From contig JAQGMF010000001.1 in assembly GCA_028292505.1 (NCBI GenBank), positions 1 through 64,000 on the forward strand: a stretch of DNA of 64,000 nt, given 5' to 3'. The stretch comes from Rhodocyclales bacterium. GTDB lineage: Bacteria > Pseudomonadota > Gammaproteobacteria > Burkholderiales > Rhodocyclaceae. Below are positions 1 to 64,000 of this stretch, piece after piece; the stretch's first letter is position 1; every line of letters begins with the position of its first letter. Both the position numbers and the translations under genes were made by a program. The notes beneath the pieces were generated by a model, which was given only the letters and a program-made list of their open reading frames with translations, did not search any database and had not been told where the DNA came from.

Positions 1-563
1 CGGAGGCCGGGAGAGGGGAAAGCGTGCAGCGAGGACAAACCACCATCGACATCCTCGATCTCGGTACCGGCACTGGCGCCATCGCAATCTCTCTGGCGCT
101 CGAATGCGAATATGCCAGTGTCACGGCAACGGACGCCAGCGCCGCCGCGCTCACCATCGCCGCAGACAACGCGCAACGCCTGCGCGCGCCGCTATGCTTT
201 TTGCATGGAAACTGGTTCGAGCCGCTCACTGGCGAGCGTTTCGATCTGATCGTCTCCAACCCGCCTTACATTGCCGCCAACGATATGCATCTCGCGCAAG
301 GCGATGTGCGTTTCGAGCCGCGCACTGCACTTGTAGCGGGCGATGATGGGCTGGACGATATCCGCCACATAGCAAGTCTGGCCCCCACGCATCTTCAAGC
401 CGGCGGCTGGCTATTGTTCGAGCATGGTTACGATCAGGCAAGCGCGGTGCGCGGCTTGCTGGTTGCAGCGGGCTTCGTGGCGGTGCAGTCCTGGCGCGAC
501 CTGGCGGGCATCGAGCGCGTCAGCGGCGGCAGACTGGATTATTGTCCTTCGGGTTCGACTTGA
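1..563 (+). CDS. prmC: Release factor glutamine methyltransferase PrmC, 5' truncated
   Basis: Methylates the glutamine of the GGQ motif of peptide chain release factors with SAM as donor. The reading frame is open to the window edge, so the gene starts outside; the helical N-terminal substrate-binding domain (about 100 residues in the family) is missing from view. The visible part is the methyltransferase fold: the SAM-binding motif I DLGTGTGAIAIS near the left edge, then the family-defining catalytic NPPY in SNPPYIAAND, then the GDVRFEP and FEHGYDQ blocks typical of PrmC. Its last 25 bases overlap the tail of the convergent diguanylate cyclase gene. The family call is firm; the start is unknown. 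Confidence 0.9.
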   Translation, partial: EAGRGESVQRGQTTIDILDLGTGTGAIAISLALECEYASVTATDASAAALTIAADNAQRLRAPLCFLHGNWFEPLTGERFDLIVSNPPYIAANDMHLAQGDVRFEPRTALVAGDDGLDDIRHIASLAPTHLQAGGWLLFEHGYDQASAVRGLLVAAGFVAVQSWRDLAGIERVSGGRLDYCPSGST

Positions 564-1930
564 TCTCGCGCGATCGGTGAAGCGAACAGGTAACCGCCAC
601 CGCGTTGCTTGATCGCATACATCGCGATGTCGGCGGCAGCCATCAAGCTCGTCAGATCTTCTCCATCGCGCGGGAACAGTGCAGCGCCTACGCTGACACC
701 GAGCGGCAGGCTCAGGGCACCTATCTGCAGCGGCGATTCGAATAGCGCCACCACTCTCTGACACAGCGCGTCGGCCTGCCCCTGGTCGAGGAAGGCTTCG
801 AAGGCGATCAGGAATTCGTCGCCGCCGAGGCGCGCCAGCACATCGGATTGGCGGCACACCTGCTGGATGCGTTGTCCCATGATCTGCAGCACGCGATCGC
901 CGATGGCATGTCCGTGGGTGTCGTTGATGTGCTTGAAGCCGTCGAAGTCGAGCAGGATCAGGCCGAGCGGCGTGCTGTTGCGGCGTGCCTGATCGAGACG
1001 GCGTTCGAGATAGGGCATGATGAAGGCGCGATTGGCGAGGCCGGTCAGCGCATCCGTACTGGCCAGCTTGCGCAGCTCTTCTTCGAGTTCCTTGCGACGT
1101 TCGATGTCATAGGCCAGATCGGCATTGACGCGCTCCAGCTCCGTGGTGCGCTCGCGCACGGCATTTTCCAGGCGCTCGTTTTGCACGATCAGTTCATGGC
1201 GCGCGTCGAGCAGGCGCTGCACCAGACGCGAAAAAGCGCCATACAGGCGGCCGACGTCGTCGTTGGCGTTCATGCCCGGCAGCTCGGGTATCTGTACCAA
1301 CCGATCGGGCTGGATGCTGTCGGCAGTCCGCACCAGGTTTGCCAGCGGGCGTCCCACCGCACGCCAGAGAATGCCCTGTTGAATGATCAAACCGACGACG
1401 AAGAGCCCGAACGCACTTGCCACCAACCAACCGACGCTGTTCAGCGTTGCGTGCAGGACAGCGGCGTCATTGACTGCGACGACGGCATAGCCCACCACTT
1501 CGTTCTTGCTGCGCATGACAGGATGCAAGACGAGTATGCCGCTGGCAGATGCCGCGACGGTTCTCGCGCGATTCGCATCGGGCAACTGGACGGCGAAGGG
1601 CCAATCTATCCGGTCTGCGCCGCTAGAATATTGTTGTATGCCATTGGTATTGAACAGCGCGGCGCTGCGCAACATCGGATCGCTGCGGATGACCTCCGCG
1701 CACTGATCGTCGAAGCGCAAGAAATCGGCGAAATCCATATCCAGGGAAACGAGTCGATTCGCGCGCGTCGCCAGCTCATCAGCTGCCAGCGTGGCACGGA
1801 TGACGGCATTCGCCGTTTGTTCGCGGTGCAGGAAAAAGCCGCCGAGCGCCGTCAGCACGAACGCAACCAACGCCGAGAAAATCAGCGAGATCAGGTTGAT
1901 GCGCAGCGGTAGCGAACGCGAAAGCGACAT
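539..1930 (-). CDS. Membrane-bound diguanylate cyclase (periplasmic sensor-HAMP-GGDEF)
   Basis: Predicted to make c-di-GMP from two GTP at the inner membrane. It has 463 residues: a membrane helix at about 12-34, a periplasmic sensor region of about 130 residues, a second helix at about 167-189, a HAMP-like linker (190-245), a charged coiled coil (about 245-288) and a GGDEF domain. The active-site GGDEF is intact at 369-373, and an inhibitory RxxD site (RQSD, 360-363) stands five residues before it, so product inhibition is expected. The gene begins 3 bases after the stop of a periplasmic binding-protein gene on the same strand, so the two are almost certainly co-transcribed and the binding protein may present a ligand to this sensor. 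Confidence 0.9.
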   Translation of the reverse strand: MSLSRSLPLRINLISLIFSALVAFVLTALGGFFLHREQTANAVIRATLAADELATRANRLVSLDMDFADFLRFDDQCAEVIRSDPMLRSAALFNTNGIQQYSSGADRIDWPFAVQLPDANRARTVAASASGILVLHPVMRSKNEVVGYAVVAVNDAAVLHATLNSVGWLVASAFGLFVVGLIIQQGILWRAVGRPLANLVRTADSIQPDRLVQIPELPGMNANDDVGRLYGAFSRLVQRLLDARHELIVQNERLENAVRERTTELERVNADLAYDIERRKELEEELRKLASTDALTGLANRAFIMPYLERRLDQARRNSTPLGLILLDFDGFKHINDTHGHAIGDRVLQIMGQRIQQVCRQSDVLARLGGDEFLIAFEAFLDQGQADALCQRVVALFESPLQIGALSLPLGVSVGAALFPRDGEDLTSLMAAADIAMYAIKQRGGGYLFASPIARDQVEPEGQ

Positions 1931-1933
1931 CCC

Positions 1934-2947
1934 CTACGGGCCCCACGCGAAGCGCGTCAACACTTCCGCGTTGAGCAACACACCACTATTGATCGATAGC
2001 CCCAGCTTGCGGGCACGTGCCAGCGAAATCATCGGCCGGCCCTTGGCGGTGGGCTCCGGCGCAATGCTGGAAGGCGCTACCTTGTCGACGAGAATGCGCC
2101 GCGCCATGCGACCGGCGAGCAGACCTTGCTCCACACCCGAGACCGTCACGGCCAGCAGCGTGCCGCGTTCGATGCGTGTATCCCAGAACGAGAAATCGAT
2201 GAGTTTGCTGTTGTCAGCTGTCCAGTGCAGGACCTCTTCGTAGTCCGCAAACTTGCCGTCAGGCTTCTTGAATAGAAAGACCCCGAGTAGTCCGACCGCG
2301 TCAACCTTGCCTTGCAAGGCAAGCATGGCTGTCTTGTATTCCTCGAAGGTCTTGGGCTGCAGCCACTCCACGACCTCTACGTCACTGCGCGTGGCTAGAT
2401 CGGCACGGATGCGGTTGGCAACGCCGACCCAGGTGGGATCATCGTCGAGCACGATGGCCAGGCGCAGATGTGACGAAGGCTTGATCTCGCGCAGCAGGTT
2501 CAATGTGCCGATGAAATGTTCGCGTTCCAGCACACCGGTAATGTTCGAGGCCTTATCGAAGCCATAGTCTTTGTGTTCTTTGTTGACACCGGAATAGACG
2601 AAAGGAATTTTCGAGTTGATGAACTTGACCGCCACTTCGGTCTGCACCACGTCATCACTGGTATAGACGAGGTCGGGTTTCCATGCTTCTATCATATCAA
2701 TGGCTTCTTTCGCGGCCGCTTTGATTTGCTCGGGGCTATTGTGTTTGGCATCGAGTTCCACGACGCGTAACGTGATATCGGAGATGCCGAGCCCTTCACG
2801 AAAACCGCGCAACTGATCCTGAGTCCAGGACCAGTCGGCGCCGTAACTCATGACGTGCAGAATCTTCAGTGGCTCAGCGTAAGCCAGCGATGCGAGTGCA
2901 GCAAAACATGCGGCAAACGTGAGACGAAAATAGCGCGCAAATTTCAT
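1934..2947 (-). CDS. Periplasmic ABC-type substrate-binding protein (ABC_sub_bind family)
   Basis: Exported ligand-binding protein of 337 residues. The start is the ATG at 2947: an AGGAG lies seven bases before it, and that AGGAG falls inside the longer reading frame that opens at 2965, so the longer start is unlikely. A Sec signal peptide is clear (residues 1-24, cleavage after AYA). The mature part has the two-lobed ABC_sub_bind pattern, opening with KILHVMSYGADWSWT. No permease or ATPase is nearby; the next gene, 3 bases on, is a membrane diguanylate cyclase. That context suggests a sensory role rather than transport, which is inference. The ligand cannot be read from the sequence. Confidence 0.82.
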   Translation of the reverse strand: MKFARYFRLTFAACFAALASLAYAEPLKILHVMSYGADWSWTQDQLRGFREGLGISDITLRVVELDAKHNSPEQIKAAAKEAIDMIEAWKPDLVYTSDDVVQTEVAVKFINSKIPFVYSGVNKEHKDYGFDKASNITGVLEREHFIGTLNLLREIKPSSHLRLAIVLDDDPTWVGVANRIRADLATRSDVEVVEWLQPKTFEEYKTAMLALQGKVDAVGLLGVFLFKKPDGKFADYEEVLHWTADNSKLIDFSFWDTRIERGTLLAVTVSGVEQGLLAGRMARRILVDKVAPSSIAPEPTAKGRPMISLARARKLGLSINSGVLLNAEVLTRFAWGP

Positions 2948-3161
2948 GGGAATGCTCCTGTACACAACTCATATCGGTTCGACACAAAGAGACTGAATCG
3001 ACGCTTGCGGTTCTTTCGGGGTCTACCGTGAATTTGGTCCGCATTGTCCGCAAGTGATGTCAGTGCGACGCATAGATCTGACCGGCGGTCAGCGCTCAAG
3101 ATCATGATCGGGTCCTGACAAAGGCGTCGCACACGGCAATTTGCAGACGTGGATATCCCGC
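2948..3161. other. Intergenic region before the binding protein/cyclase pair
   Basis: A 214-base gap between two minus-strand genes. It holds a small perfect inverted repeat TGACC-GGC-GGTCA at 3079-3091 and a GATCATGATC palindrome just beyond it. These could be an operator or the 3' structure of the FHA-EAL gene; no convincing terminator or promoter was recognised. Confidence 0.35.
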
Positions 3162-4307
3162 TCAGAGCGGCGAAATCAGGCCTTGCGTTTCATCGATCGG
3201 GGGACCGAAAGATTCAACTGGCGTCGGTTTCCCGGTGAGGTAACCCTGTAATAACTGGAAACCCATGTCGCGACACACCTGGGCTTCGGCTTCGGTTTCC
3301 ACGCCCTCGGCCAGTGGTATGGAGCCGAGGTCGAGGATCAGGCGCACCAGATCGCCGACCACACGACGCTTGCGCTCACTGGCGCGGTCGATGTCGCGGA
3401 TCAGCCCCATGTCGAACTTGACGAAATGCGCCGGTGTTTCGCCGAGTTCGTTGAGGCGTGCCTGACCGGCGCCGAAATCGTCATAGGCGAAGCGCACGCC
3501 GATGTCCTTGAGGCGTTCTGCCAGGATGCGCATCTGCGCCGTTTCCGTGACGGCGGTTTCATGCACTTCCACCACCAGGTCGAGCAACGGGAAATCCCGC
3601 AACAGGCGCTGGAGCGAGCGATAGAACTCTTCGGTGAAGGTTTCCTTGGGGTGCGTGTTGACGAAGACTGCGCAGCCGTTCAAAAAGGGCACCATGGCAC
3701 GCAGGCCGTATTCGCGAAAGGCGACGCTCAGCTCGACTTCCCTGTGCAAGGTAGCTGCCAGTTCGAACAGTCTGATGGGCGAGGTCGGCAGCGGCGGCAT
3801 CTTCGCGCGGCCGAGCAACTCGTAGGCGAACACGGTGCTGTCCGCCGCATGCACGATGGGTTGTGCCGCGCCGGTCAGGCCCCTGCCGGCGAGCAGTGCC
3901 ATGAATTCCGCTTCGTGCGCGACGAAATATTCCGATAGCATCGTCCCTGGAGAGATGACAACGGTATGTGTCGAGGTGGTCGGCGCTGCCTCGCCCTCGA
4001 CAATCATGTATTCCTTGAGGCGAAATTCCGCCGTGCCGAAATGCAGGATGTCGCCGACCTGCAGCAGACGCGAGCCTTCGACGCGTTCCCGATTGACGAA
4101 GGAGCCGTTGGTGCTGTCCAGATCGGTGAGTTTGAGGCGGGTACTGACGTCGAGCGTCAGATAGGCGTGGTGACGGCTCAGGCCGACCGCGGCAACGACG
4201 AGATGATTGTCGGCATCGCGCCCGATGCGATAGGGTAGCTGGTCGATGTTGCGCGTGACGATGGAACCGTCTGCCGCAACGGACTCGAGAAACCATTGTC
4301 TTTCCAC
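3162..4307 (-). CDS. FHA-EAL domain protein, putative c-di-GMP phosphodiesterase
   Basis: A soluble protein of 381 residues joining an N-terminal FHA domain (about 23-95) to an EAL domain (about 140-375). The FHA part carries the phosphothreonine-binding signature: IGR at 28-30, SRHH at 44-47, STNGS at 65-69. The EAL part has ELL in place of EAL (163-165). The other metal and general-base positions look intact: N217 in FVNTH, E250 in VEVHE, DDFG at 276-279, K297, AEGVE at 333-337 and Q354 in LLQGY. It is therefore likely an active c-di-GMP phosphodiesterase recruited to, or controlled by, a Ser/Thr-phosphorylated partner. No Ser/Thr kinase is encoded in the window. No membrane segment is seen. 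Confidence 0.85.
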   Translation of the reverse strand: MERQWFLESVAADGSIVTRNIDQLPYRIGRDADNHLVVAAVGLSRHHAYLTLDVSTRLKLTDLDSTNGSFVNRERVEGSRLLQVGDILHFGTAEFRLKEYMIVEGEAAPTTSTHTVVISPGTMLSEYFVAHEAEFMALLAGRGLTGAAQPIVHAADSTVFAYELLGRAKMPPLPTSPIRLFELAATLHREVELSVAFREYGLRAMVPFLNGCAVFVNTHPKETFTEEFYRSLQRLLRDFPLLDLVVEVHETAVTETAQMRILAERLKDIGVRFAYDDFGAGQARLNELGETPAHFVKFDMGLIRDIDRASERKRRVVGDLVRLILDLGSIPLAEGVETEAEAQVCRDMGFQLLQGYLTGKPTPVESFGPPIDETQGLISPL

Positions 4308-4448
4308 GACAGGCTGCCCCCCACAGCTGGATGCGTGCAGGCGCGCCCGCGCACCCGGTTTCGGCAGTCTAGACCAAGAGCGCTGTGTTGAGTGTGCACC
4401 ACTGCCCGTTCGGGGCGTCTTTTGGGCAAATTTCCTGCTCTGTACCGG

Positions 4449-5333
4449 TCAGTAGAGCTTCGGCTCGCCAGGTGGCCGCGTCTTGAAGCGCTTGTGCACC
4501 CAGTAGTATTCGGCGGGGATGCGACGCACCTCGTGCTCGATCCAGGCGTTCATGCGTGCCACGTCGAGGCTTACGTCCTTGCCGGGGAAGTCCGGCCAGG
4601 GTTCGCCGAATTCGCCGACGTAGCCGCGGCCCCAGCGCTTCATGCGTACCACCAGTGGAATGACAACGGCATTTCCAAGGCGGGCAATTCTTGGCAGACC
4701 CGGAATCGTCGCCGTCTGGATACCAAAGAAGGGCACGAAGATCGACTCCTTCGGACCGTAGTCGAGATCGGGCAGGTAGTAGAACGGACGGCCCTGCTTG
4801 ATGGCGCGCACGGCGCCGCGAATGCCTTCCTGACGCGACAACAGCACCTGCGAGCGAAAGCGTGTGCGGCCGCGCAACAGCATTTTTTCGAGCAGCTTGT
4901 TGAGCTGCGCGGCATACATGCTGACGCAGTCCATTTCCATTGCCATACGTGAACCGGCCATATCGAGACCGACGAAATGCGGCACCAGCATGACGACGCC
5001 GCGCCCCTGCGCATGCGCTGCGCGTACCTGGTGCACGCCATGCAGTTCCACCAGGCGACGAATGCGCCGTTCGCTCGCCCACCAGATCACGCCGCGCTCC
5101 AGCATGCTGCGCGTTACTGCCACAAAATTGCGACGTGCCAACGCGCGGCGTTGCGCTTCGCTGAGTTCAGGAAAACACAGACGCAGATTGGTCATGACGA
5201 CACGTCGACGTGCGCCGACGAAGACATACAACAGATGGCCAAGCGTCCAGCCGAACACTGCCTGCAAGGGTAAGGGCAGCCAGTGCAGCAGCCACATGAA
5301 AGCGAGAAAGGTGCGCGTACCGATATGCTGCAT
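4449..5333 (-). CDS. LpxL/HtrB-family lipid A acyltransferase (copy 1)
   Basis: Transfers a secondary acyl chain to lipid A (Kdo2-lipid IVA) at the inner membrane. The ATG at 5333 is chosen because codons further upstream in this frame lie inside the preceding acyltransferase gene. The protein is 294 residues: an N-terminal hydrophobic anchor (about 8-38), the catalytic HX4D motif at H119-D124 (HFVGLD), a conserved LPDLDYGPKES block and a C-terminal HKRFKTRP segment. It starts 13 bases after the stop of a second LpxL-family gene, so the two form an operon. Which of the pair is primary or late-acting cannot be decided from sequence alone. Confidence 0.9.
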   Translation of the reverse strand: MQHIGTRTFLAFMWLLHWLPLPLQAVFGWTLGHLLYVFVGARRRVVMTNLRLCFPELSEAQRRALARRNFVAVTRSMLERGVIWWASERRIRRLVELHGVHQVRAAHAQGRGVVMLVPHFVGLDMAGSRMAMEMDCVSMYAAQLNKLLEKMLLRGRTRFRSQVLLSRQEGIRGAVRAIKQGRPFYYLPDLDYGPKESIFVPFFGIQTATIPGLPRIARLGNAVVIPLVVRMKRWGRGYVGEFGEPWPDFPGKDVSLDVARMNAWIEHEVRRIPAEYYWVHKRFKTRPPGEPKLY

Positions 5334-5346
5334 TATTACATTGTCA

Positions 5347-6213
5347 TTATTCTTGTGGTGCCGGTGTGACGCCGGCGGGCACCTTGTAACGGTTGTAAGC
5401 CCACAGGTATTGCGTCGGGCATTGGCGTACGAGATGCTCGATATTGCGGTTGATGGCATGTACGCGTTCATCAAGCGTGCCGCTGACTTCCTCGTGCGGC
5501 TCGAACACGTGGATGCGCCAGCCCCGGCCGGCAATGCGCTCACCCCAGAACAGCAGCACGGCCGTGTCCTGCACTTCCGACAGCCGTCCGGCCAGGGTCA
5601 TGGTGTAAGCAGGTTTGCCGAAGAAGGGCGACCACAGTCCTTCGCCTTTGCCCGGCGCCTGGTCCGGCAGCAGGCCGGTGGCTTCGCCTTGGCGGAGCGC
5701 CTTGATGAGGCGCCGCACGCCGCCCAGATCGGCCGGTGCGAGTTTGATGTTGCCTTGTTCGCGACCCGCGCGCAGGATCGGTTCGATCACGCTTTGCTTG
5801 GGTGGGCGATAGAGCACGGTCATCGGCATGCGCTCGCCAATGTATAGCGAGACGATTTCGAAACAGCCCAGGTGTGGCGTCAGGGCCAGCACGGCGCGAC
5901 CATCGGCGCGCAGCGCTTCCACTTTCTCCCAGCCGACGACTTCGACGACATGGCCCAGTACCTTGGCCAGGGGACGCTGCCAGATGTAGGGCAATTCAAA
6001 CATCATACGGCCCGTTTCGGCAGCTGCACTGCGCAGCTCGCCCGGCGTTGGTGGACGCTGCAATGCCAAACCCATATTGTCGCGCATGCGCAGGCGATAG
6101 CGGCCCGATAGCCGATATGTCAGGAGACCGACGATTGCTCCCAGTCGGTGAAGCGCAGGCAGCGACAAGTGGCCGAGCCAGCGGAAAAGCGAAGAGGTCA
6201 GGGTGTGCGGCAA
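5347..6213 (-). CDS. LpxL/HtrB-family lipid A acyltransferase (copy 2)
   Basis: First gene of the acyltransferase pair, 288 residues. It has the family layout: an N-terminal hydrophobic stretch (about 15-35), the catalytic motif as HX4E (H114-E119, HLGCFE), LPDQAPGKGEG for substrate contact, and a C-terminal LWAYNRYK segment. It differs clearly from its neighbour (HX4E against HX4D), so this is an old duplication with probable acyl-chain or position specialisation rather than a recent copy. It is divergent from metK, an arrangement common in Betaproteobacteria. The 296-base divergent region holds the metK promoter and leader. Confidence 0.9.
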   Translation of the reverse strand: MPHTLTSSLFRWLGHLSLPALHRLGAIVGLLTYRLSGRYRLRMRDNMGLALQRPPTPGELRSAAAETGRMMFELPYIWQRPLAKVLGHVVEVVGWEKVEALRADGRAVLALTPHLGCFEIVSLYIGERMPMTVLYRPPKQSVIEPILRAGREQGNIKLAPADLGGVRRLIKALRQGEATGLLPDQAPGKGEGLWSPFFGKPAYTMTLAGRLSEVQDTAVLLFWGERIAGRGWRIHVFEPHEEVSGTLDERVHAINRNIEHLVRQCPTQYLWAYNRYKVPAGVTPAPQE

Positions 6214-6312
6214 ATCGGATCAGGGGCATAACAGAATGGGCGTAGTTTGCCGCATTTGTCGATTGCCGAGTGTGCTCGGACGGCGCTTTGCTTGAGGCCG
6301 CACAAGGTCCGC

Positions 6313-6343
6313 TTGCGTTGTCGGGGCGTTCATCCGCTATAAT
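6313..6343 (+). promoter_or_regulatory. Probable sigma-70 promoter of metK
   Basis: A perfect TATAAT at 6338-6343 follows a weak TTGCGT (6313-6318) with a 19-base spacer. The -10 is the main support; the long spacer suggests a regulated promoter. Transcription would start near 6350 and give a leader of about 160 bases. Confidence 0.55.
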
Positions 6344-6447
6344 CGCTACTTCGCCGAGTTAAAGACAACTTGCAGGGCGGGGGCTGGTCAGTCGGACTTT
6401 TGTTCGAATGGTCGATGCCAAAATACTGCTAAAGCGTCGTCCGCTCG

Positions 6448-6488
6448 AACCCCGGAGTTGGCCGCGCCCAACGAAATCCGGGGTTTTT
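6448..6488 (+). terminator. Attenuator-like hairpin in the metK leader
   Basis: AACCCCGGA (6448-6456) pairs perfectly with TCCGGGGTT (6477-6485). A nested GTTGG/CCAAC stem sits between them, and five T follow at 6484-6488. It looks like an intrinsic terminator placed inside the leader, ending a few bases before the metK ribosome binding site (AGGAG near 6496-6500). Such a position suggests transcription attenuation or masking of the ribosome site. I could not match the upstream leader to a riboswitch class I recognise. Confidence 0.6.
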
Positions 6489-6509
6489 CCGTTTCAGGAG
6501 CAGACATAC

Positions 6510-7676
6510 ATGAGCAATGATTTTCTCTTTTCTTCCGAGTCGGTCTCGGAAGGCCATCCCGACAAGGTCGCCGACCAAATCTCCGATGCGGTGCTGGACG
6601 CGATTCTCGCTGTCGACCCGCGCGGCCGCGTCGCTTGCGAAACGCTGGTGTCCACCGGCCTCGTCGTGATCTCGGGCGAGATCACCACCAACTCGCACAT
6701 CAACTACCGCGAGATCGCGCAGGACACCGTGCGCCGCATCGGCTATGACAATTCCGATATCGGGTTCGACTACAAGAGCTGTGCCATCCTGACGGCTATC
6801 AATCGCCAGTCGGTCGATATTGCGCAAGGCGTGAACGAAGGCGAAGGCCTCGACCTGGACCAGGGCGCGGGCGACCAGGGCCTGATGTTCGGCTACGCCA
6901 GCAACGAGACCACCAGCCTCATGCCGTTGCCCATCTATTATGCGCATCGCATAATGCAGCGCCAGGCCGAAGTGCGTAAGGACGGCCGCTTGCCATGGCT
7001 GCGTCCGGATGCGAAGAGCCAGTTGACGGTCAAGTACGTCGACCACAAGCCTGTCGCTATCGACACCGTCGTCGTGTCCACTCAGCACAGCCCGGATATC
7101 TCGCATGCACAGCTTACCGAAGCGGTGATCGAGGAGATCATCAAGCCAGTACTGCCCAAGGAACTCATCAGCGGCAATGTGCGTTACCTGGTGAATCCGA
7201 CCGGCCGCTTTGTCATCGGCGGCCCGCACGGCGATTGCGGCCTCACCGGTCGTAAGATCATTGTTGACTCGTACGGTGGTGCCGCACGTCACGGCGGTGG
7301 CGCGTTCTCCGGCAAGGATCCCTCCAAGGTCGACCGTTCCGCCGCCTATGCCGGCCGCTATGTTGCCAAGAACCTTGTTGCCGCCGGCGTTGCCGACCGC
7401 ATCGAAGTGCAGGTTGCCTATGCTATTGGCGTAGCGAAGCCGGTGTCGTTGTCGGTCAATACTTTCGGCACGGGCAAGATCAGCGATGACAAGATCGTGG
7501 CCCTCATCGAGCGCCACTTCGACCTGCGCCCCAAAGGCATCATCCAGTCGCTCAATCTGTTGCGTCCGATTTATTCAAAGACCGCCGCCTATGGCCACTT
7601 CGGTCGCGACGAACCGGAATTTACCTGGGAGAGCACCGACAAAGCAGCGGCGATTCGCTCCGATGCTGGCCTCTGA
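6510..7676 (+). CDS. metK: S-adenosylmethionine synthetase
   Basis: Makes SAM from methionine and ATP in the cytosol. The start is ATG 6510, ten bases after an AGGAG; a 34-codon in-frame upstream extension covers the leader hairpin and has no family counterpart. The 388-residue protein has the expected length and hallmarks: the N-terminal [12 protein letters not shown] (His of the active site and metal-binding Asp), [12 protein letters not shown], and the P-loop-like [16 protein letters not shown]. It is followed by a strong terminator, so it is probably monocistronic. Together with ahcY and metF downstream it forms the methyl cycle. Confidence 0.97.
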
Positions 7677-7693
7677 GAGAAACACTGCGTGAC

Positions 7694-7724
7694 AAAAAGG
7701 GCCGCCTGCGCGGCCCTTTTTTTT
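7694..7724 (+). terminator. Intrinsic terminator after metK
   Basis: GGGCCGC (7699-7705) pairs with GCGGCCC (7710-7716) across a four-base loop. It is flanked by A5 upstream and T8 (7717-7724) downstream, so it may work on both strands. Confidence 0.93.
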
Positions 7725-7745
7725 GAGCTGCCTCAAGGGACACGG

Positions 7746-7772
7746 TCAAGTCCGCGGCTGCGCCGCCGATAA
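7746..7772 (+). promoter_or_regulatory. Candidate flagellar sigma-28 (FliA) promoter for the HD-GYP gene
   Basis: TCAAGTCC (7746-7753), an 11-base spacer, and GCCGATAA (7765-7772). The -10 element is the exact FliA consensus, the spacing is exact, and the -35 matches five of eight positions of TAAAGTTT. It lies 66 bases before the start codon of the HD-GYP gene and just after the metK terminator. Confidence 0.62.
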
Positions 7773-7838
7773 GTTCTGAGGGATGCGCCGTGTTGCCTGG
7801 GACTTGCGGCGCGCAACCGAACGACAACCCTTCGGACC

Positions 7839-9083
7839 ATGCTCAAGCGCATCAAGGTCAATCAGCTTCGCGTCGGAATGTACCTCCACGAGCTTTGTGG
7901 CTCGTGGCTGGAGCATCCGTTCTGGCGCACATCCTTTCTCATTGCGAGCGATAAGGAGCTTGCGCGCATCCGGAAAAGCGGCGTGCGCGAGGCGTGGATC
8001 GATACCGCTCAGGGCCGCGATGTCGATCCGGAGGCGGCGCCAGCGGCGCTCGACAAGCAGGCGTCCGACAAGGAAACCGACAAGGAACTGGCGCGCATCG
8101 GAGTCAGCGCGGTGCTTCCCGAACGCTGTTCCATGGCCGAGGAAATGCAGCGCGCGGCGAGCATCTGTAACAACACGCGCGATGCTGTCGCCACGCTATT
8201 TACCCAGGCGCGCATGGGCCGCGCGCTGGATGCCGCCGATGCGATGCCACTGGTGGAGGATATTGCCGCCTCGGTGTTCCGCAACCCCGGTACGCTGATC
8301 AGTCTGGCTCGGCTGAAAGTCAGTGACGATTACACATACATGCACTCCGTGGCGGTCTGCGCGCTGATGATTGCGCTGTCGAGACAATTAGGTCTCGATG
8401 AAATGCAAACGCGCGATGCCGGTATGGCCGGTCTGCTGCATGACGTTGGCAAGATGTATATCCCGAATGAAATCCTCAACAAGCCCGGACGCCTGACCGA
8501 CGAAGAATTCGAGATCGTGAAGCGCCACCCCGCAGAGGGGCATCGCATGCTGCTCGAAGGACACGGCGTGGGCGAAATCGCGCTGGATGTATGCCTTCAT
8601 CATCACGAGAAAATGGATGGCACGGGTTATCCACATCGCCTCCTTGCCGAAGATATCAGCCTGTATGCACGCATGGGGGCCGTCTGTGACGTGTATGACG
8701 CCATCACGTCGAACCGAGCCTACAAGCGTGGCTGGGATCCGGCCGAATCGCTGCGCAAGATGACGGAATGGTGCAAGGGGCACTTCGACGAGGCGATCTT
8801 TCACGCCTTCGTACGCAGTCTGGGCATTTATCCGGTGGGCTCGTTGGTACGTTTGCAGTCCGGGCGCATCGGCGTGGTTGTCGAGCAGTCGCAAGCGTCG
8901 CTGCTGGCCCCCGTCGTGCTGGTTTTCTATTCGACGCAGCTCAGTGCGCGCTTCGAGCCGGCGCGGGTGGATCTTTCCGATCACGCGTCGGCCGACGGCA
9001 TCGCCAGCCGCGAAGACCCGAACAAATGGAAGTTCGCCGACCTGGATTCGTTGTGGATGAATAGTGGCAAAGTGCCTGCCTGA
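7839..9083 (+). CDS. HD-GYP domain c-di-GMP phosphodiesterase with N-terminal DUF3391
   Basis: Predicted to hydrolyse c-di-GMP to pGpG or GMP. It has 414 residues: a DUF3391-type N-terminus (about 1-130, starting KRIKVNQLRVGMYLHELC), then an HD-GYP domain. The HD metal pair is at 201-202 (LLHDVGK), HHHEKMDGTGYP holds the His cluster and GYP (263-265), and DVYDAITSNRAYK follows. All catalytic positions appear intact. A C-terminal stretch of about 90 residues has the usual PVGSLVRL block. The gene stands alone behind a sigma-28-like promoter, linking c-di-GMP removal to the flagellar regulon; that link is inference from the promoter. Confidence 0.93.
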   Translation: MLKRIKVNQLRVGMYLHELCGSWLEHPFWRTSFLIASDKELARIRKSGVREAWIDTAQGRDVDPEAAPAALDKQASDKETDKELARIGVSAVLPERCSMAEEMQRAASICNNTRDAVATLFTQARMGRALDAADAMPLVEDIAASVFRNPGTLISLARLKVSDDYTYMHSVAVCALMIALSRQLGLDEMQTRDAGMAGLLHDVGKMYIPNEILNKPGRLTDEEFEIVKRHPAEGHRMLLEGHGVGEIALDVCLHHHEKMDGTGYPHRLLAEDISLYARMGAVCDVYDAITSNRAYKRGWDPAESLRKMTEWCKGHFDEAIFHAFVRSLGIYPVGSLVRLQSGRIGVVVEQSQASLLAPVVLVFYSTQLSARFEPARVDLSDHASADGIASREDPNKWKFADLDSLWMNSGKVPA

Positions 9084-9121
9084 GGTGATATCGCGGGGAT
9101 GTGCTGGTTGCACTTTATCCG

Positions 9122-9127
9122 TATAAT
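9122..9127 (+). promoter_or_regulatory. -10 element of the ahcY transcript
   Basis: A perfect TATAAT about 9-14 bases ahead of the first conserved bases of the SAH riboswitch, so transcription would start almost exactly at the aptamer. No good -35 was seen at the normal distance. Confidence 0.55.
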
Positions 9128-9135
9128 CCGCCTTC

Positions 9136-9221
9136 TCCGAGGAGCGTTGCGAGATGCGATGTAAGCATCCCAGGCTCGGACCCGACAATTCATTGTCGGT
9201 CAAGATTCAACCGCGCTCACC
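9136..9221 (+). promoter_or_regulatory. S-adenosylhomocysteine (SAH) riboswitch
   Basis: The aptamer begins with the conserved TCCGAGGAGCG (9136-9146). CCGAG (9137-9141) pairs with CTCGG (9175-9179) as P1; GATGC/GCATC (9153-9157 and 9165-9169) forms P2; CCGACAAT/ATTGTCGG (9182-9199) forms P4; and GAGCG (9142-9146) can form the pseudoknot with CGCTC (9214-9218). This is the known class placed before ahcY in Betaproteobacteria and Pseudomonads. It turns expression on when SAH accumulates. The downstream genes are exactly those expected (ahcY, metF). Confidence 0.93.
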
Positions 9222-9304
9222 TGTTCAACCGTGCCGGGCACGGGAAGACGGTGAGCCGAGACATCTCCTCCCTCTCCCTCCGGCCATACGTTCAAGGAGC
9301 AAAA

Positions 9305-10720
9305 ATGAACGCTGTGGCAGATTCAATTTTCAATGACTATGTAATCGCTGATCTCAAGCTGGCCGACTGGGGCCGCAAGGAGATTCGCATCGCCGAAACC
9401 GAAATGCCGGGCCTGATGGCCATTCGCGAAGAGTTCGCGAAGGCGCAGCCGCTCAAGGGCGCGCGCATTACCGGCTCGTTGCACATGACCATCCAGACGG
9501 CGGTGCTGATCGAGACGCTGGTCGCGCTCGGCGCGCAAGTGCGCTGGGCATCGTGCAATATCTTCTCGACACAGGATCACGCCGCTGCCGCGATCGCCGC
9601 GTCGCAGGTTCCCGTTTTCGCCGTGAAGGGCGAAACGCTGACCGAGTATTGGGATTACACGCATCGCATTTTCGACTGGGCCGATGGCATCCACTCGAAC
9701 ATGATTCTCGATGATGGCGGCGATGCAACCTTGCTGCTGCACCTGGGTGCCAAGGCCGAGAAAGATCTATCTGTCATTGCCAAGCCAACTTCGGAAGAAG
9801 AGACGATCCTGTTCGCGTCGATCAAGGCCAAGCTGGCGACCGACCCGACCTGGTATTCCGTGCGCCTCGCCGCAATCAAGGGCGTCACCGAAGAGACCAC
9901 CACCGGCGTGCATCGTTTATACCAAATGCATGCACGCGGCGATCTCAAGTTCCCCGCTATCAACGTCAACGACTCGGTCACCAAGTCCAAGTTCGACAAT
10001 CTCTACGGTTGCCGCGAATCGCTGGTGGATGGCATCAAGCGCGCTACCGATGTAATGATCGCTGGCAAGGTTGCCGTCGTGGCCGGTTACGGCGATGTCG
10101 GCAAGGGTTCGGCACAAGCACTGCGCGCACTGTCGGCACAAGTCTGGGTCACCGAGATCGATCCGATCTGCGCGCTGCAGGCCGCCATGGAAGGCTATCG
10201 CGTGGTGACGATGGATTACGCCGCCGACAAGGGCGACATCTTCGTGACCACCACCGGCAATTTCCATGTCATCACCCATGATCACATGGAGCGCATGAAA
10301 GACCAGGCCATCGTCTGCAACATCGGCCACTTCGACAATGAAATCGAAGTTGCGGCGCTGGAAAAATACGAGTGGGAAGAGATCAAGCCACAAGTCGATC
10401 ACGTCATTTTCCCGGACGGCAAGCGCATCATCTTGCTGGCCAAAGGTCGCCTCGTGAATCTCGGTTGCGGCACGGGACATCCCAGCTACGTCATGTCATC
10501 GTCATTCGCCAACCAAACCATCGCGCAGATCGAGTTGTTCACGCGCAATGCCGATTACCCGGTGGGCGTTTACACGCTGCCCAAGCATCTCGATGAGAAG
10601 GTCGCGCGTCTGCAACTCAAAAAGCTCAACGCAGTACTGACCGAGCTGACCGACGAGCAGGCCAAGTACATCGGCGTGCCGCTAGAAGGGCCGTACAAGG
10701 CTGACCACTATCGGTATTGA
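9305..10720 (+). CDS. ahcY: Adenosylhomocysteinase (SAH hydrolase)
   Basis: Reversibly cleaves SAH into adenosine and homocysteine, using bound NAD. The start is ATG 9305, seven bases after AGGAG; the 68 in-frame codons before it lie in the riboswitch. The 471-residue protein has the family blocks: [14 protein letters not shown] near the N-terminus, [13 protein letters not shown], the NAD-binding [19 protein letters not shown], and the C-terminal PFRY-like end DHYRY. It is controlled by the SAH riboswitch and heads the unit ahcY - four-helix-bundle gene - metF. Confidence 0.97.
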
Positions 10721-10722
10721 TC

Positions 10723-11136
10723 GTGAGGAGTCAGGAGGGAGGAGTGAGGAGAAAACACCGTGACTTGCTTGTGTGGCAGCATGCCATTGCGCTGGTTACA
10801 GCGGTTTATCGAATCACTGCCACCTTTCCTGACTCTGAACGGTTCGGCCTGACTGCACAGATGCGCAGAGCGGCAGTTTCGATGCCGTCCAATATTGCGG
10901 AAGGCGTAGCAAGAAACACGACTCGGGAATATCTGCATTTTCTCGGTATTGCGCGCGGTTCTCTCAGCGAACTGGACACCCAATTCGTCATTGCCGCTGA
11001 GTTGGCCTACACGGATCAGATCGCTGTGATTGAAGCCGCCATCAGTGACGTCTTCGGCTTGTTGAACGGACTGATCAATTCCCTGAAAAGGGTGGATAAA
11101 CCATGACCTCCTCACTCCTTACTCCTCACTCCTCAC
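10723..11136 (+). mobile_element. Mobile-looking cassette with 30-bp terminal inverted repeats around a four-helix-bundle gene
   Basis: The left end (10723-10752) and the reverse complement of the right end (11107-11136) match at 26 of 30 bases, both beginning GTGAGGAGT and containing AGGAGTGAGGAG. Between them is one complete gene of the 23S rRNA intervening-sequence protein family. The cassette starts two bases after the ahcY stop and ends inside the first codons of metF, so it interrupts the riboswitch operon without breaking either gene. No transposase is present, so it would have to move with outside help. The repeat match is directly seen; mobility is inference. Confidence 0.6.
10744..11106 (+). 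CDS. Four-helix-bundle protein (23S rRNA IVS / S23 family)
   Basis: A small helical protein of about 120 residues in the family first seen in 23S rRNA intervening sequences and related to the accessory Avd of diversity-generating retroelements. Diagnostic blocks: DLLVWQHAI at the start, then FGLTAQMRRAAVSMPSNIAEG, and a helix with SLSELDTQFVIAAEL. The GTG at 10744 follows a GGAGGGAGGA and gives the usual family N-terminus; GTG 10723 or TTG 10717 are alternatives. The stop overlaps the metF start as ATGA, implying translational coupling. Its function is unknown. No reverse transcriptase or 23S gene is near. Confidence 0.85.
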   Translation: MRRKHRDLLVWQHAIALVTAVYRITATFPDSERFGLTAQMRRAAVSMPSNIAEGVARNTTREYLHFLGIARGSLSELDTQFVIAAELAYTDQIAVIEAAISDVFGLLNGLINSLKRVDKP

Positions 11137-11960
11137 CGCGTTTCAGTATCGAGTTCTATCCGCCAGCCACGCCTGAAGGCATGGAGAAGCTACGTGGCGT
11201 GCGTGAGCAATTGGCTGCACTCAAGCCCGAATTCTTTTCGGTGACTTATGGCGCGGGGGGATCGACGCGGGACCGCACCTTGCAAGTCGTGCGCGAGATC
11301 TGCGCCGCCGGGCTGGATGCCGCGCCGCACCTGTCCTGCATCGGCGCGACGCAGGCGAGCATCCGCGATCATCTGGCGGAGTTTCGTGAAATCGGCGTCA
11401 AGCGCATCGTGGCGTTGCGCGGCGATCTGCCTTCGGGCATGGCCGATCCCGGCGAATTCCGTTATGCCAATGAGCTGGTCGAGTTCATTCGCGCAGAGTC
11501 AGGTCGGGACTTCATCGTCGAGGTTGCGGCGTATCCCGAAACGCATCCGCAGGCGCGTAGCGCGAGCAGCGATCTGTCGGCTTTTCTCAAGAAGGTCGAA
11601 GCAGGGGCGAATTCGGCAATCACGCAGTATTTCTACAACGCCGACGCCTATTTCTATTTCGTCGAGACTGTGCGCAACGCTGGCGTCGACCTTCCCATCG
11701 TGCCCGGCATCATGCCGATCGCCAGCTTTACCAAGCTGGCACGCTTCTCGGAATCCTGCGGTGCGGAAATTCCGCAATGGATGCGACGCAAGTTTGAGGG
11801 TTTTGGTGACGATATAGATAGCATCCGCGCTTTCGGCCTGGACGTGGTGACCACGCTGTGCGAGAGGCTGATCGAAGGCGGCGTGCCGAGCATGCATTTC
11901 TACACCCTGAATCAGGCCGCGTTGACCAGCGAATTGGTGAAAAGACTAGGACTTGCCTGA
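11103..11960 (+). CDS. metF: 5,10-methylenetetrahydrofolate reductase
   Basis: Reduces methylene-THF to methyl-THF with FAD and NAD(P)H for methionine synthesis. The 285-residue protein has the family blocks RFSIEFYPPATPEG (catalytic Glu in EFYPP), FFSVTYGAGGST, ALRGDLP, ITQYFYNADAY and PGIMPI. Its first eleven or so residues (MTSSLLTPHSS) are encoded by the right inverted repeat of the cassette upstream, so the present start codon was supplied by that insertion. It is translationally coupled to the upstream gene by ATGA, and probably still under the SAH riboswitch. No terminator separates it from the next gene 48 bases on. Confidence 0.96.
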   Translation: MTSSLLTPHSSPRFSIEFYPPATPEGMEKLRGVREQLAALKPEFFSVTYGAGGSTRDRTLQVVREICAAGLDAAPHLSCIGATQASIRDHLAEFREIGVKRIVALRGDLPSGMADPGEFRYANELVEFIRAESGRDFIVEVAAYPETHPQARSASSDLSAFLKKVEAGANSAITQYFYNADAYFYFVETVRNAGVDLPIVPGIMPIASFTKLARFSESCGAEIPQWMRRKFEGFGDDIDSIRAFGLDVVTTLCERLIEGGVPSMHFYTLNQAALTSELVKRLGLA

Positions 11961-12008
11961 CGGATTTTCCGATCCGGCCAGCTCCTGCGGAACACAAAGG
12001 AGCCTGTT

Positions 12009-14219
12009 TTGGCCAGGAGCGCTTTACGCGTTGGGTTTGTTCTGTTCGATCCGCGTTTCGGCGCGTTCATCTGGACCGTGGGCGAAAACTGCCTCCGCAC
12101 AGAAGCCATGCGGCGTGGCATCCAGTTCACGACGGTGCAGGTGCTTAACGTCGACGAGCAAGCCGCCGAGCTGAGCAAGTTCGTCGAAAAGGGCGTGGAT
12201 GCCATCGTGCTCAAGCCGATGGCGTGTCAGCATCCCGCCATCATCGCGGTCCTCGAGCAAGCCCGGGCAGCGCATATCCCCGTCGTCAGTCTGGACTCTC
12301 CTGTCGACGGCGTGCGTTGTACCGTCGGGTCCGACAATGCCAAGGGTCAGGCCATTGTTGTCGAGCATGTCCTGGCTCGCTTGGGTCATCGCGGCAAGCT
12401 GGCATATTTTTCCGGTGATGAGCGCGTACCCTCTGGCGCAATGCGCACACATAGTTTTCACGAGACGCTTGCGCGATATCCCGACGTGGTCGTGGCGTAT
12501 GAAGCGATGCTCGATTGGACCGCTCTGATCAACCGGCGTGAACAGGGAGCAAAGTTTGCGCGCGAGGCTTTGCGCCAGGTTCCCGACCTCGATGCCATCA
12601 TCTCCGCGACGGACGAAGGAGCGCTGGGCGCCGCCGAGGTCATACAGGAGATGGGTTTGTCGGCGCGTATACTCATCGCCGGCTTCGATGGCATTCCCGA
12701 AGCCTTGCTGGCCGTGGAGTCTGGCCGCATGCTTGCCACGGTCCGACAGTTGCCGCGTGCAATCGCCACGCGCACGCTGGACATCATTAAAGCGCTGATC
12801 GACGGTGAGGACGTGCCGCCGCTGTCGTATGTCGATGTCGAACTCACAACTGCGGCAAAGGTGGGTAGCGCCGCCCTAGATTCGCTGGAACTGATCCCCG
12901 GTCTTATTGTGAATATCGCTTCCAATCACGAAGAACAGCGCAAGTTGCAGCAAACCATCATCACGACGCAGCACAATATTCTGCAAACGGTCATTGCCGT
13001 TTCTACCGCGGTGGGCAGTATCCGCGATCCCGACGACATGATGCACAAGGTCGTGGACTTGCTGCAGGACCGTTTCAAGCTCGTTTGCGCCAAACTCTAC
13101 ACGTTGCCGGACACGCATGACGGCGACGGGGCATTGACGTTGCGGGCATATGGCGGGAAAAATGTAAATGGCATATGTGAAATCCCGTTGCCAGCGCTTC
13201 CCGCCGAAGGTGCAAGCGAAGCGACATTGCGTGTTGCTGCGCCCGCGCCCGACGGCGAGCTTTCCGCGCTATCGGAATTGACGATACCGCTGATCTCCAG
13301 CGAGCATGTGATCGGCGTCCTGGAATTGTATGGCGCCAACGAACACGCGTTCGACGAGGATTCGGTATCGGTTCTCAACGTGATTGCGCATCAGGTCGCA
13401 GTGGCCATCGAGAATGCCAATCTTTATCGCGAGACGGTGTATAACGCGCGGCTCCAGGAAGAGAACCGCGAGAAGCTGATGATCGCGGAAAAAATGGCTT
13501 CGCTCGGCCGTCTCACCGCTGGTATCGCGCACGAAATGAATACGCCGTTGGCTGCGGTGCGCGCGGCGGTATCGGAGCTGGCAAGCCTGGTCAAGGAATA
13601 CAACGAATCGATTGGCGACGATAGCGTCAACGAGGACGACCATCGCGAGATCGCCGCAGAGATGTCGAAGTCGCTGCACCTGGCAGAAAGTGCCGCAGAG
13701 CGGGCATCGGGTTTCGTGCGTGGCGTGAAGTCACAGACGCGCGATCTGAGCGCGCAGCAGCTGGTCAGCTTCAACGCCGTGACGGTGATCCGCGAATCCA
13801 TCCTGCTATTGAGTCACGCCTTGCGTGAAAAGCGTTCGACCACCAACTTCGAACACGAACACGATGTGATGGAAATCCTCGGGTCGCCGAGCCGGCTGGC
13901 GCAGATCATTACCAACCTGGTGACCAACGCGATCGATGCGATGGCCGAACGCGGCGGTGGCAAGATCGATGTAAGGCTCAAGCAGCAAGCAGGCTTTCTC
14001 GTGTTGCAGGTTAGCGACGAGGGTTGCGGCATGCCGCCGGAAGTGCAATCCAAGGTATTCGATCCGATGTTCACCACCAAGCCTTTCGGCGAGGGTACAG
14101 GCTTGGGTCTCACCATCGTGCATGACATTGTCAAGGGCGATTTCAACGGTTCGATCGACATCGACAGCCACGTCGGCGTGGGTACCACCTTCATCATTCG
14201 CCTTGCCAAAGGTCAATGA
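12009..14219 (+). CDS. Cytosolic hybrid sensor kinase: RbsB-like binding domain-GAF-HisKA-HATPase (copy 1)
   Basis: A 736-residue histidine kinase. The start is a TTG at 12009, six bases after AAAGGAG (11996-12002). The protein opens directly with the first strand of a type-1 periplasmic-binding fold (LRVGFVLFDPRFGAF) and carries RbsB-like blocks to about residue 270 (DAIVLKPM, IPVVSLDSP, GFDGIPEALLAV). A short helical linker, a GAF domain (about 345-470) and a coiled region precede the kinase core: phospho-accepting H508 in GIAHEMNTPLAAV, N box NLVTNAIDA, DEGCGMP, and a GTGLGL box. There is no signal peptide or membrane helix, so sensing is probably cytosolic. It lies 48 bases after metF on the same strand and may be co-transcribed with it. 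Confidence 0.88.
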   Translation: MARSALRVGFVLFDPRFGAFIWTVGENCLRTEAMRRGIQFTTVQVLNVDEQAAELSKFVEKGVDAIVLKPMACQHPAIIAVLEQARAAHIPVVSLDSPVDGVRCTVGSDNAKGQAIVVEHVLARLGHRGKLAYFSGDERVPSGAMRTHSFHETLARYPDVVVAYEAMLDWTALINRREQGAKFAREALRQVPDLDAIISATDEGALGAAEVIQEMGLSARILIAGFDGIPEALLAVESGRMLATVRQLPRAIATRTLDIIKALIDGEDVPPLSYVDVELTTAAKVGSAALDSLELIPGLIVNIASNHEEQRKLQQTIITTQHNILQTVIAVSTAVGSIRDPDDMMHKVVDLLQDRFKLVCAKLYTLPDTHDGDGALTLRAYGGKNVNGICEIPLPALPAEGASEATLRVAAPAPDGELSALSELTIPLISSEHVIGVLELYGANEHAFDEDSVSVLNVIAHQVAVAIENANLYRETVYNARLQEENREKLMIAEKMASLGRLTAGIAHEMNTPLAAVRAAVSELASLVKEYNESIGDDSVNEDDHREIAAEMSKSLHLAESAAERASGFVRGVKSQTRDLSAQQLVSFNAVTVIRESILLLSHALREKRSTTNFEHEHDVMEILGSPSRLAQIITNLVTNAIDAMAERGGGKIDVRLKQQAGFLVLQVSDEGCGMPPEVQSKVFDPMFTTKPFGEGTGLGLTIVHDIVKGDFNGSIDIDSHVGVGTTFIIRLAKGQ

Positions 14220-14334
14220 GCGACGTGCGTGGTTGGGCAATGCAGCGTTCTGTGGCGGCTGCCTGCGGCCGCTGCGCTATATCCCGGCCTGCCCGCGTTT
14301 CGACAAGGGAGCCCAAGGCACAGGCGAGCCCTGT

Positions 14335-14547
14335 TTAGTGGCTGCCGTCCGTTTGATGTCTGGCCTTGCATAGCGCGCGGTCGGCTTCATTTAATAATGT
14401 GTATGCCATGTTTTAGAAACATGACGAAGGAATTTATCGAGGCGCGCGAGCAAGATCGAAATCATGTAGCGCCAATACGCTGGCCGATGCGGCACTCGAT
14501 GGACAGGGTAAGTTGCGAGCCTTCCACGGCCTTGCAACGCATGACGT
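14335..14547 (-). pseudogene. Remnant of a GGDEF domain 3' end
   Basis: Read on the minus strand, 14547 to about 14470 encodes KAVEGSQLTLSIECRIG, which aligns with KTVEGQQVSLPVEASIG in the intact REC-GAF-GGDEF protein at 19391-20887. In another frame, 14410 to 14335 encodes NMAYTLLNEADRALCKAR followed by HQTDGSH and a stop, matching NMAHILIDEADRALYRAK. The part between is shortened and interrupted by stops. It abuts the stop of kinase copy 2. It is the decayed tail of a second response-regulator cyclase, evidence that a kinase-cyclase module was once duplicated here. The 115 bases between it and kinase copy 1 (14220-14334) show nothing recognisable. Confidence 0.82.
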
Positions 14548-16806
14548 TCAGGTGCTGCTCTTCGATAGATGCAAGATGAAGGTCGTGCCCTCGCCTATTT
14601 TGGTCTGGACGTCGATGCTGCCGCGAAAATCGCCGGTGACGATGTCATGGACGACGGTGAGGCCGAGGCCGGTGCTTTGACCAAATGGTTTCGTGGAGAA
14701 CATCGGGTCATACATCCTGGTGAGCACTTCGGCGGGAATACCGCAACCGGAATCCGTAACCCGGATCTCTGCCTCGGCGGCGGTCTGGGCAAGCACCACT
14801 TCGATGCGACCGCCTCCCTTGGTGGCGCTGGCGTCGATGGCATTGCCGATCAGGTTCGTGACGGCCTGGGCCAGGCGTGGAGGTGAGCCAAATAGCGCCA
14901 CGTAGTCTTCTGTGAATGAAAATTGCATATCGCAATTTTCCTTGCGCAGTACGTGGCCCAGCAGGACGATGGCTTCCTGGATCACTGGTACGGCGTTGAA
15001 CGTGACGAGTTGCTGGGTCGATATGTCACGGGTTTGTGCCTTCACGCTGCGCACGAATCCGGCAGCTTTTTCCGCCGAGCTGCTCGCCAGGCTTAATGCC
15101 GAATCCATTTCCTTGGCGATTTCGCGATGGTCGTCGGCGTTCACGTCCGGATCGTCAATGGCTTCGCGATACTCCTTTACGAGGGTTGAAAGTTCCAGCA
15201 CCGCCGAGCGCACGGCCGCCAACGGTGTATTCATTTCATGTGCGATGCCGCCGGTCAAACGTCCCAGCGAGGCCATCTTCTCCGCAATCAACAGCCGCTC
15301 GCGGTTCTCCGCTTGTTCCTGCGCGTTGCGTACCGTTTCGGCATACAGGCGCGCGTTGTCTATGGCGATGGCTACCTGTTCGGCAATCGCCAGCAGCACC
15401 ATCTGCGCCTCGGCATCGAATGCCCTGGCGTCGCGACTTTGCAAATCGAGCACACCGATCAGTTGCTGGCCAGACTGCAGTGGCAGCACGAGTTCGGATT
15501 GCACGCCTGGCCGCCGTTGCACGGCTGGCAAGCGCGGGGCGTCCACCTTGTCGTGCCATGTTGCCGGGAGCTGGCTCGCGGCGCACTCCGCGAGCAGCGC
15601 ACTGTCGGTCTGGTTGATCCGGATTTGCGTGCTGCTGGCTGCTTCGCCGCTGGCGGCACGCAGCAGAAAGTCGGATTCCCTGGCCGGGTCAGTCTTGCCG
15701 TCGTCATGGAAGTACAGGGCGACGTGCTCGAGCTCGAAGCGCTTGGCCAGCATGTCGACAACCTGCGACATCATCTGATCCTGTTCGCGAATCTGGCTGA
15801 CGGCATTCGACACCGCGGCGACCGTTTCCAGGATTTTCTTTTGCGTGCTGATGATTGCCTGCTGCAACTGGCGATTGCGTTGATGGTGCTCGGCCAGATC
15901 GCGGATCAAACCCGGCACGGTTTGCAGCGTATCGAGCGACAATTCGTCGGCATTGTCGTGGGTGACCAGATCGATGTCGGCATACACGTAGTCCGGCAGG
16001 TCTTCGCCGTTCAGGGCGCTGGTCACCGCCTCCAGCGCTTTGGCGGCAATGGAGCGCGGCGACTGGCGGGTGGTGGCGGTCATGCGTCCGGTGCGGATCG
16101 CGATGAAGGCTTCGGGGATGGCATCGAAGCCCGAAACAAGGATTTTTCCCGTCAGGCCATGCTCGGCGATGACGCTGGCAACGTCCAGCGCGCCCACGTC
16201 GGTGGCGACGACCACAGCACCCAGGTCCGGGTGCTGGTCAAGCGCCTCCCGCATGTGACAGACACGACGCTCCCTGACTGTGGCAGGCGTTTCCTTGTTC
16301 CAATCCAGTGTCGACCGATATGCCAGATGTATGTCGGGATATCGTGGCAGTAGTTCGAGAAAACCTGCGGCGCGCGAGCGGCCGATGTTGAGGCGTTGAT
16401 CACCTTCGAAGTAGGCGACCTTGCCGCGTCCCCCCATACGTTCGAAAATGTGATTGGCCACCAGCGCTTGCCCCTGCGCATTGTCGGAGCCGACCGTGCA
16501 GGTGTTGATCTCCCCCAGTTTGGAGTCGACGGTGATGATGGGGATCCTGGCGGCGAGTGCGCGGTGCGCCAATGCTAGCAATCTCGGATCTTCGCTATTC
16601 ATCGGTTTGATGATCAGCGCATCGACATTCAGGTTCAGTTGCCGCTCGATCTCGGCAAGCTGTTCGTCGATGGTCGTGACCGGCACGATGGTCAGCTGAA
16701 TGCCTCTACGCTGGGCTTCCGCTTGCATCATGCTAGAGGTCACCGCCCATAAGAAGACGGGATTGATGAGGATGAAGGCAACGTGGATTGAGGCACTCTG
16801 GGTCAT
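14548..16806 (-). CDS. Cytosolic hybrid sensor kinase: RbsB-like binding domain-GAF-HisKA-HATPase (copy 2)
   Basis: A paralogue of 752 residues with the same architecture: an RbsB-like domain from residue 8 (IHVAFILINPVFLWAV) to about 275, a helical linker, GAF (about 350-480), and the kinase core with H523 in GIAHEMNTPLAAV, N box NLIGNAIDA, DSGCGIP, and STGLGL. There is no export signal or membrane helix. It starts 14 bases after the stop of copy 3, so the two form an operon. The ligand-contact stretches differ from the other copies (CTVGSDNAQGQALVANHI is similar, but the first strand-loop differs), suggesting distinct ligands. It has no receiver domain of its own. Confidence 0.88.
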   Translation of the reverse strand: MTQSASIHVAFILINPVFLWAVTSSMMQAEAQRRGIQLTIVPVTTIDEQLAEIERQLNLNVDALIIKPMNSEDPRLLALAHRALAARIPIITVDSKLGEINTCTVGSDNAQGQALVANHIFERMGGRGKVAYFEGDQRLNIGRSRAAGFLELLPRYPDIHLAYRSTLDWNKETPATVRERRVCHMREALDQHPDLGAVVVATDVGALDVASVIAEHGLTGKILVSGFDAIPEAFIAIRTGRMTATTRQSPRSIAAKALEAVTSALNGEDLPDYVYADIDLVTHDNADELSLDTLQTVPGLIRDLAEHHQRNRQLQQAIISTQKKILETVAAVSNAVSQIREQDQMMSQVVDMLAKRFELEHVALYFHDDGKTDPARESDFLLRAASGEAASSTQIRINQTDSALLAECAASQLPATWHDKVDAPRLPAVQRRPGVQSELVLPLQSGQQLIGVLDLQSRDARAFDAEAQMVLLAIAEQVAIAIDNARLYAETVRNAQEQAENRERLLIAEKMASLGRLTGGIAHEMNTPLAAVRSAVLELSTLVKEYREAIDDPDVNADDHREIAKEMDSALSLASSSAEKAAGFVRSVKAQTRDISTQQLVTFNAVPVIQEAIVLLGHVLRKENCDMQFSFTEDYVALFGSPPRLAQAVTNLIGNAIDASATKGGGRIEVVLAQTAAEAEIRVTDSGCGIPAEVLTRMYDPMFSTKPFGQSTGLGLTVVHDIVTGDFRGSIDVQTKIGEGTTFILHLSKSST

Positions 16807-16820
16807 TGGGCGTCTCGACG

Positions 16821-19112
16821 TTACGTGGCGCTGATTGCGCCGACTGGCATTGTTTCGGTCGACAATCTGAGGACGAAGGTGGTGCCTTGCCCTACTGTGC
16901 TTTCGATGTTCAGCGTCCCTCTGAAGTCGGTCGTGACAATCTCATGCACGATGGCCAGGCCCAGCCCCGTTCCCTTGCCATAGGCCTTGGTGGTGAACAT
17001 GGGCGTCAACACCTCATCTAGGATCTCCGTCGGAATACCGCAGCCCTGATCGCTGACACGCAGCTCCAGGTACCGCTCTTGCGGCAGCAGTGTCAACGTA
17101 ATCGGACAGCCGCCTTTTTCCTGACAAGCATCGATAGCATTGGTGAGCAGATTGGTGATGACCTGGGCCAGGCGTCCAGGCGAGCCATGCAGGACGGGCT
17201 GCTCCACGTGAGATTGCAAAGTGGCCGGGCAGTTGGCTTGCCGCAGCGCGTGGCTGAGTAGCAGGATCGATTCCCGGATAATCGGAACAGGATCGAAATT
17301 GATATGTTCGCGTGTCGATAGGTCGCGCGTCTGCGACTTGACGCCTTGCACGAAACTGGCGGCGCGTGCGGCCGAACCGCTGGCAAGGCTCACGGCACTC
17401 TTCATCTCTTGCGCAATACCGTGGTGATCTTCGGCATTGACTTGCGGATCGTCGATGGACGATTCGTACTCGTCGATCAATTGTCCAAGCTCGCTCATTG
17501 CCGAGCGGACTGCCGCCAGAGGCGTATTCATCTCGTGGGCGATACCCGCCGTAAGACGGCCGAGAGAGGCCATCTTTTCTGCCGTCAGCAGTTTCTGCTG
17601 GTTCTCGACCTGCTCCTGTGCGCGACGAAGTGTTTCTGCATAAAGGTTGGCGTTCTCCAGCGCGATGCCGACCTGATGCGCGATGGCCTGCAACACCGTG
17701 AAAGTATCCTGATCGAAAGCGTGGTCCTTGAGACTTTGGATGTCGAGCACGCCGATTGCCCGAGTACCCGCGCTCAGCGGGATGACCAGCTCCGAGCGTA
17801 CATCGGACATGCGCTGCACGCAGCCCGCCTCGCCGTCTTTCAGATCGTGAGCGATGTGTGCTTGCCTGTCCTGTATGCACCGCGCCATCAACGCGCTTTC
17901 GCCGAGTGCGATGGTGGCGTGCGCCTGCGTCGTCAATTGCATCTGCGGGCCGATATTGAAGGCTTTCAATGCAATATGGGTCGGGACATTGCCGTCGTCA
18001 TAGGGCTCGACCAGGTACAGGGCTGTGTAGTCAAAATCGAAACGCTGACAGATCAGCTCGATCACCTGGTCCATCAACTGGCCAGGGTCGCGAATGTGGC
18101 TGACTGCGCTCGAAACGGCAATGACCGTTTGCAGGATGCGTTGCTGGTTTGCGATGACAGCTTGCTGCAAGCGCTGCTGGACCAAGTGATTGTCCGCCAG
18201 ATTGAGAATGAGCCCTGGCATCATTTGCAATGCATCCAGGGAGGACTCATACACGTTGTCTGCCGTGATCAGATCCATTTTGGTAAAAATCATCGGAGGC
18301 AGGTGCTCGCCGCGCATCGCAGCGAGCACGGCGTCCAAAGTATGGGAAGCAATCAGATCCGGTCGCTGTCTGAGCGTGACCACCATCCTGTTGTCTCTCA
18401 CCGCCAGCAAGGCTTCCGGTGCGCCGTCGAAGCCAGCGACCAGGATCTTGCCGGTCAAGCCGGCTTCCTCAATTACTTCGAGTGCCCCCAGGGCCTCCTC
18501 ATCGGAGGACGCTATCAGGGCCGCGAGATCTGGCGTTTGCGCGAGTATCTTGCGCATATGCCGCGCGCCTTCCGCCCGACGCGAGACATGGGTAGTCCAT
18601 GCCACCGTAATTTCATGACATAGCGATATCTCGGGATAGCGGCTCAGGGTTTCCGTGAAACTCCTGGCGCGCAACACGCCAGCGGGCACGCCCTGGTCGC
18701 CCTGGAAGTAGGCGACCTTGCCGCGTTTGCCCAAGCGTTCGAATATGTATTCCGCCGTCATGGACTGACCCTTGACGTTATCGGAGCCGACCGAGCAACT
18801 TACCTGGCAGTCCGAAATTTTCGAGTCCAGCGTGATGACGGGAATGCCGCGCAGATGTGCCTGATGCAGTATCGCCGCGATATCGGCGTCGTGCGCGGAC
18901 ATCGGCTTCATCACCAAGGCATCGACAGATTGTTCCAGTAGTTGCACCAGCGCGGCGGCCTGTTCGGCGACAGTCTGCACGGCGACCGTCGACAGGCGCA
19001 CACCGCGTTGCCTCGCCCCGGTGTGCAGACAGTTCGCCGTAAACGTCCACAGGAACGAGCCCACGTAGGTGTCGAACAAAACCAGACCAACATGGGGTTG
19101 ACGTTGATTCAT
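16821..19112 (-). CDS. Cytosolic hybrid sensor kinase: RbsB-like binding domain-GAF-HisKA-HATPase (copy 3)
   Basis: The third paralogue, 763 residues from ATG 19112. A 38-codon upstream extension of the frame has no domain content and is rejected, although no strong ribosome site marks 19112. It has an RbsB-like domain (HVGLVLFDTYVGSFLW onward), a GAF domain with PLSAGTRAIGVLDIQS, and a kinase core with H526 in GIAHEMNTPLAAV, N box NLLTNAIDA, DQGCGIP and GTGLGL. It lies 278 bases downstream of the REC-GAF-GGDEF gene on the same strand and 14 bases upstream of copy 2. That order makes the cyclase its most likely phosphotransfer partner, which is inference. Confidence 0.88.
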   Translation of the reverse strand: MNQRQPHVGLVLFDTYVGSFLWTFTANCLHTGARQRGVRLSTVAVQTVAEQAAALVQLLEQSVDALVMKPMSAHDADIAAILHQAHLRGIPVITLDSKISDCQVSCSVGSDNVKGQSMTAEYIFERLGKRGKVAYFQGDQGVPAGVLRARSFTETLSRYPEISLCHEITVAWTTHVSRRAEGARHMRKILAQTPDLAALIASSDEEALGALEVIEEAGLTGKILVAGFDGAPEALLAVRDNRMVVTLRQRPDLIASHTLDAVLAAMRGEHLPPMIFTKMDLITADNVYESSLDALQMMPGLILNLADNHLVQQRLQQAVIANQQRILQTVIAVSSAVSHIRDPGQLMDQVIELICQRFDFDYTALYLVEPYDDGNVPTHIALKAFNIGPQMQLTTQAHATIALGESALMARCIQDRQAHIAHDLKDGEAGCVQRMSDVRSELVIPLSAGTRAIGVLDIQSLKDHAFDQDTFTVLQAIAHQVGIALENANLYAETLRRAQEQVENQQKLLTAEKMASLGRLTAGIAHEMNTPLAAVRSAMSELGQLIDEYESSIDDPQVNAEDHHGIAQEMKSAVSLASGSAARAASFVQGVKSQTRDLSTREHINFDPVPIIRESILLLSHALRQANCPATLQSHVEQPVLHGSPGRLAQVITNLLTNAIDACQEKGGCPITLTLLPQERYLELRVSDQGCGIPTEILDEVLTPMFTTKAYGKGTGLGLAIVHEIVTTDFRGTLNIESTVGQGTTFVLRLSTETMPVGAISAT

Positions 19113-19390
19113 GACCGGACGTCCGAGGAAGTTCTTCTGCCTGCAAAGCGGATGTAGCGAACAAGGTTTGTTACGCACATAGCGGCCATCGAACACGGAA
19201 AGAGTGGTTTGCGAAAGCCGACTCAAAAAGCGCCAGGGAATTAAACCTTTCGAGGTTTGAAGTGCTAACGGCTCAGCACTGAAAAAGCTGAGGGTGGGGA
19301 AGTTTGGGCGGAAGGGACGCAGGCGCGCGTAGGGATACCATGCCGATCAATCGGGCGATCAGCCATCGCACTTCGCAAAATGACGCGTCT
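19113..19390. other. Gap between the cyclase regulator and kinase copy 3
   Basis: Contains two small inverted repeats, AAACCT-TTCG-AGGTTT (19243-19258) and AGTGCT...AGCACT (19261-19280). The first may be a weak terminator or pause for the cyclase gene, the second an operator. No clear promoter was recognised. Confidence 0.35.
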
Positions 19391-20887
19391 TCAGGGCTTC
19401 CCCGGCAACTCGCTCTTCGACAAGGCTCCCCATTGAATGGGCTCGCCCTGTTCGTAGTGACAGCCATCTAACTGATGCTTGGCTCGATACAACGCGCGGT
19501 CGGCCTCGTCGATCAGGATGTGGGCCATGTTCTCGAAATAAGACAACGGAATAGGGCGTGGCACCTTCGACAGATCGAACTCGTGGGACCGCAATACGCT
19601 GATACCGATACTTGCCTCGACGGGCAGGGAGACTTGCTGGCCTTCCACCGTCTTGCCGCGCAGCGCTTCGAGGATTCGCTTGGCGATGAGCTCGCCACCT
19701 TGCGAGCCGGGTTCGCGCAGCAGGACGGCAAACTCGTCGCCGCCGAAACGCCCGCAGATGTCGATATCCCGAATGCTTTGACGCAGTACTTTGCCCATGA
19801 TGGCAAGCGCCCGGTCACCGCCCAGGTGTCCGACGCTATCGTTGATCTGCTTGAGCTTGTCCAGGTCCACCATCAGTACGGACAAAGGGCGTTGGGCGCG
19901 GAAAGCCGCGCGCAGCTCGCGCAGGAACCACTGGTCGAAGAAGCGGCGGACGTAGACGCCGGTGAGCGGATCCAGCGTGGCCATCTCGTAGAGTTGGGAG
20001 TTGCGAATGGCGACGGCTGCCTGATTGGCAAATATCTGCAGCAGTTCGATATCGCGCTGCATGTTGATCGAGCGGTCCAGGTAGACGATGCCGATGACGG
20101 CTTCACCGACGCACAGCGGCACAATGGTCGAATTTTCGACTACGCATATGTCATGTTGCTGCAGGGTGGTACGCACGACTTCCAGCTCTTGCTCATCGAG
20201 GCAGTCGGCGGCGTGTTTGTAGCCGGCGAAGCGACCGGTACTGGCGTGGATGTCGAGTTCCATTTCGTCGGCGACCATGACGAGGAAACCTTCGGCTTGT
20301 GCTTCGCCGGAGCGTTGTACGCTTTTCGGGTCGATGGCCAGGAAGGAGTTCGCCGAGCCGAGCAGGCCGGCGATCTGCAGGATCACGCCCTGAAGCAGAT
20401 CGTCTAGCGGCTGGATCTTGTGCAGCTCGGGTGTCGCATCGAGGATATAGCGCAGGCCTTGGCGACTCTTGTGCAGCAATTGCACCGTGTAGGCCGCTTT
20501 GAGTCCGACATCGGTCCAGATGAGCAGTTTTTCCGGCCCTTCGCTCTTGTCGTGATAGCCCTGAATGTCCAGTCTCCGGAGCAACTCGCGCGGCGGTTGC
20601 TCACTGGCATAGCCGGTTTGCAGGATCACTTGCGTGTAGTCGTTGAACTTGCGAAGCTCTAATACCGTTTCTTCACCCGTCATGCCGGGCATGAAGTAAT
20701 CGAGCAACAGCAGATCGACATGTTGTGCGCGTAGCATTTCCAGCGCCTTGGCGCCGCTGTCGGCCCATAGCACCGTATGCCCTTCGCGTTCGAGCAGGTT
20801 GCACGTGGCTTGTGCGTAGTCGGGGTCGTCCTCAGCAAGCAGGATGGTCCAGCGAGAAGCGTTCGCTACTTTTGACTTCCGTGCCAT
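19391..20887 (-). CDS. REC-GAF-GGDEF response regulator diguanylate cyclase
   Basis: A soluble two-component output protein of 498 residues from ATG 20887 (the frame extends upstream to 20944 without support). The receiver domain has D20/D21, phospho-acceptor D63 in LLLLDYFMPG, T91 and K114. A middle region of about 170 residues resembles DUF3369/GAF (VIGIVYLDRS). The GGDEF domain has intact GGDEF at 382-386 and an RxxD inhibition site (RDID, 373-376). Phosphorylation should switch on c-di-GMP synthesis. It is upstream of the kinase copies 3 and 2 on the same strand, and a decayed relative of its 3' end sits after copy 2. Confidence 0.92.
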   Translation of the reverse strand: MARKSKVANASRWTILLAEDDPDYAQATCNLLEREGHTVLWADSGAKALEMLRAQHVDLLLLDYFMPGMTGEETVLELRKFNDYTQVILQTGYASEQPPRELLRRLDIQGYHDKSEGPEKLLIWTDVGLKAAYTVQLLHKSRQGLRYILDATPELHKIQPLDDLLQGVILQIAGLLGSANSFLAIDPKSVQRSGEAQAEGFLVMVADEMELDIHASTGRFAGYKHAADCLDEQELEVVRTTLQQHDICVVENSTIVPLCVGEAVIGIVYLDRSINMQRDIELLQIFANQAAVAIRNSQLYEMATLDPLTGVYVRRFFDQWFLRELRAAFRAQRPLSVLMVDLDKLKQINDSVGHLGGDRALAIMGKVLRQSIRDIDICGRFGGDEFAVLLREPGSQGGELIAKRILEALRGKTVEGQQVSLPVEASIGISVLRSHEFDLSKVPRPIPLSYFENMAHILIDEADRALYRAKHQLDGCHYEQGEPIQWGALSKSELPGKP

Positions 20888-21075
20888 GCATCTCTCCAGT
20901 GCGCAGCGCATCGAGAATGATGTCGCTACGGCCGCAGCCAGCAATGAACCTCGCGAAACTGCCGGATACGTGTGCTGCCAAAACTAACGGCAGTTAGCGT
21001 GCCCGACTTCAATCGTACACGTTGCTCTGACGAAAAATCGATGTCTGCGGACCGAGTAGGCGTGGTTTCGAGTGC

Positions 21076-22611
21076 CTAGCGCAGCAGCAGGTATGCCACA
21101 AAGCCTGTCAATGCCGCCACGGCCAGCATCAAAAGCGTATTGATACGGTTTTGTCGCGCCAGGTGCGAGTGTATCGCGGCGTTCTGCGAAGCGGCTTCGT
21201 CGCGCTGCGATTGGGTCAGCGCCGTATGCAGCAGGCGTGGCAACTGCGGCAGCGTGGTCGCCCACGACGGCGCTTCTTCCTTGAGATGGCGTAGCAGGGC
21301 ACGCCAACCCACCTGATCGTTCATCCAGCGTTCGAGGAAGGGTTTTGCCGTGTCCCATAAATCGAGTTCGGGGTCGAGCTGCCGGCCGAGCCCTTCGATA
21401 TTGAGCAGGGTTTTCTGCAGCATGACCAGTTGCGGTTGCACTTCCATGTGGAAGCGACGCGCAGTCTGGAACAGCCGCAGCAGGGTCTTGCCGAAGGAGA
21501 TCTCCTTTAGCGGCCGGTCAAAAATGGGTTCACAGACAGCGCGGATGGCGCTTTCGAATTCATCCACGCGCGTATCGGCCGGTACCCATCCAGCATCGAG
21601 ATGGGCTTGCGCGACGCGCTTGTAGTCGCGTTTGAAGAAGGCCAGGAAATTCTGTGCGAGGTAGGCCTTGTCACGGTCGGTGAGCGTACCCATGATGCCG
21701 AAATCGAGCGCGATGTACTGGCCGCGATCGGGCCCGTCGGTGGTGACGAGAATATTGCCAGGATGCATATCGGCGTGGAAGAAACCGTCGCGGAAGACCT
21801 GCGTGAAGAATATCTCCACACCCGCGCGCGACAGCGCCGACAAGTCGACGCCCTTGGCAAGCAGGGCATCGGTTTGCGAGATGGGTATGCCGACCATGCG
21901 CTGCATGACCATCACCGACGGGCCGCAATAATCCCAATAGACTTCGGGCACGGCGAGCAGCGGCGAGTCTTTGAAGTTGCGCCGCAACTGCGAGCAGTTG
22001 GCGGCTTCGCGCATCAGGTCCAGCTCGTCGCGCAGATGCTTGGCGAATTCAGCGACGACTTCGCGCGGTTTGAGGCGGCGGCCATCGGCCCACAGTTTTT
22101 CGATCAGCGTGGCGGCCACGTCGAGCAGCGCCAGATCCTTGGCGATGACGCGATCGATGCCTGGCCGCAGCACCTTGATCGCTACCTCGGTGCCATCCGG
22201 CAATTCGCCGAAGTGCACCTGCGCCACCGAGGCGGATGCGATCGGCGTCATATCGAAACGCGAAAACACTTCGGTGACGGGGCGACCATATTCCGCCTGC
22301 AAACATATCAGGGCCAGTTCGGTCGGGAAGGGCGGCACGCGGTCCTGGAGTTTGGCCAACTCATCGGCCAGCAAGGGATCGAGCAGATCGCGGCGCGTGG
22401 ACAGCATCTGGCCGAACTTGACGAAGATCGGGCCAAGCGATTCGAGCGCCAGGCGCAGGCGTACCTCCGGCGGCTCCGCAAAGTGGCGCCGCGGCAGCAG
22501 ACGCTGCAGCCATGCACCGATGCGCGTGGTGGTGGCGTGGTCGAGGATCATCTGATCCAGACCATGACGCAGGCCGACCAGGGTTATGCGGGCAAGGCGG
22601 AGAATGCGCAC
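21076..22611 (-). CDS. ubiB: UbiB/ABC1 atypical kinase for ubiquinone biosynthesis
   Basis: An ADCK/UbiB-family protein required for ubiquinone synthesis, anchored in the inner membrane. It has 511 residues with the family hallmarks: KFGQ at 65-68 in the KxGQ extension, an Ala-rich nucleotide loop (ASASVAQVH), lysine in VAIKVLRP, catalytic HADMHPGN, metal-binding DFGIMG, and a C-terminal hydrophobic helix (about 490-510). Its usual partners ubiE and ubiJ are not adjacent; it stands alone between a cyclase regulator and a divergent DUF805 gene. Family identity is firm. Confidence 0.95.
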
Positions 22612-22800
22612 GGTGATCGTTGCGAAGGCAAAGCGGCGATGTTAGCCGATGCGCTGCGGATGAGGGTCGTTTCGACTACAGACCTTTTGGCGGACGTTCG
22701 TGCACAGCAGCTTGCGCGGATTTCGGCAGATGGCACAATCGCGGCTGTGGTACTGATGACCTCAGACAATTTGCCCAGACAAATAAAACAGGGAGCGTGC

Positions 22801-23178
22801 ATGTCAATGTCTTTCAGACAACAGTATCTGGCACCGTACATCTTCCTCTCCGGGCGCATGCCTCGCTCCCGTTTCAACGGGCTTCTCCTCGCACTCATCG
22901 CTGCTTTCGTCGTGCTCTTCGTGTTTATCGAAGGGACGCTAGGGTATCAACAGACCTTGGGGCTGTATCCGTTCTTTGTATGGGGTCTGCTGGCTTTGAG
23001 CAGCCAGCGTTTGCATGACCATGGCAAGTCGGTGGCTTGGCTGCTGCTATTGTTGATTCCGATATTCGGCCCGCTGTGGTGCTTCATCACACTGTGTTGC
23101 CGCGCCGGATCTGCCGGCGAAAACCAGTACGGCGAAGATATGCTCGCCCGCCACGCTGACTACCTGACGGTGCAATAA
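22801..23178 (+). CDS. DUF805 inner-membrane protein
   Basis: A small protein of 125 residues from ATG 22801, preceded by GGGAG. The much longer open frame upstream is the antisense shadow of ubiB. It shows the DUF805 pattern: a short N-terminus, FLSGRMPRSRFN, several hydrophobic helices (about 27-47, 53-70, 79-102) and the conserved LHDHGKSVAW. Its function is unknown across the family. It ends 3 bases before the FAD-oxidase/methyltransferase gene and may be co-transcribed with it. Confidence 0.85.
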   Translation: MSMSFRQQYLAPYIFLSGRMPRSRFNGLLLALIAAFVVLFVFIEGTLGYQQTLGLYPFFVWGLLALSSQRLHDHGKSVAWLLLLLIPIFGPLWCFITLCCRAGSAGENQYGEDMLARHADYLTVQ

Positions 23179-23181
23179 GCC

Positions 23182-25449
23182 ATGACAGCACAGCAGACCA
23201 TCGTCAACGATGTGAGCGGACTCAATCCGATGCCGGTGTGGGTCGTGTCCGCACCGACCAGCATCGAGGATGTGCAGGAAGCGATGCGCCGTACCAATGT
23301 GCCGATCTCCATCGGTGGCGGCCACTTCAGCATGGGTGGGCAAACGAGTAGTCACGGCAGCTTGCATCTCGATATGCGCGAAATGAACAAGGTGCTGCTG
23401 TTCGCGCCGCAGGACAAGATCATTCGCGTGCAGGCCGGCATTCGCTGGTGCGACATCCAGAAATTCATCGATCCGCACGACCTGTCGGTCAAGATCATGC
23501 AGACCTATGCCAACTTCACGGTCGGTGGCTCGCTGTCGGTGAATGCGCATGGTCGCTACATGGGCGCGGGGCCGGTGATCCTGTCGGTGCGCTCGATCCG
23601 GCTGGTGCTGCCCAACAGCGATCTCATCGACGCCTCGCCGACGCGCAATGCCAATCTTTTTTACGCCGCCATCGGTGGTTACGGCGCCGTCGGCGTCATC
23701 GTCGAGGCCGAGCTGGACTTGGCAGACAACTGCCGCCTCGAACGCATCGAAACCAAGATGCCGTTGCGCAAATATGCCGAATGGTTTGGCAAGCAGGTGC
23801 GCAATGCGCCGGCAGTCGTGCTCCACAATTCGGACATCTACGCGCCGCATTATTCGCGTGTTCGTGCGGTGAGCTGGGTCGAAACCAAACGTCCCGTGTC
23901 GGTGCCGCATCGTTTGCAGCCGCGTCGCACGATGTATCCGCTGCAGCGCTATTTTCTGTGGGCTGTTTCGGAGACGCCGCTGGGCAAATGGCGCCGCGAG
24001 CACATCGTCGATCGCGCCGTGTATTTCAGCCGCCCGGTTCACTGGCGTAACTACGAAGCTGGCTACGACGTCGCCGAACTGGAACCGTTGTCACGCAAGA
24101 AAAGCACCTACGTGCTGCAGGAATACTTTGTCGCCGCCAAGCGCATCGACGAATTCCTGCCCGGCATGATCCGCGTGCTGCAGCGCCATGACGTTAACAT
24201 ATTGAATATTTCCGTTCGCCACGCGGCGGCCGACCCAGGCTCCCTGATGGCCTGGGCGCGCGGCGAGACCTTCGCCTTCGTGCTGTACTACAAGCAGGGC
24301 ACGGGCGACGATGCACGCGAACGCGTCGCGGTGTGGACGCGCGAGCTCATCGATGTGGTGCTCGGCGTCGGCGGTACGTACTACCTGCCTTACCAGCCGC
24401 ATGCCACGCCGGAACAGTTCCATCGTGCCTATCCGCGAGCACGCGAGCTGTTTGCCCTCAAGCGCGAACTGGATCCGCACTACCGCCTGCGCAGCGTATT
24501 GTGGGACAAGTATTACGCACCCACGCTGCAGGGTGAAGATGGTACCCGCGCCGACGAGTCCGAGCACATGGGCGAATTGGATGAGTTGGGTGAATTCCAC
24601 CGCGTGTATCACGATGTCGTCCGTCGCGATGATTTCTATCGTTTCCTGCAGAATATCTTCCATCTCTATCCGGAAGAGCGCTTCCACGCACTCATCAAGA
24701 GTGGATGCCAACGGCATGACGACGACTCGTCGATCTATCGCTACGTCCAGCAGTTTCTGCCACGCATCAAGCCCTTTCTCTCCGAGCTGACTTACGCCCT
24801 GCCGGCACTGCGCACGCAGAAGCGCGAAATGGCGCGCCAGACGCTCGAATTGCTCGGTGAGCGCCACAATATCAGCGGCTACATCGAGATCGGCACGACT
24901 GGTCGCTACATCAGCGCATTGCGGCGTCATGTGCGCTTCCGCGGCGATGTGATCCTGCTCAACGACGTCGCGCCAAGCAACTCACCGGCCGACATCATGG
25001 AGCGCGGCGGCTTCGGACAGGTCGGCCGCTGGCTGCCGCTCGATCTCTACGCACCGATCGGTCCAGACGCCGTGCGTGACAACAGCATCGATGTGGTGAG
25101 TTGTTACATCGGCCTGCATCACATCGAACCGGCTGACCGTGCCGCCTTTCTCGCTTCCATTCATCGCGTGTTGCGGCCGGGTGGCTTGTTCATCCTGCGC
25201 GATCACGATGTCACGACGCCGGAGATGCGCACTTTCGTTTCGCTGGTTCACACCGTTTTCAATCTCGGTCTGGGCGTGCCCTGGGAAACCAATTTCGAGG
25301 AGCCGCGCTATTTCGCCTCGGTCGACGAATGGGTGCAACGTCTCCATGCCGCGGGCTTCAATGACACCGGCGCGCGGCTGCTGCAGGAGAACGATCCGAC
25401 ACACAATGTGCTGATGTCATTTACCAAGCGCGGCCTGTCGCCATCGTGA
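23182..25449 (+). CDS. Fusion of an FAD-linked oxidase and a class I SAM methyltransferase
   Basis: A 755-residue soluble protein. Residues about 15-190 form an FAD-binding PCMH domain (ISIGGGHFSMGG, NAHGRYMGAGP, AIGGYGAVGVIV), followed by a sugar-lactone-oxidase-like cap to about 450, ending LDPHYRLRSVLWDKYY. After a linker, residues about 560-745 form a Rossmann methyltransferase: motif I-like GYIEIGTTGRY, then VVSCYIGLHHI, and VLRPGGLFILRDHD. The two activities in one chain suggest consecutive steps on the same substrate, perhaps a sugar or lipid, but the substrate is unknown. The next gene overlaps by 4 bases and encodes an exported protein, so they likely act together. Confidence 0.85.
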   Translation: MTAQQTIVNDVSGLNPMPVWVVSAPTSIEDVQEAMRRTNVPISIGGGHFSMGGQTSSHGSLHLDMREMNKVLLFAPQDKIIRVQAGIRWCDIQKFIDPHDLSVKIMQTYANFTVGGSLSVNAHGRYMGAGPVILSVRSIRLVLPNSDLIDASPTRNANLFYAAIGGYGAVGVIVEAELDLADNCRLERIETKMPLRKYAEWFGKQVRNAPAVVLHNSDIYAPHYSRVRAVSWVETKRPVSVPHRLQPRRTMYPLQRYFLWAVSETPLGKWRREHIVDRAVYFSRPVHWRNYEAGYDVAELEPLSRKKSTYVLQEYFVAAKRIDEFLPGMIRVLQRHDVNILNISVRHAAADPGSLMAWARGETFAFVLYYKQGTGDDARERVAVWTRELIDVVLGVGGTYYLPYQPHATPEQFHRAYPRARELFALKRELDPHYRLRSVLWDKYYAPTLQGEDGTRADESEHMGELDELGEFHRVYHDVVRRDDFYRFLQNIFHLYPEERFHALIKSGCQRHDDDSSIYRYVQQFLPRIKPFLSELTYALPALRTQKREMARQTLELLGERHNISGYIEIGTTGRYISALRRHVRFRGDVILLNDVAPSNSPADIMERGGFGQVGRWLPLDLYAPIGPDAVRDNSIDVVSCYIGLHHIEPADRAAFLASIHRVLRPGGLFILRDHDVTTPEMRTFVSLVHTVFNLGLGVPWETNFEEPRYFASVDEWVQRLHAAGFNDTGARLLQENDPTHNVLMSFTKRGLSPS

Positions 25450-26504
25450 TAATGACAAAGGCATTTAATCGCAGCCGTTTTGTGTGCCTCGTCCTCACGG
25501 CATTCGTGCTTTTCTGCAATGTCGCGAAGGCCGACCCGGTGGCACCGCCGGAGCAGCGCAGAGGTGTGGAGCAAACCTATCTCACTTTTCCGGAGTGGTA
25601 TCTCGTGCATAGCCCGGCCGAATATGCCGGCTATCTCGCGGCCGACCGTTCGCCGAGCGACTTCCCTTTCTGGGGACACATCGGCCAGTTGTGGAGCAGT
25701 TACGCTCACGTCACGGCGGCAACGCGCGATCGGCCGCTCAACATCGGCTACCACGTCATGATCATGGTCATCGCCACCAGCACCACGGTCGAATACGCAT
25801 TGCGCTCCGCCTACGAAATCACGATCGGCCGCCTCGCCGAATTGACGCGCGCGCATGCGCCAACGAGCGAAGAACGTTACGCAGCGAAGACGGCACAGGA
25901 CTATGTCGATTTCATTCGCGTGCGGCCCTGGTACGAGTTCGATTTCTGGTCGCGTCTCAAGGGCGTGTGGACCGAAACCGGCAGCACCGGACCGGATGGC
26001 GTGCGCAAGTGGGAACGCAAATATGCGCTGACGACCGAATACGGCGTCAAGGCTGTTTATGCATATTTCATAAAAAAAATGACGCAGGCGACCTACGAGG
26101 CGCCACGTCCCACAACAGCGGTCCTGGTCGACCGCTGGGTCGACGGCATCGCCGGCAACTGGCCGGAAATGCAGAGAATACGCAGCCTTCCCAGCGGCGG
26201 TGAACTGGTGCTCCTACCGCGTTATGACGCCTTCAAGACAGTGGCCGTCGCTATCGCGCGCACGGGCGCCAACTTCGCGGAAGTCGCGGGGAACGGGCCC
26301 GACATGCGCATCCTCGTCAGTGTCATCGTGCCGCGCGATTGGCACCCGGATAGCGAAGGCTCTGCGACACTGTTCGAGCAACCGATGCTGACCTTGCCCG
26401 AGCAGAAGCGCGTCGCGCTGACCGTGCCCATTCGCAACCTCGCCCAGACCCTGCGTGAGCTCGATGGCATGCAGGTCACGATAGAACACGTCTACGACTA
26501 TTGA
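25446..26504 (+). CDS. Exported protein of unknown function, partner of the oxidase/methyltransferase
   Basis: A protein of about 350 residues starting at GTG 25446, overlapping the previous stop, or at ATG 25452. An N-terminal hydrophobic segment (about 10-28) ending in AKA looks like a Sec signal peptide. The mature part has EQTYLTFPEWYLVHSPAEYA, a second hydrophobic stretch (HVMIMVIATSTT) and a conserved RPWYEFDFWSRLKG block. I recognise no domain. The overlapping reading frames imply tight co-expression with the fusion enzyme upstream. Confidence 0.75.
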   Translation: MIMTKAFNRSRFVCLVLTAFVLFCNVAKADPVAPPEQRRGVEQTYLTFPEWYLVHSPAEYAGYLAADRSPSDFPFWGHIGQLWSSYAHVTAATRDRPLNIGYHVMIMVIATSTTVEYALRSAYEITIGRLAELTRAHAPTSEERYAAKTAQDYVDFIRVRPWYEFDFWSRLKGVWTETGSTGPDGVRKWERKYALTTEYGVKAVYAYFIKKMTQATYEAPRPTTAVLVDRWVDGIAGNWPEMQRIRSLPSGGELVLLPRYDAFKTVAVAIARTGANFAEVAGNGPDMRILVSVIVPRDWHPDSEGSATLFEQPMLTLPEQKRVALTVPIRNLAQTLRELDGMQVTIEHVYDY

Positions 26505-26520
26505 GCCGCAAAGCAAATCG

Positions 26521-26727
26521 ATGCCAAGCCCCGCGGCACTGTTCGCTTCCATCCTGTTCGGCCTGATCGGCGCCGTGGCTTTTGGCTATGGCAAGAAGAA
26601 CGCCAGCTGGCGGCCGATGGTCGTCGGCGTTGCGCTGGTCGCATTTCCGTATTTCGTCTCTGAAACATGGTTGATCTATGCAATTGGCAGCGTGCTTTGT
26701 GTGTTGTTGTTTGTCCTTCGCGACTAG
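26521..26727 (+). CDS. Small two-helix membrane protein
   Basis: A 68-residue protein with two membrane segments (about 5-23 and 34-64) joined by a basic loop GYGKKNASWRP. Similar small proteins are widespread in Proteobacteria with no assigned role. It follows the exported protein by 16 bases on the same strand, so it is probably the last gene of that unit. Confidence 0.7.
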   Translation: MPSPAALFASILFGLIGAVAFGYGKKNASWRPMVVGVALVAFPYFVSETWLIYAIGSVLCVLLFVLRD

Positions 26728-26812
26728 CCGTCAACACCATCGCAAATTCGTTAGCATTGGCAAATTCGCGGCGTTACAATCCGCCTCCCAACCCACTGCG
26801 GGGTGATGCGCG

Positions 26813-27937
26813 ATGAGCCGTCCCACCAATGACACACTGCTGCGCGCGCTGTTGCGCGAGCCCACCGAATACACGCCGGTGTGGCTCATGCGCCAGGCAG
26901 GGCGCTATCTGCCGGAGTATCGCGAGACGCGCGCGCGCGCCGGCAGCTTTCTGGATCTGTGCAGGAATACTTCCTTTGCGACCGAAGTGACTTTGCAGCC
27001 GCTGGCGCGTTTTCCGCTCGATGCGGCCATCCTCTTTTCCGACATTCTGACCGTGCCGGATGCAATGGGACTCGGACTGTATTTCGCCGACGGTGAAGGT
27101 CCGCGCTTCGAGCGACCACTGCGCAACGAGACGGCCATCCGTGCGCTCAGCGTGCCCGACATGGAGTCGCTGCAATACGTCTTCGACGCAGTCAGCGAAA
27201 TCAGCAAGGCGCTCAAAGGCAGCGTGCCACTGATCGGCTTCTCGGGCAGCCCCTTCACGCTGGCCTGCTACATGATCGAGGGCGGTGGCTCGGATGACTT
27301 CCGCCACGTGAAGGCATTGATGTACAGCCGCCCGGAACTGCTGCATCACATCCTCGACATCAATGCGCAAACGGTCGTGCGTTACCTGAATGCGCAAATC
27401 GAGCGTGGCGCGCAAGCTGTGATGCTGTTCGACACTTGGGGCGGCGCGCTATCGACGCACGCCTATCGCGAATTCTCGCTGCGCTACATGCAGCAGATCG
27501 TCGATGGTGTGACGCGCTCGCGTGATGGCGAGATGGTTCCGCTGGTGCTGTTCACCAAGGGCGGCGGGCAGTGGCTGGAAGATATCGCGCGTACCGGTTG
27601 CGATGCAGTCGGGCTGGACTGGGCGACCGATCTCGGCGTTGCGCGCGCCCGAGTCGGTCATCGACTCGGTCTGCAAGGCAATATCGATCCCGGCGTGCTG
27701 ATGGGCAGCCCACAGGGCGTGGCGACGGAGGTGAGGCGTGTGCTGGAAGACTTCGGCCCACATTACGGACATGTCTTCAACCTCGGTCATGGCATCTCGC
27801 AATACGCGCCACACGACAACGTGCGCGTGCTGGTTTCGACGGTTCACGAGCACAGCCGCCGCATGCGCGCCGAGCAGGAATTCAGCGAAGTTGCGCCGCC
27901 AGCGGATGACTGGACGGATCCGGCCTTCCAGCTTTGA
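26813..27937 (+). CDS. hemE: Uroporphyrinogen III decarboxylase
   Basis: Converts uroporphyrinogen III to coproporphyrinogen III in haem synthesis, in the cytosol. It has 374 residues with the family signatures [16 protein letters not shown] near the N-terminus, the substrate Asp in [29 protein letters not shown], and the C-terminal NLGHGI. The N-terminal Arg and Asp needed for catalysis are present. It is followed by 510 bases without a gene, then priA, an order common in Betaproteobacteria. Confidence 0.97.
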
Positions 27938-27984
27938 TGAGTGGTCAAGCCATTGTGCAGCGATGACCGGGCGGGAAGCCAGCA

Positions 27985-28000
27985 TGTGACGTATTTCACA
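27985..28000. promoter_or_regulatory. CRP/FNR-family binding site
   Basis: TGTGA-N6-TCACA, a perfect match to the E. coli CRP half-sites and spacing. It is 48 bases downstream of the hemE stop. The target transcript is not evident. Confidence 0.55.
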
Positions 28001-28273
28001 TCGTGCTGTCTTCCGCAAGCCATATCCGGCGCGGTTTTTGGCATATGACATTTACGTGAATGCGATACGTAGTCCCTCCCGTGGGGCTTGACTTATGCAC
28101 ACATAGCGGCTCAGCCGCATGGCAACTGGGGTTGGGACTGTAACAAGCCTGAAATACGCGCTTAAGCCATTGTTTTAAAATGACTATTGCGCATATTTTT
28201 GGCGCTAGCACGAAATTGAAGGCTTGTGCAAGCGCCTTCAAGCGATCCACTACCGACCCCTTTTCCCACATTT

Positions 28274-28296
28274 TTGTCCACAGACTCTGTGGACAA
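28274..28296. repeat. 23-bp perfect palindrome of two DnaA-box-like 9-mers
   Basis: TTGTCCACAGA (28274-28284), one central C, and its exact reverse complement (28286-28296). Each arm contains TTGTCCACA, one base from the DnaA box TTATCCACA. A further TTTCCCACA lies just upstream (28262-28270). It is about 150 bases before priA. It may bind DnaA or be an operator or transcript hairpin. Confidence 0.6.
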
Positions 28297-28447
28297 TGAA
28301 ATTTGGAATTCGCTGGCAATGGCTTGCAGTCAATAGCTCACCAAAAATCTCATCAATGCGCTGCAAGTTACTGATACAAATCAAGTTGAAATCTTGTTGC
28401 CGCTCCTCTTCCAGCGCTGAGCCATTTTTTGTAGCGGAGCGTACAGC

Positions 28448-30652
28448 GTGACGTCGCCCGAAGCGCCATTGCGCGTCGTCCGCATTGCACTGCCGCTGCC
28501 CAAACCACGCTTGTTCGACTACCTGGTTGAAGCCCACGTGGGGTTGGCTGTGGGCCTGTGCGCAAGAGTGCCTTTCGGTCCTGGAGAAAAGACGGGCGTG
28601 ATCGTCGCGCTTGATCCCGGCGACGCGCCCGCGCGCGAAAAACTGCGGTCCGTGCGCGAATTGCTGCTCGACGTGCCGCCGTTGCCTTTTCCCTGGCTGG
28701 CAATGGCTGAGTTCGCCGCGCGCTACTATCAGCATCCGCTCGGCGAAGTCATTGCCACCGCGCTGCCACCCGGCCTCAAGCGCGCCGTGCGCCTGCCGCG
28801 CGAGGACGATCCGCTTCTGTCGGCTACCGCCGAAGGCCGCGCCGCGCTGGCCGACGCGAAGAAACTCACGCGTGCGCTCGCGGCGGTCAGCCTGTCGTGC
28901 AGCGCCGGGCCGATGCGACGCAGCGCCATGCTCGAACACCTCCACGAAGGCGCCGCCGAAGGGTTGCGAGCGGCGCGCGGAAAGGGCTGGCTGGAGGTGG
29001 TGGCGGCCAGCAGCGATATCCGCATGCTCGACGCCATGCAGCTCAACGCGCAGCAGGCTGCGGCAGTGGCGGCGGTGAGTGCGGTGCTGACCGACCCTGC
29101 GCGCCGCTTCGAGTGTTTCCTTTTGCATGGCATTACCGGCAGCGGCAAGACCGAGGTGTACCTGCACCTCATTGCCGAGACGCTCGCGCGTGGCAAATCG
29201 GCCCTCATGCTGGTGCCGGAAATCGGACTGACGCCGCAATTGCAGGAGCGCGTGGCTGGACGCTTTCCTGGCGCACGTATCGTGTCGTTGCACAGTGGGC
29301 TGGCCGATGGCGCGCGCTCGCGCGGTTTCGTGCAGGCCCTGCGCGGCGAGGTCGACATTGTCCTCGGCACGCGCCTGGCGGTGTTCGCGCCGCTACCGAA
29401 TCTCGGCCTCATCGTCGTCGACGAAGAACACGATGCCTCCTTCAAACAGCAGGAAGGTTTGCGCTATTCGGCGCGCGATCTGGCCGTGTGGCGTGCGCGC
29501 AACGAAGGCTTTCCCATCGTCCTCGGCTCGGCCACGCCGTCGCTGGAAACATGGCTGCATGCCGACGCCGGCCGTTATACGCGTTTGTCATTAACGCTCC
29601 GCGCAGTCGCCGAAGCACCGCCCGCAGTGAAGCTCGTCGACACGCGCCGCATGAAGCTCGACCAAGGCCTCTCACCGCATCTGCTCGATGCCTTGCGCGA
29701 GCGCCTGATACGCGGCGAGCAAAGCCTGGTCTTCCTCAATCGTCGCGGCTATGCACCTGTCGTAGCCTGCCCGAACTGCAACTGGGTCAGCGCCTGCAAA
29801 CATTGCTCGGCCAACATGGTATTCCACCAGGCCGATGCGGTATTACGGTGTCATCACTGCGGGGCCGAGGAGAAAGTTCCGCGCACCTGTCCGGTATGCG
29901 GAAGTCATGATGTGCATGCCTTCGGGCGTGGCACACAGCGGCTCGAAGAGCGACTCGGCGAACACTTCCCCGCAGCGCGCATCCTGCGCGTGGACCGCGA
30001 TTCGGTGAAGACGCCGACGCAGTGGGAGACGGTGCGTCGACAGATCGACGCGGGGGAGGTGGACATCCTCATCGGCACGCAGATGCTCGCCAAGGGCCAC
30101 GATTTTCCGCGCCTCACATTGGTCGGCATCGTCGGCGCAGACGCTTCGCTGTACTCGTCGGACTACCGCGCGCCCGAGCGCCTCTTCCAGCAGCTCATGC
30201 AGGTGTCGGGCCGTGCAGGGCGCGCCGAGTTGCCCGGCGAAGTGCTGATCCAGACCGAGTACGTCGATCATCCCTTGTTCCGCAATCTCACCACGCACGA
30301 CTTCCCGGCCTTCGCCGCGATGCAGCTTGCCGAGCGCCGTCAAGCCGGCTTTCCGCCTTACAGCTATCACGCTGTACTGCGCGCCGAGGCGCCCGAACTG
30401 AAAGACGCCGTGGCGTTTCTCAAGGCAGCGCGGGCCGCTGCGTTGGCGTTCGAGACAAACGTGCGCCTGTTCGACCCGGTGCCGATGCGCCTGGTGCGTC
30501 GCGCACGTCTGGAGCGCGCACAACTCGTGCTGGAGGCGGATTCACGACCCGTGCTGCAGGCTTTGCTCACGGAGTGGGTGACGCAGCTATATGCCATACG
30601 CTTGACGCGTGATTTGCGCTGGCATCTGGACGTGGATCCGGGAGATTTGTGA
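28448..30652 (+). CDS. priA: Primosomal replication-restart helicase PriA
   Basis: A superfamily 2 helicase that reloads the replisome at stalled forks. It has 734 residues from GTG 28448. An N-terminal 3'-DNA-binding domain (VRIALPLPKPRLFDYLV), a winged-helix region, Walker A at 228-235 (GITGSGKT), DEEH box, GSATPS motif, then eight zinc cysteines in CPNCNWVSACKHC, CHHC and CPVCGSH, and a C-terminal helicase lobe with QVSGRAGR. All motifs are intact, and the length is normal. Confidence 0.97.
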   Translation: MTSPEAPLRVVRIALPLPKPRLFDYLVEAHVGLAVGLCARVPFGPGEKTGVIVALDPGDAPAREKLRSVRELLLDVPPLPFPWLAMAEFAARYYQHPLGEVIATALPPGLKRAVRLPREDDPLLSATAEGRAALADAKKLTRALAAVSLSCSAGPMRRSAMLEHLHEGAAEGLRAARGKGWLEVVAASSDIRMLDAMQLNAQQAAAVAAVSAVLTDPARRFECFLLHGITGSGKTEVYLHLIAETLARGKSALMLVPEIGLTPQLQERVAGRFPGARIVSLHSGLADGARSRGFVQALRGEVDIVLGTRLAVFAPLPNLGLIVVDEEHDASFKQQEGLRYSARDLAVWRARNEGFPIVLGSATPSLETWLHADAGRYTRLSLTLRAVAEAPPAVKLVDTRRMKLDQGLSPHLLDALRERLIRGEQSLVFLNRRGYAPVVACPNCNWVSACKHCSANMVFHQADAVLRCHHCGAEEKVPRTCPVCGSHDVHAFGRGTQRLEERLGEHFPAARILRVDRDSVKTPTQWETVRRQIDAGEVDILIGTQMLAKGHDFPRLTLVGIVGADASLYSSDYRAPERLFQQLMQVSGRAGRAELPGEVLIQTEYVDHPLFRNLTTHDFPAFAAMQLAERRQAGFPPYSYHAVLRAEAPELKDAVAFLKAARAAALAFETNVRLFDPVPMRLVRRARLERAQLVLEADSRPVLQALLTEWVTQLYAIRLTRDLRWHLDVDPGDL

Positions 30653-30669
30653 GAGGCCTTGAGAGCGAG

Positions 30670-30755
30670 TCATTCCCGCGAAAGCGGGAATCCACTCCCC
30701 AGCGAAAAAGTAAGTTCATTCAGTGTGGTGGATTCCCGCTTTCGCGGGAATGACG
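30670..30755. repeat. REP pair A (head-to-head)
   Basis: Two copies of a 25-base REP-like palindrome containing ATTCCCGCNNNNGCGGGAAT (30670-30694 and 30730-30755), in opposite orientation around a 35-base spacer, just after priA. The family recurs at 36.6, 51.3, 52.6, 54.8 and (decayed) 57.9 kb. Confidence 0.88.
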
Positions 30756-30757
30756 AG

Positions 30758-30832
30758 TCAGATCGTACGTTCATCCATGATGTGCGTCGCGCTCACGCAG
30801 CGCTCATTGCCCAGGGTGATCAAAGCAAACAG
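30758..30832 (-). pseudogene. Duplicated C-terminal tail of guanine deaminase
   Basis: On the minus strand this encodes LFALITLGNERCVSATHI followed by MDERTI and a stop. The intact gene 43 bases upstream ends LFALITLGDERCVSATHI then LGERVTPA. It is a detached second copy of the last 18 or so codons, lying between REP pair A and a palindrome that follows the intact stop. Confidence 0.85.
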
Positions 30833-30836
30833 TCAT

Positions 30837-30872
30837 GTAGGGTGCGCAATGCTGCGCATTTCGCACCCTACG
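30837..30872. repeat. Palindromic element GTAGGGTGCG...CGCACCCTAC
   Basis: A 36-base imperfect inverted repeat that ends two bases before the guanine deaminase stop codon. It could terminate that minus-strand transcript. A related half sequence (CACCCTACGAAATGCG) occurs at 63520-63536. Confidence 0.7.
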
Positions 30873-30874
30873 AT

Positions 30875-32197
30875 TCATGCGGGCGTGACGCGTTCGCCAA
30901 GAATATGTGTTGCACTTACGCAGCGCTCATCGCCCAGTGTGATCAAGGCAAACAACTTCTCTTCGATGCTGCTTGCATGACGCATGCGCCAGTCGAGTTC
31001 TGGCGTAGCGTTGAAATCGAACACCGCAAAGTCGGCTTCCTTGCCCGGTTTGAAGTTGCCAATGAAATTATCTAGTGCAAGTGCCTGAGCACCGCCCAGC
31101 GTTGCCAGATACCAAGCACGCATTGCCGACAAGGGCTTGTGTTGTGCCTGACCGACCGTGTATGCCGATGCCATGGTGCGCAGCATCGACAGGCTGGTGC
31201 CACCGCCCACGTCGGTTGCCAGGCCTACAGGTACGCCAGCCGCATGCGCGGCATCGTAGTGGAAGAAGCCGCTGCCGAGGAAGAGATTCGAACTCGGGCA
31301 GAACGCGATCGCCGTTCCGGTTTCTGCCAGTCTTGTGCGCTCGCTGGCGTCCAGATGTATGCCATGGCCATAAATTGCGCCGCGGCCGAGCAGCTTGAAA
31401 TGATCGTAGACGTCGACGTAGTTTCGATGTCCGGGGAAAAGCTCGCCGACCCATTCGATCTCGCGCCGGTTTTCCGACAGGTGCGATTGCAGGTGCATGT
31501 CAGGATAGCCGTTGAACAATTCTCCGGCCACTTGCAATTGTTCGGGCGTCGAGGTCGGCGCAAAGCGCGGCGTGACGCTGTAGCGCAAGCGGCCTTTGCC
31601 GTGCCAGCGTTCGATCAGCTTGCGGCTGTCGTGCAGGGCGCTTGCTGGTGTGTCGCGCAGGTTCTCCGGGCAATGGCGATCCATCATCACCTTGCCGCAC
31701 AGCATGCGTAGATTGCGCGACTGCGCCGCTTCGAAGAACGCTTCGACCGAATGCGGATGCACTGTGGCAAACACAGATGCCGTTGTCGTACCGTGGGCAA
31801 GCAGTCGGTCGAGAAAGAACGCGGAAGTTTTTTTGGCAATACCACGGTCGGCGAAAGTTGCTTCGGCGGGAAAAGTATAGTGTTCCAGCCAGTCGAGCAA
31901 TTGCCGCCCGAAGGAACCCATCACCTGCATCTGTGGGTAGTGCACATGCGTGTCGATCAGTCCTGGCATCACCAGCTTGCCGCTGTAATCGAAGGTGCGC
32001 GCCGTCTGCTTGGTCAGCGTCGGCAGCGCCGTGATGATCTCCTTCCAGGCGCCGACGCGTATGACACGGCCATGCTCCAGAAGGAGCGCGCCGTCTTCGA
32101 AGAACTGCCAGGCGTCCGCATCGTCGTTCTCGCCGGGGTCGGCCAGAAAATGCAGGATGCTGCCACGTACCAGCGTGGCGGAAGTTTGTGGATTCAT
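30875..32197 (-). CDS. guaD: Guanine deaminase (amidohydrolase type)
   Basis: Deaminates guanine to xanthine, feeding xanthine dehydrogenase. It has 440 residues from ATG 32197, preceded by AGGGGAA; the 26-codon extension to 32275 is not supported. Amidohydrolase-fold metal ligands are visible: HVH in LIDTHVHYPQ, a later His in HLQSHLSENRREI, HGIHLD, and Asp in GLATDVGGGTS. The pairing QMQVMGSFGRQLLDWLEHYTFPAE is typical of GuaD. It heads the purine island; no cysteine-rich accessory is present. The 3' end is duplicated downstream. Confidence 0.93.
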   Translation of the reverse strand: MNPQTSATLVRGSILHFLADPGENDDADAWQFFEDGALLLEHGRVIRVGAWKEIITALPTLTKQTARTFDYSGKLVMPGLIDTHVHYPQMQVMGSFGRQLLDWLEHYTFPAEATFADRGIAKKTSAFFLDRLLAHGTTTASVFATVHPHSVEAFFEAAQSRNLRMLCGKVMMDRHCPENLRDTPASALHDSRKLIERWHGKGRLRYSVTPRFAPTSTPEQLQVAGELFNGYPDMHLQSHLSENRREIEWVGELFPGHRNYVDVYDHFKLLGRGAIYGHGIHLDASERTRLAETGTAIAFCPSSNLFLGSGFFHYDAAHAAGVPVGLATDVGGGTSLSMLRTMASAYTVGQAQHKPLSAMRAWYLATLGGAQALALDNFIGNFKPGKEADFAVFDFNATPELDWRMRHASSIEEKLFALITLGDERCVSATHILGERVTPA

Positions 32198-32391
32198 AGG
32201 TTCCCCTGCTTTTTTCGGATTATGGCCCCACGGGCTGCGCCGTGGATCGCCAATGGACAAATGGCGGTGTCGCAATCCGAATGCCTGAGCGATTTACACC
32301 TGCTTACACTTGCATGCAGAAGCTTGCGGCCGACGGCGCCAAGATGGCCTCACTTTGATGAGCGGACTCGCCGCTCCAACAGGAGGCAATC

Positions 32392-32976
32392 ATGAAAAAC
32401 GTGTTGCGTGCTGCCGTGACAAACGCGGCAAAGGTGTCGGTGAAGACACTGCCGGGGATCGTGACGATGGCTGGCTTGATGTTGCTGGCATCTGCCGCGC
32501 AAGCCAATGAATTTGCGCCGGTGATCGCCAAGTCCGAGATTTTGAAGGACGTCGTCGTGCCGCATCAGGTGTGCCGTTCCGATACGGTCGAAGTGCAACC
32601 GCAGCGCTCCGGCGCGGGAGCGGTCATTGGCGGCATTGCTGGCGGTGTGCTCGGACACACGGTTGGCCAGGGCGGCGGCAAGACCGCTGCGACGGTGGTG
32701 GGAGCCATCACTGGTGCCGTGGTCGGCGACCGTGTCGACAATCGCGACAACGCACCGGAGGCGCGCCAGGTCGAGCGCTGCCATACCGTGCAGGATCATC
32801 AGGATCAACTCGTCGGCTATCGCGTGACTTACGAGTACGCCGGCAAGCGTTACACCACACGCATGGCGCGCGATCCGGGTGACCGCGTTGAACTGCAAAT
32901 CAATGTGGTGGGCGGAGAATATGAGCAACCGGCAACGTACCGCGATGACAGGCCGTATCGTCGTAACGACCGTTAG
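32392..32976 (+). CDS. Glycine-zipper 2TM outer-membrane/periplasmic protein
   Basis: A 194-residue exported protein. An N-terminal signal (about 20-38, ending SAAQA) is followed by a mature region, a glycine-zipper hairpin (GAGAVIGGIAGGVLGHTVGQ, about 73-92, then a second Gly-rich helix to about 111), and a basic C-terminal part with GYRVTYEYAGKRYTTRM. Proteins with this 17-kDa-antigen-like domain sit in the outer membrane or envelope. It is divergent from guaD and unrelated to purine metabolism as far as can be seen. The ATG follows AGGAGG by six bases. Confidence 0.85.
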   Translation: MKNVLRAAVTNAAKVSVKTLPGIVTMAGLMLLASAAQANEFAPVIAKSEILKDVVVPHQVCRSDTVEVQPQRSGAGAVIGGIAGGVLGHTVGQGGGKTAATVVGAITGAVVGDRVDNRDNAPEARQVERCHTVQDHQDQLVGYRVTYEYAGKRYTTRMARDPGDRVELQINVVGGEYEQPATYRDDRPYRRNDR

Positions 32977-33008
32977 GCGCCGCTGAGACTGTCAAGCGAA
33001 CATCACTG

Positions 33009-33042
33009 ATTGGTCGAGGCCACTCACGCGGCCTCGGCCAAT
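33009..33042. terminator. Hairpin between convergent genes
   Basis: A 13-bp stem (33009-33021 with 33030-33042, one G.T pair) overlaps the last codons of the minus-strand deaminase and follows the glycine-zipper gene. There is no long T run, so its use as a bidirectional terminator is probable rather than certain. Confidence 0.55.
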
Positions 33043-34382
33043 TCTCTTGCCAGCCGATTATGCTTTTGGACTATTGTCGCTGCGTCGACGGTGATCAGAA
33101 CGCTCTCACGCACCACGACGCGGCCGTTGATGACTGACCAAGTCACCTGCGATGGCGCACAGAACACCAGGGCGGCGACCGCATCGTGCACGGCGCCGCC
33201 TGCCATGCCGATGTGATCCGTCGGGAAGGCAACGCAATCGGCGCTCATGCCGGGTGCTATCGCACCGATGTCATCCCGCCCCAATACTTTCGCGCCGCCC
33301 AATGTGGCGAGTTCGAGCGCCTGACGTGCGCTCATCGCCGCCGGGCCGAAGCCGACTCTGGCGAGCAGCATGGCCTGGCGCGCTTCGCCGAGCATATGGG
33401 CGCCGTCGTTCGATGCCGAGCCGTCGACGCCGAGACCGACCGCGACACCCGCCGCTCGCATCTTCGGGATCGGTGCAATGCCCGACGCGAGACGCATGTT
33501 CGAGCAGGGGCAGTGCGCGACACCGGTGCCACTATGGGCAAACAGATTTATGCCTTCATCATCAAGCTGCACGCAGTGTGCATGCCATACGTCGCTGCCT
33601 GTCCAGCCCAGCGATTCGGCGTACTGCGCGGGGGTCATACCGAATTTCTGCAAGCTGTAGGACACATCTCTCACGTTCTCGGCCAGATGCGTATGCAGGC
33701 GCACGCCGTAGCTGCGCGCTAGCTCGGCCGATTCGCGCATCAACTCGCGACTCACGGAGAATGGCGAGCAGGGCGCGACGGCAATGTGCAGCATGCTGTG
33801 ACGGTTCGCATCGTGATACGTTTCAATCAGGCGACGCGTATCGCGCAGGATGTCTTCCTCCCGCTCCACTACGCGATCCGGCGGCAGGCCGCCCTGCGAT
33901 TGGCCCACGCTCATGCTGCCGCGGCTGGCCGTAAAGCGCATTCCAATGTCATGCGCAGATGCGATGGCATCGTCGAGACGACAACCGTTCGGATAAATGT
34001 AGAGATGATCGGAGGAGGTCGTGCAGCCGGACAGGATCAGTTCCGCCATGGCGGTGAGTGTGGACACGCGGATCATCTCCGGTGTGAGATTCGCCCAGAG
34101 CGGGTAGAGCGCCTGCAGCCAGTCGAACAGCTCAGCGTCCTGCGCGGCAGGAATCGCGCGCGTGAGGCTCTGGAACATGTGGTGATGCGTGTTGATCAGC
34201 CCCGGCATCAGGACGTGGCCACGCAGGTCGATGACCTCGTCGGCCGCCTGCGGCAGCTCGTGGGCCGTGCCGACCGTTTCGATGATGTTGTCGCGAATGA
34301 AAACGCCGCCGCCGGGAATTTCACGGCGCGCCGCGTCCATCGTGACAAGTACATCCGCATTTTTCAGGAGGAGAGTCGGCAT
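33024..34382 (-). CDS. 8-oxoguanine deaminase (amidohydrolase family)
   Basis: Predicted to deaminate 8-oxoguanine to urate; the AtzB/TrzN-like amidohydrolases are the close alternative. It has 452 residues: metal-binding HHH in LINTHHHMFQSL, His in RLHTHLAEN, HAHCVQLDD, and Asp in GLGVDGSASND. The segment CPCSNMRLASGIAPI and the long LYPLWANLTPEM helix fit the 8-oxoguanine deaminase group. It sits beside guaD, xdh and the importer, which supports a purine substrate. A dispersed repeat begins 11 bases upstream of the start codon, so promoter sequences must lie within or beyond it. Confidence 0.85.
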   Translation of the reverse strand: MPTLLLKNADVLVTMDAARREIPGGGVFIRDNIIETVGTAHELPQAADEVIDLRGHVLMPGLINTHHHMFQSLTRAIPAAQDAELFDWLQALYPLWANLTPEMIRVSTLTAMAELILSGCTTSSDHLYIYPNGCRLDDAIASAHDIGMRFTASRGSMSVGQSQGGLPPDRVVEREEDILRDTRRLIETYHDANRHSMLHIAVAPCSPFSVSRELMRESAELARSYGVRLHTHLAENVRDVSYSLQKFGMTPAQYAESLGWTGSDVWHAHCVQLDDEGINLFAHSGTGVAHCPCSNMRLASGIAPIPKMRAAGVAVGLGVDGSASNDGAHMLGEARQAMLLARVGFGPAAMSARQALELATLGGAKVLGRDDIGAIAPGMSADCVAFPTDHIGMAGGAVHDAVAALVFCAPSQVTWSVINGRVVVRESVLITVDAATIVQKHNRLARELAEAA

Positions 34383-34392
34383 GGCGCTTTAT

Positions 34393-34484
34393 GTAGGTTG
34401 GTGCTGAGCCGATTGTGGCAAATGAGGAAGCCCAACTTTTGGCGTGACGGTGGCGTTGGGCTTCCTGCGTCAGCCCAACCTACG
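34393..34484. repeat. About 92-nt dispersed repeat, copy 1 of family 2
   Basis: Begins GTAGGTTGGTGCTGAGCC and ends CAGCCCAACCTACG, so its ends are inverted repeats. A second copy in opposite orientation lies at 48370-48456 and is close to identical over its length by eye. It sits between the ABC permease stop and the deaminase start. Confidence 0.85.
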
Positions 34485-34490
34485 CCTTCC

Positions 34491-35417
34491 TCAACCCCCA
34501 GCAATGAACGGCTTGCCCAACGAAGCGGGCAGGTTGAGTTGCAGCAGCTTGCGGTCACGCGAGATCAGCACCAGCACGACGATGGTCGCGATGTACGGAA
34601 GAGCGGAAAGGAACTGCGGCGGAATCGCTACCCCCAGCCCCTGCGCGTGCAATTGCAGGATTGTCATGCCGCCGAAAAGATATGCTCCAAGCATGAGACG
34701 CGCCGGTTTCCAGGTGGCGAAGACGACCAGCGCTACGGCGATCCAGCCGCGTCCTGCCGTCATGTTTTGCACCCACAGCGGCGTGTAGACAACCGACAGA
34801 TAGGCCCCTGCGATGCCGGCCATGGCGCCGCCGAAGAGCACGGCACCGTAGCGAATGGCGATGACGGGATAACCGATGGCGTGTGCGGCTTCGGGCGACT
34901 CGCCCACCGCGCGTAACACCAGCCCGAGTCGCGTTTTGGCCAGCACCCAAGCCACCAGGCCGAAGGTGACGAAAGACAGGTAGACCACGATATCCTGGTT
35001 GAAGAGTACCGGCCCGAGCAAGGGGATTTTCGACAGCAGCGGAATGGCGATGGGTTTCACGCCGGACAGGCTGTAACTGACGAAGCCCTGCCCGATGAAG
35101 GCGGAAAGGCCGAGGCCAAAGATGGTCAGCGCCAGACCGGATGCCGCCTGATTGGCGCCCAGAGATAGCGTCAATATGCCAAATGGAAGAGAAGCCAACG
35201 CGCCCGCGAGCGCGCCCGCGATCAGCCCGACTGCCAGATTGCCGTCGGTGGAGACGGCGGCCGCGAACGCAGCGATGGCACCGATGAGCATCATACCCTC
35301 GACGCCGAGGTTTATGACGCCGGTCTTTTCGGCGACGAGTTCGCCCAGTCCGGCGAAAACCAGTGGTGTGGCGGCGCCGAGCGTGCCGACGAGAATGGGG
35401 GTTAGATTTTCGATCAT
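34491..35417 (-). CDS. Nucleoside/base ABC transporter permease (BmpD/NupC-like)
   Basis: Inner-membrane permease of 308 residues, branched-chain-transporter fold, with eight or more hydrophobic helices. It begins FAGLGELVAEKTGVINLGVEG, the signature of permeases working with BMP-family (Med/BmpA) binding proteins, and has AVGESPEAAHAIGYP as the cytoplasmic coupling helix. Its start overlaps the end of the first permease gene by 4 bases. With the other permease and the ATPase it forms the importer core for purine nucleosides or bases; the substrate is inferred from the gene neighbourhood. Confidence 0.92.
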   Translation of the reverse strand: MIENLTPILVGTLGAATPLVFAGLGELVAEKTGVINLGVEGMMLIGAIAAFAAAVSTDGNLAVGLIAGALAGALASLPFGILTLSLGANQAASGLALTIFGLGLSAFIGQGFVSYSLSGVKPIAIPLLSKIPLLGPVLFNQDIVVYLSFVTFGLVAWVLAKTRLGLVLRAVGESPEAAHAIGYPVIAIRYGAVLFGGAMAGIAGAYLSVVYTPLWVQNMTAGRGWIAVALVVFATWKPARLMLGAYLFGGMTILQLHAQGLGVAIPPQFLSALPYIATIVVLVLISRDRKLLQLNLPASLGKPFIAGG

Positions 35418-36499
35418 GCCGTGACTTTCTTATGCAGGCTGCGTGGCTTGCGCCGTTTCAGGCGATAGTTTACGAAGGCGTCCGCGCCGAGCAGGAAAAA
35501 CAGCAGCATGCCCTGGAACAGGCCGGTGATGGCGGACGGCAGTTGCAGCGACACCTGGCCCGCGTCGCCACCGATGTAGATCATCGCCATCAGGATGCCC
35601 GACAGCACGATGCCCAGCGGATGCAGGCGACCGACCCAGGCGACAATGATGGCGGCATAACCGTAGCCCGGCGACAGCGATAAGGTGAGCTGGCCCACCG
35701 GCCCGGCGACTTCGCCCGCGCCGGCGATACCCGCGGCGAGGCCCGAGATGACGAGACTCAGCCAGACTGTCTTGCGCGAGGAGAAGCCCGCGTAATGCGC
35801 CGCCGCTGGCGCCTGGCCGCCGACGGCAATCTGGAAGGCGGTGAAGCTGCGCGACACGAAGACCCAGAAGATCAGCACGGCGGCGATGGTGATGAAGACC
35901 GAAGTGTTGACGCGCAAGCCCTCGAACAGCAGCGTGAACAGGGCATTGTCGTTGAACATGATGGACTGCGGAAAATTGCTGCCGCCGGGGTCGCGCCACG
36001 GCACGCTCACCAGCCATGACAACAGCAAGGTGGCGACATAGGTGAGCATCAGCGTCGTGAGCGTCTCTTCGGCATTGAAATGCGTTTTCAGCCATGCCGG
36101 AATGGCACCCCAAAGCCCGCCACCGATGGCGCCTGCCACGACCATCGCCGGCAGTACCCACCAGGCTTCAGCGCCATTGCTGTAGATCGCCACGCCACTG
36201 GCGCAGATGGCGCCGATCAGTAGTTGCCCCTCGGCGCCGATGTTATAGATGCGCGCGCGAAAACCGAGCGCCAGGCCCTCGGCGATGAGGATCAGCGGCG
36301 ACGCTTTCAACGCCAGCTCGCTCCAGCCGTTGCTGGTCTCGAGCGGTTCTATGAAAAATACATAAAACGCCTTGAGCGGACTGACATGCAGGCTGTAGAA
36401 CAGCAGTGCGCCGACCAGCAAGGTGAGCACGATGGCAATCAGCGGCGCCGTCCACTGCATCAGGCGGGAAGGATTGGCGCGGGGTTCGAGTAAGGGCAT
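35414..36499 (-). CDS. Nucleoside/base ABC transporter permease (NupB-like)
   Basis: Second inner-membrane subunit, 361 residues, with multiple hydrophobic helices. Family blocks are LALGFRARIYNIGAEGQL near the middle and GGQAPAAAHYAGFSSRKT as the coupling helix. The C-terminus is basic (LKRRKPRSLHKK). It overlaps the downstream permease by 4 bases. It is separated from the ATPase gene upstream by 208 bases that carry a REP pair, which may uncouple their expression levels. Confidence 0.92.
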   Translation of the reverse strand: MPLLEPRANPSRLMQWTAPLIAIVLTLLVGALLFYSLHVSPLKAFYVFFIEPLETSNGWSELALKASPLILIAEGLALGFRARIYNIGAEGQLLIGAICASGVAIYSNGAEAWWVLPAMVVAGAIGGGLWGAIPAWLKTHFNAEETLTTLMLTYVATLLLSWLVSVPWRDPGGSNFPQSIMFNDNALFTLLFEGLRVNTSVFITIAAVLIFWVFVSRSFTAFQIAVGGQAPAAAHYAGFSSRKTVWLSLVISGLAAGIAGAGEVAGPVGQLTLSLSPGYGYAAIIVAWVGRLHPLGIVLSGILMAMIYIGGDAGQVSLQLPSAITGLFQGMLLFFLLGADAFVNYRLKRRKPRSLHKKVTA

Positions 36500-36563
36500 G
36501 GTTTGTCGTGTTGTTGTTTTCTGCGCCGAAATTGCGTTTTGGCAAACGGGTCAATAATGTATT

Positions 36564-36677
36564 CGTCATTCCCGCGAAGGCGGGAATCCAGCGGCGTTGG
36601 TCTTGCGCTCAATCATTGATCTGTACTTGGAGAAAAACTGTAACACCACTGGATTCCCGCCTTCGCGGGAATGACGG
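36564..36677. repeat. REP pair B inside the importer operon
   Basis: Two REP-like palindromes (36564-36594 and 36647-36677) in opposite orientation, between the ATPase gene and the first permease gene. The transcript here could fold into a long hairpin that affects mRNA stability or read-through. Confidence 0.88.
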
Positions 36678-36707
36678 TGCAAGAAGCTGGGGTAAATCGT
36701 GCGTGGG

Positions 36708-38285
36708 TCAAGCCACTTCCTTCTCTGCCTTGCCTGCCATCAGCAGCCCTATGCTTTCGGCATTGGTCTGCTCCTTGGGCATGGCCGCCGAGAGTCGTCC
36801 TTCCGACAGCACGGCAATGCGGTCGCAGATTTCGAACAGTTCGTCGAGTTCTTCCGAAATCACCAGCACGCCGACGCCGCTGCGCGACAGGTCGATGAGC
36901 GTTTGACGCAGGAAGGCCGAGGCGCCGACATCGACGCCCCAGGTCGGTTGCGCGACGATCATCAGCTTCGGCGCCTGCATGATCTCGCGGCCGACGATGA
37001 ATTTCTGCAGATTGCCGCCGGAGAGACTGCGCGCCGCCGATTGCGGACCATTGCAGCGCACGTCGAAGCGCTCGATGCAGCGCTTGGCGAATTCGCGCGT
37101 GGCGGCGTAGTTAAGCAAACCGTAGTGCTTCATGCCGGCCTGACGGTGGGCCGTGAGCATGGCATTGTCGGCCAGCGACATGGCGGGTACGGCCCCGCGG
37201 CCGAGACGTTCTTCAGGCACAAAAGCGAGCCCCAGATCGCGGCGTTGGCCGGCATCGAGCTTGCCGACGGGAATCCCATCGAGTATTACATTGTCATAGT
37301 CGACGCTGTCTTCGCCGGACAGCGCGGCCAGCAGCTCCGCCTGCCCGTTGCCGGAGATGCCGGCAATGCCGACCACTTCGCCGCGCTGCACGTTCAGGCT
37401 GATGTTCTGCAGCGATACGCCGAACGGGTCGACGGAGACGGCCGACAAGTTGCGCACTTCCAGCGCAAAACGGCTGTCGCCGGTGTACTCAGGCGATTGG
37501 CATATCGGCAGGTCGCGGCCGATCATCATGCGTGCGAGGCTGCCGGTGGTTTCCTGTTTGGGATTGGCGTGGCCGGTCACGCGTCCGCCGCGCATGACGG
37601 TGGCACTGTCGCAGAGATCCTGAATCTCGTGCAGTTTGTGACTGATGTAGAGAATCGATACACCTTCCGAGGCGAGCTGACGCAGCGTCTCGAAAAGTCT
37701 GCGCACCGCCTGCGGAGTCAGCACCGAGGTCGGCTCGTCGAGAATCAGCAACTGCGGGTCCTGCAGCAGGCAACGCACGATCTCGACGCGCTGCCGCTCG
37801 CCGACGGACAGGCTGTGCACCAGGCGGTTCGGATCGAGGGGCAGTCCGTAACGCTCCGACACGGCCTTGACCCGCACCGCCAGCGCCTTGAGATCGAAAG
37901 GCGCGTCCAGGGCGAGTGCGATGTTCTCGGTAACGGTCAGCGTCTCGAAAAGCGAGAAGTGCTGGAACACCATGCCGATGCCCAGCGCGCGCGCAGCGGA
38001 GGGATTGGCAATCGCCGTCTCGCGGCCATTCCACATCAGCTGACCACCATCAGCCTGCACCGTGCCGTAGATGATCTTCATCAGTGTGCTTTTGCCCGCA
38101 CCGTTTTCGCCGAGTACCGCGTGGATTTCGCCGGGCATGACGGTGAGACTTACATCGTCGTTGGCGACCACGCCGGGGTAGCGCTTGGTGATGTGCTGCA
38201 AGCTCAGGCGCGGCTCGACGTGGGGGCGCTCGCTGGCCTTGCCGGCAAGATCGACAGTCTTATCGTTCGTCATATGCGTCATCAT
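36708..38285 (-). CDS. Nucleoside/base ABC transporter ATPase, tandem nucleotide-binding domains
   Basis: A 525-residue cytosolic ATPase with two ABC domains. First domain: Walker A GENGAGKST, signature LSVGERQRVEI, Walker B LLILDEPTSVLTP. Second domain: degenerate Walker A GISGNGQAEL, signature LSGGNLQKFIVGRE, and LMIVAQPTWGVDVGA. The degenerate second P-loop is normal in the sugar/nucleoside subfamily. The start is ATG 38285 or 38282, about 12 bases after GAGGAAAGAG, and overlaps the 3' end of xdhC by about 25 bases. It therefore links importer and xanthine dehydrogenase genes into one transcription unit. Confidence 0.92.
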   Translation of the reverse strand: MMTHMTNDKTVDLAGKASERPHVEPRLSLQHITKRYPGVVANDDVSLTVMPGEIHAVLGENGAGKSTLMKIIYGTVQADGGQLMWNGRETAIANPSAARALGIGMVFQHFSLFETLTVTENIALALDAPFDLKALAVRVKAVSERYGLPLDPNRLVHSLSVGERQRVEIVRCLLQDPQLLILDEPTSVLTPQAVRRLFETLRQLASEGVSILYISHKLHEIQDLCDSATVMRGGRVTGHANPKQETTGSLARMMIGRDLPICQSPEYTGDSRFALEVRNLSAVSVDPFGVSLQNISLNVQRGEVVGIAGISGNGQAELLAALSGEDSVDYDNVILDGIPVGKLDAGQRRDLGLAFVPEERLGRGAVPAMSLADNAMLTAHRQAGMKHYGLLNYAATREFAKRCIERFDVRCNGPQSAARSLSGGNLQKFIVGREIMQAPKLMIVAQPTWGVDVGASAFLRQTLIDLSRSGVGVLVISEELDELFEICDRIAVLSEGRLSAAMPKEQTNAESIGLLMAGKAEKEVA

Positions 38286-39285
38286 GCATGGGCTCTCTTT
38301 CCTCGCCACTGGCGTACCGCTCCTTTGCTTGCAAGAGCTGGGCCACAACCGCAATGGCAATGGCGTGCGGCGACTTGTCGCGGATGCCGGCCACGCCGAT
38401 CGGGCAGGTCAGGCGCGCCAGTTGTGTCGCCGAGATGCCGCGTGCCTGCAGGCGGTGCTCGAAGCGCGCCCGCTTGGTGCGCGAGCCGATCAGGCCGAAC
38501 CAGGCGAAAGCTTCGCGGCGCAGGATGCGCGCCGTGAGTTCGAGATCGAGTGCATGACTGTGGGTGAGGACGAGGAAAAAGCTGTCCGGCGGCGCCTTGT
38601 CGACTTCGTCTTCGGGTGCGTCGGTGGCGATGCACGTGACATTGCGGGGCGGCGTACCGAACAGGTCGTCGCGGACGTCGACCCAGCGGATGTTTACGTC
38701 GAGTAAAGCAAGGACTTGCACGATGGCAGCACCGACATGACCGGCGCCGAAGATGACAACATTGAAAGGCGTCGGCCTGATGTACTGGACGAAAGCCCAG
38801 CACGAATCGTTCAAGGCGAGCGCTGTTTCCGCAGCCGGTTCCTGATGATGCGGATAGCATGATTGCCACAGCGAGCCGGCGCTGAGCATGTTGTCGCGTT
38901 GTTCTGGAGCAATCTCACCCGCTAACTCGCGCCGCCAGACGATGCCCTGTTCCATCGATGCACTGCGTGCGGCCCAGGTTGCTTGCGCGCTGCGCGCAAT
39001 GCGCTCGAACACCAGCCATACGACACCGCCGCAGCATTGCCCGAGGCTCGCGCCGAGCGACAACTTCAGCAGGCTTGGACCGGGCGGCTGCAGCAGCATC
39101 GCACGGGCATGCGCCATCGCTTCCCATTCGAGATGCCCGCCGCCGATGGTGTCGACGGTCCGCGTCATGCTGACGAGCATGCTAACGCCAGCTTCGCGCG
39201 GTACCGAGCCGCGCGTCCGCGCGACGGTCACGAGCACGATGTCTTCGTGCGCGAGCAGCTCGGGCAAGGCGCGGCAGCAGTTCAT
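38260..39285 (-). CDS. xdhC: Xanthine dehydrogenase accessory protein XdhC
   Basis: Inserts the sulfurated molybdenum cofactor into xanthine dehydrogenase. The start is ATG 39285, overlapping the xdhB stop as ATGA; the open frame upstream to 39579 is a shadow of xdhB. The 341-residue protein has an N-terminal XdhC/CoxI domain (VTVARTRGSVPREAGVSMLV, GGGHLEWEA, GQCCGGVVWLV) and a C-terminal Rossmann domain (VVIFGAGHVGAAIVQ, LTHSHALDLEL, WFGLIGSRTKRARF). Gene order is xdhA-xdhB-xdhC then the importer ATPase. Confidence 0.95.
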   Translation of the reverse strand: MNCCRALPELLAHEDIVLVTVARTRGSVPREAGVSMLVSMTRTVDTIGGGHLEWEAMAHARAMLLQPPGPSLLKLSLGASLGQCCGGVVWLVFERIARSAQATWAARSASMEQGIVWRRELAGEIAPEQRDNMLSAGSLWQSCYPHHQEPAAETALALNDSCWAFVQYIRPTPFNVVIFGAGHVGAAIVQVLALLDVNIRWVDVRDDLFGTPPRNVTCIATDAPEDEVDKAPPDSFFLVLTHSHALDLELTARILRREAFAWFGLIGSRTKRARFEHRLQARGISATQLARLTCPIGVAGIRDKSPHAIAIAVVAQLLQAKERYASGEEREPMHDDAYDER

Positions 39286-41612
39286 GTCTGCTGCCCTATC
39301 GCCCGCAAAATCGCTTCCGCTGTCGCCGGGGCCTGCAGCGGTGCAATGCTTCCACGCGAGGCCGTACAGGCTTCGCGCAGGGCAAAGAACACCGCGAAGG
39401 CGAGCATCAATGGCGGCTCGCCGACGGCTTTGGAGCGATGGATGCTGTCCTCGACATTCTCGCCCTCGTAGAGCTTCACATTGAGAATCGGCGGGCAATC
39501 GGAAGCTGCGGGAATCTTGTAGGTGGAGGGCGCATGCGTCATGAGACGGCCTTGTTGCGCGCCGGCGGGGCGGAACCACAACTCCTCCGTTGTCAGCCAG
39601 CCCATGCCCTGGATGAAGCCGCCTTCGATCTGGCCGATGTCGATGGCCGGATTGATCGACTTGCCAACGTCATGCAGGATGTCCACACGCAGCACGCGCG
39701 ACTCGCCGGTCAGCGTGTCGATCACCACCTCGGCACAGGCCGCGCCATAGGCGAAGTAGAAGAACGGACGGCCCTGCATGGTGTGGCGGTCGTAATGAAT
39801 TTTCGGCGTGCTGTAAAAGCCGGCGTCCCACAATTTGATACGCGCGCGGTAGGCCTCGATGACGAGATCAGCGAAGACGACACGATATGCGCCGGCACTG
39901 ACCATGCCATCGGCGAAATGCACGGCTTCCACGGGCAGGCCGTGTTGGTTGGCGAAGAACGTGGCAAGGCGCGCGCGGATCGTCTGCGCAGCCGCCTGTG
40001 CGGCCTTGCCGTTGAGGTCCGTGCCGCTCGAAGCGGCGGTGGCCGAGGTGTTTGGCACGCTGCTGGTGTCGGTGCTGGCCATGCGAATGTCATCGAGTGG
40101 CAAGCCGAACTCGTGCGCCACGATCTGGCGGATCTTGGTGTAAAGCCCCTGGCCCATCTCGGTGCCGCCCTGCGTCACCAGCGCTGTGCCATCGGCATAA
40201 ACGTGCACCAGCGCGCCGGCCTGGTTGTAGAGCGTCGCCGTGAAGGAAATGCCGAACTTCACCGGCGTCAGCGATAGGCCTTTCTTCAGCACGCTATTGC
40301 TGGCATTGAAGGCGGCGACGGCCTTGCGGCGTAAGACGTAGTCGCTTTCGGCGGCAAGCTGTTCGACGAGCGCCGGGGCGATGTTGTCTTCCACCTTCAT
40401 GCCGTAATGCGTCGTCGTGCGTGCATCGCCCGCCGGGTCGCCGTAGAAATTCACGCGTCGCACATCCAGCGGATCGAGGCCGAGCTTGCATGCAATTTCT
40501 TCGATGATGTACTCGATAGCGAACATGCCTTGCGGGCCGCCGAAACCGCGGAAGGCGGTGTTGGAGACGGTATTCGTCTTGCCGCGCAGGCTGCTGATCG
40601 TCACTGCGTCGAGATAGTAAGTATTGTCGATGTGGAAGATGGCGCGATCGTTCACCGGTCCCGACAAGTCCGCCGAAAAACCGCAGCGCGAAGCGAGCAG
40701 GGCTTTCAATCCCAGGATCAGGCCGCTGTCGTCGAAACCCACGTCGTATTCGATGTGGAAATCGTGACGCTTGCCGGTGATGCTCATGTCATCGTCGCGA
40801 TCGAGCCGCAGCTTGACGGGGCGACCCGTCTTCCACGCAGCCAGCGCTGCGGCGCAGGCGATCTGCGCGGACTGCGATTCCTTGCCGCCGAAACCGCCGC
40901 CCATGCGCCGACACTCGACGCTGACCTGGTGCGAGCGCCAGCCGAGCATATGCGCGACGACTTGCTGCATCTCGGTCGGGTGCTGCGTCGAGCTGAAGAC
41001 GTGCATCGTGTCTTGCTCGCGTGGCATCGCATAGGCGACCTGGCCTTCGAGGTAGAAATGCTCCTGTCCGCCGAGTTGTACCTGTCCCTGCAAGCGATGC
41101 GCCGCGCCGGCCAGCGCGGTCTCGGCGTCGCCGCGCCGCACTTCCACCGGCGGTAGCACCCAGGACTCGGCCGCGACCGCTTCCTGCGCCGTCAGGATGG
41201 CGGGCAAAGCTTCGTATTCGACGACGGCCTGGCGTGCTGCGCGGCGTGCTGCATCGTGACTGTCGGCGATGACCAGGAACATCGGCTGGCCGTAGAACTG
41301 CACGAGGCCGTCTGCGAGGACGGGATCGTCATGTATCACCGGACCGCAATCGTTCCTGCCGGGAATGTCCTGGGCGGTGAATACTTTTACGACGCCCGGT
41401 GCACGACGCACGGCGTCGAGGTTCATCTTCACGATGCGTCCATGTGCGCAGGTCGACAGGCCGAAGGCGCCGTGCAGCGTGCCGGCAATTTCTCCAATAT
41501 CGTCGATGTAGGTCGCCATGCCGCTGACATGTAGCACGCCGCTTTCGTGCTCAATGCTGAGCCCGATGGTGTGCTCGTGCGGCGTGCCGATCTGTGGCTC
41601 GACGGCGTTCAT
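39282..41612 (-). CDS. xdhB: Xanthine dehydrogenase molybdenum-binding subunit
   Basis: Oxidises hypoxanthine and xanthine to urate at the molybdopterin centre. It has 776 residues from ATG 41612, overlapping the xdhA stop by ATGA. Key blocks: GQEHFYLEGQVAYA, GGGFGGKESQ (cofactor loop), RDDDMSITGKRHDF, NTAFRGFGGPQ (substrate Arg), TQGGTEMGQGLYTK, and near the C-terminus SKAVGEPPLML with the catalytic Glu. Length and all active-site motifs match bacterial XdhB. Confidence 0.96.
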   Translation of the reverse strand: MNAVEPQIGTPHEHTIGLSIEHESGVLHVSGMATYIDDIGEIAGTLHGAFGLSTCAHGRIVKMNLDAVRRAPGVVKVFTAQDIPGRNDCGPVIHDDPVLADGLVQFYGQPMFLVIADSHDAARRAARQAVVEYEALPAILTAQEAVAAESWVLPPVEVRRGDAETALAGAAHRLQGQVQLGGQEHFYLEGQVAYAMPREQDTMHVFSSTQHPTEMQQVVAHMLGWRSHQVSVECRRMGGGFGGKESQSAQIACAAALAAWKTGRPVKLRLDRDDDMSITGKRHDFHIEYDVGFDDSGLILGLKALLASRCGFSADLSGPVNDRAIFHIDNTYYLDAVTISSLRGKTNTVSNTAFRGFGGPQGMFAIEYIIEEIACKLGLDPLDVRRVNFYGDPAGDARTTTHYGMKVEDNIAPALVEQLAAESDYVLRRKAVAAFNASNSVLKKGLSLTPVKFGISFTATLYNQAGALVHVYADGTALVTQGGTEMGQGLYTKIRQIVAHEFGLPLDDIRMASTDTSSVPNTSATAASSGTDLNGKAAQAAAQTIRARLATFFANQHGLPVEAVHFADGMVSAGAYRVVFADLVIEAYRARIKLWDAGFYSTPKIHYDRHTMQGRPFFYFAYGAACAEVVIDTLTGESRVLRVDILHDVGKSINPAIDIGQIEGGFIQGMGWLTTEELWFRPAGAQQGRLMTHAPSTYKIPAASDCPPILNVKLYEGENVEDSIHRSKAVGEPPLMLAFAVFFALREACTASRGSIAPLQAPATAEAILRAIGQQT

Positions 41613-43078
41613 GCCATCACCTCGCCGACGCGCAACGGCGTGTCCGTCGTATGCTCCAGGAATAAACGCCACAACAGGTTCTGCGCGACCTGCATGCGGT
41701 AGTCGGCTGAGGCGCGCATATCGTCGAGCGGCTGGTAATCGCTGCGCAGCGCCTGCATGGCGGCACGGATGCTGGCCTCCGATAGCGCCTGTCCCGTCAG
41801 TGCGGCTTCGGCAGCACTGGCGCGTCTGGGTGTGGCCGCCATGCCACCGAAGGCGATGCGCGCCGAGGTAACGACATTGTCATTCGACAGACTCAATGCA
41901 AAGGCGGCGCACACGGCTGCGATGTCCTGGTCGCGACGCTTGGAGATTTTCCAGGTGCGGAAAAGTTTCGGCTGCGCGCTCTGGCGAGGGATGCGCAAGG
42001 CACGCACGAATTCGCCGGGTTCCAAAGCGTTTTTCTGGTAGCCGAGATACAGCTCTTCGAGTGGCAGCTCGCGAATGCCCGCGCCCTGCTGCAATACGAC
42101 CATCGTGCCCAGTGCCATGAGGCCCGGCATACTATCGCCGATGGGCGAGCCGTTGGCGACGTTGCCGCCGAGGGTGCCTGCATTGCGGATTGGCACCGAG
42201 GCGAAGCGCTGCGCGAGTTCCGTCCATTGCGCTTCGTCGGCGATGAGCGTGGCGAAGGCGTCGGTCAGCGACACGCCGGCGCCGATCTCGATCCATTTGT
42301 CATTGTGCGAGATTTGCGCGAGTTCTTTCACCTTGCCTAGATAGATGATGTCACCCAGATGACGCAGCTGCTTGGTGACCCACAAGCCCACGTCGGTGGA
42401 GCCGGCCAGCAGCTGCGCCTGCGGTTTGGCGCTGTACAAGGTCGCGAGTTCGTCGACCGAGCGCGGTGCAAAAAAGGTTTGTGTGCCGTTGGCATATTCC
42501 AGGGCGGGCAATTCGGCCAATGCATCGAGCACGGCGCGCACCGGTGCGCGCGACATGGTGGCGCAAGGCTTCTGCCATGCGGTTTGCGCCGCTTCGATGA
42601 TGGGTCGATAGCCGGTGCAGCGACACAGGTTGCCGGAGAGCGTGTCGGTGATTTCATCGCGCGTCGGTGCGGCACGGTCGGCGCGATTGTTCTCGTAGTG
42701 CGCCCATAGCGACATGATGAAGCCGGGCGTGCAGAAGCCGCATTGCGAGCCGTGGCATTCGACCATCGCTTCCTGCACGGGATGCAGCGTGCCCTCGCTT
42801 GCCAAGTCCTCGACGCTGAACAGGGCCTTGCCGTCGAGCGTCGGCAGAAACTGGATGCAGCTGTTCGCCGCTTCGAGTCTGAGCCCGCCCGGCGCGCTTT
42901 CGTCGCGGCTGCCGAGCACCACCGTGCACGCACCGCAGTCGCCTTCGCCGCAAGCCTCCTTGGTGCCGGTCGCGTGCAGGTCCTCGCGCAGCCATTGCAG
43001 CACCGTGCGCTGCGGCGACGCGTCCGACACTTCGACGATGCTGCCGCGATGCCAGAAGCGGATTGCTCGCTGCGTCAT
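41609..43078 (-). CDS. xdhA: Xanthine dehydrogenase iron-sulfur/FAD subunit
   Basis: Passes electrons from the molybdenum subunit through two [2Fe-2S] clusters to FAD and NAD. It has 489 residues. The first cluster cysteines are in KEACGEGDCGACTVVLG, the second in GSQCGFCTPGFIMSL and LSGNLCRCTGYRPI. The FAD domain follows with LLAGSTDVGLWVTKQ and NAGTLGGNVANGSPIGD. It is the first gene of the xdhABC-importer unit. The 229 bases upstream contain a large palindrome but no promoter I can assign. Confidence 0.96.
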   Translation of the reverse strand: MTQRAIRFWHRGSIVEVSDASPQRTVLQWLREDLHATGTKEACGEGDCGACTVVLGSRDESAPGGLRLEAANSCIQFLPTLDGKALFSVEDLASEGTLHPVQEAMVECHGSQCGFCTPGFIMSLWAHYENNRADRAAPTRDEITDTLSGNLCRCTGYRPIIEAAQTAWQKPCATMSRAPVRAVLDALAELPALEYANGTQTFFAPRSVDELATLYSAKPQAQLLAGSTDVGLWVTKQLRHLGDIIYLGKVKELAQISHNDKWIEIGAGVSLTDAFATLIADEAQWTELAQRFASVPIRNAGTLGGNVANGSPIGDSMPGLMALGTMVVLQQGAGIRELPLEELYLGYQKNALEPGEFVRALRIPRQSAQPKLFRTWKISKRRDQDIAAVCAAFALSLSNDNVVTSARIAFGGMAATPRRASAAEAALTGQALSEASIRAAMQALRSDYQPLDDMRASADYRMQVAQNLLWRLFLEHTTDTPLRVGEVMA

Positions 43079-43216
43079 GCCATGCCTTTCCTGCAGTAAT
43101 CAGATTTGCCCGAACGGTTGCTTCAGGCTAGCACGCGTTGTGCCGGTTGATGGGGTGCTGTGCCGATAGCATTGATAAGCAAAAGGCCATATTCCGCTGC
43201 AGTGAAGCATGCTCGA

Positions 43217-43299
43217 AGTAGGGCGTCAGTGAGCGCCGCGAACTGCGCCGCATGGTCGGCGTGCAATGCTGCAGTTCGCTGCGCTCACTGACACCCTGC
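43217..43299. repeat. Large imperfect palindrome upstream of xdhA
   Basis: GTCAGTGAGCG..GCGAACTGC near 43225-43246 is mirrored by GCAGTTCG..CGCTCACTGAC near 43271-43292, giving a long hairpin bounded by GTAGGGCG and CACCCTGC. It is adjacent to the stop of the minus-strand deaminase at 43308, and belongs with the GTAGGG-type palindromes at 30.8 and 58.9 kb. Confidence 0.7.
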
Positions 43300-43307
43300 C
43301 TCAACAC

Positions 43308-43802
43308 TCAATTACGCCAGAACTGTTTGTGCGGCACGACCGCTTCGTCTTCCAGAAACGGACCCAGGACTTCCACCTGACGCTGACCGCGCGCGAAGAC
43401 TTCACGACAGGGCAGGGATAGCGTGGGGTTTTCGGGATCGTTGCCGGTCAGTGTCAGCAGACGCGCTTCGGACAAGGCATAGACGACGCGGCCGATGCCA
43501 CACCAGTAGATCGCGCCGGCACACATGGCGCAGGGCTCGGCGCTGCTGTACAGCGTGCATTCGGCGAGTTGTTCCGGTGGCAGGATGCGCACCGCTTGCG
43601 CGGCAGCGAGGCGCTCGGCGTGGCAGGTCGGGTCGCCGGTCGGCGGCTTGGAGTCGTTGAAGCATTCCACCCAGACATTGCCTTGGCGGTCGGCGACCAG
43701 CGCAGCGAAAGGGTGGCGTTTGCGCGAGCGGCTTTCTGCCGACAGGGCGATAGCCTGGCGCAGCAATTGCAAATCGAGTTCAGTGAGAGAGGCTGCGTTC
43801 AT
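43308..43802 (-). CDS. CDA-fold nucleoside/guanine deaminase (copy 1)
   Basis: A zinc-dependent deaminase of 164 residues in the cytidine-deaminase fold. The zinc and proton-shuttle motifs are H61-A-E63 and C91-xx-C94 (PCAMC). The substrate is probably guanine or another purine base, judging by family similarity to GuaD of Bacillus type and by the neighbourhood, but nucleosides or modified bases are possible. It is upstream of xdhA on the same strand, 229 bases away. Confidence 0.88.
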   Translation of the reverse strand: MNAASLTELDLQLLRQAIALSAESRSRKRHPFAALVADRQGNVWVECFNDSKPPTGDPTCHAERLAAAQAVRILPPEQLAECTLYSSAEPCAMCAGAIYWCGIGRVVYALSEARLLTLTGNDPENPTLSLPCREVFARGQRQVEVLGPFLEDEAVVPHKQFWRN

Positions 43803-44113
43803 GCGGTCTTCCTATGCAGGGTTGCTACGCGTCGCATCACATTGAGTGGCAGACATGACGCCGACAATGCGGAGTGTCAATTATGCGCGAGCGATGCAAG
43901 GGAATGGGCAGAGCGTTCCATTGTCGCCGCGCTTGCTCGCAATCAGTGCATGGCGCACATATAAGTCTCATAATTGAGCAGCGATGGTATCCCCTCTTCG
44001 ACGGGATTACAGTCTGTGTCGGTGCTTGCTAGGCAGCCAATGGTTTGCGCTCGGCAAAATCATTTGCCATCACAGTCCGGCCTTGATTGCCGGCACTACA
44101 CAGGAGAATCGGG
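43803..44113. other. 311-bp divergent region before the first BMP gene
   Basis: Separates the minus-strand deaminase from the plus-strand binding-protein gene. It has an AT-rich centre (ATATAAGTCTCATAATTG near 43959-43976) that could hold a promoter, and an AGGAG at 44102-44106. I looked for a purine-responsive riboswitch in the leader and could not assign one. None of the GTATAC-type sites found elsewhere is present. Confidence 0.4.
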
Positions 44114-45208
44114 ATGTCATCACTCTTTAAGGCGTTGGTCAAAGGGGGCCACCTTGTCACCGGCGCAGCCGTGTTGTCCGTGTTTGCGCTGACGGTCCAC
44201 GCTGCCGGACCGGTCAAAGCAGCGTTCATCTATATCGGTCCGACCGGCGATCATGGCTGGACTTACTCGCACGATGTGGGCCGTAAAGGCGTAGAAGCAA
44301 AGATGGGTGACAAGGTCAAAACCCAGTACGTTGAAAATGTACCGGAGACGGCCGATGCCGAACGTGTCATCCGCGATCTGGCGGCGAAGGGTAACAACAT
44401 CATTTTCGCCACCTCGTTCGGCTACATGAATTCGATGGAGAAAGTTGCAAAAAGCTTCCCCAAGGTGGCTTTCATGCACGCAACCGGCTACAAGACCGCG
44501 AAGAACTTTGGCACTTATGACGTTCGCACATACGAAGGTGCCTACATGCTCGGTGTCGTTGCTGGCAAGATGAGCAAGACGGGCAAGCTCGGCGTGGTCG
44601 GCTCCTTCCCGATTCCCGAAGTGATCCGCAACATCGATGCCTTCACCATCGGCGCACGCAGTATCAATCCGAAAGCCACCACCAGGGTCATCTGGGTGAG
44701 TACCTGGTTCGATCCGGGCAAGGAACGTGAAGCTGCGCTGACCTTGATCTCGCAGGGCGCTGACGTGCTCATGCAGAACACCGACTCGCCGGCCGTCGTG
44801 CAGGCTGCCGAAGAGAAGGGCATCTACGCCTTCGGCTGGGATTCGGACATGACCAAGTTCGGTCCGAAAGCGCAGCTTGCAGCTTCTGTGCTCAATTGGG
44901 GCGTCATCTACAACCAGGAAATCGGCAAGGTTGCGGCGGGCACCTGGAAGCCTTCGCAGATATGGTATGGCGTCAAGCAGGGCGCGATCAATATCGACAA
45001 CTTCGGCACCTCGACGCCCGCCGATGTGAAGAAGCTCGCCGAAGACCGCCGCGATGCGATCCAGGCCGGCAAGTTACATCCTTTCACTGGTCCGTTGAAC
45101 GACAATTCCGGTAAGGAAATCGTTGCTGCAGGCAAGACGCCGACGGATGCGGATCTGGGCAAGTGGAACGTGTATGTCGATGGCGTAGAAGGCACCATCC
45201 CGAAATGA
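44114..45208 (+). CDS. BMP-family substrate-binding protein 1 (Sec-type signal)
   Basis: Periplasmic binding protein for the nucleoside/base ABC importer. It has 364 residues from ATG 44114, seven bases after AGGAG. The N-terminal 31 residues look like a Sec signal ending VHA; no lipobox cysteine is seen. BMP-family blocks: AAFIYIGPTGDHGWTYSHD, VENVPETADAERVI, FATSFGYMNSMEKVA, TYEGAYMLGVVAGKM and GWDSDMTKFGPK. It is close to protein 2 at 53.7 kb in these blocks. A strong hairpin follows, then adenine deaminase. Confidence 0.93.
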   Translation: MSSLFKALVKGGHLVTGAAVLSVFALTVHAAGPVKAAFIYIGPTGDHGWTYSHDVGRKGVEAKMGDKVKTQYVENVPETADAERVIRDLAAKGNNIIFATSFGYMNSMEKVAKSFPKVAFMHATGYKTAKNFGTYDVRTYEGAYMLGVVAGKMSKTGKLGVVGSFPIPEVIRNIDAFTIGARSINPKATTRVIWVSTWFDPGKEREAALTLISQGADVLMQNTDSPAVVQAAEEKGIYAFGWDSDMTKFGPKAQLAASVLNWGVIYNQEIGKVAAGTWKPSQIWYGVKQGAINIDNFGTSTPADVKKLAEDRRDAIQAGKLHPFTGPLNDNSGKEIVAAGKTPTDADLGKWNVYVDGVEGTIPK

Positions 45209-45349
45209 ACGCGCCATGAAGCGGGCTGCGCACGCCTCCAGCGTTGTTGGCTCGCTCGCCGTGCATGAGCACTGCTCTGCGCGAGCCGCCTAGCTGGAAG
45301 CGCGCTCGCTCCGCTTCCTGACGCGTTCATCACCGGCGGTTGTTTCAAA

Positions 45350-45384
45350 GCAAAACGTCATTCTCGTGGAGAATGACGTTTTGC
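45350..45384 (+). terminator. Perfect 16-bp hairpin between BMP1 and adenine deaminase
   Basis: GCAAAACGTCATTCTC (45350-45365), a three-base loop, and its exact reverse complement (45369-45384). It starts 141 bases after the BMP1 stop and ends seven bases before the GGAGAG ribosome site of the deaminase gene. It could terminate the BMP1 transcript or control deaminase translation. Confidence 0.7.
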
Positions 45385-45402
45385 ATTTCTGGAGAGTGAA
45401 TC

Positions 45403-46410
45403 ATGGACGTCCTGCAACGCGCGCTGAGCTGCCCCAAGGCCGAACTCCACGTTCACATCGAAGGCACGCTGGAGCCTGAACTCGCTTTCGCGCTGGCGCA
45501 GCGTAATAACATCGACTTTCCGCACGCCAGCATCGAAGACCTGCGCGCGGCTTACGATTTCAGCGATCTGCAATCCTTCCTCGATCTTTACTACGCTTGC
45601 GCCGACGTGTTGCGCACCGAGCAGGATTTCAGCGATCTTATGCTAGCTTATCTGCGCCGTGCGCGTGAGGACAATGTCATACACGCTGAAATATTCTTCG
45701 ATCCGCAGACGCACACCGCGCGCGGCATCGCTTTCGAGACGGTATTGAAGGGTCTCGAAGCGGGCGCTGCCATCGCGAAAGCCGAGTGGGGTATGAGCAC
45801 GCGATTGATCCTATGCTTCCTGCGCCATCTTTCCGAGGAGGATGCGTTCGCTGCGCTCGAAGACGCATTGCCTTTCATCGAGCGCATTCATGGTTTCGGC
45901 CTGGACTCTTCCGAGCGCGGACACCCGCCGTCGAAGTTCGAACGCGTCTTCGCTCGCTGTCGCGAATTGGGCAGACCCGTTGTGGCGCACGCAGGCGAAG
46001 AAGGGCCACCCGCTTACATCGTCGAGGCGCTCGATCTGCTCAAGGTCAGCCGCATCGATCACGGCGTGCGTGCCATCGAGGACGTTGCATTGACGCAACG
46101 TCTGGCGCGCGAGCAAGTCGCGCTGACAGTCTGTCCGCTGTCGAATATCCGGCTATGCGTCTTCAAGGAAATGCAGCTGCACAGTCTGCCGAAGATGATT
46201 ACGGCAGGCCTGTGCGTGACGCTCAACAGCGATGACCCGGCATACTTCGGCGGCTATCTGGGCAACAATATCCGCGCGGTGCAGGGCGCGTTCAACTTCG
46301 ATCTGGCGACCTGGCGCACGCTGTTGCGCAACAGCTTCACTGCGGCATTCGTCAACCCGGCGCAGAAAGAGGATTGGCTGGCGCAGGTCGATGCGCACAT
46401 GCTTGATTGA
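45403..46410 (+). CDS. Adenine deaminase (adenosine-deaminase-like type)
   Basis: Converts adenine to hypoxanthine, which XdhAB can oxidise. It has 335 residues of the ADAL fold: H16 and H18 in ELHVHIEGTLEPEL, His/Glu in VVAHAGEEGPP, RIDHGVRA, and NSDDPAYFGGYL. The stretches SFLDLYYACADVL, FLRHLSEEDA and GLDSSERGHPPSKF are those of the bacterial adenine deaminases (for example the Pseudomonas aeruginosa enzyme) rather than adenosine deaminases. The base substrate is therefore favoured, but adenosine activity cannot be excluded from sequence. Confidence 0.88.
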   Translation: MDVLQRALSCPKAELHVHIEGTLEPELAFALAQRNNIDFPHASIEDLRAAYDFSDLQSFLDLYYACADVLRTEQDFSDLMLAYLRRAREDNVIHAEIFFDPQTHTARGIAFETVLKGLEAGAAIAKAEWGMSTRLILCFLRHLSEEDAFAALEDALPFIERIHGFGLDSSERGHPPSKFERVFARCRELGRPVVAHAGEEGPPAYIVEALDLLKVSRIDHGVRAIEDVALTQRLAREQVALTVCPLSNIRLCVFKEMQLHSLPKMITAGLCVTLNSDDPAYFGGYLGNNIRAVQGAFNFDLATWRTLLRNSFTAAFVNPAQKEDWLAQVDAHMLD

Positions 46411-46436
46411 ATGCAGTTCCGAAAGAGAGGCTTGTG

Positions 46437-46880
46437 CTAGAAGTTATAGCGCAGCTGCAATGCTACGGTCACAGGATCTTTGGTGTAGCGCGGGATCACA
46501 ATGATCGCCATTTCGATCGGCTTCCATGCAATGATCATTTCGGGTAGTACCAAGGCTTTGACGCCGCCGATATAGCCTGACACCGCACCGCCGACGACAC
46601 CGATACGCATCGCGCGTTCGCTATCGCCAAACAGCCGCCATTGCCATTCGCGACCCGCATAGACGGACCACTTGCGTATGCTGTTGTAATAAGTCCCGAG
46701 CGTCCATCCATCTTCTGCGCGAAAACCGATGCCAGTGTTGTGGCGGTTCAGGTCGTCGCGGTTGTTCGAATGCCAAGATTCGAAACCAGTCACCAGCGCT
46801 GGCCCGAGATCTTCCGACGCATAAGCATTCGCGCCAGCTAAGCTGATCAACAATGCCAAGAAGACGATAGTCTGTTTCAT
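46437..46880 (-). CDS. Small exported beta-barrel-like protein
   Basis: A protein of 147 residues. ATG 46880 is preferred over 46892 because it opens with a clean signal peptide (MKQTIVFLALLISLAGANAYA). The mature part alternates polar and hydrophobic residues (TGIGFRAEDGWTLGTYYNS) and ends LQLRYNF, with the terminal aromatic of outer-membrane barrels. I recognise no specific family. It may be a small outer-membrane protein next to the Tsx-like porin, but a direct purine role is not shown. Confidence 0.65.
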   Translation of the reverse strand: MKQTIVFLALLISLAGANAYASEDLGPALVTGFESWHSNNRDDLNRHNTGIGFRAEDGWTLGTYYNSIRKWSVYAGREWQWRLFGDSERAMRIGVVGGAVSGYIGGVKALVLPEMIIAWKPIEMAIIVIPRYTKDPVTVALQLRYNF

Positions 46881-47045
46881 GACGGCACCCATTTTGGTTA
46901 GCGCGTTTGTTGTCGCGCATAAGCCAATTTACGGTGTGCGTTTTTGAAACTTCAGAGAAATATTGTATTCGGTCAATAAAACACAAACCGCCGACTGCAC
47001 GACACAGCGACGGCTTCCATGCGGGTAATCCCGCGAAAAGGCGAT

Positions 47046-47079
47046 AAAAAAAGCCCTGCCGGACAATGCCCGGCAGGGC
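47046..47079 (-). terminator. Intrinsic terminator of the Tsx-like gene
   Basis: On the minus strand, GCCCTGCCGG (47079-47070) pairs with CCGGCAGGGC (47062-47053) around a seven-base loop, followed by seven T. It lies about 22 bases after the stop. Confidence 0.92.
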
Positions 47080-47101
47080 CGTTTCGTCTTCGCGCAACAG
47101 A

Positions 47102-47971
47102 TCAGAAGTGGTATTCGGCGCGAATCATCGACGTGTGGGCGTCTGCGCCAGGACCGGCCGCACCTTTATGGCTGTTGCCGAACTTGTTGTGCCATAGCTG
47201 GTATTCGAAGCCCACCTTGATCGTATTCTTGGGCAGACCTGTGATGGGCGCCACGTCGTACATGATTTCCGAATCAATATTGGTCTCAGGCGAGGTACCG
47301 CCACCAAATTCATTTTTACCCTTGGATGAGATGAAGTTCATGAAACCTTCGTATGACAGCGCTACCGGGCCAATGCTGAATGGGATGCCCCAGGCCGCCG
47401 TCAGCATCGGGTGCGTATCGTAGGAATAGCGCCGAGTCTGGACACCGGAGAACTTGTTGTACGGGGAATTGCTCTCCCAGAGCGCAAGCACACTGACACT
47501 CAGGAAGCCCGGCACCTTGAACATGACGGTCGGACCGAACACGAGCATGCGCTTCTTGGAGTTGTAGCCAGCGTCATTCTTGCTGTTGAAATCGAAACCG
47601 GTTGTCATGCCATAACCGCTGAACGGCCCCCAGCCAAGATCCTTGCCGATGATCTTCCCGAAATCCAGCGTGTTGCGATAGACGATATAGGCTTCCTGCG
47701 CCCCCGACGAGCTGCCCGGACCCGAAGGATCCTTGCTATCGGACATCAGCAAATCAACATTCAGGAAGTTCGTGCCGTACTTGAAGCCGCTCACGTGCGA
47801 CAGATTGACGATATCTTTGGAAATGTCGGTCGCGCCGAACGGCTCGGCAAACTTGGTGCCATAGCGATAGCCGATATACGTATCGCTCCAGTCAGCCGCC
47901 TGCACGCCGGCGGAAACAAGCAGCATTGTGCCGACACCGGCGCTGATGCAGGACTTCTTGAACGTTCTCAT
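47102..47971 (-). CDS. Tsx-like nucleoside-specific outer-membrane channel
   Basis: An outer-membrane barrel for nucleoside or base passage, 289 residues. The ATG at 47971 is set by a GGAGG seven bases upstream; the ATG at 47977 touches that site. The signal peptide is residues 1-26 (ending VQA). The mature start DWSDTYIGYRYGTKFAEPFG and the end MIRAEYHF fit the channel_Tsx family, with strand-like repeats throughout. Located in the purine island, it is the likely outer-membrane entry for the ABC importer. A strong terminator follows. Confidence 0.85.
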   Translation of the reverse strand: MRTFKKSCISAGVGTMLLVSAGVQAADWSDTYIGYRYGTKFAEPFGATDISKDIVNLSHVSGFKYGTNFLNVDLLMSDSKDPSGPGSSSGAQEAYIVYRNTLDFGKIIGKDLGWGPFSGYGMTTGFDFNSKNDAGYNSKKRMLVFGPTVMFKVPGFLSVSVLALWESNSPYNKFSGVQTRRYSYDTHPMLTAAWGIPFSIGPVALSYEGFMNFISSKGKNEFGGGTSPETNIDSEIMYDVAPITGLPKNTIKVGFEYQLWHNKFGNSHKGAAGPGADAHTSMIRAEYHF

Positions 47972-48298
47972 CTTCATACCTCCGCATTGAATCAAAATAG
48001 ATTGGGCTCCGGGCCGGGCTTTGCCCTGACGCGTTCCTAATACAATTTGATTCTAAGGAGGACTTCCTGCGCGCTGACACATGAGCAGCATATGCAAATT
48101 CATATGTGCTGGCTTGGTGCAGTACCAATGTCGGACGATGCACAAAGATTGCGCAAAGGCACCCGCAGCGCGTCAGCTCACGAGCCCTGTGGGGGAGTGC
48201 TCGCGGAGTGCTCGAATTATGCCATATGGATAGGCGCCAAAACGCAGCACAAAGCCGCTCCAGCATGGTGCAAGGCCACGAAGTGGGGCGTATTTGCG

Positions 48299-48315
48299 GT
48301 ATACAAGTTTGTATA
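48299..48315. promoter_or_regulatory. Candidate operator TATACAA-GT-TTGTATA
   Basis: A perfect 7-bp inverted repeat with a two-base centre, overlapping a GTATAC (48299-48304) like those near the BMP genes. It is about 330 bases upstream of the tsx-like start, far for a simple operator. Confidence 0.35.
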
Positions 48316-48369
48316 TATGTTTGTTGCGGGTACGCAACAGTCGTCCGCCGACGCACTTCAGCGGAGTAA

Positions 48370-48456
48370 GTTGGGCTGACGAAGGAAGCCCAACGCCACT
48401 GTCACGCTAAGCGTTGGCTTCCTCATTTGCCACAATCGGCTCAGTGCCAACCTACA
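48370..48456. repeat. Dispersed repeat, copy 2 of family 2 (inverted)
   Basis: The reverse complement of the repeat at 34393-34484 with few differences; shared blocks include GCCGATTGTGGCAAATGAGG on the opposite strand. It lies directly after the stop of the spermidine-synthase-like gene. Confidence 0.85.
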
Positions 48457-48464
48457 CTTTTTGC

Positions 48465-50498
48465 CTACTTCAATACTTCAAAGAGATTATTGAAATCGTC
48501 GGTCCACACGCCGAGACCAGGGATCGGTTTGATGTCACTCGTGGCTTTGCGGATCGGTTCCTTGTCGAGCACTGCGGCATCGCGTGAGACCAGTATCCAG
48601 TCAGTGTTGCGCAATGCCGGGTTGTCGTTTTCGTCGTGTATGAAAGCGACATATAGTCCCTTGGCAGCGGCGATCTTCGCGACTACCGGCGCCAGCCGCA
48701 GGAAGCGGTTGGTGACGTGGAAGGCGATGATGCCATCAGGCTTCATATGTCGCAGGTACACATCCATGGCTTGCGCGGTGATCAGGTGCACCGGGATCGA
48801 GTCGCCGGAGAAGGCATCTACCGCGAGCACGTCGAAGGCTTGCGGCGCCTCACGTTCCAGCGACAGGCGCGCGTCACCGAGCACGGTGTCGACATGTGCC
48901 TTGCTGTCGGCCATGAAGCTGAATTCGCTCTTCGCCAACTCTATGACTTCGGGATTTATTTCGTACATGCGATAGGTGTCGCCAGCCTGGCCATAGAGCG
49001 CCAGCGTGCCCGCGCCGAGGCCGATGACCCCGACCTTCTTGTTGTGCGGCTCGGTGTTGGCAATCGCAAGGCCGATGCCGGCGCTGCGACCGTAGTAGGC
49101 GGTTGGCTCCTGCCGGCGTGCGGCGGCGAGGAACTGCTCGCCGTGCTTGATCGAGCCGTGATAGAGCTGGCGCACATCGTCGTTCGGATTGTCGCGATGC
49201 GTGTCGAGGCTGATCAGCGTGCCGTAGAAATTGCGCTCGATGCGCCGGCTGCCGGTGAAGTCATCATGAATCTGCACGTACAGAAAGTAGGCACACAGCA
49301 CCGCTAGCGCACCGGCAGAAACGCGCAGGACGAGGCGTGCCTTCAACGCCACCATGGCCAGCAGCGCGGTGATGACCAGGCCTATGCCAAGTTCATAATA
49401 GGCAGGCAGAACTCGTGGTGCGATCAGGCCCACGGCGATGCCGCCGAGGGCACCACCGAGCGACACCATGAGGTAGAAGCGTGTCAGGTGACGCGGGCCG
49501 GGCCGCATGCGTGCCAGCTCGCCATGCAGGAACATGCAGAAGAAGAATAACCCGATGGCATACAGCGGGATGGCGATCCAGATGTCCGTGCCGATGCTGT
49601 CCTGCAAGCCATAGGCGCACAGTGCCAACAGCACCGCGCCTATCGGCAGGAAGACCGGCCGGCGGTACCAGCGATCGCTCTCGAAGCACAGCACGAAACT
49701 CAGCAGGTACAGCGTCAGCGGCAGCAACCATAGAAAGGGAATGGCGGCGACGTTTTGCGTGATGTGGTTGGTGATCGCCAGCAGTAGCCACGAGCCCATG
49801 GCGGCCGGCGTCAGCCACAGCAGGTAGTCGCGCAGGCTCGGGTCCCAATCGCCTTCGGCGTTGTGGCGCGCGGCATGAGCGGCGGGTGGTAGGGCGTGCA
49901 CATGCCGCATGAAGTAAAACGCCGAGCCTGCGCAAAGAACCGCGAAGGCAGCGTAGGCAGCAGACCAGCCGTAGGCCTGACCGACAATCGCTGCATGTCG
50001 CTCAATGACAAACGGATAGCAGATCAGCGCGATCAGCGAAGCGAGATTGGACAGCGAGAAGTAGCGATACACATGTGTGCCGATCTGCGTGCGGGAGACC
50101 CAGGATTGAACTAGCGGGCCCGTCGTCGACAGCAGGAAATAGGGCAGGCCGATGGTGCCGAGCAGCAGGCGGATGATCAGTAGCGAGGGGTCTTCATTGC
50201 CGGTGGGTTTCCAGTGCGGACTGGCAATGATTGGGAGGAAGCTGAGACTGACAGCGAGCAACACGACATGCAGGATCACCTGTCGTCGCGGCGTAAGCTT
50301 GTTCGAGATCCAGTCCGAATACGCGTAACCCGCCAGCAGCACGATCTGGAAGAACACCATGCAGATCGCCCACACGGCAGCCGAGCCGCCGAACCAGGGC
50401 AGAATCTGCTTGGCGATGATCGGTTGGACCAGGAAGAGGGCGAAGGCGCTGGTGAAGATCGTGCCGGCGAAGACGAGTTTGGAGGAGGCTGTGGTCAT
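48465..50498 (-). CDS. Membrane-fused spermidine-synthase-like protein
   Basis: A protein of 677 residues: the first about 420 form roughly ten membrane helices (FAGTIFTSAFALFLVQPIIA, ITNHITQNVAAIPFLWLLPL), the rest a soluble spermidine-synthase/methyltransferase fold (VGVIGLGAGTLALYG, YEINPEVIELA, LGDARLSL, DVLAVDAFSGDSIPVHL). Such fusions are widespread in Proteobacteria; a polyamine product has not been established for them in general. The gene is flanked by two different dispersed repeats and appears to be its own unit. Confidence 0.85.
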   Translation of the reverse strand: MTTASSKLVFAGTIFTSAFALFLVQPIIAKQILPWFGGSAAVWAICMVFFQIVLLAGYAYSDWISNKLTPRRQVILHVVLLAVSLSFLPIIASPHWKPTGNEDPSLLIIRLLLGTIGLPYFLLSTTGPLVQSWVSRTQIGTHVYRYFSLSNLASLIALICYPFVIERHAAIVGQAYGWSAAYAAFAVLCAGSAFYFMRHVHALPPAAHAARHNAEGDWDPSLRDYLLWLTPAAMGSWLLLAITNHITQNVAAIPFLWLLPLTLYLLSFVLCFESDRWYRRPVFLPIGAVLLALCAYGLQDSIGTDIWIAIPLYAIGLFFFCMFLHGELARMRPGPRHLTRFYLMVSLGGALGGIAVGLIAPRVLPAYYELGIGLVITALLAMVALKARLVLRVSAGALAVLCAYFLYVQIHDDFTGSRRIERNFYGTLISLDTHRDNPNDDVRQLYHGSIKHGEQFLAAARRQEPTAYYGRSAGIGLAIANTEPHNKKVGVIGLGAGTLALYGQAGDTYRMYEINPEVIELAKSEFSFMADSKAHVDTVLGDARLSLEREAPQAFDVLAVDAFSGDSIPVHLITAQAMDVYLRHMKPDGIIAFHVTNRFLRLAPVVAKIAAAKGLYVAFIHDENDNPALRNTDWILVSRDAAVLDKEPIRKATSDIKPIPGLGVWTDDFNNLFEVLK

Positions 50499-50623
50499 GG
50501 TGGCCGTGACGTGGATGAACTTCGGAAGCGTGCTGTGTCGCGCGCTGGCGCATTGTCGTCGACATCGCGCACACAGAACCGGCTTGCCTTGCGATAAATT
50601 GTCTCCGAACCTGCCTCAGCGGC

Positions 50624-50712
50624 GTAGGTCGGAAAAGCGCAGTGCCTTCGGACGTTTGAGTGGCTGTCATACGACAAATGTCGGATAACGCCTGCGGCTC
50701 ATCCAACCTACG
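50624..50712. repeat. Dispersed repeat, copy 1 of family 3
   Basis: Begins GTAGGTCGGAAAAGCGCAG and ends GCGGCTCATCCAACCTACG, directly touching the allA stop codon. Copy 2 is at 56054-56152. The ends are inverted repeats. Confidence 0.85.
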
Positions 50713-51216
50713 TCAGATCGTCGGAATGACGGCAGTCGGGGCGAGGAACACTTCGTCGCAGTTGTCCCCCGACCCGCTGCGATCGATCACCAGAAAATCA
50801 CTCACCTCATCCAGCGCGAGAAGCGGGTGATGCCATACGCCTTTGGCATAATTGACGCCTTGTGCTGCCGTGGCGAGGAAGCAGCGCAGGTCGCGGGCGG
50901 TCGGTGGTTCACCGGGGGGCGCGACGACGACGAGATAGTCGCGACCTGACAAAGGGACGAAGGCCTGCGAGCCTTGCGGGTGGCGCTCCATCATGCTGAC
51001 GGTGAAAGGCAGCTCGCGTGGCTGGCCGCGGAAGATACTGGCGATGATGCGGCCATCCGCACCGGGGTCGAGATTGGCGAGATCGTGGTAACGCTCGGTG
51101 TTGCCGTCGTTGATGGGGAAGTGACGTACCGCGTCGCTGGCCTCGATGACGTCGCCGAAGGGTGTGAAGGCTTCGCGGGTGAGAGGTTCGATTTTCAGTG
51201 TGTATGCTTCAGTCAT
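50713..51216 (-). CDS. allA: Ureidoglycolate lyase
   Basis: Splits ureidoglycolate into glyoxylate and urea, the step after allantoicase. It has 167 residues from ATG 51216; the frame upstream to 51285 lies in a REP element. Family blocks are visible: [48 protein letters not shown] and [16 protein letters not shown]. It is downstream of allantoicase on the same strand, separated by 194 bases that contain a REP pair. Confidence 0.93.
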
Positions 51217-51248
51217 TATCTGGCTTGTTTCGCGAGCAATTCCAATTT

Positions 51249-51409
51249 CGTCATTCCCGCGAAGGCGGGAATCCAGCGGCGTCAATCGATCTTAATACCG
51301 AAGCATTTGCATCTTGAGAGTTGTGTTCAAGGCGCGTTTGAATCCGGATTCCGGCTTGCTTCGGTGTGACGTAACGCCACTGGATTCCCGCCTTCGCGGG
51401 AATGACGGT
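51249..51409. repeat. REP pair C between allantoicase and ureidoglycolate lyase
   Basis: Two REP-like palindromes (51249-51279, 51377-51409) in opposite orientation about 97 bases apart, ending one base before the allantoicase stop. They are nearly identical to pair B, including the flanking CCACTGGATTCC. Confidence 0.88.
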
Positions 51410-51410
51410 C

Positions 51411-52418
51411 TCACGCCCCAGCAACCTTGCCAAACAACCGCAAACGACTCACGCCACCATCCGGGAAAATATTGAAGCGCACATGCGTCACCGGCCCGAG
51501 CACGGCGAGGGTGTTGAAATCGTGCACTGCATCCATCGACAGTTTCTGCATCGGCAACAACTCCTGCCAGAACATGCTCTGCGTGATCAGCGATTGATCC
51601 GTGCCTCCTGTCATACGCGCAGCTTGCAGCGAACACGAATCCGGAAAGTTGCCCTTGAAGTAAGCGGTATCGACTTCCACTCTTTCGATCACGCCCGGCG
51701 CAGCCAGTGCAATTATGCACCAGTCATTTCCGGGTTCGCGGCGGCGGCGCGTCTCCCAGCCGTCGCCCATGTTCACACCACGGCCCGGCAGCAGCAGGGT
51801 CGAAGCGAGGCCGAAATGCTCGTTGTTGGCAGCGACGACGTAGGCACCGTTGATTGCGGCGGCCAGGTCGAGTTCCGCGCCGGCTATCGTCGCATCGCTG
51901 CTCGGGCGACCGTAGATGCGCAGCCGCGCGATTCCGCCATCGGGGAAGATCGACAGGCGCACATGCGTCCACGTCTCCTGGCTTGCCAGCGCGTGATAGT
52001 GGTGCGAATTACCCTTCAAGGCGACGGTAGGCAGCAGTGAGGTCCAGCGCGCGTCGGTACCGGGAATGTCCTTCTCGCTATGGCAGGCTTCGAGCGATGC
52101 GCCGGGCGGGTAGTTGCCGGTGAAGTGGCGCGTGTCGATGTCGATGCCGAAGATGCGTCCGGGCCGCGCCAGCTTTACCACGCACCAGTCGTTGCCGGGG
52201 CCGCGCTTGCGGCGCGACTCCCAGCCATCCATCCACTTGCCGTTGTCGTCATATTTGCCGGGGATGAATACAGGTTCAGCGGGATCGAGCATGCGATCCT
52301 TCGGCGCGAAGAATTCGTCGCTGGCAGCGACCGCCTGTGCGCCCAGACGCGGGTCGGCGAGGTTGGTATAGCGACGCGTGAAGTCGGGTGCATCGGGATC
52401 AAGTGCGACGGCAGCCAT
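51411..52418 (-). CDS. alc: Allantoicase
   Basis: Hydrolyses allantoate to ureidoglycolate and urea. It has 335 residues in two repeated jelly-roll halves. The repeat is easy to see: [20 protein letters not shown] and [20 protein letters not shown], then [17 protein letters not shown] and [17 protein letters not shown], then [18 protein letters not shown] and [18 protein letters not shown]. It forms a unit with allA. Allantoinase, which would supply allantoate, is not in the window. Confidence 0.95.
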
Positions 52419-52554
52419 GGTGTTCCTTCGAGGATATATGCCTGTGCGTCTAGCTTAACGCTGTGACGCCCGGCTGGGTTGTATAAGCACCATTCATGCG
52501 GAGCTGAAATCGCGTGAGGCTGTGCCGTCGGAATTCAGGCACAGAAGCACCGTA

Positions 52555-52582
52555 CTGGATCCCGGCCTCCGCCGGGATGACG
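52555..52582. repeat. Single REP-like element D
   Basis: CTGGATCCCGGCCTCCGCCGG followed by GATGACG: one unpaired member of the REP family, in the gap upstream of the GntR gene. Confidence 0.8.
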
Positions 52583-52677
52583 ACTCAAGGAGCGTGCATC
52601 TCTCAAATGCCTTCCCGGCGCATGTCATACTTCATTCCAGTCGCGCCTGCCCAGGCGCATTGTCCAAGTTAGCACTC

Positions 52678-53406
52678 ATGAAACGACGCCAGCCCATCGC
52701 GGGAGAAATCAAACCCGCTCGCCGCCGTGACGCTTCGGTCTCCGCCGATGCGCGCATCTACGACTCGATCTTCCAGGCCGTGATGATGCAGCGCCTCAAG
52801 CCCGGCATGAAGCTACCCGAGCCGCAACTGTGCGAGCTCTTCGGCGTAAGCCGCACGCTGGTGCGCAAGGCATTGCAACGGCTCGCCGGCGATTACATCG
52901 TCGAGCTGCGCCCTAATCGCGGCGCCATCGTCGCTTCGCCGACGCCTGAGGAGACGCGCGAAATCTTCGTCGCGCGTCGTGCCATCGAAGCGGCCATTAT
53001 GCCATTGGCAATTGCCAATGCCACCCCCGCGCGCATTGCTGTGTTGAAGAAGGCACTCAAGGCCGAGCACGATGCCCTACACAATCCCACGCAACTCGAT
53101 TGGGCACAGCGTGCCGGCAATTTTCACGTGCTACTGGCTGAGCAGGCGGGCAACCGCGTGCTGGCAGCTTTTCTCACGCAGCTCATGTCGCGCTGCTCGC
53201 TCATCGTCACGCTTTACGAAGTACCCGGCGACTCCGTCTGCGAGCACGAGGAGCACGAGCAACTCGTCAAACTCATCGCATTCGGCGACGTGAAGGGCGC
53301 GACCGCGCTGATGGACGCGCACCTGTGCGCGCTCGAAGCACGCATCCGCCTACCCAAGCTCGACGACGCGCCCGATCTCGGCGCCTTGCTGGGTATCTCT
53401 GCCTGA
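52678..53406 (+). CDS. GntR-family regulator, FadR/FCD subfamily
   Basis: A DNA-binding transcription factor of 242 residues from ATG 52678. The winged helix is at about 25-90 (YDSIFQAVMMQRLKPGMKLP, ELFGVSRTLVRKALQRLAGD, ELRPNRGAIVASP), followed by an all-helical FCD ligand domain with the metal/ligand histidines expected around RAGNFHVLLAEQ, HEEHEQL and MDAHL. It is divergent from alc and upstream of the second BMP gene, so it is the best candidate regulator of the purine island. Related regulators control allantoin or purine genes in other Proteobacteria; the effector is not known here. Confidence 0.9.
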   Translation: MKRRQPIAGEIKPARRRDASVSADARIYDSIFQAVMMQRLKPGMKLPEPQLCELFGVSRTLVRKALQRLAGDYIVELRPNRGAIVASPTPEETREIFVARRAIEAAIMPLAIANATPARIAVLKKALKAEHDALHNPTQLDWAQRAGNFHVLLAEQAGNRVLAAFLTQLMSRCSLIVTLYEVPGDSVCEHEEHEQLVKLIAFGDVKGATALMDAHLCALEARIRLPKLDDAPDLGALLGISA

Positions 53407-53434
53407 TTCCAGGCAACATCATCAAGAATTAATC

Positions 53435-53660
53435 GTATACACTTTTGGCGGGTCTGCCAAGGGGCTCCTGTGCGCGTCGGCCATGCACCGTCGAGGCGCA
53501 GTGTTTGGTAAAATGCTGCACATGGGTGCGCGATCGGCAATCTGTATGCGCTGCTGAACGTGCGCGCAGTCGCGCAGGCGCGCGGCTTTTGGCAAGAATT
53601 GGCAAATTGGAATGGTTGTTGCGTGTATACACTTTATAAACGTATCGGATACGTTTTTAA
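53435..53660. promoter_or_regulatory. Repeated operator-like sites before the second BMP gene
   Basis: GTATACACTTT occurs twice, at 53435-53445 and 53625-53635, 190 bases apart. The second is followed by a perfect inverted repeat AAACGTATC-G-GATACGTTT (53638-53656). The same core, as GTATCCACTTT, occurs before the third BMP gene (60385-60395). These are plausible GntR/FCD targets; assignment is inference. Confidence 0.5.
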
Positions 53661-53692
53661 GACATCAACCAACCCATATTTCGGAGAAATTC

Positions 53693-54784
53693 ATGCAACG
53701 TCGCCAATTCCTTCTTTCCTCGCTCGCCGCCGGCGGGGCTTTTGTCCTGCCCGATCTCGCCCAGGCTGCCTACAGCGCAGCCTCGCCGCTCAAGATCGGC
53801 TTCTGTTATTCCGGCCCCATCGGCGACGGCGGCTGGACCTATCAACACGAACTGGGCCGGCGCCTGGTTGAGAAAACCTATGGCGACAAGGTCAAGACCC
53901 TGTTCGTCGAGAATGTGCCCGAGACGCCCGATGCCGTCCGCATCCTGCGCCAGTTCACCCAGCAAGGCTGTGGCATGGTGTTCGCCACCTCGTTCGGTTT
54001 CATGGAGTCCACGTTGCGCGTCGCCAAACAGTTTCCCAAGGTCGCCTTCGAGCACGCCACGGGCTACAAGATGGCGCCGAACGTTGGTCTGTACCAGACG
54101 CGTTTCTACGAGGGCGCCTACCTGCTTGGCATACTCGCCGGCAAGATGACCAAGACCAACACGCTGGGCTTCGTCGGCTCAGTGCCGATCCCCGAAGTGC
54201 TGCGCAATATCAACGCCTTCACGCTCGGCGCACGCAGCGTCAATCCCAAGGTGCAGACCAAGGTTATCTGGATCAACTCCTGGTACGACCCCGGCCGCGA
54301 ACGCGAGACCGCCGAAGCGTTGGTAGCGCAGGGCGCCGACATTCTTTATCAGGGCACGGATTCGCCTTCGGTCGTGCAGGTTGCGCAGGAGCGCGGCCTG
54401 TACGCTTTCGGCCAGGATTCGGACATGAGCAAGCACGGTCCGAAATCGCATCTCTCCGCCAACGTAGCAAACTGGAGCGTGTACTACGTCAAGAAGATCG
54501 GCGACATGCTGGATGGAACGTGGAAGCCGGAGGACACGAAGTGGGGCATGAAGGAAGGCATGGTCCAGCTCTCACCGCTGAACCCGGCCGTGCCGGCTGA
54601 CGTGGTGAAACTTTTCGAAGCGAAGAAGGCCGAGATTGTCTCTGGCAAGTTTCAACCCTTCACCGGCCCGATCATGGACAACGAAGGCAAGGAGCGCGTG
54701 GCGGCCGGGAAGGTGTTGTCTGAAGATGAACTATGGTCTCTAAAATGGTACGCAGAGGGTGTCGTTGGTAAGGTTCCTGGTTGA
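53693..54784 (+). CDS. BMP-family substrate-binding protein 2 (twin-arginine signal)
   Basis: A 363-residue binding protein from ATG 53693, eight bases after GGAGA. The N-terminus MQRRQFLLSSLAAGGAF reads as a Tat signal (RRQFL) with cleavage near AQA. The mature part tracks protein 1 closely: GFCYSGPIGDGGWTYQHELG, VENVPETPDAVRIL, FATSFGFMEST, RFYEGAYLLGILAGKMTKT and GQDSDMSKHGPKS. It probably serves the same ABC core with a related ligand. It lies downstream of the GntR regulator, behind two GTATACACTTT sites. Confidence 0.92.
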   Translation: MQRRQFLLSSLAAGGAFVLPDLAQAAYSAASPLKIGFCYSGPIGDGGWTYQHELGRRLVEKTYGDKVKTLFVENVPETPDAVRILRQFTQQGCGMVFATSFGFMESTLRVAKQFPKVAFEHATGYKMAPNVGLYQTRFYEGAYLLGILAGKMTKTNTLGFVGSVPIPEVLRNINAFTLGARSVNPKVQTKVIWINSWYDPGRERETAEALVAQGADILYQGTDSPSVVQVAQERGLYAFGQDSDMSKHGPKSHLSANVANWSVYYVKKIGDMLDGTWKPEDTKWGMKEGMVQLSPLNPAVPADVVKLFEAKKAEIVSGKFQPFTGPIMDNEGKERVAAGKVLSEDELWSLKWYAEGVVGKVPG

Positions 54785-54820
54785 AGAAATGTCCATGTCA
54801 TTAGTGACAGACCATGGTCC

Positions 54821-54889
54821 GTCATCCCGGCGAAAGCCGGGATCCAGCACAACGCGTGGCACTGGATTCCGGCCTTCGCCGGAATGACG
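54821..54889. repeat. REP pair E
   Basis: Two REP-like palindromes with CCGG cores (54821-54848 and 54860-54889) separated by 11 bases, after BMP2. They differ slightly from pairs A-C. Confidence 0.85.
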
Positions 54890-54940
54890 ATAGCGGGTTG
54901 AAGCATGCCGCTGTAGCTTTTGATCAGGAGTAACAAACAG

Positions 54941-55582
54941 ATGGACATCGATTTCACCAGCATCACCGAGTACCAGCGCTACAAGCTGATGGCCAGTCTC
55001 ATCGTGCCGCGGCCGATCGCGCTGGTCACGACGATAGGCGAAGACGGCGTGATCAACGCGGCGCCCTTCAGCATGTTCTGCATGGTCGGCGAAGAGCCGC
55101 CGCTGGTGATGGTGAGCATCAATCGCAAGAAGGACGGTAGCCTCAAAGACACGGCGCGCAATATTCTCGCGAACGGCGAATTTGTCGTGCACCTCGCTGA
55201 CGAGGAAATCGCCGAGCGCATGCATTTCTGCGGTGACGGTTTGCCACCCGACAGCAGCGAGATGGATCACGTCGGCTTCAATGCCGAGCCCTCGCTGGCG
55301 ATACGCCCACCACGCATCGCCGAGGCGCCTGTTGCATTCGAGTGCCGCATCTACGAAACGCTGGTGACGGAGAGCCGCCACATCTTCCTCGGCCGCGTTC
55401 TGTGGCTGCATGTGCGCGAAGGCTTGGTCGACATCGAAACATGGCGTGTGCGTCTGCAGGAATATTTCCCCGTCGGGCGTTTCGGCGCCAGCTTCTACAC
55501 GCGCACCCGCGACCGTTTTTCCATCGACGTCGCTGGTCACGACACGAGTGAAGGCCGTTCCACATCCATTGACGAGATATGA
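54941..55582 (+). CDS. Flavin-reductase-like FMN-binding split-barrel protein
   Basis: A cytosolic protein of 213 residues from ATG 54941, ten bases after AGGAG. It has the flavin-reductase-like split barrel: ASLIVPRPIALVTTIGEDG, NAAPFSMFCMVGEEPP, NRKKDGSLKDTARNI and EFVVHLADEE. It may be an FMN reductase or an FMN-dependent oxidoreductase; the substrate is unknown. One base separates it from the next deaminase gene, so the two are in one operon downstream of BMP2. A flavoprotein urate hydroxylase role is not supported, because the fold differs. Confidence 0.85.
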   Translation: MDIDFTSITEYQRYKLMASLIVPRPIALVTTIGEDGVINAAPFSMFCMVGEEPPLVMVSINRKKDGSLKDTARNILANGEFVVHLADEEIAERMHFCGDGLPPDSSEMDHVGFNAEPSLAIRPPRIAEAPVAFECRIYETLVTESRHIFLGRVLWLHVREGLVDIETWRVRLQEYFPVGRFGASFYTRTRDRFSIDVAGHDTSEGRSTSIDEI

Positions 55583-55583
55583 C

Positions 55584-56057
55584 ATGAGCACATTCACGAC
55601 GCAGGACGAACACTACATGCGCCTCGCCATCGAAGCCTCGCGCGAGGCCGTCGCTGAAGGAAACTTTCCTTATGGCGCAACCCTGGTGAGCGCGGACGGC
55701 AAGGTGCACGTCTCACGCAACAATCAGGTCACAAGTGGCGACTGCACCGGTCATGCCGAGGTCGTGCTCGTGCGCGAAGTTGCGCAGACCTTGGGTGCGC
55801 AAGCATTGGTCGGTGCCACCGTCTACGCCAGCGGCGAACCCTGTGCGATGTGCAGCGGCGCCATGTTCTGGGCCGGCGTAGCGCATATCGTGTACGCCAT
55901 GCCGACGCGCGTCATCAATGCCGTCGGCGGCGCACCTTACCTGCAACCGAAGACGGCGGAAGTCCTCGCCGGCGCATCGCGTGCGGTCAGAGTGGATGGC
56001 CCGTTGCTTGAGGAAGAAGCGACAGCCGTATTGCGCGACTTCATGACAAAGAAGTAG
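55584..56057 (+). CDS. CDA-fold nucleoside/base deaminase (copy 2)
   Basis: A second zinc deaminase, 157 residues, with H57-A-E59 (GHAEVVLV) and C87-xx-C90 (EPCAMCSGAMFWAGV). It is clearly distinct from copy 1 at 43.3 kb and closer to the plain tRNA-adenosine/guanine deaminase layout. The substrate is not assigned. It follows the flavin-reductase-like gene by one base. A dispersed repeat starts at its stop codon. Confidence 0.88.
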   Translation: MSTFTTQDEHYMRLAIEASREAVAEGNFPYGATLVSADGKVHVSRNNQVTSGDCTGHAEVVLVREVAQTLGAQALVGATVYASGEPCAMCSGAMFWAGVAHIVYAMPTRVINAVGGAPYLQPKTAEVLAGASRAVRVDGPLLEEEATAVLRDFMTKK

Positions 56058-56152
56058 GTCGGAAAAGCGCAGCGCCTTCCGACGTTTGGAGAGCCCGCTA
56101 TGTATGCGAGGACTACAAACGTCGGATGACGCCTGCGGCTCATCCGACCTAC
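56054..56152. repeat. Dispersed repeat, copy 2 of family 3
   Basis: Begins GTAGGTCGGAAAAGCGCAGC at the TAG stop of the deaminase and ends CTCATCCGACCTAC. Same family and orientation as 50624-50712. The stop codon is provided by the repeat's first bases, so the gene's last codons abut the insertion. Confidence 0.87.
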
Positions 56153-56186
56153 AAGCGGACATTGCGTCCGCTCCTTGTTGTGCCAA

Positions 56187-57779
56187 TCAAATTGCTACTG
56201 CAGCCCCGCCATGCTCGATTTCCGCAGGTTTCGGCGCGACGATTGCAAACTTCGCGCAACCGGCCAGCACTGCCGATACGACGAGGTAGCTTAATGCCAT
56301 CACCATACTCTGGCCGACGCCGATGGCCTCGCCGTGCATGAAGCCGAAGAAGGTCAGGATGGACGCTGCAAGTGCGAAGCCTGCCGCTTTCATGAATAGG
56401 CGATCTATCACGCAGACACCGATGGCGCCGAGCATCAGGCCGGCGAGAATCGCGCCGCCGCCCATGACTTCGAGGCCGTGGTAGAGCACACCCATTTGCC
56501 CGAGTTTGTCGAGACCGACTGCCGCGGCATTGGTGCCCGCAGCGCCGAGCGCGTTGTCGATCAGTAGCTTGCCCCAGGCTGCAAGGTGCGGCGTCAGTGC
56601 GAGAATGATGGCAGGCGCGTGGCTCTTCGGCGTTTCCTGAAAGGCCTGCGAACCGATCAACATACCGATGTAGAGCAGGATTGGCGATATGGCCACGATC
56701 GGGATCAGGGCCATCATCAAGGCGATGATGCCGAACCATGACAAGCAGATAACCACGATACCGGTGGCAGCGGAGTAACCGATGCGCCCACCCATGGCCT
56801 TCCAGCCGGGATGGCCGATGTACACCGCGTTGATGAACGGGTTGCCCATGCAGCAGCCGACAAGACTGATGATGCCGTCGGCGGTCAACACGCGCGTCGT
56901 CGGGAAACTGTCGCCCGCCACCGAAGCGCTCTCGACGTTATCCATGGCCTCGACCAGATCGTAAATGCCGAACGGGATCGCGGTGACGAGAATCACGCCG
57001 AGAAACTGGAAGCCGGAGAAAATGTGATTCACGGCAGGCAGCGGCACGGAGAAGCCGAAGCTCGAAATGGCCTGCGATACATTTGCACTTGTCATACCGC
57101 CGTAGTTGTAGCCCAATGCCGTCGAACCCCAGGCAATCAGGCTGCCTACGGCAATCGCCACGAGACCTGCCGGTATGCCTTTGAAGTAGCGCACGCCACC
57201 GAACCAGCTGATCACGATCAGCGCAAAACACACCACACCGATCAACGGCGTCATGAACATTTCTTCAGCCGGGCGCATCGAGATGAAGGCAATCGAGACG
57301 CCGGCAAGTGTGCCGAGCAGTGCCGCGCGTGGCGTGATCTTGCGGATCACCGGGGCGACGAAACCGCCGACCATGAGCACGAAGCTCTGCACGAAGACCC
57401 AGGTCAGCCCCGCTTCCCAGCCCTTGATCGGGTCGCCGGTCTTGAGCGCGATGGGCAACATGATGACAAAGACCACGACGAACATGTGCGGCACGCTGAT
57501 ACCCGAGGGCAGGGCGCACACATCCGTTCGCCCGGTTTTCTGCGCCAGCTTGTAGGCGAGGTAGGCGTAGTAGAAGGTGCTCAGGCACATCATCAGACCC
57601 ACGGCGGGCAGAATGCGGCCAAAGACAATGGCATCTGGCATCTTCAGCACAAAGCGCAGCAAGCCGGTCAGCACCAGCATGTTGACGAGGATATTGGTAC
57701 CGAATCCGAACAGCGCGTTCCAGTCGCCCGGCGTCCACAACCGGGGTTTGAAGGTGGACATACTCATCGCATCATTCAT
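56187..57779 (-). CDS. NCS2-type purine/uracil permease
   Basis: A membrane transporter of 530 residues with about 12-14 helices, probably a proton symporter for xanthine, urate or related bases. Blocks: TPGDWNALFGFGTNILVNML at the start, ALPSGISVPHMFVVVFVIMLP, RPAEEMFMTPLIGVVCFALI, and VESASVAGDSFPTTRVLTAD in the substrate region. ATG 57779 follows GGGAG by seven bases. It gives a second uptake route beside the ABC importer. It overlaps nothing and has a GTATAC site upstream at 57938. Confidence 0.85.
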   Translation of the reverse strand: MNDAMSMSTFKPRLWTPGDWNALFGFGTNILVNMLVLTGLLRFVLKMPDAIVFGRILPAVGLMMCLSTFYYAYLAYKLAQKTGRTDVCALPSGISVPHMFVVVFVIMLPIALKTGDPIKGWEAGLTWVFVQSFVLMVGGFVAPVIRKITPRAALLGTLAGVSIAFISMRPAEEMFMTPLIGVVCFALIVISWFGGVRYFKGIPAGLVAIAVGSLIAWGSTALGYNYGGMTSANVSQAISSFGFSVPLPAVNHIFSGFQFLGVILVTAIPFGIYDLVEAMDNVESASVAGDSFPTTRVLTADGIISLVGCCMGNPFINAVYIGHPGWKAMGGRIGYSAATGIVVICLSWFGIIALMMALIPIVAISPILLYIGMLIGSQAFQETPKSHAPAIILALTPHLAAWGKLLIDNALGAAGTNAAAVGLDKLGQMGVLYHGLEVMGGGAILAGLMLGAIGVCVIDRLFMKAAGFALAASILTFFGFMHGEAIGVGQSMVMALSYLVVSAVLAGCAKFAIVAPKPAEIEHGGAAVAI

Positions 57780-57937
57780 GGCATTACTCCCAATTTGAAC
57801 GCCCGGCGAATGAGGACGCTCGACGACAATCCCGGTTGATCTGGCTGGTGCGTGTTCGTCATGGCCGCGGGGTCAGGGCGAGGGCGCGCATGCTCTTGGT
57901 GGCATGCCGGATCAATATTTTTGGCAACGCAAAACAC

Positions 57938-57943
57938 GTATAC
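57938..57943. promoter_or_regulatory. GTATAC site upstream of the NCS2 permease
   Basis: ACACGTATACATACGT around 57934-57949, about 160 bases ahead of the permease start. A decayed REP element (about 57946-57981) adjoins it. Support for an operator is only its likeness to the sites before the BMP genes. Confidence 0.3.
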
Positions 57944-57996
57944 ATACGTCATCCAAGAGAAAGCCGGAATGACGCTGGATCAGCATCGCCGCTTAC

Positions 57997-58665
57997 TCAG
58001 TCAAGTGCGGTAAGGATCTTTTCCGAATCCGACACCCAACCGAAGATTCCTCCCTGTGCTGCAATCATGCGCAGGCCTATCTCATGAAATTCGGGGAAGT
58101 AAGAGGCGCAGCAATCGCCCGGCACGATGCAGCGATAGCCGCGGTCATTCGCTTCGCGCACCGTCGTGTGTACGCAGACCTCGGTGGTGACACCGCAGAC
58201 GATCAGCGTCTCAATGTCGCCATTGCGCAAAATATTCAGGAGATCGGTGGCGTAGAAAGCGCCCTTGCCGGGTTTGTCGATGACCGGCTCGCCTTCGAGT
58301 GGATACAACTCGGGAATGATGTCCTGCCCCGGCTCGCCGCGAATCAGGATGCGGCCCATCGGCCCCGGATATCCAATTCGCATACTCGGTGCGCCGCGCT
58401 CCACCTTGGCGCGCGGTGCATCCGACATGTCCGGTCGATGCCCCTCGCGGGTATGGATGATCAGCATGCCTTTGCGGCGCGCGCCGGTGAGCAGCGCCTT
58501 GATCGGCTCGACGGCGGCCTGCAGCAAGGCCACGTCATTGCCCAGCGATTCGCCGAAGCCCCCCGGCTCCAGGAAGTCGCGCTGCATATCGATCACGATA
58601 ATCGCCGTGCGTGCCGGATCGATCGTGATCGCCTCCGGCTTGGCATCCACAACTGTTGTCGCCAT
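57997..58665 (-). CDS. Isochorismatase-fold amidohydrolase (biuret hydrolase-like)
   Basis: A cysteine amidohydrolase of 222 residues. The catalytic triad is visible: D26 in [11 protein letters not shown]134 in [14 protein letters not shown]164 in [13 protein letters not shown]. The DKPGKGAFY block is typical of the biuret/ureidoacrylate/N-carbamoyl amidase branch, so a carbamoylated amide substrate is likely. In context it may help release nitrogen from purine or urea-type breakdown products. ATG 58665 follows GGGAG by six bases. It shares a strand with the permease and DUF1989 genes. Confidence 0.85.
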
Positions 58666-59010
58666 CGCAAACTCCCTTCAAGACATGCCGCGAAGGGGAG
58701 TAAGCAAAAGCCGAACCAGCTTGCATACATGATTGTGGACAAGGCCGAGAGCCGCGCCGGATATGCTTCTCGGCCGGGTTGCGCGGTGTCACGGGTCGGC
58801 AGCGGCCGCACCGGGCTGGTTCCGTGAGGCGGCGGCATGCGCAATGGTGAGGCGTGGCTATTGGGATGGAGCAATATCCGGACGAATTTCGACTCCGGCG
58901 TAGGGCGCAGTGACAACTGCGCCGTATGTTTTCTTCATCATTCGGCGCAGTTGTCACTGCGCCCTACGGCTACCGTTTGCGCAGTGCGGACTACGCTTTG
59001 CGCATCCGAC
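58666..59010. other. Intergenic region with palindromes
   Basis: The 345 bases between two minus-strand genes hold the large perfect inverted repeat at 58899-58969 and a further repeat-like end (CGCATCCGACCTAC, 59000-59013) touching the DUF1989 stop. No gene was recognised. Confidence 0.5.
58899..58969. repeat. Perfect 26-bp inverted repeat
   Basis: The arm at 58899-58924, beginning CGTAGGGCGCAGTGAC, is repeated as its exact reverse complement at 58943-58968, around an 18-base AT-rich loop. It belongs with the GTAGGG-type palindromes. Confidence 0.9.
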
Positions 59011-59925
59011 CTACTTTCCTAGAAAACGCTCATGCCACCAGGTGAACACGATATCCCGCAAGGCCGCACCTTCGTCATCGCCGTAGCGGGGATCAGCCAC
59101 CGACTTGAACAAGGCATAGTCCTTGGCGCTTAACGCGACCGCGAAATCCTCGTAGCGTATGGGCGTATTCGCAAACTCGGCCTGGTACGCGGGGTCTTTG
59201 CTCAACGCGCGATCTGCCTTGATCTTCGGCTGACGGAAATCTGCGGGCGTGCGCTGGCTGGGCAGCGGCGCAAAGGTCGGCACGGAAGCAATCTCTTCTT
59301 CGGTTGCCGCATAGATAGACAGCCTCACCGGCCGGATGGCGAAGTTGCTGGTCTTCATGATGTCTGCCCCGCAGACGTTCGGCACCGCCAGCAAATCCAT
59401 GACAGCGAGGAACTCGACATAGTCGCCCGGCACAGATGACTGGCGATCGATCCACATCCTGCCATCGGCGTCGACGCCCGTTTTCATGAACAAGTTGAAC
59501 GAGTCGTGCACATCGTCCGGTGTGAGGCCGTATTCGCGCTGCGCCTCGCTCTGGATGTCGTGGCAATTGGTGTGCGTGTGAAAACCGTAAACGCTCTCGT
59601 ACAGGTAGGCACTGCAACGCGGAAACATCACATCGTTGCAGCCGGCCGTGTCTTCGAGGATGTAGGCCATGGGCCGCTCGCGTGGCGGCGCCGACCACAT
59701 GAAGTGCCCCTTCGTGGGATTGATGCCATACAGCGTGCGCGTGCGCCCCGTGTGCATATACTCCTTGTAGTCATGCAGGTTGAAGCAGTTGAAGTCCACG
59801 CATTGGCTGCCTTCGATCTGCTCGATGCGCAGGATCTGGCCGCGCAGCAATTCGATTGCCTTGCCAGTGCCGGGCTGCAGCACCCAGCTGCTGACGAGCT
59901 CGCGTTCGTTCAGCTGAGAGTTCAT
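59011..59925 (-). CDS. DUF1989 (urea carboxylase-associated) family protein
   Basis: A cytosolic protein of 304 residues in the DUF1989 family. Some members are the CgdA/CgdB subunits of carboxyguanidine deiminase in guanidine breakdown; others accompany urea amidolyase. Conserved blocks: GKAIELLRGQILRIEQIEGSQ, QCVDFNCFNLHDYKEY, DTAGCNDVMFPRCSAYLY and SFNLFMKTG. Here it is a single-gene form with no urea or guanidine carboxylase nearby. Its start overlaps the stop of a small ribbon-helix-helix gene by ATGA, so they are co-translated. Confidence 0.82.
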   Translation of the reverse strand: MNSQLNERELVSSWVLQPGTGKAIELLRGQILRIEQIEGSQCVDFNCFNLHDYKEYMHTGRTRTLYGINPTKGHFMWSAPPRERPMAYILEDTAGCNDVMFPRCSAYLYESVYGFHTHTNCHDIQSEAQREYGLTPDDVHDSFNLFMKTGVDADGRMWIDRQSSVPGDYVEFLAVMDLLAVPNVCGADIMKTSNFAIRPVRLSIYAATEEEIASVPTFAPLPSQRTPADFRQPKIKADRALSKDPAYQAEFANTPIRYEDFAVALSAKDYALFKSVADPRYGDDEGAALRDIVFTWWHERFLGK

Positions 59926-60101
59926 TTCAACGCTCCCGCATAACCCTTCGTGATGCGCCCGCTGGCGACCATCTCCGCGTACTCGCGCAAGGCCAGGCGC
60001 ACGAGGTCTGCCTGATTGGCTGCGATGCCTTTCTGTACGGTGCGTTCGAGCAATTCCTGTTGCTGCTGATTGAGCTTCAGCACGATTTCATGTTCCTGCA
60101 T
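59922..60101 (-). CDS. Small ribbon-helix-helix-like protein
   Basis: A 59-residue protein, MQEHEIVLKLNQQQQELL onward, from ATG 60101, preceded by GGGAG at eight bases. It has a short strand (HEIVLKLN), a helix (QQQELLERTVQKG), and a second helix after NQADLVRLALREYAEM, the layout of CopG/RHH DNA-binding proteins. Its TGA overlaps the DUF1989 start codon. It is likely an autoregulator of this unit, or an antitoxin-like relic, but no toxin is adjacent. Function is inference; the coupling and ribosome site support it as a real gene. Confidence 0.7.
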   Translation of the reverse strand: MQEHEIVLKLNQQQQELLERTVQKGIAANQADLVRLALREYAEMVASGRITKGYAGALK

Positions 60102-60423
60102 TTACAAATCTCCCGGAATCGACTTCCTGCCTTGGCGAGGCGCGCGCGGCAATGCGTTCAGTCGATTCTAAAATGTATACGAAAACAAATAAAAAAACAC
60201 CACTATTGGGCATGGTGACGCGATGTTGGTGCGCTTGATCGATGGGCCGCTTGCGTCAACCTTGCCTCAAGGGTAATCAATAATTTAATATAAAACAAAC
60301 ATATACGACATTTTTGAGTGCGCTAAAACGAACGCGCCTGAAAGCAGCACGGTTTGTGCTAGCAATTGTCCTGCCACAAATAGTGTATCCACTTTACAGC
60401 TTGAATTGACCGGGAGAGAAGCC
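60102..60423. promoter_or_regulatory. Divergent control region between the RHH-DUF1989 unit and BMP3
   Basis: A very AT-rich 322 bases. It contains GTATAC (60175-60180, in AAATGTATACGAAAAC), a CATATACGACATTTT stretch (about 60300-60314), and GTGTATCCACTTTACA (60383-60398), which matches the BMP2 upstream site at 53623-53637. Both divergent genes could be controlled from here by the GntR or RHH protein. Confidence 0.45.
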
Positions 60424-61536
60424 ATGCATGAAATCCGTACCAGCCGCCGCACGTTCCTCAAAAGTAGTGCCGCAGCCTCGATCAGCCTCGCCTTTGGTGG
60501 GCAGGCGAGCAAGGTATTCGCCGCCGAAGGCCTGACCATCGGCATCATCTACGTCGGTTCGCGCGACGACTTCGGCTGGAACGCCTCGCATGCTGTCGGC
60601 ATAGCGCCGTTGTCAAAATTGCCCGGCGTGCGCATCGTGCAACAGGAGCGCGTGCCGGAGACGAAGGAAGTCGCCACCGCTATGGAATCGATGATCCAGC
60701 AGGAAGGCGCGCGCCTGATCCTCGGCACCTCGTACGGCTACTTCAACCCCTTCATGATCGAAATGGCGAAGAAGTACCCACAGGTCGAGTTCCGTCATCC
60801 GACGACCTTATGGCAGGCCGACAAGCATCCGAAGAATCTCGGCGGCTATTTCTGCTACCTCGATCAGGCACACTATGTCGATGGCATCGCAGCAGGGCTG
60901 TCGACAAAATCGAACAAGATCGGCTTCGTCTGCGCCAAGCCGATCCCGCTCGTCCTGCGCAACATCAACACCGTGCGCGTGGCGCTCAACAAGGTGAACC
61001 CGAAAGCCACCCTGCAAGTCGTTTTCACTGGTGACTGGACCCTCCCCGTGCGCGAGGCCGAAGCAACCAACGCGCTGGCCGACGCGGGTTGTGATGTGAT
61101 CCTCACGCACGTCGATAGCCCACGCGTGTGTATCGAAACGGCAGAGCGCCGCGGCGCCAAATCCTGTGGCCACAATGTGTCGCAAGCCATCATCGCGCCA
61201 AAGGGCTTCATCACCGGCGCCGAGAATAAATACGAAACGATCTACAAGGCCTACACCGAAAATCTCAAGAAGGGCGAAAAGCTGCCTAATATGATCATCG
61301 GCGGCTATGACAAAGACATGGTGCAGAATACACCTTTCGGCGCCGGCGCCACCGAGCCCGCGCGCAAGGCCGCGCTCGAAGCCATCGCCGACCTCAAGGC
61401 CGGCAAACCCATTTTCACGGGCACGCACAAAGACCAGAACGGTAAGGTCGTGCTCGACAAGACCTATGACAACTACGATCCTGTCCTTGACCAGATGAAC
61501 TACATGCTCGAAGGCGTGACAGGGGCGTTGAGCTGA
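60424..61536 (+). CDS. BMP-family substrate-binding protein 3 (twin-arginine signal)
   Basis: A 370-residue binding protein from ATG 60424, seven bases after GGGAGAG. It has a classic Tat signal: SRRTFLK at residues 7-13, a moderately hydrophobic stretch, and cleavage near FAA. The mature part is BMP-like (IGIIYVGSRDDFGWNASH, ERVPETKEVATAMES, LGTSYGYFNPFM), but the ligand region diverges from proteins 1 and 2 (VFTGDWTLPVREAEATNALA). It therefore probably binds a different compound, perhaps one handled by the nearby DUF1989 and amidase genes. Confidence 0.92.
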   Translation: MHEIRTSRRTFLKSSAAASISLAFGGQASKVFAAEGLTIGIIYVGSRDDFGWNASHAVGIAPLSKLPGVRIVQQERVPETKEVATAMESMIQQEGARLILGTSYGYFNPFMIEMAKKYPQVEFRHPTTLWQADKHPKNLGGYFCYLDQAHYVDGIAAGLSTKSNKIGFVCAKPIPLVLRNINTVRVALNKVNPKATLQVVFTGDWTLPVREAEATNALADAGCDVILTHVDSPRVCIETAERRGAKSCGHNVSQAIIAPKGFITGAENKYETIYKAYTENLKKGEKLPNMIIGGYDKDMVQNTPFGAGATEPARKAALEAIADLKAGKPIFTGTHKDQNGKVVLDKTYDNYDPVLDQMNYMLEGVTGALS

Positions 61537-61565
61537 AGGGAAGGCTGGCTGGCCGCGCTTTCAAT

Positions 61566-62052
61566 CTATTGCTTGCGGATGCGCACCGGCACGCCTTTCG
61601 CCGCGGGCGTCTTCGATGCCTCATCGTGATACCACAGCGGCACCAGGGGGTTCATCTCGGGGGAGTAGCCGCCGAGGCAGCCATCGGGCAGATCGAAGGG
61701 CGTGACGCTAAGGTCGGCGACTTCGCGATGCACGCCGTCGCCGGCGTCGCTGACCAGGCTGGCCTTGTCGCCTGCATGGAGATTTTCGCGTGCCATGTCG
61801 GCCGGATTGATGAGCAGGACTGTGCGCGAGCCTTCAAGGCCACGCAGGCGGTCGCTGAAGCCGTAGAGGGTGGTATTGAGTTGGTCGTTGGAACCTATGA
61901 CGATGAGATGGTAGTGGCCCCGTACATCGTCGACGCCGAGTACAGACATGACGTCGGGATTGTCGGTGGGCGAACCCGAGCCGCCAGCAGGCCTGTCGAC
62001 GTGCTTCAGTTTGTCCGGCTTGTTGGTCGTCGCTTTTTTTTTCTGTGAGGAA
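61566..62052 (-). pseudogene. C-terminal remnant of an FdhF/YdeP-type molybdopterin oxidoreductase
   Basis: Open from a TAG near 62053 to the stop at 61566, with no start codon in the first third. From about 61949 it encodes the molybdopterin-dinucleotide-binding domain: YHLIVIGSNDQLNTTLYGFS, LLINPADMARENLHAGDKA, GCLGGYSPEMNPLVPLWYHD and TPAAKGVPVRI. Whole enzymes of this family run to about 750 residues; only about 130 to 160 remain. The catalytic and iron-sulfur parts are gone, so it is a truncated relic. Confidence 0.85.
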
Positions 62053-62176
62053 TTCTAATGTATGTCATATGCATTCATGATTCTTTATCAATTTCGCCGG
62101 GATGACGGCCCTGAGAGGCTGCTCACGATCTTTCCGAAGCATGGCCAGCAAGGCCGCAAGAAACCCTGAATAGCTT

Positions 62177-63280
62177 TTAAGCCGCACCTGTCGTACCGCC
62201 CATGATCGGTAACACCACGCCGGTAATAAAACTGGAGCACACGGGCGCGGCGAGGAAGACGTATGCCGGCGAGATTTCCTCGGGCTGTGCGGCGCGTTTG
62301 AAGTCAGTGCTGCTGTTGAACGCCGTGACCCTTTCCGCAGGCCGGTCCGAAGGATTGAGCGGCGTCCACACCGGGCCTGGCGCGACGGCGTTCACGCGGA
62401 TGCCCTTGGGTGCGAGGTTGGTCGCCAATGCGCGCGTAAAGGCGTGGATGGCGCCCTTGGTGGTGGAATAGTCGAGCAATTCGGGTTCGCCGAACAGACC
62501 GGTCTCGGAGCCGGTGTTGATGATGGCTGCACCCTCCTTCAGGTGCGGCAGTGCGGCCTTGGCCATGTGGAAGTAGCCATATACGTTGGTGCGTAGCGTC
62601 TCATCGAAATGCTCTTCGCTGAGATTTTCGAGATCGCTGGTATGCAATTGGAATGCGGCGTTGTTCACCAGGATGTCGAGCCGACCGAATCGCTGTACTG
62701 TCAGCGCGACTGCTTCGCGGCAGAAATCCATGTCTTTCACGTCGCCGGGCAACAGCAGGCAATGGTGGCCTTCGCGCTCGACGTATTCGCGCGTCTCCTG
62801 GGCGTCGCTCTCTTCATCGTCGAGGTAGACGATGGCCACGTCGGCGCCTTCGCGCGCATAGAGCACGGCGACGGCGCGGCCAATGCCGGAGTCGCCGCCG
62901 GTGATCAGCGCAACGCAATCACGCAGCTTGTCGCTGCCGCGATAGTCGCGCGCCAGGAATTGTGGACGTGGGTCGATCTCGGATTCCAGACCTGGCTTTA
63001 AGTGGTGCTGTGCCGGCATGGGAGGCCTGGGGCGGCTGCCGGTCTGCGCGGCGTCATTGAGCTGGCTCGGCGCTCTGGCCGTGCCCCTTTCGGATGGCGA
63101 ATTTGCGGCGCCGGTCCGGGTCGGTTTGCTGCCCTCGGCGGCGTCGACTTCGCGCTGAATCTTGCGCTGCTTTTCGCTGACGGCGCGTGTGCCGAAGCCA
63201 GGGGATGCTTTGGCCGAAGGCTTGGCCGCAGAGGTGTGTGAGGAGGGGGCGGACTCCGCTGCGGTTTTTTTGCTTGCCAT
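62177..63280 (-). CDS. SDR-family oxidoreductase with long basic N-terminal extension
   Basis: A short-chain dehydrogenase of 367 residues from ATG 63280, preceded by GGAGA. The catalytic domain (about 115-367) has TGGDSGIGR, NNAAFQ, the catalytic Ser in NTGSETGLFG, YSTTK and a C-terminal VLPIMGGTTGA; it resembles the YghA/general-stress group. The first about 100 residues are Lys, Ala, Pro and Ser rich (KKTAAESAPSSH, KPSAKASPGFG) and look disordered, unusual for the fold. Substrate unknown. The open frame upstream of 63280 is not supported. Confidence 0.88.
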   Translation of the reverse strand: MASKKTAAESAPSSHTSAAKPSAKASPGFGTRAVSEKQRKIQREVDAAEGSKPTRTGAANSPSERGTARAPSQLNDAAQTGSRPRPPMPAQHHLKPGLESEIDPRPQFLARDYRGSDKLRDCVALITGGDSGIGRAVAVLYAREGADVAIVYLDDEESDAQETREYVEREGHHCLLLPGDVKDMDFCREAVALTVQRFGRLDILVNNAAFQLHTSDLENLSEEHFDETLRTNVYGYFHMAKAALPHLKEGAAIINTGSETGLFGEPELLDYSTTKGAIHAFTRALATNLAPKGIRVNAVAPGPVWTPLNPSDRPAERVTAFNSSTDFKRAAQPEEISPAYVFLAAPVCSSFITGVVLPIMGGTTGAA

Positions 63281-63579
63281 GAGGGTCTCCTTGGCACTTG
63301 TCGAATCGTGGGATGAGATCTGTTGACGGATATGCAGCAAAAAGCGCGCCCCGCGCCTGGGCTGCAGCGTGATCGGGCGACGTGAAGTTGCCGACGTCAT
63401 ATTTTTGGCGGAAGACCTGAGGTTTTGCAGGGTGCAGTGAGCAAAGCGCGCTGTGCCGGATGTAACTACCGGACTACGGGCTGTTGCCGTATCGCGTGCG
63501 GAACGGTGCAGTTTTGACTGCACCCTACGAAATGCGAAAGCACTACACTTGGTGTATCCGCACAGTCCGACCCGATGCC
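63281..63579. other. Region upstream of the SDR gene
   Basis: About 300 bases with short inverted sequences (GTGCAGTTTTGACTGCAC near 63507-63524, followed by CCTACG) akin to the GTAGGG palindrome family. No gene was recognised; a promoter for the SDR gene is presumably here but not defined. Confidence 0.4.
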
Positions 63580-63907
63580 ATGTACAAAATCCGCGAAATC
63601 GATCTTCACGTTCTGCGCGTCATCGGGCTCCTGCGGAGCTGCGGGCGGGCAATTCGTGGTGACCGTCGAAGGTGAGCTGGGGCGCGTAGGCGGCTGCGCA
63701 TCTGGTGTGGAAGGGCGCAACATGGATCACTTCTGCTTGCGCGCCGACCCCTTCGATGCGGCAGCGATCGGCGAGCATTTGGGCATTTGCAGCCTTGACA
63801 TGGGCGAGCTTATTCCCGGATATGGTGCTGAAGGGCACGGGCCGTCGCTGTACATTACGGACCCGAAAAGCAATCGGGTGGAACGCAAGGGGCCTCCCAC
63901 ATTGTGA
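63580..63907 (+). pseudogene. Decayed VOC/glyoxalase-fold gene
   Basis: It starts MYKIREIDLHVLRVIGLLRS in one frame from ATG 63580, the normal opening of a VOC-domain protein. After a loss of most of the first half it continues in another frame from about 63680 with GRNMDHFCLRADPFDAAAIG and GYGAEGHGPSLYITDPKSNR, ending at 63907. The central strands and one metal ligand are missing. Two frames and a deletion make it a pseudogene. Confidence 0.78.
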
Positions 63908-64000
63908 AATGAGCGGGTGTCGGGTCGCCAACAAGCCTTCGTCGTGTCACGCAGCTTGGTGCAAAATGGCGTGCTTGCTGAAATGATTGGATCAGGCCGG

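Follow-up and report, generated by a model that had tools for sequence, protein, structure and literature searches.

Can a sugar-receptor domain of the RbsB type act inside the bacterial cell and pass its signal to c-di-GMP? A four-gene locus in the window (the whole 64,000-nucleotide stretch of Rhodocyclales DNA analyzed here) raises this question. A sequence-only reading had placed three kinase genes and one cyclase gene in it, and all four open reading frames are present at the positions it gave. Pfam domains in each kinase agree with its description of three side-by-side paralogues of RbsB-GAF-kinase architecture. The features are as follows.

12009..14219, plus strand: HK1, predicted soluble kinase of 736 aa, His508 (ORF, Pfam, motif check)
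12009..12863, plus strand: HK1 RbsB-type sensor domain, residues 1-285 (Pfam, alignment)
14548..16806, minus strand: HK2, predicted soluble kinase of 752 aa, His523 (ORF, Pfam, motif check)
15949..16806, minus strand: HK2 RbsB-type sensor domain (Pfam, alignment)
16821..19112, minus strand: HK3, predicted soluble kinase of 763 aa, His526 (Pfam, motif check)
18252..19112, minus strand: HK3 RbsB-type sensor domain (structure model, structural match)
19391..20887, minus strand: RR, 498 aa, REC (Asp63)-GAF/DUF3369-GGDEF (Pfam, motif check)

HK1 is preceded by ahcY and metF, with a gap of 48 nt after metF, and begins with a TTG codon that has AAAGGAG upstream. HK3 and HK2 are separated by 14 nt, and RR lies 278 nt upstream of HK3. 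The start of HK3 is most likely the ATG at 19112 and not the TTG at 19226. Shuffled sequences yielded more promoter and terminator hits than the real one, and therefore no operon boundary is claimed. Recent acquisition of foreign DNA was rejected on composition, as the four genes have 58.8-60.2% G+C versus 60.3% for the window.

The domain order in HK1, HK2 and HK3 is RbsB-type domain, linker, GAF, HisKA and HATPase. Pfam identified Peripla_BP_4 in each (E 6e-34 to 2e-39), together with GAF, HisKA and HATPase_c; HATPase_c scores over the cut-off in all three, and HisKA over it in HK1 and under it in HK2 and HK3. The H, N, G1, F and G2 boxes are intact, with the phospho-accepting histidine inside the H-box. 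These features assign the proteins to the HisKA-type histidine kinases, with autophosphorylation and phosphotransfer as predicted activities. A full-length model of HK1 (pLDDT 61.2, pTM 0.30) was too poor between domains, with pLDDT <50 in the region of the linker helix, and its PDB matches were not used.

The sensor domain was modeled for HK3 with a pLDDT of 94.2. The best structural match of the model is the ribose-binding protein 2ioy (Z 36.6, 1.7 A), and the comparison with an RbsB-type protein that the sequence-only reading had proposed thus supports its assignment. The HK3 sensor is predicted to adopt the two-lobed type-I fold.

The same reading held that the kinases have neither an export signal nor a membrane helix, and this stands. 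A leader is present in 23 of 24 compared binding proteins and absent from all six kinases (the window copies and those of a sister genome), in which just 7-8 residues, and 19 once in a sister copy, precede the first strand. This leaves no room for an N-terminal helix-turn-helix, and the Pfam hits include no DNA-binding family. In no kinase does an in-frame upstream start add an export signal, and hydropathy gives no evident membrane span between sensor and kinase. Export or membrane attachment through a cryptic N-terminal segment would have its best candidate in HK2 residues 5-23, where the 19-residue hydropathy reaches 1.79; a second peak of 1.85 lies at residues 195-213. The first segment, however, corresponds by alignment and model to the strand with which the sensor fold opens, the second falls within the sensor core, and the maxima in HK1 and HK3 are just 1.38 and 1.31. 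As no upstream extension supplies a leader either, we consider export highly improbable. The sequences give good support for an RbsB-type domain that lies in the cytosol.

What might such a domain bind? We compared it with the ribose contacts of RbsB listed in PMC6858440. In our alignment, the equivalents of Asp89, Ser103, Arg141, Phe214, Asp215 and Gln235 are kept in all six kinases, and those of Ser9, Asn13, Phe16, Asn64, Arg90, Ile132, Phe164 and Asn190 are changed in all six; position 15 is Ile, Leu or Phe. Arg90 is replaced by Ser, Asn13 by Ala, Val or Ser, and Ser9 by Phe or Ile. Every kinase has Thr or Ser at the position of Asn190, which belongs to a set of four residues that are reportedly crucial to recognizing ribose. 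Because the Ser9, Asn13, Arg90 and Asn190 equivalents are replaced throughout, ribose itself is a doubtful ligand. Lys at the Asn64 position and Thr/Ser at the Asn190 position occur in none of the 24 compared binding proteins. These represent 24 of 29 fetched loci (L063-L091, alignment A6); L066, L076, L077, L087 and L089 were omitted as near-copies, judged by eye. From the modeled fold and the aligned pocket, a sugar or sugar-like metabolite is a plausible signal. In the organism's own genome, the two non-kinase Peripla_BP_4 matches over the cut-off look like LacI-type regulators, recognized by eye from an N-terminal helix-turn-helix, and not like importer receptors; two matches below the cut-off (C38 and C47) were left out of this survey. 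This fits an internal ligand, with the genome about 93% complete.

The three copies had been read as having nearly the same kinase cores and differing ligand-binding stretches, with different inputs for each. The comparison of domains does not bear this out. HEMNTPLAAV is indeed common to all three, but the cores are 52-66% identical (HisKA 58-66%, HATPase 52-58%); the sensor domain reaches 45-49%, and GAF, the most divergent domain, 34-38%. At the ribose-contact positions, 11 of 15 are identical in the three window copies versus 90 of 281 columns of the whole domain; on a narrower list of 10 contact positions just 7 are identical (P 0.014). The four of the 15 that vary are RbsB 9, 13, 15 and 190. 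With most of the predicted sugar contacts in common, the three copies more likely respond to a single ligand class than to three, and they probably recognize identical or closely related ligands. The divergence of GAF is what a sensor of different inputs might display, and the N-lobe contacts 9, 13, 15 and 90 are altered in most or all of the six kinases. Both observations would suit an RbsB-type domain that binds no small molecule and serves dimerization or a protein partner, leaving sensing to GAF. The retention of Asp89, Arg141, Phe214, Asp215 and Gln235 equivalents in all six kinases, and the excess of identical contact positions, argue against this arrangement, which we regard as unlikely.

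The predicted output is a cyclase. Response_reg, DUF3369/GAF and GGDEF were found in RR by Pfam, Response_reg and GGDEF over their cut-offs. The receiver Asp63 is present and the GGDEF motif at 382 is intact, so that RR is classed by sequence as a putative diguanylate cyclase response regulator. Its best NCBIfam match is the PleD family, below that family's cut-off. RDID precedes GGDEF and fits an inhibitory RxxD site.

RR had been singled out as the only response regulator in the window. It does hold the sole receiver match there, but the genome contains 96 receiver matches, of which 95 exceed the cut-off, and HK2 as a query finds 44 places, including itself and its two paralogues; proximity within the window therefore proves little alone. 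The survey of genomes for REC-GGDEF neighbors was more informative. Sister genome G001 has the kinases at two loci, each with an RR copy 85-87% identical to that of the window, and the copies are about equally distant from one another. All three full-length RR matches in 81 genomes adjoin these kinases. The presence of a separate cyclase copy at each of two sister-genome loci supports a kinase-cyclase pairing. No match to the Fic-family neighbor of the second G001 locus turned up in the window's genome, which shows little.

The size of the receiver pool leaves some room for another main partner. The kinases could be real metabolite sensors that signal chiefly to, for example, a REC-GAF-HisKA-HATPase hybrid in a branched phosphorelay, with c-di-GMP as a side output or none. 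Such a hybrid occurs in both genomes of the genus, and its receiver is identical to that of RR at 104 of 140 positions. It lies about 162 kb from the kinases on the same contig, however, and adjoins none of them, whereas RR copies stand beside kinases at all three known loci. This alternative appears rather improbable, though it deserves slightly more weight than sensing by GAF.

We favor, at a probability of roughly 55%, the reading that HK1-HK3 are soluble kinases that sense an intracellular sugar-like metabolite and phosphorylate RR to control c-di-GMP. The metabolite would bind in the cleft of the RbsB-type domain of a putatively dimeric kinase. Closure of the two lobes would be relayed through the helical linker and GAF to HisKA/HATPase, and the phosphoryl group would pass to Asp63 of RR. 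Phosphorylated RR is expected to switch on c-di-GMP synthesis, which product inhibition at the RxxD site may limit.

The known pieces are cytosolic LacI-type sugar domains, kinases with periplasmic receptors, and REC-GGDEF cyclases. A full-text literature search found neither their combination as in HK1-HK3 and RR nor partner kinases of this kind for REC-GGDEF regulators. BT1754-type hybrid two-component sensors carry a receiver and a DNA-binding domain in the same protein as the sensor. They resemble HK1-HK3 in joining a type-I sugar-binding domain to a kinase in one chain, and the fructose-binding domain 2x7x matches the HK3 sensor model (Z 33.1, 1.8 A). Their sensor is periplasmic by the 2x7x entry title, whereas that of HK1-HK3 is predicted to be cytosolic and is followed by GAF, with the cyclase separate. 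Hydropathy gives no sign in HK1-HK3 of a periplasmic sensor joined through a membrane span.

In XylFII-LytS, ChvE-VirA and LuxP-LuxQ, an RbsB-like receptor governs a kinase; receptor and kinase are separate proteins, with the receptor outside the cytoplasmic membrane. In HK1-HK3 they form one predicted soluble chain. The HK3 sensor model matches the XylFII-LytS complex 5xsj with Z 32.1 and ChvE 3urm with Z 33.3. LacI/GalR regulators share a cytosolic type-I sugar-binding domain, but HK1-HK3 have no helix-turn-helix, a kinase output, and a sensor nearer to RbsB-type receptors (2ioy, 1.7e-45). RbsB/CUT2 sugar receptors share the fold and part of the pocket. They carry an export signal and, once mature, lie outside the cytoplasmic membrane, unlike the six leaderless kinases; in HK1-HK3 the domain is fused to GAF and kinase domains and has Lys and Thr/Ser at the Asn64 and Asn190 positions. 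HK1-HK3 look like a clean compartment change of a transport receptor domain. RR shares a receiver and intact GGDEF with PleD-like and REC-DUF3369-GGDEF regulators, and differs from PleD-like proteins in its single receiver and intervening DUF3369/GAF domain. According to the review PMC8846402, the Periplas_BP domain, which LacI-family regulators also contain, is one of the putative sensory domains in c-di-GMP proteins that have no experimentally validated role. A soluble, well-modeled and triplicated sensor with an adjoining cyclase should purify easily, so that which internal metabolite sets c-di-GMP here would be directly testable.

The proposed survey for the RbsB-GAF-HisKA architecture recovered it in 2 of 297 family genomes, both in one little-known Rhodocyclales genus. 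Within the limits of the searches, it occurred nowhere else in the class and phylum genome samples or in plasmids; two of these searches scored at most three candidates per genome or, with the phylum full-length profile, two, and may have overlooked a divergent relative. More tentatively, and at somewhat less than even odds, the genes may form a genus-specific family whose sensor, a ribose receptor of the transport type, moved into the cytosol, was fused to GAF-kinase cores, was triplicated with one altered pocket (Lys at Asn64, Ser at Arg90, Thr/Ser at Asn190) and was wired to a shared REC-GAF-GGDEF cyclase. The internal metabolite that it reports to c-di-GMP would be of a sugar type; it might carry a phosphate or, because HK1 follows ahcY and metF, derive from the methyl cycle.

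Several candidates outside the genus were rejected. A class linker search added two genomes, both with tandem binding proteins, and the phylum full-length profile added four, in which just the GAF-kinase part, from position 400 onward, aligns. At 1e-25, the phylum sensor profile matched 55 of 349 genomes, one of which is that of the window (best seven candidates per genome at most). Apart from the window's three, no open frame among the matches listed exceeds 698 aa, against about 730 needed. Six of the longest (698, 654, 478, 476, 465 and 461 aa) look like ordinary binding proteins with upstream read-through; one of 473 aa (G731) was left out of this inspection. Among plasmids, 864 records match, and in none does the match extend over 80% of sensor plus GAF; the two that reach 70% (22.8% identity) span a binding protein and the gene of its transporter. 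Phyla beyond Pseudomonadota were covered through the plasmids and a genome-contig scan only, and absence from that scan is weak evidence because it used two narrow peptide patterns. Of the 13 loci that it found outside the genus, 12 look by eye like LacI/GalR regulators and share a CS/TVGSDN motif.

A region of four intact genes (12009-20887) encodes three paralogous kinases with an RbsB-type sensor domain and one cyclase, the layout given by the sequence-only reading:

12009-14219, plus strand, kinase HK1
14548-16806, minus strand, kinase HK2
16821-19112, minus strand, kinase HK3
19391-20887, minus strand, RR, a REC-GAF-GGDEF cyclase and the predicted kinase partner

From N- to C-terminus, Pfam identifies Peripla_BP_4, GAF, HisKA and HATPase_c in all three kinases (HisKA under the cut-off in HK2 and HK3), and Response_reg, DUF3369/GAF and GGDEF in RR. 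The kinase boxes of HK1-HK3 and the receiver Asp63 and GGDEF motif of RR are intact. HK3 and HK2 are 14 nt apart, and RR is 278 nt upstream of HK3. This architecture and the linkage of kinases to cyclase are shown. HK1 starts with TTG, preceded by AAAGGAG, 48 nt downstream of metF. Because HK1 sits behind ahcY and metF, its placement suggests, but does no more than suggest, a tie to the methyl cycle. With about 1.5 kb examined on each side, ahcY is upstream of metF in 16 of the 21 genomes with metF, and HK1 is downstream of it in two, both of this genus.

The claim that the kinases have no signal peptide or membrane helix held up by hydropathy, upstream starts and alignment. The top 19-residue hydropathy is 1.38 in HK1, 1.85 in HK2 and 1.31 in HK3; the HK2 peaks fall within the sensor domain, and one of them (1.79) overlies the first strand. 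No in-frame upstream start of HK1-HK3 brings a leader or a span. We aligned six kinases, three from the window and three from a sister genome of the genus, with 24 binding proteins encoded in other genomes. In the kinases, 7 or 8 residues precede the first sensor strand (19, mostly polar, in one case), and in 23 of the 24 binding proteins that strand follows 22-31 residues that include a hydrophobic core. Since the kinase is C-terminal with no span ahead of it, the sensor of HK1-HK3 is probably cytosolic. The exceptional binding protein, a 305-residue RbsB-like protein of another genome (L072, 1411-2325, minus strand), seemingly lacks a leader, its start having been picked by script; it is possibly a stand-alone cytosolic binding protein.

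Peripla_BP_4 is taken as the domain of LsrB and LuxP in a passage of PMC12268683. The HK3 sensor model (30 sequences; pLDDT 94.2, pTM 0.89) has ribose-binding proteins as its best structural matches, which supports an RbsB-like predicted fold. The match to 2ioy has a Z of 36.6 (1.7 A over 272 residues), with a Foldseek score of 5.6e-26 and a sequence-profile score of 1.7e-45, and five E. coli RbsB entries give Z 35.6-35.8. We mapped 15 ribose-contact positions, namely the 13 listed in the relevant part of PMC6858440 together with R90 and R141, which are also named there. The six kinases all keep equivalents of Asp89, Ser103, Arg141, Phe214, Asp215 and Gln235. Phe16 and Phe164 are replaced by Trp (also in 3/24 and 13/24 binding proteins), Arg90 by Ser (1/24), Ile132 by Asp (5/24), Asn64 by Lys (0/24) and Asn190 by Thr or Ser (0/24). 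The window's copies are identical at 11 of 15 contacts and, over the whole domain, at 90 of 281 columns (hypergeometric P ~9e-4); a narrower list gives 7 of 10 (P 0.014). These P values are rough, as alignment columns depend on one another and structural constraints often keep such positions constant. Together, the identical and the changed contacts point to a predicted pocket largely common to the three copies and shifted away from that of ribose-binding protein, contrary to the suggestion that ligand-binding stretches differ between them. Sensor identity among the three is 45-49%, and GAF identity is 34-38%. The kinase cores, said to be nearly the same, are only more alike than the remaining domains (HisKA 58-66%, HATPase 52-58%). 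If inputs differ among the copies, GAF is the likelier place of difference.

The contig that the window opens is 274 kb long and belongs to a 3.8 Mb genome, ~93% complete. Among named relatives, the MAG Rhodocyclales bacterium RYN_555 is the nearest. In the sister genome, with genes named by likeness to those of the window, the kinases are split over two loci. One (C47) has the order HD-GYP, a minus-strand gene, ahcY, metF, HK1, a convergent RR and an ABC1-family gene; the other (C23) has RR, HK3, HK2 and a Fic gene. RR identity is 86.8% between window and C47, 85.4% between window and C23, and 87.4% between C47 and C23. Either HK3-HK2 may have been added to a C47-type locus, which is what the window looks like, or the sister genome may have split an older cluster. 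The Fic-family gene adjoining the RR-HK3-HK2 block (L015, 1056-7665) has no match in the window's ~93% complete genome, and the block may therefore be in a variable region.

The full architecture was found in this genus; beyond it, searches of sampled class and phylum genomes and of plasmids did not find it. In counts that include the window's own genome, come from samples and score few candidates per genome, a linker query matched 2/61 relatives and a linker profile 3/369 class genomes, two of the three having ordinary binding proteins. The full-length profile matched 2/297 family genomes and 5/398 phylum genomes, four of these in the GAF-kinase part only. The sensor profile matched 55/349 phylum genomes, and among the frames listed none besides the window's three is long enough for the full architecture. 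None of 864 matching plasmid records reaches 80% query cover. A genome-contig scan gave 15 loci: two are RYN_555, 12 carry a LacI-type helix-turn-helix by eye, and one (L028) is a partial frame. The own genome has only two further Peripla_BP_4 matches over the cut-off, LacI-type regulators by eye, and two more under it. A passage of PMC8846402 places the Periplas_BP domain, common to LacI regulators, in c-di-GMP proteins with no validated role. A full-text search found no description of a soluble RbsB-GAF-kinase; most subscription journals lie outside its scope, so this absence is weak. The kinase-cyclase gene set is real, rare and genus-level.

RR was correctly described as the only response regulator in the window, which has one of the genome's 96 receiver matches. 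All three full-length RR matches at 1e-70 among 81 genomes adjoin these kinases. DUF3369 occurs together with REC in HD-GYP proteins (a passage of PMC9756655). The main rival as kinase partner is a REC-GAF(DUF3369)-HisKA-HATPase hybrid:

L053 6919-8595 (G000:C51:182918-184594), own genome, outside the window, hybrid
L054 9571-11379, sister genome, hybrid

Its receiver is identical to that of RR at 104 of 140 positions, and hybrid and RR have the same input module, with a kinase output in the hybrid. It is found in both genomes of the genus, and its gene lies apart from the kinases in each.

With RR as partner, ligand would close the two lobes of the sensor, and the linker and GAF would pass this closure on to the kinase. 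Phosphate would then move to Asp63 of RR, whose GGDEF domain would produce c-di-GMP. The linker is predicted to be helical at about 285-337 (pLDDT <50); a signalling helix is described in part of PMC1592074. In this scheme the ligand, switch direction and output are inferred. Two-component control of a cyclase is known, and the unusual element is a cytosolic transport-type sensor. We put at roughly 0.55 the probability that these are soluble kinases reading an intracellular sugar-like metabolite and signalling via RR to c-di-GMP. More tentative, at somewhat under even odds, is a genus-specific family in which a ribose-type receptor moved into the cytosol and was triplicated, coupling an internal sugar-type metabolite to c-di-GMP via a shared cyclase. 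Both estimates are set mainly by the low-confidence linker helix and by the change of half of the ribose contacts.

A DUF3391-HD_5 (HD-GYP-like) gene at 7839-9083, between metK and ahcY, is likely a c-di-GMP phosphodiesterase. Its position near ahcY and HK1 is kept in the sister genome, so that genes for c-di-GMP synthesis and breakdown are close by. Between ahcY and metF, 29-nt inverted repeats, 90% complementary, border an ORF (10717-11136) assigned to the 23S rRNA intervening-sequence protein family (PF05635, 1.2e-32). The ORF has no match at the other 20 metF loci examined, and ORF and repeats look like a small inserted unit. A 352-aa ORF with no Pfam match at 1e-5 (25446-26504) directly follows a single 755-aa ORF (23182-25449) that joins FAD-binding (PF01565) and methyltransferase domains, an uncommon-looking fusion whose gene also adjoins the locus in the sister genome.
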